Below, one piece after another: positions 1-12,937 of a stretch of 12,937 nucleotides of DNA. The stretch spans positions 1-12,937 of the forward strand of contig JAMDBP010000017.1 in the NCBI GenBank assembly GCA_023487825.1. The letters are read 5' to 3'. Source of the stretch: Candidatus Martarchaeota archaeon (GTDB lineage Archaea; Micrarchaeota; Micrarchaeia; Micrarchaeales; CABMGC01). Numbering within the stretch: the stretch's first letter is position 1; every line of letters starts with the position of its first letter. The translations under genes were made by a program, and so were the position numbers. The notes under the pieces are model-generated. The model made no database searches. It was not told the DNA's origin and worked only from the letters and a program-made list of their open reading frames with translations.

Positions 1-690
1 CGTATGCTCTTGCAGCAGCACTATTCCTGATATTACCCACTTCATTTTGCCCTTGTTTGTACCGTTGTAGAAGTATGCCAATGGAATCAGCATGAAGAGA
101 AGGCCGAGTATTGCGCCAAGACCTACGCAGGTCTGGCCGATGCCTATACTCACGTTGTTCAGCGTTATGGTTATCGGAGGGGAGAATTTTAGTCCGGATA
201 TAAACAGTTTTTCTATCCAGTATACTATCGTGCTGTTTATTGCGGTGAAATTCTGATTCTGCAGAAGTACAGGTAGAAGAACGATAGGGGAGGTGAATAT
301 TGAATATATTATAACTGAGACAAATCTCTTCATGTTTTTTATGCCGTATGCAAGTATTGAGAATGAAGCTACGAATACCGGGAGCATAAGAAAGCCGATT
401 CCAAAAGCAGAGAATTCGAATGAGAGCGCATATTTCATGTATGCAGTAGCGATTATGCCGATTATGGAAAGAAGCACACCTATTGCTATATCTTTTCTCT
501 TTACTTCAGGAAGTATCTTCTCCTTGAGTTTAAATATGAAGAATATGGGAAGCATCAGGATAGGTATTATTACGTATGTTGAAGGATTGGTGTCGCTTAT
601 CCCAGGCTGAACCGAGTTCATATAAGCTGCCATGAAGAGCAGTAGAGCTAGGATAACTATTGCTGTAGACAGTATCTCTGACCTTCTCAT
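1..690 (-). CDS. Archaeosortase/exosortase-like membrane protein, partial (3' end outside window)
   Basis: The frame is open from an ATG at 690 to the window edge (230 codons, no stop). The start is fixed by a TAG codon directly upstream and by GGTG placed 5 nt before the ATG. The protein is almost wholly hydrophobic, with likely membrane segments near residues 5-23, 38-54, 67-84, 92-116, 122-143, 188-208 and from 217. A T-C-V-G-L segment (Cys188), followed by a membrane helix and a K-x-K-W-V-I-S-G-I-V-L-L stretch, resembles the region around the catalytic Cys of exosortases and archaeosortases. Those enzymes cut C-terminal sorting tails off exported proteins at the membrane. The Arg and His that complete the catalytic triad would lie past the edge, so the call is provisional. 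No substrate with a sorting tail is visible in this window. An unrelated polytopic protein is the main alternative. Confidence 0.55.
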   Translation of the reverse strand, partial: MRRSEILSTAIVILALLLFMAAYMNSVQPGISDTNPSTYVIIPILMLPIFFIFKLKEKILPEVKRKDIAIGVLLSIIGIIATAYMKYALSFEFSAFGIGFLMLPVFVASFSILAYGIKNMKRFVSVIIYSIFTSPIVLLPVLLQNQNFTAINSTIVYWIEKLFISGLKFSPPITITLNNVSIGIGQTCVGLGAILGLLFMLIPLAYFYNGTNKGKMKWVISGIVLLQEHT

Positions 691-763
691 CTAAGCACCA
701 TTTGTCCTCAGCCGATATGGACTTCATCATATTTCAGCAGTTACTCTTGTCTTCACAGGACAG

Positions 764-772
764 TATTTAAAT
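764..772 (+). promoter_or_regulatory. Putative TATA box for the archease-ubiE operon
   Basis: TATTTAAAT lies 47 nt before the archease ATG and would give a leader of about 25 nt. A second AT-rich element at 781-790 could give a near-leaderless transcript. The 128-nt gap between the divergent genes holds no other gene. Confidence 0.4.
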
Positions 773-818
773 GTAGGGAAATATTATATACTGTCTGTTA
801 ATCACTGCAGGTTCTTTC

Positions 819-1253
819 ATGAAAGGATTCAGATACGTTGACCATACTGCCGATATAGCGTTTATAGCCAATGGAAGAAGCATTGAAGAGTGCATAGAGA
901 ATGCTTGCGCGGCTATGTTAAATGCCATGCTTGATCTGCCTAAGATAAGCGGCGTAAGGGCGCCTGTAAAGAGCATAATGGTCAACGAGAGCGCAGACAG
1001 CCTTGAGTACCTGACCTGGTTCACGCTGGAACATGTGCTTGAGGAAGTTGATGAGAAGGGACTGAATGCATTTGAGTTCAGGGTAGACAGGCTCTTTGAG
1101 GTAAAGAAGAGGCATAGCCTGCATGGAAGGCTTTATTACAAGGATTCTGGTGATGACTGCAGGCTGTTGAGCATAAAGGCAGTCACTCCGCATGGCATGA
1201 AATTCACAAAGAAGGCAGGAAGGTATAGCATAAAGGTAACTGCAGACGTATAA
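819..1253 (+). CDS. Archease (RtcB RNA ligase activator)
   Basis: This 144-residue protein has the family length and both hallmark ends: Y-V-D-H-T-A-D at residues 6-12 (D12 is a conserved acidic metal ligand) and a C-terminal K-A-V-T-x-H stretch that leads to a terminal Asp-Val (D143). Archease stimulates guanylation and turnover of the tRNA-splicing ligase RtcB and broadens its nucleotide use. That role comes from family knowledge. No rtcB gene lies in the window. The ATG at 819 is the first reasonable start and sits right before the conserved N-terminus. No clear Shine-Dalgarno motif precedes it, which fits a short leader. The methyltransferase gene follows 16 nt after the stop, so the two are probably co-transcribed, though a functional link between them is not obvious. 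Confidence 0.9.
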   Translation: MKGFRYVDHTADIAFIANGRSIEECIENACAAMLNAMLDLPKISGVRAPVKSIMVNESADSLEYLTWFTLEHVLEEVDEKGLNAFEFRVDRLFEVKKRHSLHGRLYYKDSGDDCRLLSIKAVTPHGMKFTKKAGRYSIKVTADV

Positions 1254-1269
1254 AAAAATTGGTGTGCTG

Positions 1270-1959
1270 ATGTCTGAGAGAATAAATAATCTTTTTACAA
1301 GGATATACAGGCGTTACGACCTGATGAATCATATCTTCAGCCTTGGAACTGACAAACTCTGGAGAAGGCATGTAGAGATACAGGCGCTCTCCGATCCAGG
1401 ATGCACAGACATAATTGACATAGGAGCGGGAACAGGCGATCTCTCAATAGGAATAGCGCTTCGTGCTATGAAGAAGGATAGGAAGATACGGATAGAGGCG
1501 GTTGACATGAACGAGGAGATGATGAGCCTGGGCAGGAACAAAGCCGCTGCTAAAAAGATAAGCAGCATAAGGTTTGCAAGAGGAGATGCACTTAATCTGC
1601 AATACGTAGAGGATTCATTCGACACGATGGTCTCATCTTTTGTGCTAAGGAATCTTGATGATTTTAACAGATTTGCCGGAGAGGCAAAACGGATTATCAA
1701 GCCTGGTGGAAGGATAATACTTCTTGATATGGCAGTTCCAGATGGCCCTTCCAAGCATCTATTCATTTTTTATTTCAAGATAATGCGCCTGATAGGCAGG
1801 CTTGTGGACAAGGAAGCCTATGATTGGCTGACTAGCAGCGTTGCAGCATATGACAAGCATAATGCTGCATCTATTCTTGAGAAGAACGGTTTCAATGATG
1901 TCAGGATAAGTACGGTTTTCCCAGGAGTGGCATTCATAATAAACGGAGTGCGTCAGTAG
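1270..1959 (+). CDS. ubiE: UbiE/MenG-like SAM-dependent methyltransferase (quinone biosynthesis)
   Basis: From the ATG at 1270 this is a 229-residue class I methyltransferase. The ATG is preferred over an in-frame GTG at 1264 because GGTG (1261-1264) sits 5 nt before it. The N-terminal R-Y-D-L-M-N and S-L-G-x-D-x-L-W-R-R stretches are characteristic of the UbiE/COQ5/MenG family. The SAM-binding glycine motif D-I-G-A-G-T-G-D-L is at residues 50-58. It is followed by an F-D-x-M-V-S-S-F-V-L-R-N motif and the R-I-I-K-P-G-G loop. Family members C-methylate demethylmenaquinone or a ubiquinone precursor at the membrane. The 3' end overlaps the convergent polyprenyl synthase gene by 7 nt, a context that suits quinone synthesis. 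Other UbiE-like methyltransferases act on different substrates, so the substrate is inferred. Confidence 0.82.
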   Translation: MSERINNLFTRIYRRYDLMNHIFSLGTDKLWRRHVEIQALSDPGCTDIIDIGAGTGDLSIGIALRAMKKDRKIRIEAVDMNEEMMSLGRNKAAAKKISSIRFARGDALNLQYVEDSFDTMVSSFVLRNLDDFNRFAGEAKRIIKPGGRIILLDMAVPDGPSKHLFIFYFKIMRLIGRLVDKEAYDWLTSSVAAYDKHNAASILEKNGFNDVRISTVFPGVAFIINGVRQ

Positions 1960-2798
1960 GAGTAGAGAAGCTCTGCATATTTAGACAGCATATCACGGGT
2001 CTTTTTAGACTTTATGCTTGCCAGGCCTTCTCCTATATATTTGTCCATCATTATCCCTGCCTTATCAGCAGCTTCTTTGTTTGAAAGACCTTCATGCTCA
2101 GATATTGATATTATTAGGTTTGGTTTGTTGCGCTTTGACCTTTTCTCGTCATTTATGTCCGATATGTCATCCTTTATCTGGAAGGCAATCCCAAAATTCA
2201 GGCCGAAAGAGTAAAACTCCTTCGCCCTCTTGTCCTGCTTGTGTATAGGTACTGATGAACATGATGCGCCTATTAGGGAAGCGCTCTTCAGCCTTGCTAT
2301 TTCAAGATATTCGTCTATATCAGGTATCTTCCTGTTCTTGTAGAAAGAGTAATCTAGAAGCTCACCTGCACACATCTCAAGTGCGGCATTTGCCATCGAA
2401 TCCATTACTCTCTTGCCGTATGCTGATGAGAGCTGTATCGCCTTTGATATTAGGGCATCTCCGCCCAGTATTGCGGCTTCTGTACCATACTTGACATGCA
2501 CTGCAGGCACACCTCTTCTTGTCCTATCGCCGTCTATTATGTCATCGTGCACGAGCGACGATGTATGGAGAAGCTCTGCGGCGGCTGCAAGGTCGATATA
2601 ACTTTTAGGATCTGCACCTATGGAGTGCGCTGAGAGAAGGACAAGTGTAGGCCTCAGATACTTGCCCTTGCTGTTTAGAATATGTGAAGAAGGAAGGTAT
2701 AACTCATGGTTGATGAAATCTTTCCTATCAAGCGCAGATATGCGTCTTTTAACAGCTGAGACGCTTCTTGAAACATCTGATGGAACATTAATCATCAT
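1953..2798 (-). CDS. All-trans polyprenyl diphosphate synthase, probably long-chain
   Basis: This 281-residue trans-isoprenyl diphosphate synthase has all the signature motifs: G-K-Y-L-R-P at 45-50, the first Asp-rich motif D-D-I-I-D at 85-89 followed by R-T-R-R-G, and F-Q-I-K-D-D-I-S-D at 206-214 as the second Asp-rich motif. It condenses isopentenyl diphosphate onto an allylic primer. The residues 5 and 4 before the first Asp motif are both Ser (80, 81). Archaeal GGPP synthases usually have an aromatic residue at -5 that limits chain length, so small residues suggest a longer product such as a quinone tail. That is inference. The start is ATG 2798 or the adjacent ATG 2795. An AT-rich element about 26 nt upstream fits a leaderless mRNA. 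Confidence 0.88.
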   Translation of the reverse strand: MMINVPSDVSRSVSAVKRRISALDRKDFINHELYLPSSHILNSKGKYLRPTLVLLSAHSIGADPKSYIDLAAAAELLHTSSLVHDDIIDGDRTRRGVPAVHVKYGTEAAILGGDALISKAIQLSSAYGKRVMDSMANAALEMCAGELLDYSFYKNRKIPDIDEYLEIARLKSASLIGASCSSVPIHKQDKRAKEFYSFGLNFGIAFQIKDDISDINDEKRSKRNKPNLIISISEHEGLSNKEAADKAGIMMDKYIGEGLASIKSKKTRDMLSKYAELLYSY

Positions 2799-2816
2799 AA
2801 TACCCGTTTACTTTTC

Positions 2817-2830
2817 CTATAACTATATTG
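2817..2830 (-). promoter_or_regulatory. Putative TATA box for the polyprenyl synthase gene
   Basis: Read on the minus strand, CAATATAGTTATAG is centred about 26 nt before ATG 2798, the distance expected for a leaderless archaeal transcript. Confidence 0.4.
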
Positions 2831-2859
2831 TTATTGCTTTATAATCTATAAGGTGTCCA

Positions 2860-3282
2860 TTAAAAATCAATCCTTAGTTTATTACCAAGTTTTAATTTTG
2901 AAGAGGACGCAAAGCCGCTGCGTGTCTCTATCACATACATTGCAGGCACACGCGGAGAATAGCTCTTTGAACTGAATATGGAATGTGATGGCATTGCGTC
3001 TCTTGTTATGTCAACAATGCGCATTTTCCTGTCAGGCCATATCAGGTCTATGCTGAATTGCATATTAAGCATCCAAAAAGAGTACTGCCTTTCAGAATCA
3101 AATATGAACAGCATGCCCTTGTCCTTTCGCATCGTTTTTCTGTACATCAAACCCTTTGCCCTCTTGTATGAATTGTCCGCTATCTCCATGTCAAGGTTTA
3201 ACCTGCCTATCCTTGCACGTACATGTTTATACTTCTTATCTGAGAACATACCAAGAAGCTTAAGGTAAATGCCTTCCTCCAA
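2860..3282 (-). CDS. DUF192 (UPF0127) family protein
   Basis: The protein matches DUF192 along its length: G-L-M-Y-R at residues 44-48, G-M-L-F-I-F-D at 56-62, an F-W-M-L-N-M-x-F-x-I-D-L-I-W core at 69-82, and Y-V-I-E-T-R-S-G-F-A at 116-125. The family is widespread in bacteria and archaea and has no firmly assigned biochemical role. The start is uncertain: the longest frame begins with TTG at 3282, 4 nt after the aldehyde dehydrogenase stop, and has an internal GGAGG just after it; ATG at 3249 would give 129 residues and still keep the whole domain. The tight spacing places it downstream of the aldehyde dehydrogenase in one transcript. No signal peptide is seen, although many relatives have one. 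Confidence 0.8.
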   Translation of the reverse strand: MEEGIYLKLLGMFSDKKYKHVRARIGRLNLDMEIADNSYKRAKGLMYRKTMRKDKGMLFIFDSERQYSFWMLNMQFSIDLIWPDRKMRIVDITRDAMPSHSIFSSKSYSPRVPAMYVIETRSGFASSSKLKLGNKLRIDF

Positions 3283-3286
3283 AGGA

Positions 3287-4903
3287 TCAGCCCACTATGG
3301 AGAGGCTCTGTTCTCTCGTGAATTGCTGCAGGTAGAACTTGCTCCCCGTGCCTTTCCCTGTGAGTCCGCTGCCCTTCCATCCTACGAATGTGTGCAGCCC
3401 TACTATTGCACCGGTTGTGGCGCTTGTCTCCCTGTTTATGTATACGACACCTGACTGTATTGCCTTTGAATATTCACGTATCTCGCTCTTCTTCATGCTG
3501 TACATTCCTGCAGTAAGTCCGTACTCAGTATCGTTTGCCTTTGCTATCGCCTCGTCAAGCTTCTTGTATGTGTCTACAAGAAGGAATGGGAGAAAGAGCT
3601 CCTTGTGAAATAGAGGATTTGAATGGTCTGCTTCTGCAAGCACAGGCTCAACATATATGCCGCTTTGTGTGCTGACAACTTTGCCTCCGTATATTATTCT
3701 CCCGGTCTTCCTTATCTCTTCGACGCTCTGATTATAGCGTTTGAGAGCGCTTGCGCTTATCAAAGGACCTATGTAGTTCTCCTTCTTTAACGGATCGCCT
3801 ATCTTCAGTGAGTGCATCTGGTCTAGTATCTTTGAGATGAGCTCCTCCTTTACAGCCTCGTGCACGTACACTCTTGAGGCGGCGCTGCATTTTTGTCCGC
3901 AGTACCCGTATGCTGCGCTGACGATGCCCGATGCTGCAGCTTCAAGATCCGCATTCTTTGAGACTATGACAGGATTCTTCCCTCCCATCTCCACTATGAA
4001 TGCCTTCTGCATGCCCGCCTGCAATGTCTTTGCTATCATTGAAAGGCCAGTATTCTTTGAACCGGTAAATACTATCCCGCTGACGTATCTGCTCATCACA
4101 AGTTCGTCACCGACCTCTGATCCTGGTCCTGTTATATAATTGAATACTCCTTTCGGGAGCCCGGCTTCAGAGAATATGCGATATATCTCGAGGCCGGTCA
4201 GCATGGTCATGTTGTCTGTAGAGGATGGTTTGAACACAACAGTATTGCCGGTTATAAGTGCGCCTGTAGACATGCCTACGGATATCGATATTGGGAAATT
4301 GAAAGGCGCGATGACCCCGAATACGCCGTATGGCTTTAACGCTATGGTCACTCTCTCAGCCTTTCCTGGAGCCCCCTGGAATGCTGCCTTTACATGAACC
4401 TTGCTCTCATCGAGCTTTGTCCTCCTTACATAGCCTTTGTTCTTTTCAAGCTCTAATGAGTAGTAATTCAGGAAGTCTATGGCCTCGTCAACCTCGCCTA
4501 TAGACTCATACCTTGTCTTGCCGTTCTCTATGCTCAGTATTGCAGCTACCCTGAATTTGTGCTTTGAAAAGAGTTCGGCTGCTTTTCTGAATATTTTTAC
4601 GCGTTCTTTATAATCAGTCTGTGACCAGCTCTTGAATGCTTCTGCTGCGGCCATTATTGCCATGTCGGTCTGTTCCCTTGTAGCTTTCTGGAACTTGCCT
4701 ATGTACAAGCCATCTATAGGAGAATACTCGCTTATCTCTTCCCGAGCATACTTCTCCTCTCCGTTTATGTATAAAGGATGTCCCTTGCCCATATGCTTCT
4801 GCTTTACTTCCGATACCGCTTCATCAAAAAGCCTGTCAAACTCGCTCTCTCTTCCAGACTCAGAATATCTCTTGAAAGTAGATTCGTTCTTGAAAGTTGC
4901 CAT
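3287..4903 (-). CDS. NAD(P)-dependent aldehyde dehydrogenase, pyrroline-5-carboxylate dehydrogenase-like
   Basis: From ATG 4903 the protein has 538 residues, which is long for a plain aldehyde dehydrogenase and typical of the pyrroline-5-carboxylate dehydrogenase (RocA/PutA-C) branch. Visible motifs are A-P-F-N-F-P-I, F-K-P-S-S, F-T-G-S-K-N-T-G, E-M-G-G-K-N-P with the general-base Glu305, and G-Q-K-C-S-A-A-S-R with the nucleophile Cys339, 34 residues on as in the family. The C-terminal A-T-T-G-A-I-V-G and Y-L-Q-Q-F-T-R-E-Q stretches also resemble RocA. The likely reaction is oxidation of glutamate semialdehyde to glutamate in proline or arginine breakdown, but substrate cannot be fixed by motif alone. 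The frame stays open upstream into scpA; that extension is not real. ATG 4912 is an alternative start. Confidence 0.85.
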   Translation of the reverse strand: MATFKNESTFKRYSESGRESEFDRLFDEAVSEVKQKHMGKGHPLYINGEEKYAREEISEYSPIDGLYIGKFQKATREQTDMAIMAAAEAFKSWSQTDYKERVKIFRKAAELFSKHKFRVAAILSIENGKTRYESIGEVDEAIDFLNYYSLELEKNKGYVRRTKLDESKVHVKAAFQGAPGKAERVTIALKPYGVFGVIAPFNFPISISVGMSTGALITGNTVVFKPSSTDNMTMLTGLEIYRIFSEAGLPKGVFNYITGPGSEVGDELVMSRYVSGIVFTGSKNTGLSMIAKTLQAGMQKAFIVEMGGKNPVIVSKNADLEAAASGIVSAAYGYCGQKCSAASRVYVHEAVKEELISKILDQMHSLKIGDPLKKENYIGPLISASALKRYNQSVEEIRKTGRIIYGGKVVSTQSGIYVEPVLAEADHSNPLFHKELFLPFLLVDTYKKLDEAIAKANDTEYGLTAGMYSMKKSEIREYSKAIQSGVVYINRETSATTGAIVGLHTFVGWKGSGLTGKGTGSKFYLQQFTREQSLSIVG

Positions 4904-4932
4904 AGAAACCATTATGATTCTTGTAAAAAATA

Positions 4933-4940
4933 TATATAAA
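4933..4940 (-). promoter_or_regulatory. Putative TATA box for the aldehyde dehydrogenase-DUF192 operon
   Basis: On the minus strand TTTATATA lies in a longer TTTTATATATATTTTTT run, centred 24 nt before ATG 4912 and 33 nt before ATG 4903. The 91-nt gap to the divergent scpA gene contains this and the scpA promoter. Confidence 0.5.
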
Positions 4941-4965
4941 AGGTAGCTTGTGAATAACAGCAAGG

Positions 4966-4979
4966 TATTTATTTTATAA
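4966..4979 (+). promoter_or_regulatory. Putative TATA box for scpA-scpB
   Basis: TATTTATTTTATAA lies 16-29 nt before the scpA ATG. No Shine-Dalgarno motif separates it from the start, so a leaderless scpA mRNA is likely. Confidence 0.45.
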
Positions 4980-4994
4980 TTGTGATAGAAAAGC

Positions 4995-5693
4995 ATGGCG
5001 ATGCAGGAACTCACTGAAGAGGCAGCACATGGAATAGACGTTGTAGGGCTTGTCTCTAAAGAGCCCACGTGGAAGGAGCTCATCATAGAACTTGTGGATA
5101 AGAACAAGCTCAACCCCTGGGAAATTGACATAGTGCAGATAGTTGACAATTACATGGATGCAGTAAGGGGAATGAAGAGCCTTGACCTCAAGGTTCCTGC
5201 AAATATAATGCTTGCAGCATCGATATTGCTGAGGATGAAGAGCACTTTGCTTGTTATAACTGCCCCTGATCCCGAACCTGAAGAGCAGTATTACGGGAGC
5301 AGTGGAATAGAGAGTATAGTTGTCGAGCCGTTGAGTTTCAGATCCAGGCTTCCCCCTAAGAGAAGGGTCTCCCTTGAAGAACTGATAAGCGCACTTGATG
5401 ATGCGATGAAGATAAAGGAGCAGAGAGGTATCGCATCTAGCTTTGTAAGGCCTCCGATATCCTTCCAGGTAGGAAGCACAGACATAAAGGCTGACTCTGA
5501 AAAGGTTTACAATTATATAAAAGAGAATGTTGATTCTGAAAAGGTGGCTCTTTTCAGCGCTCTTGCAAAGGACAAAAGCATGAGGAATGTGATGCTTGAC
5601 CTGTTTATACCTATGCTCTATCTCGCAAGCGAGAATAGGATAGCGCTGAGGCAGGACAGGTTCTTCGACGAGATATTTGTAAGGATTGTATAG
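4995..5693 (+). CDS. scpA: Segregation and condensation protein A (kleisin ScpA)
   Basis: The protein is 232 residues and has the ScpA pattern: an N-terminal helical domain with L-N-P-W-E-I-D-I-V-Q-I at 39-49 and A-N-I-M-L-A-A-S-I-L-L-R-M-K-S at 69-83, a variable, partly acidic linker (about 90-165), and a C-terminal winged-helix region (about 170-232). ScpA is the kleisin that bridges the SMC heads and recruits ScpB in the condensin-like complex that organises the chromosome. smc itself is not in this window. The ATG at 4995 sits right below a TATA-like element. scpB follows 7 nt after the stop, the usual pairing, which strengthens both assignments. Confidence 0.9.
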   Translation: MAMQELTEEAAHGIDVVGLVSKEPTWKELIIELVDKNKLNPWEIDIVQIVDNYMDAVRGMKSLDLKVPANIMLAASILLRMKSTLLVITAPDPEPEEQYYGSSGIESIVVEPLSFRSRLPPKRRVSLEELISALDDAMKIKEQRGIASSFVRPPISFQVGSTDIKADSEKVYNYIKENVDSEKVALFSALAKDKSMRNVMLDLFIPMLYLASENRIALRQDRFFDEIFVRIV

Positions 5694-5700
5694 TGGTCAG

Positions 5701-6162
5701 ATGGAGCAGGATAGCGAGTATAAGAAGCTTGTAGAAGCCGCACTCTTTATGTCGTCCAGTGCACTTGGCTCCAAAGAGCTCTGCTCTATTACAGGAATTG
5801 CCTCTCCTGGCATTATGAACAAGATACTAAAGGAGCTGCAGAGCGACTACAACTCAAGGGACAGCGCGATAGAGATAGTTGAGATCGACAGCAAATATAT
5901 GTTCAGCCTTAGGGATCCTTATTCTAAGAAGCTCAGTTCAATGGCCACTGCTCCGGACATAAGCAAGGGTGCACTGCGCGTTCTCGCATATGTCAGCAAG
6001 AACAACGGTGTGCTCCAGAGCACGCTTGTCAAATCCTTCGGCTCTGGCATATATGAATATGTGAAGGAACTCTCGGAGAAAGGATTTGTTGAGAGAAAGA
6101 ATTACGGAAGGAGCAAGAAGCTTAGTGTTACAAGCAAGTTTAAGGAATACTTCAGCGCATAA
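5701..6162 (+). CDS. scpB: Segregation and condensation protein B (ScpB)
   Basis: This 153-residue protein begins with V-E-A-A-L-F-M-S-S near residue 11, as in ScpB, and has two winged-helix units, about 5-75 and 88-150. The second runs from S-K-G-A-L-R-V-L-A-Y to G-R-S-K-K-L-S-V-T-S-K-F. It is shorter than many bacterial ScpB proteins. ScpB dimers bind the ScpA linker and regulate SMC. An in-frame TTG at 5686 would extend the protein into scpA, but ATG 5701 is preferred because AGTG (5692-5695) lies exactly 5 nt before it, the spacing also seen for other genes here. The gene converges with the adenosyltransferase gene across a 19-nt gap. Confidence 0.85.
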   Translation: MEQDSEYKKLVEAALFMSSSALGSKELCSITGIASPGIMNKILKELQSDYNSRDSAIEIVEIDSKYMFSLRDPYSKKLSSMATAPDISKGALRVLAYVSKNNGVLQSTLVKSFGSGIYEYVKELSEKGFVERKNYGRSKKLSVTSKFKEYFSA

Positions 6163-6181
6163 GCGCATTGCACATTCTGCT

Positions 6182-6724
6182 TCAGTATGTCGGATGCTTC
6201 TCCGCTGTACCTGATCTGTAATTTGAATAGAGAGCTGCAACGAACAGATATGATGAAAGGCGGTTTATGTATGCCTTTGCATTTCCGTCTATCTCATGCT
6301 CTTCCGAAGCCCTTACTATATCGCGCTCTGCCCTTCTTGCTATAGCCCTTGCGAGATGAAGGCTTGCGGCTGCATCGCTTCCTCCGGGAAGGACAAACTC
6401 CTTCAATTCAGGAAGCTCCTTTGACATGCTCTCTATCCCTTCTTCAAGAAGCTTTACCGATTCAGGATTGATCTTTGCCTTCTCTATATTAGGATTTGAG
6501 AAACTTGCGAGGTTCGCACCTATTATGAAGAGAGTATTCTGTATGGATTCAAGACCTTTCTTCAGGCTGTCGTCGTTTACCTTGCATAATGCAATCCCTA
6601 TTGCACTGTTAAGCTCATCGACAGAGCCTATGGCTTCTATTATACCGCTTGCCTTTGACACCCTTTTATCAGAGAGTGTGTTCGTCTCTCCCTTGTCTCC
6701 GGTACCGGTATAATAGACTGACAT
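6182..6724 (-). CDS. ATP:cob(I)alamin adenosyltransferase, PduO/MMAB type
   Basis: The protein has 180 residues and the family signatures: Y-T-G-T-G-D-K-G-E-T at residues 5-14 (ATP-binding N-terminus), V-D-E-L-N-S at 35-40, V-L-P-G-G-S at 111-116, R-A-I-A-R-R-A-E-R-D at 126-135 with the basic and acidic residues used in catalysis, and I-N-R-L-S at 153-157. It makes adenosylcobalamin from ATP and cob(I)alamin, the cofactor for mutases and class II ribonucleotide reductase. Two usual residues after the last motif differ: family N-R-L-S-D...R here reads N-R-L-S-S...L (158 and 165). The ATG at 6724 has AGTG 5 nt upstream, formed partly by the stop of the GGDEF gene 4 nt away, so the two genes are probably one operon. 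Confidence 0.9.
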   Translation of the reverse strand: MSVYYTGTGDKGETNTLSDKRVSKASGIIEAIGSVDELNSAIGIALCKVNDDSLKKGLESIQNTLFIIGANLASFSNPNIEKAKINPESVKLLEEGIESMSKELPELKEFVLPGGSDAAASLHLARAIARRAERDIVRASEEHEIDGNAKAYINRLSSYLFVAALYSNYRSGTAEKHPTY

Positions 6725-6728
6725 CAGT

Positions 6729-7607
6729 TCACTCGCGCTTCAGAGTTGAAATATGCTTCCCTTTCTTGTGGGACTTGTCCTTTTTCATCTCTTTCTCTGC
6801 GCTTTTAAACATTGCGTCCCTTATCATGCCTACATCTCCGCGAGATAGTTTAATCTCGTGCTCAACTGTGGGCTTTTCCATATAGGTTATCCTTGAACCT
6901 TTGTCCTCATCAACAGGCATGGATCTTTTTGGAGCCATTACGCATGCTCCTATTGAACAGTTAACACCGTTTGCAACCAGAGCATCTTCAAGCCTGCGCA
7001 GTATACTCTTTGCACTTGAATCGACTTCTTTTGAATTGCCATCAGGTATGTTTGCAATTATTATGAATTCGTCTCCGCCCCACCTGTACCCTGCTTCTAA
7101 TTTGTACTTTGAATCGTTGACTCTTGTCGTCTCTTTTATTACTTCTGCAGTTTTGCGGAGCAGCCTGTTACCTGCCTCGTAACTATCAATATCATTGGTC
7201 TTCTTGAGGTCATTAAGGTCTATTATTATAATGGCAAGGTTAAGATCGTACCTCATTGCATTGCCAAACGCCTCGGGAAAACCCTTATTGTTGAACAACT
7301 CAACTCTTCCCAGACCAGTTAGCCCGTCAAGTGTGAATCTTTCCAGAGCCTCATTTTTCTTCTTGAGCTCGTCATTTTCAAGGGATATCCTTGATGCAAC
7401 TGCTAGTGCCTTAATCAATTCGTGTTTATCATTTTCCAGTTTCTTGACTTTTGCTTCCAAATCTGCATTCTTATCCTTTAAGAACTGTATTGTATGGCGC
7501 TCCACTGACATCGGTTGCCTAGCGTGGGCTCCGTGCATGTTTGTTGGTCTTGGTGTCTGCTCCGTAATCTTTTCGCCATTATCATGGTCATGTCTCTTCG
7601 TTGTCAT
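6729..7607 (-). CDS. GGDEF-domain protein (putative diguanylate cyclase) with N-terminal coiled coil
   Basis: The protein has 292 residues and no membrane segment, so it is predicted cytoplasmic. Residues 1-35 are polar and disorder-prone, and 38-92 form a charged coiled coil that could dimerise it. The catalytic domain spans about 93-228: D-G-L-T-G-L at 94-99, the metal-ligand region I-I-I-D-L-N-D-L-K-K-T-N-D at 127-139, and R-W-G-G-D-E-F at 175-181. These are intact active-site motifs for making cyclic di-GMP from GTP. The usual inhibitory RxxD site would end 6 residues before GGDEF; here that stretch is Y-K-L-E, so product inhibition at that site is not expected. A basic Lys-rich tail (274-291) might bind nucleic acid or membrane. 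No EAL or HD-GYP partner or PilZ receptor is visible. Diguanylate cyclases are uncommon in archaea. GAGG lies upstream of the ATG at a longer spacing than elsewhere. Confidence 0.88.
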   Translation of the reverse strand: MTTKRHDHDNGEKITEQTPRPTNMHGAHARQPMSVERHTIQFLKDKNADLEAKVKKLENDKHELIKALAVASRISLENDELKKKNEALERFTLDGLTGLGRVELFNNKGFPEAFGNAMRYDLNLAIIIIDLNDLKKTNDIDSYEAGNRLLRKTAEVIKETTRVNDSKYKLEAGYRWGGDEFIIIANIPDGNSKEVDSSAKSILRRLEDALVANGVNCSIGACVMAPKRSMPVDEDKGSRITYMEKPTVEHEIKLSRGDVGMIRDAMFKSAEKEMKKDKSHKKGKHISTLKRE

Positions 7608-7654
7608 TTTAACAATTCCTCTACTTTATCTTTTTTAGTGTAATCCTGTGATTT

Positions 7655-7760
7655 CCTTAAGCTTTGTCGCCCGCTTAAGAAGAAAGCAGATGAGATGGAG
7701 TGGTGGGTTGGTTGGGGATACAAGAACAAGGCCCTTTCGGGCTTAATCCATCTCATCCAG
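7655..7760 (-). ncRNA. Candidate structured RNA or long structured leader of the GGDEF gene
   Basis: Read on the minus strand, an 11-bp perfect stem pairs 7757-7747 with 7699-7689. Two G-U pairs extend it at the base only in this orientation. Inside is a hairpin with stem GCCC/GGGC and a GAAA (GNRA) loop (7742-7731), then a C-rich unpaired stretch. A second hairpin follows: CTTAAGC/GCTTAAG with a 10-nt loop (7679-7656). GNRA loops and G-U wobbles favour the minus strand as the transcribed one. A TATA-like element at 7783-7790 predicts initiation near 7760, right at the stem base. The GGDEF start is about 50 nt after the second hairpin, so the element may be its 5' leader or a separate small RNA. 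It does not match the cyclic di-GMP riboswitch, SRP or RNase P RNA patterns I know. Confidence 0.5.
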
Positions 7761-7782
7761 CTGAAATAGTTATGCCTTACCT

Positions 7783-7790
7783 ATTATATA
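7783..7790 (-). promoter_or_regulatory. Putative TATA box for the structured RNA / GGDEF transcript
   Basis: On the minus strand TATATAAT lies about 26 nt before position 7760, the 5' base of the predicted stem. A weaker A-rich element near 7634-7642 might instead give a short-leader GGDEF transcript. Confidence 0.4.
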
Positions 7791-7824
7791 TGAATAGAGT
7801 CTTCATTCCCGTCTATAAATAGGG

Positions 7825-7847
7825 ATATGCACCGTTAACATGCATAT
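7825..7847. repeat. Inverted repeat, possible operator
   Basis: ATATGCA and TGCATAT form 7-bp arms around a 9-nt spacer that itself holds GTTAAC. It lies between the minus-strand and plus-strand promoters of this region, so it could serve a dimeric regulator such as the adjacent Lrp-like protein. No direct evidence links them. Confidence 0.3.
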
Positions 7848-7940
7848 TTTATGCTTTTACGCTATGAATAGTATGTTATTATAAATATAGTTACCCATCT
7901 AAAATTGAGTATTACGTATAGAATCAATAAAAGCGTTACT

Positions 7941-7948
7941 TTTAAATA
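7941..7948 (+). promoter_or_regulatory. Putative TATA box for the Lrp-like regulator gene
   Basis: TTTAAATA predicts initiation near 7970, giving a leader of about 10 nt that still includes the GGTG motif at 7972-7975. This supports translation starting near 7981 rather than at 8062. Confidence 0.45.
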
Positions 7949-7980
7949 TCTGAAGCTGTCATTACTTATGTGGTGGATAT

Positions 7981-9393
7981 CTGCCCAAGAAACTGCCCGA
8001 GAACATAGAAAGAGCCGTTGAACGCATACGCAAGGAGTATGGCCATTATGTTGAGGCGAAGATGCTGCGTGGAAGGTACAGGCTCTTCCAGGCTACAAGC
8101 GTGTATAACAAAGAGAAGGGCAGATCAGATAAGGTTACGAAGTATCTGGGATGGTTCACAGATGATGGAATGTTCATACCTGCTGAGCACAGGGATGAAC
8201 GTACAAAAGAACTAAAGGAGATGGAAAAAGAGAACAGGGAGAGGCTTTCGGCTCTGCAGGATTCCCAGAAGGAAGCTGAGACGAAAATAGTAGATGAAGG
8301 CATAAGGAAAAGGGAGACGGAAAGGCATGAGCGTGATATACTCAGGGCGTTAAGTATGGATGCGAGGAAGACGATACCTGAGCTTGTAAAGATAACTGGG
8401 ATAAAAGAGACCACTGTGGCATATCATCTGAGAAACCTTGAGAGAAGATATGATATGGAATATGTGCTGGAGATAGACATAGAGAAGTTTGGATATGTAG
8501 ATTATGTCGCTTTTGGAAAGTTCCTCAATAAAAAGCCTGTGCTTAATCAGATGAAGGAGGAGCTTGAGAAGTATCCTTATGTTCAGGCAGCCATGATAAC
8601 AAAAGGCGAATATGACATAGTAGTTCTTCTTGTTGCAGAATCTAACAGCAATGCAAGAGGCGCACTGTACGACTTCACACGCGAGGTTTTATCCTCTTAT
8701 GATATTGAATGGACAATGTCTCCGGCGTATTTCAGCGGATTGGGTTTCATACCGCTTAGAAAGGAGTTCTTCGAGGTATTGAAGGAGAAGGTATGGAAGA
8801 GAACAAGGGAGAAGCCGAGACCAGAGCATGACCAGATAACAGAAGTGGAATATAATGTATTGATGGCAATGAACAAGAATGCTGCTGCGGACTTCGCCTC
8901 TATCGACAGGGAGATTCATACAGAAAGGGGAAGATCCAATTACGCTTATCACAGGCTTATCGACAGGGGAATAATAAAGAGGGCTACTGTGAATATGAGG
9001 AACCTGTCATCAAGGTTTGATGCGCTGTTCATACTGAATATTATAAATATAGATAGCTGGTTAAAGGGCAGAGAGAGATTTATGCTTGATCTCATAAAAG
9101 AGAATGACCTGCAGGTTGACACCTACTCGTTCGCATGCGATATAATGTCCCCGAAAGGAGTCTTGCTGATGGCACATGTATTCAAAGATCAGAACCCGGA
9201 GGCAATTGCAGAACGACTTATCAAAGATACAGGAGGCGCCAGGATATATGAGATAGTAGTAACGGACATAATAGTAGGTTCTGTTAACAGCAGATTTTCT
9301 GATAAGATAAAGACAAGGCAGTATGAGATACTTGTCTCTCATTACAATTATAATCCTGAAAAACTAAAGGAAATGATAAATGGAAACAGATAA
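7981..9393 (+). CDS. Tandem Lrp/AsnC-like transcriptional regulator with an extra N-terminal domain (CTG start proposed)
   Basis: From CTG 7981 the protein has 470 residues. Residues 1-70 form a basic, beta-rich-looking domain ending in T-K-Y-L-G-x-x-x-x-D-G, reminiscent of the N-terminus of some IS4/IS1634-type transposases. Residues 71-115 are a charged helix. A winged helix-turn-helix of Lrp type follows (about 117-157: E-R-D-I-L-R-A-L...T-V-A-Y-H-L-R-N-L), then a RAM-like alpha/beta ligand module (about 168-225). A second, more divergent HTH (286-336) and RAM-like module (345-435) repeat the plan. No ATG, GTG or TTG is in frame between the upstream stop (7951) and ATG 8062, yet the 27 codons before 8062 read as protein. 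GGTG sits exactly 5 nt before CTG 7981. If CTG is not used, the start is ATG 8062. It likely binds DNA as a dimer and senses a small ligand; targets are unknown. Confidence 0.8.
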   Translation: MPKKLPENIERAVERIRKEYGHYVEAKMLRGRYRLFQATSVYNKEKGRSDKVTKYLGWFTDDGMFIPAEHRDERTKELKEMEKENRERLSALQDSQKEAETKIVDEGIRKRETERHERDILRALSMDARKTIPELVKITGIKETTVAYHLRNLERRYDMEYVLEIDIEKFGYVDYVAFGKFLNKKPVLNQMKEELEKYPYVQAAMITKGEYDIVVLLVAESNSNARGALYDFTREVLSSYDIEWTMSPAYFSGLGFIPLRKEFFEVLKEKVWKRTREKPRPEHDQITEVEYNVLMAMNKNAAADFASIDREIHTERGRSNYAYHRLIDRGIIKRATVNMRNLSSRFDALFILNIINIDSWLKGRERFMLDLIKENDLQVDTYSFACDIMSPKGVLLMAHVFKDQNPEAIAERLIKDTGGARIYEIVVTDIIVGSVNSRFSDKIKTRQYEILVSHYNYNPEKLKEMINGNR

Positions 9394-9407
9394 AGGTTCT
9401 GGTTTTC

Positions 9408-9430
9408 TGCACACTCCGTGCACATTTTAT
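9408..9430 (+). terminator. Weak hairpin with T-rich tail after the regulator gene
   Basis: TGCAC and GTGCA form a 5-bp stem over a 5-nt loop 14 nt after the stop codon, followed by ATTTTAT. Archaeal termination mainly needs the T-rich run, so the hairpin may be incidental. Confidence 0.25.
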
Positions 9431-9514
9431 CTGTAATCTCCTTCTCTGCCTTCCATCTGATATCGCTTATGTTTTTGTCTTTTTTGCAACTTTAAAAGCT
9501 TTATGGAGTATATA

Positions 9515-9529
9515 GTTACCGCAGGTAAC
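9515..9529. repeat. Perfect palindrome GTTACC-GCA-GGTAAC
   Basis: Six-base arms around GCA lie 70 nt before the next gene and just upstream of its TATA-like element (9553-9561). The left half extends to TATAGTTACC, which also occurs at 7886-7895 before the Lrp-like gene. It could be an operator for that regulator. Confidence 0.35.
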
Positions 9530-9584
9530 CCTGTCAAAATATTAGGAATAAGTTATATTTATCTTATATCTGTATTTCATATTG

Positions 9585-9995
9585 ATGGTTTTGATGAGAG
9601 AAGAACTTTCAAAGATCTCGCTTAGCAGGTTATTCAACATACTTACAGACTCTATGACAAGGATGGTAGAGGGACTTAAGGGACTTGTTAAGAGGAATGA
9701 GATCGTAGACGACAGTACGGTACGCGAGCTTAGGGAGCATATAAAGAACAGATTAGCTGTAGGAGAAGAAAGAGTAGATAATCAGAATATACTTAAGCTG
9801 CTTGATCTTTTCTCTGAGAACAAGGAGGTAATAGAGTTCATAAAGGAGGAGTCTGAAGAGTGGCTCGAGCTCGTTGAAGCCATAGAGAAGCATATAGAGT
9901 CAGGAGACAGGACACTCTCTGAAAAGGAGCAGGAAGAGGTAAGGGAGCTGAAAGAGCTTACAGATAAGATAAAGCATACTCTTCGGGAGGACTGA
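9585..9995 (+). CDS. Acidic helical protein of unknown function
   Basis: I do not recognise a family. From ATG 9585 the protein has 136 residues, no Cys, no membrane segment and no signal peptide. It looks all-helical and is strongly charged, with Glu-rich amphipathic stretches in the second half that could form a helical bundle or coiled coil. TTATATTTA at 9553-9561 is about 28 nt before ATG 9585 and would give a leaderless mRNA; ATG 9594 is an alternative with its own TATA-like element at 9563-9570. The gene is monocistronic and converges with valS. It may be a lineage-specific protein. The steady codon pattern and the promoter support a real gene. Confidence 0.65.
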   Translation: MVLMREELSKISLSRLFNILTDSMTRMVEGLKGLVKRNEIVDDSTVRELREHIKNRLAVGEERVDNQNILKLLDLFSENKEVIEFIKEESEEWLELVEAIEKHIESGDRTLSEKEQEEVRELKELTDKIKHTLRED

Positions 9996-10028
9996 AAATT
10001 AATTGCAAATTCTGATGTTATCTTCCAT

Positions 10029-12404
10029 CTATACTAGATTATGGCATGCTTTCAGGTCTTTTGAGAACTCTGCCAGTTCCTCAGGAATCTTTATGCCGTC
10101 TATCTTTGCGTTTAGCGCTATTCCTTTCTCCTTCTTTGCTTTCCATACAATCGAGTTAAACTCCTTTATCAAGGGTATTATTGATATGTCAGAGCTTACC
10201 TTCCCTGCCTTTGGAAAGCTTGCGTTTTGCAAATCAATTCCATACCTCTCGCCTATAACAGTGCATACCTGTGGTATTATCGGATATTCAAGAGCTATAA
10301 ATCTCTCAAATATATAGTAAAGAGAGAATATTGCAGAGTTCTTTTCCTGCTCGGTGAACCTGTTGTCAGTATTGTATGCCCTGTTCTTGACCATCTCAAG
10401 ATAATGCGATGCAAACTCTTCCCACAGGAACTGCTTCAGCCCGAGAGCCGGGCGGAAGAAGTCATATCTCTCATACTCCCTATCTGCATATGCAGTAATA
10501 TCCTCTATATAGTCTATGAATAACTGGTCCAGCTTGGTAAGTTCTGCAGGCTCATCTGACTTTTTGAACTGAAGTATGAATCTTGCCACGTTAAAGATCT
10601 TGTTTATTGTCTTGATCTCCCCACGTATCTTGTCCTTTGTGCATGATATGTCCTGTTTCGATAGATCTCCCTCGCTCGCCACCCATAGCCTGAATGATTC
10701 TGCCCCAAACTCACGCAGTATCTCCTGGGGGTCTACCACATTGCCCAGTGATTTTGACATCTTCTCCCCCTTCTCATCCACTATGTGCTGATGGATCCAT
10801 ACATCTTTGAAGCTTGCTTTCCCCGTCTCAAGATAGCCTCTGAGAAGCGTGTAGTACAGCCATGTTCGTATTATCTCCTTGCCCTGCGGCCTTAGCGATA
10901 CCGGATATGCCTTCCTGAATAACTCTGGATTTGAACCGTACTTTGTTATCAGCAGATTTGATATGGATGAGTCGAACCAGGTGTCAAATACCCGTTCCTC
11001 GCCCTTCCATTCTGCGTCCTTGAAATCCGATACTGTGCCTATCTTCTTTCCATTTTTGAATACGTCTGCATCATCAGGAGGGCTTTCCTTCCAAGGCCTG
11101 TAATACCTCCCTTGTTTTGGCAATACGACCATCTCCCCCGAATACCACAGTGGGATCTCTGTTGAGTAGAATCTCCTCCTCGATATTGGCCAGTCTATCG
11201 ATACCTGGTCTATCCAAGCTTCAAGTGTCTTCCTCGCTTCCTCAGGATAGAACGTTATGTGCTTTTGCATCTTCAGTATGTGCTCTTTGAACTCGACCTG
11301 CTTCAGATAGAATTCAGGCATGGCTATGAACTCTATCTCAGCCTTTGAACGTTCTGATACCGGGGTTCTGTGTGTTATGCTCTCCTGCTTTAAAAGAAGG
11401 CCATTCTCTTTAAGTGTCTCTATCATCTTTGCCCTGGCATCCTTTACCTTAAGCCCCTTTAGGAAGCCTGCATTCTCATTCATCGTGCCATCCTTCCCTA
11501 TGGCTATGACTACCTCGAGATTCATCTCCCTGAAGAACCTTATGTCAGTAAGGTCTCCTGCAGAGCACATCATCACTAGTCCTGTCCCCTTCTCAACCTG
11601 TGCGAAGGGATGCGCGGCTATCTTAACCTCCTTGTTGAATATAGGGGTTATTGCGGTTTTACCGTCCAGATGCTTGTAGCGCTCGTCATCAGGATTGTAT
11701 ATCACCATCTTGCATGTTGCTATAAGCTCAGGTCTTGTCGTCGCTACCACTATCTTCTCCCCAGTCTCTTTCACGGTCCACTGCACATGATTGAATGTGG
11801 AATTTATATCCATGTAGTCGATTTCATTGTCTGCAACTGTTGTCTGCAGCTTTGGATCCCAGTTGCTAACCCTGTTATCCTCGTATACAAGACCCTTCTT
11901 ATAGAGCTCTATAAATGTAGATTGCGTGAGCGCCCTGTATTCAGGAGAATCTGTAAGATACACGGCTCCGATATGGCTTCCTGTTTTATAAGAGGTGAAG
12001 GATATTCCAAGCTTCTCGAAGCTGTCTATTGTGGTCAGCGATGTCTCTTGTAGAAGCTTTTCGCATGCGTCTATGAACTTCTCCCTGCCTACTTTGAATG
12101 CAGATATGTTATACTTCTTCTCTGCAGCTATCTCAACAGGGAGACCGTTCCTGTCAAGGCCAAGTGGGAAGAGTACCTGATAGCCCTTCATCCTTCTGTA
12201 TCTCACAAACATGTCCATGAGACAATAAGTAGCGGCGTGGCCTATGTGTATGGGGGAATTTATGTATGGCGGAGGGGTATCCAGAGAGTATACAGGCTTG
12301 CTTGATTTTTCGTCAAAAGCGTACCGCTCCGAATCTCTCCATGATTTTGTAATCTCAAGCTCTCCGGATATGGACCATACCTTTACATCATCGAATTTTA
12401 TCAT
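10029..12404 (-). CDS. valS: Valyl-tRNA synthetase
   Basis: This 791-residue class Ia synthetase charges tRNA-Val. Visible motifs are T-P-P-P-Y with H-I-G-H at 53-56, F-P-L-G-L-D-R-N-G-L-P-V-E (79-91), N-W-D-P-K-L-Q-T as in ValRS, an editing domain with A-T-T-R-P-E-L and G-T-G-L-V-M-M-C-S-A-G-D, then D-W-P-I-S-R-R-R, F-D-T-W-F-D-S-S, and K-M-S-K-S at 548-552. The N-W-D-P-K-L-Q-T and D-T-W-F motifs favour ValRS over IleRS or LeuRS. It is shorter than many ValRS proteins and lacks the long C-terminal coiled-coil extension. After I-P-L-W-Y, where relatives have a Cys-x2-Cys zinc ribbon, it reads S-G-E (Ser422), so that zinc site seems lost. ATG 12404 lies about 27 nt below a TATA-like element (12428-12440), which fits a leaderless mRNA. 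Confidence 0.92.
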   Translation of the reverse strand: MIKFDDVKVWSISGELEITKSWRDSERYAFDEKSSKPVYSLDTPPPYINSPIHIGHAATYCLMDMFVRYRRMKGYQVLFPLGLDRNGLPVEIAAEKKYNISAFKVGREKFIDACEKLLQETSLTTIDSFEKLGISFTSYKTGSHIGAVYLTDSPEYRALTQSTFIELYKKGLVYEDNRVSNWDPKLQTTVADNEIDYMDINSTFNHVQWTVKETGEKIVVATTRPELIATCKMVIYNPDDERYKHLDGKTAITPIFNKEVKIAAHPFAQVEKGTGLVMMCSAGDLTDIRFFREMNLEVVIAIGKDGTMNENAGFLKGLKVKDARAKMIETLKENGLLLKQESITHRTPVSERSKAEIEFIAMPEFYLKQVEFKEHILKMQKHITFYPEEARKTLEAWIDQVSIDWPISRRRFYSTEIPLWYSGEMVVLPKQGRYYRPWKESPPDDADVFKNGKKIGTVSDFKDAEWKGEERVFDTWFDSSISNLLITKYGSNPELFRKAYPVSLRPQGKEIIRTWLYYTLLRGYLETGKASFKDVWIHQHIVDEKGEKMSKSLGNVVDPQEILREFGAESFRLWVASEGDLSKQDISCTKDKIRGEIKTINKIFNVARFILQFKKSDEPAELTKLDQLFIDYIEDITAYADREYERYDFFRPALGLKQFLWEEFASHYLEMVKNRAYNTDNRFTEQEKNSAIFSLYYIFERFIALEYPIIPQVCTVIGERYGIDLQNASFPKAGKVSSDISIIPLIKEFNSIVWKAKKEKGIALNAKIDGIKIPEELAEFSKDLKACHNLV

Positions 12405-12427
12405 GATTTTCCTATAATGATTTGAGT

Positions 12428-12440
12428 AAATAATTATATT
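12428..12440 (-). promoter_or_regulatory. Putative TATA box for valS
   Basis: On the minus strand AATATAATTATTT is centred about 27-30 nt before the valS ATG with no Shine-Dalgarno motif between. The 144-nt gap to rps15 holds this divergent promoter and the rps15 leader. Confidence 0.45.
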
Positions 12441-12480
12441 GCTGCCGTTTCTATACAGGATTGCAGACTTATAGTAATAC

Positions 12481-12488
12481 TTATAAAC
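12481..12488 (+). promoter_or_regulatory. Putative TATA box for rps15
   Basis: TTATAAAC predicts initiation near 12510, giving a leader of about 38 nt that begins with the hairpin at 12513-12529. ATTATACA at 12500-12507 is an alternative that would remove the hairpin from the mRNA. Confidence 0.45.
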
Positions 12489-12512
12489 GTTAGCGAGGAA
12501 TTATACAAAGTG

Positions 12513-12529
12513 CCAAAGCTTAGCTTTGG
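12513..12529 (+). promoter_or_regulatory. Hairpin in the rps15 leader, possible autoregulatory site
   Basis: CCAAAGC-TTA-GCTTTGG is a perfect 7-bp stem with a 3-nt loop, about 20 nt before the rps15 ATG. It overlaps a 9-codon GTG frame (12510-12539, M-P-K-L-S-F-G-Q-F then TAA). S15 represses its own mRNA in several bacteria by different structures; whether that occurs here is speculation. Confidence 0.4.
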
Positions 12530-12548
12530 TCAGTTCTAAGTGTTTTTA

Positions 12549-12937
12549 ATGGCAAGAATGCACACTGGAAAGCATGGAAAGGCAAAGTCACGAAAGCCTG
12601 TTGCTGAGCAAGTGGTAATACCGGAAGGGGCACCTTCAAAGGAAGAGGCAGCGAAGCTCATAGCAGAGTATGCGAAGCAGGGTATGCACCATGCTGCGAT
12701 AGGTCAGAAGCTGCGAGACGAACACAACATACCTTACATCAAGCATTATTTCGGTAAGAGGCTCCGCATAGTTCTTGAAGAGGAGAAGGTAGGCGGAGAG
12801 TATCCGCAGGACTTTATGGATCTCCTCAAGAGGGCTGTAAAGATAAGGAGGCATCTTGCAAAGAACAAGAATGACAAGCATAACACTACAAGTTTAAGAA
12901 GGGTTGAATCTAAGATATGGCGCAGGTCATCTTGTAT
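12549..12937 (+). CDS. rps15: 30S ribosomal protein S15 (uS15), partial at window end
   Basis: The frame opens at ATG 12549 and runs to the window edge (129 codons visible). It starts M-A-R-M-H-T-G-K-H-G-K, the archaeal/eukaryotic S15 N-terminus, which bacterial S15 lacks. It continues with I-G-Q-K-L-R-D-E-H-N-I-P, F-M-D-L-L-K-R-A-V-K-I-R-R-H-L and V-E-S-K-I. S15 binds the central domain of 16S rRNA early in small-subunit assembly. AGTG lies 6 nt before the ATG. After E-S-K-I the sequence reads W-R-R-S-S-C, where relatives usually have basic residues, then Leu and a Tyr-Tyr pair; this may be divergence or a one-base error near the edge. Confidence 0.92.
   Translation, partial: MARMHTGKHGKAKSRKPVAEQVVIPEGAPSKEEAAKLIAEYAKQGMHHAAIGQKLRDEHNIPYIKHYFGKRLRIVLEEEKVGGEYPQDFMDLLKRAVKIRRHLAKNKNDKHNTTSLRRVESKIWRRSSC

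Follow-up and report, generated by a model that had tools for sequence, protein, structure and literature searches.

A candidate small RNA gene, usually beside a dual-Lrp regulator, in Micrarchaeota

What lies ahead of the GGDEF gene of this Micrarchaeota genome, and does it serve that gene? The window, that is, the whole 12,937-nt stretch of DNA analysed here, is one contig (G000:C23) of a genome of 646,820 bases in 24 contigs that is 78.68% complete. At 7655-7760 a sequence-only reading had proposed a structured element on the minus strand, either a small RNA or a leader or riboswitch controlling the GGDEF gene. The element itself is confirmed. Its 11-bp stem, G-U extensions, GNRA hairpin, C-rich strand and 7-bp hairpin can all be read in the sequence, and the conservation of orthologs, the extra copies and a strand-blind dyad test place it beyond chance. 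Based on sequence comparison, the minus strand of 7676-7758 very likely encodes a structured RNA. We consider it rather probable that this is an autonomous small RNA gene, usually found with a dual-Lrp regulator, that acts via a CCCAA-rich tract. It is treated here as one of a class of putative RNAs that adjoin dual-Lrp regulators across this micrarchaeotal order.

Fold, strand and promoter of the predicted RNA

The predicted small RNA is about 83 nt long from the stem base to the U-rich tail (7676-7758, minus strand), as judged from its fold, ortholog conservation and a covariance model (R1, see below). Its closing stem, P1, consists of a 5' arm TGGATGAGATGGA (7747-7759) and a 3' arm TCCATCTCATCTG (7687-7699). 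The core of these arms, GATGAGATGGA (7757-7747) and TCCATCTCATC (7699-7689), shows perfect complementarity over 11 bp on the minus strand, and the two pairs outside the core are G.U and U.G, which pair on the minus strand only. P1 encloses a small hairpin on the 5' side, here the internal GNRA hairpin GCCC-GAAA-GGGC (7731-7742, minus strand), and a C/A-rich tract on the 3' side, TCCCCAACCAACCCACC (7702-7718, minus strand), which is predicted to be single-stranded. A U-rich tail (7676-7688, minus strand) follows P1 and could be an archaeal U-tract terminator; it is present in 8/8 genus copies, mostly interrupted. The second 7-bp hairpin, CTTAAGC/GCTTAAG (7656-7679, minus strand), is 3' of the RNA and was recognisable by eye in four of five orthologs, with a different hairpin in that of G005.

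The minus strand of 7640-7770 folds with -37.4 kcal/mol (z -2.86), and only 1 of 200 dinucleotide shuffles was as good. The fold of the plus strand (7640-7790) is unremarkable (z -0.30; 79 of 200 shuffles as good). For the RNA alone the z scores are -3.26 in the window, -4.91 for the G005 ortholog and -5.27, -3.86 and -6.62 for three paralogous copies. A covariance-model search with Rfam 15 gave no match at 7655-7760 at E up to 1, including the c-di-GMP riboswitch, in agreement with the original view that the element does not resemble one. Rfam likewise had no match (E up to 0.5) at the RNA in 10 related loci. No guide sRNA was recognised at 7655-7760, either as a match to an Rfam box C/D or H/ACA family or, for the boxes, by eye.

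A TATA-like octamer, TATATAAT (7783-7790, minus strand), is located 32 nt ahead of the stem base, in line with the sequence-only reading. On the RNA strand, all eight genus copies have such an octamer at a distance of 27-38 nt upstream; on the other strand, 0/8 have one at 20-59 nt upstream. The geometry recurs in other genera, where a TATA is found 26-36 nt upstream of 13 of 20 dyads on the RNA strand versus 3 of 20 on the other. This fixed spacing on the RNA strand argues for a promoter that belongs to the putative RNA itself. The stem mismatches in the genus comprise three G-U and no A-C on the RNA strand (an unbiased count), and those in other genera seven G-U and four A-C. In the pooled counts (G-U 10, A-C 4, other kinds 7), the excess of G-U over A-C favours an RNA of this strand, in a suggestive way only. 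As a possible sign of a discrete 3' end, a U-rich stretch follows P1 in the genus, and a hairpin with a U-rich run occurs at several loci of the second family described below; such signals are not general elsewhere.

Copies and neighbouring genes in the window's genus

The window's own genome holds a second copy of the RNA, likewise divergent from a paralog of the regulator. Orthologs of the window RNA occur in G001, G002, G004 and G005, and further paralogous copies in G002:C46 and G004:C26. The covariance model R1 was built from the eight genus copies and, applied with strict filters to 164 genomes of the order, recovered the same eight only (E up to 0.01), spread over five of the six genus genomes. 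By R1 there is no copy in G003, which is 73% complete. Three further R1 matches, with E 0.14 to 6.4, were left uncounted. The RNA is missing at four other genus loci that have the regulator and readable upstream DNA.

Mean pairwise identity across the five orthologous loci is highest in the stem-loop (7758-7689), at 98%, compared with 86% in the U-rich tail, 80% in the TATA region, 76% in the second hairpin, 72% in the regulator promoter and leader, 68% in the remaining leader, 65% between the promoters and 53% in the first 75 nt of the GGDEF gene. The three paralogous copies retain the fold, with the internal hairpin swapped for other hairpins (ACCA/TGGT, GCCA/TGGT). In the alignment of all eight copies, the sequence of the C/A tract is similar across otherwise different copies, and its variants UCCCCAACCAACCC, UUUCCCAACCCAACCC and UUUCCCAACCAACCC are preserved at the sequence level.

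P1 is paired in 99% of cells across the eight copies, with two pairs changed on both sides and two on one side, so compensatory changes of the kind that the sequence-only reading requires in homologous loci do exist. Over the whole structure, three pairs changed on both sides, compared with 1.0 in shuffles (16 of 500 had as many), and the covariation score is 0.147 versus 0.088 in shuffles (0/500) and no more than 0.118 when slid. Further pair types are not more numerous than in shuffles (8 versus 7.6, 286/500). Covariation within the genus is limited, to two P1 pairs only. Pairing of helices 2 and 3 reaches only 78% and 68% of cells, as MAFFT does not correctly align the internal hairpins of the two genus types.

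In all eight copies the RNA has one neighbour that does not change, a divergent dual-Lrp regulator gene that starts about 198-224 nt away. In the window it spans 7981-9393 (plus strand; 470 codons read from CTG) and encodes an N-terminal domain, a long helix and the wHTH-RAM unit twice. The second of these units is weak by sequence search and present in the predicted model (pLDDT 85.6). A Foldseek search with this model gave the double-Lrp siroheme decarboxylase NirDL and Lrp proteins as best matches, NirDL being the closest match to the dual wHTH-RAM fold. There is no in-frame ATG before 8062. By eye, the conserved frame begins ahead of any ATG in the genus copies, and the aligned starts are CTG, GTG, TTG or ATC; the start codon is therefore unusual or unclear. 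A regulator tree was computed from the eight genus regulators with the RNA, three without it and three outgroups, leaving out a fourth regulator without the RNA that is a fragment. The three RNA-less regulators group together (91/91) within the half of the tree to which the paralogous copies belong, and thus one loss is enough there.

The gene on the other side, co-directional with the RNA and 3' of it in all eight copies, is of two kinds. Only at the five orthologous loci is the RNA followed by a GGDEF protein gene (6729-7607, minus strand; PF00990, E 6.7e-14, in the window), the four other homologs at the same place matching the window protein with E 6e-73 to 6e-122. The three paralogous loci instead have a stand-alone gene for an 85-aa Lrp/AsnC ligand-binding-like (RAM) protein. 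One of these reaches 22.1 bits with PF01037, under the cut-off of 25, and their mutual identities are 78%, 36% and 38%. The association with GGDEF seems incidental, and a GGDEF riboswitch was rejected as the main reading because copies of the RNA lack a GGDEF gene. The GGDEF motif of the window protein is apparently intact, and the motif is present in each of the five orthologs. For comparison, the archaeal GGDEF domains recorded as of 2018 in the accessible part of one account were one from Methanocella and an inactivated one in Micrarchaeum (PMC5847659).

Between the two divergent promoters there is a conserved box, TACCCAT (7892-7898, plus strand; ATGGGTA on the minus strand), which comparison suggests as a candidate operator of the regulator. 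Of 12 genus loci, 7 have ATGGGTA at -81 to -84 with respect to the regulator, where 0.2 would be expected, and in other genera 7 of 63 loci have it on either strand (0.8 expected). TACCCAT resembles the C/A tract of the RNA, a resemblance that may be due to chance.

A second RNA family and similar elements in other genera

An ortholog group of the regulator led to an RNA in genus g10, which combines the tract ACCCAACAUACCCAAUCCCAA with two hairpins, CUGUUUU/AAAACAG and a GC-rich one, and in several loci a U-rich run comes after the latter. The 5' CACGC of this RNA may also pair with GCGUG in the second hairpin and thereby form a closing stem like the P1 of the window, and the detector described below picks this CACGC/GCGUG stem in five g10 loci. 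A model built from seven g10 RNAs (R2) finds nine g10 genomes, all with an identical 21-nt tract, two members in g25, one in g17 and weaker matches. The g25 and g17 members were outside the training set, share most of the tract, and are divergent from regulator genes (E 4e-94 to 5e-107). A g51 locus, L208, is an uncertain member, with an initial E of 0.0075 and no regulator found near it. Its score with the model R3 is not independent, as R3 was built with L208, and weak R3 matches (E 0.009-0.044) were unused.

Covariation in this second family is thin and rests mostly on the uncertain L208. The alignment A6 covers 13 loci (L207 and L209 were dropped), and an alignment with weak matches and a reverse-strand fragment (A5) was excluded. 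With L208 included, 7 of 15 pairs show both-sided changes and the score is 0.264 versus 0.109 in shuffles. Among the twelve loci that remain without it, one pair changed on both sides, from G-C to A-U, in the three non-g10 loci; the membership of L208 thus matters. These twelve pair in 96.8% of cells. Their score is 0.120, against 0.091 for shuffles (1 of 500 as high) and no more than 0.072 when slid, with pairs changed on both sides no more frequent than in shuffles (338/500). Within g10 alone covariation is nil because the RNA hardly varies.

The neighbours of this family change. At the seven g10 loci with the regulator, the next gene encodes Nop5 in four (at L177 called from the N-terminus only) and a class II tRNA synthetase in one, and is on the opposite strand in two (L172, L179), where it encodes a glycosyltransferase or an alpha/beta hydrolase. 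G077 and G079 retain the RNA with no regulator found in 1.5 kb upstream or in the available downstream DNA. R2 thus depends neither on one particular downstream gene nor on the regulator, and the C/A tract is retained despite the changed downstream gene. Persistence of the putative RNA through changes of its neighbours is therefore seen in R2 on both sides; in the window's family, sequence comparison shows it for the downstream gene only, the regulator being constant. Separately, L209 (1584-1501, minus strand, in G079:C23) has a different hairpin followed by ACCCAACAAACCCAATCCCAAC, a near-identical tract, and no regulator was found nearby.

R1 and R2/R3 do not find each other's family, and a DNA search of the 164 genomes with the G058 RNA returned itself and two short matches judged to be chance, with no relative elsewhere. 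Any common descent of the window RNA and the others is therefore based on place, promoter and layout.

The regulator family is widespread, with at least one match (E up to 1e-60) in 97 of 164 genomes of the order and up to nine in one genome; full-length homologs in other genera mostly have 27-36% identity. The regions upstream of these genes often contain a TATA, a G-rich 5' arm, a loop with a C/A-rich 3' part and a C-rich 3' arm. We examined 63 such regions, hand-picked among the regulator matches listed and including near-copies; owing to a partial match, at least two of them (L046, L066) start within the gene. The control was 14 regions of short Lrp-type paralogs, begun at the match and not at a mapped gene start. 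At a fixed score, the RNA strand has a stem with a TATA in 35% of the 63 regions, compared with 8% for the other strand, 6% for shuffles and 0/14 controls. Perfect dyads, sought blind to strand, are present in 20 of 63 regions, with arms that differ between genera, and in 2 of 14 controls, one of which has a TATA.

A detector that combines TATA, stem and C/A tract picks 38 of the 63 on the RNA strand versus 3 on the other, against a mean of 8.1 (max 10, ten rounds) or 6.0 (max 13, twenty rounds) in dinucleotide shuffles. Without near-copies it picks 34 of 57 versus 3 (shuffles 6.5), and in the genus set 8 of 12 versus 3 (shuffles 1.2); none of the 14 short paralogs was picked. The stem is at -165 to -260 in 36 of the 38 picks, and two lie outside this usual place. 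Since the detector was tuned after viewing many of the 63 regions, these figures support the class and not each member. A later-fetched set comprised 21 of 28 regions, leaving aside six repeats of counted regulators and one with only 208 nt upstream. The detector picked 12 of these 21 (other strand 2, shuffles 2.6), six of the 12 being g10 loci seen before. Without those six, it picked 6 of 15 versus 1 on the other strand (shuffle mean 1.7), and this later test alone is only suggestive because the best of twenty shuffle rounds also reached 6. The C/A tract alone is a poor marker, found in 43 of 63 regions on the RNA strand and also in 34 of 63 on the other.

The gene after the candidate RNA of G039 is a RAM gene, and that after its likely ortholog in G163 is of the TnpB type. 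By eye, tiny recurrent proteins are encoded 3' of the RNA-like elements at L042, L044, L051, L065, L077, L082 and L083, some CxxC...HxxxxC zinc-finger-like and others of a 'RPVKxVxDGxxSW'-like type.

Possible mode of action and alternative readings

In the reading that we prefer, an autonomous small RNA, transcription would start at the stem base and end in the U-tract, and the RNA would act through its tract of CCCAA/AACCC units. This tract is most likely a docking site, which would either sequester an RNA-binding protein or seed-pair with G-rich mRNA leaders. The divergent dual-Lrp regulator may control the RNA, probably via the ATGGGTA box between the two promoters. Some transcripts in the window's genus may continue into the GGDEF gene, which would not be the reason for the RNA.

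The main alternative is a 5' leader, attenuator- or riboswitch-like, that controls the co-directional gene, GGDEF in the window and RAM elsewhere. We regard it as unlikely. Such a gene does follow the RNA in 8/8 genus copies, of 37 other-genus loci scanned, 18 have a stand-alone RAM gene on the RNA strand and none has one on the opposite strand, and by eye there is no clear second promoter ahead of the GGDEF gene. However, the downstream genes are unrelated between copies (GGDEF in five and RAM-like in three; Nop5 and a tRNA synthetase in R2), the next gene is on the opposite strand in two of the seven R2 loci with a regulator, and the RNA is followed by a U-rich tract in the window's genus. 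Neither the genus nor R2 has a same-strand downstream gene of constant function. From the original pair of proposals the small RNA fits best, and the GGDEF-specific leader or riboswitch is not supported, given the three paralogous loci without GGDEF and the swapped or reversed downstream genes of R2.

It is very improbable that the inverted repeat is a DNA element, namely an operator of the two-headed Lrp regulator or a plus-strand G-quadruplex. Perfect dyads adjoin the regulator at many loci with arms that vary between genera, and the plus strand reads GGTGGGTTGGTTGGGG, which is G-rich. This reading is opposed by the mismatch counts given above (suggestive only), the one-sided TATA geometry, the better operator candidate in the ATGGGTA box and the R2 RNAs that persist in two genomes without an adjoining regulator. 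Scarcely credible, finally, is a small coding mRNA that would use the G-rich 5' arm as its ribosome binding site and start at the stem's AUG (7756). By eye, many other-genus candidates do have an AUG after the G-rich arm, and the five pre-indel substitutions between the paralogs L082 and L142 fall on third positions of one frame, but the frame after the AUG differs between window-RNA orthologs through an indel and stops after two codons in G004:C26, the L049/L120 paralogs differ at codon positions about 4/7/6 (by eye), and the tract is identical over 21 nt in nine g10 genomes.

Returning to an autonomous small RNA, targets were sought through complementarity. A search for a trans target with GGGTTGGTTGGG in five genus genomes (at most one mismatch) returned the RNA loci and scattered single matches, and the 20-nt complement of the g10 tract (at most three mismatches, four genomes) found only the RNA itself. 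We rejected a trans target through long complementarity, as the genomes searched yielded no complementary partner for the tract. For antisense action on the leader of the cognate regulator, the pairing is weak at best. Over 35 of the 41 RNAs, with near-copies removed, the cognate leader had a mean residual of -0.87 kcal/mol (t-like -2.18) relative to other regulator leaders, and the effect was largest for a few RNAs.

Archaeal trans-acting sRNAs, such as those of Methanosarcina, mask ribosome binding sites. Like these, the window RNA is short and intergenic, has its own predicted promoter, and contains a C-rich region, predicted to be unpaired, that might pair with G-rich leaders. Unlike these, it has a tract for which no target was found and which is repetitive (CCCAA units) and nearly invariant in R2, and RNAs of this type usually adjoin one regulator family. 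Bacterial sponge RNAs of the CsrB/RsmZ type display a repeated short motif, unpaired, in a small structured RNA. The repeated motif in unpaired positions here similarly suggests multivalent protein docking; in contrast to CsrB/RsmZ, the motif is C/A-rich and not GGA, the repeats are far fewer, the RNA is archaeal and the docking is a candidate function only. With c-di-GMP riboswitches the window RNA shares a position upstream of a GGDEF gene; it differs from them in the Rfam result and in copies that adjoin non-GGDEF genes. The same kind of evidence underlies the motifs of a comparative-genomics screen whose table, in the part available, contains a Pseudomon-GGDEF candidate and a few archaeal motifs, with no Micrarchaeota motif seen there (PMC2864571). 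Among the matches listed, the open-access literature held no description of regulatory RNAs of Micrarchaeota.

More tentatively, many dual-Lrp regulators of the order could each have their own divergent RNA, with the (CCCAA)n-like tract as a docking site for one partner. The regulator-RNA pairs would then make up a network of switches under RNA control, in genomes no larger than about 1.2 Mb. A shared docking site is suggested because the stem frame changes fast and the (CCCAA)n-like tract recurs. The same tentative proposal has as its candidate partner an RNA-binding protein or possibly the regulator itself (its candidate operator, TACCCAT, is similar to the tract). Similar-looking RNAs beside the same type of regulator in many relatives may thus be a first sign of shared RNA-based control. 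If many regulators carry such an RNA, RNA-based control in host-dependent archaea would become open to concrete tests, and searches could draw on two covariance models and the conserved tract. Attention also shifts from a GGDEF riboswitch, which is not favoured by the data, to the Lrp regulators.

Two further features were observed at the start of the window. The segment 1-690 (minus strand) encodes an exosortase-like membrane protein (PF09721, 24.1 bits, below the cut-off of 25.7), and 706-760 (minus strand) matches the box C/D sRNA sR14 (RF01145) with 38.3 bits against a gathering score of 38.
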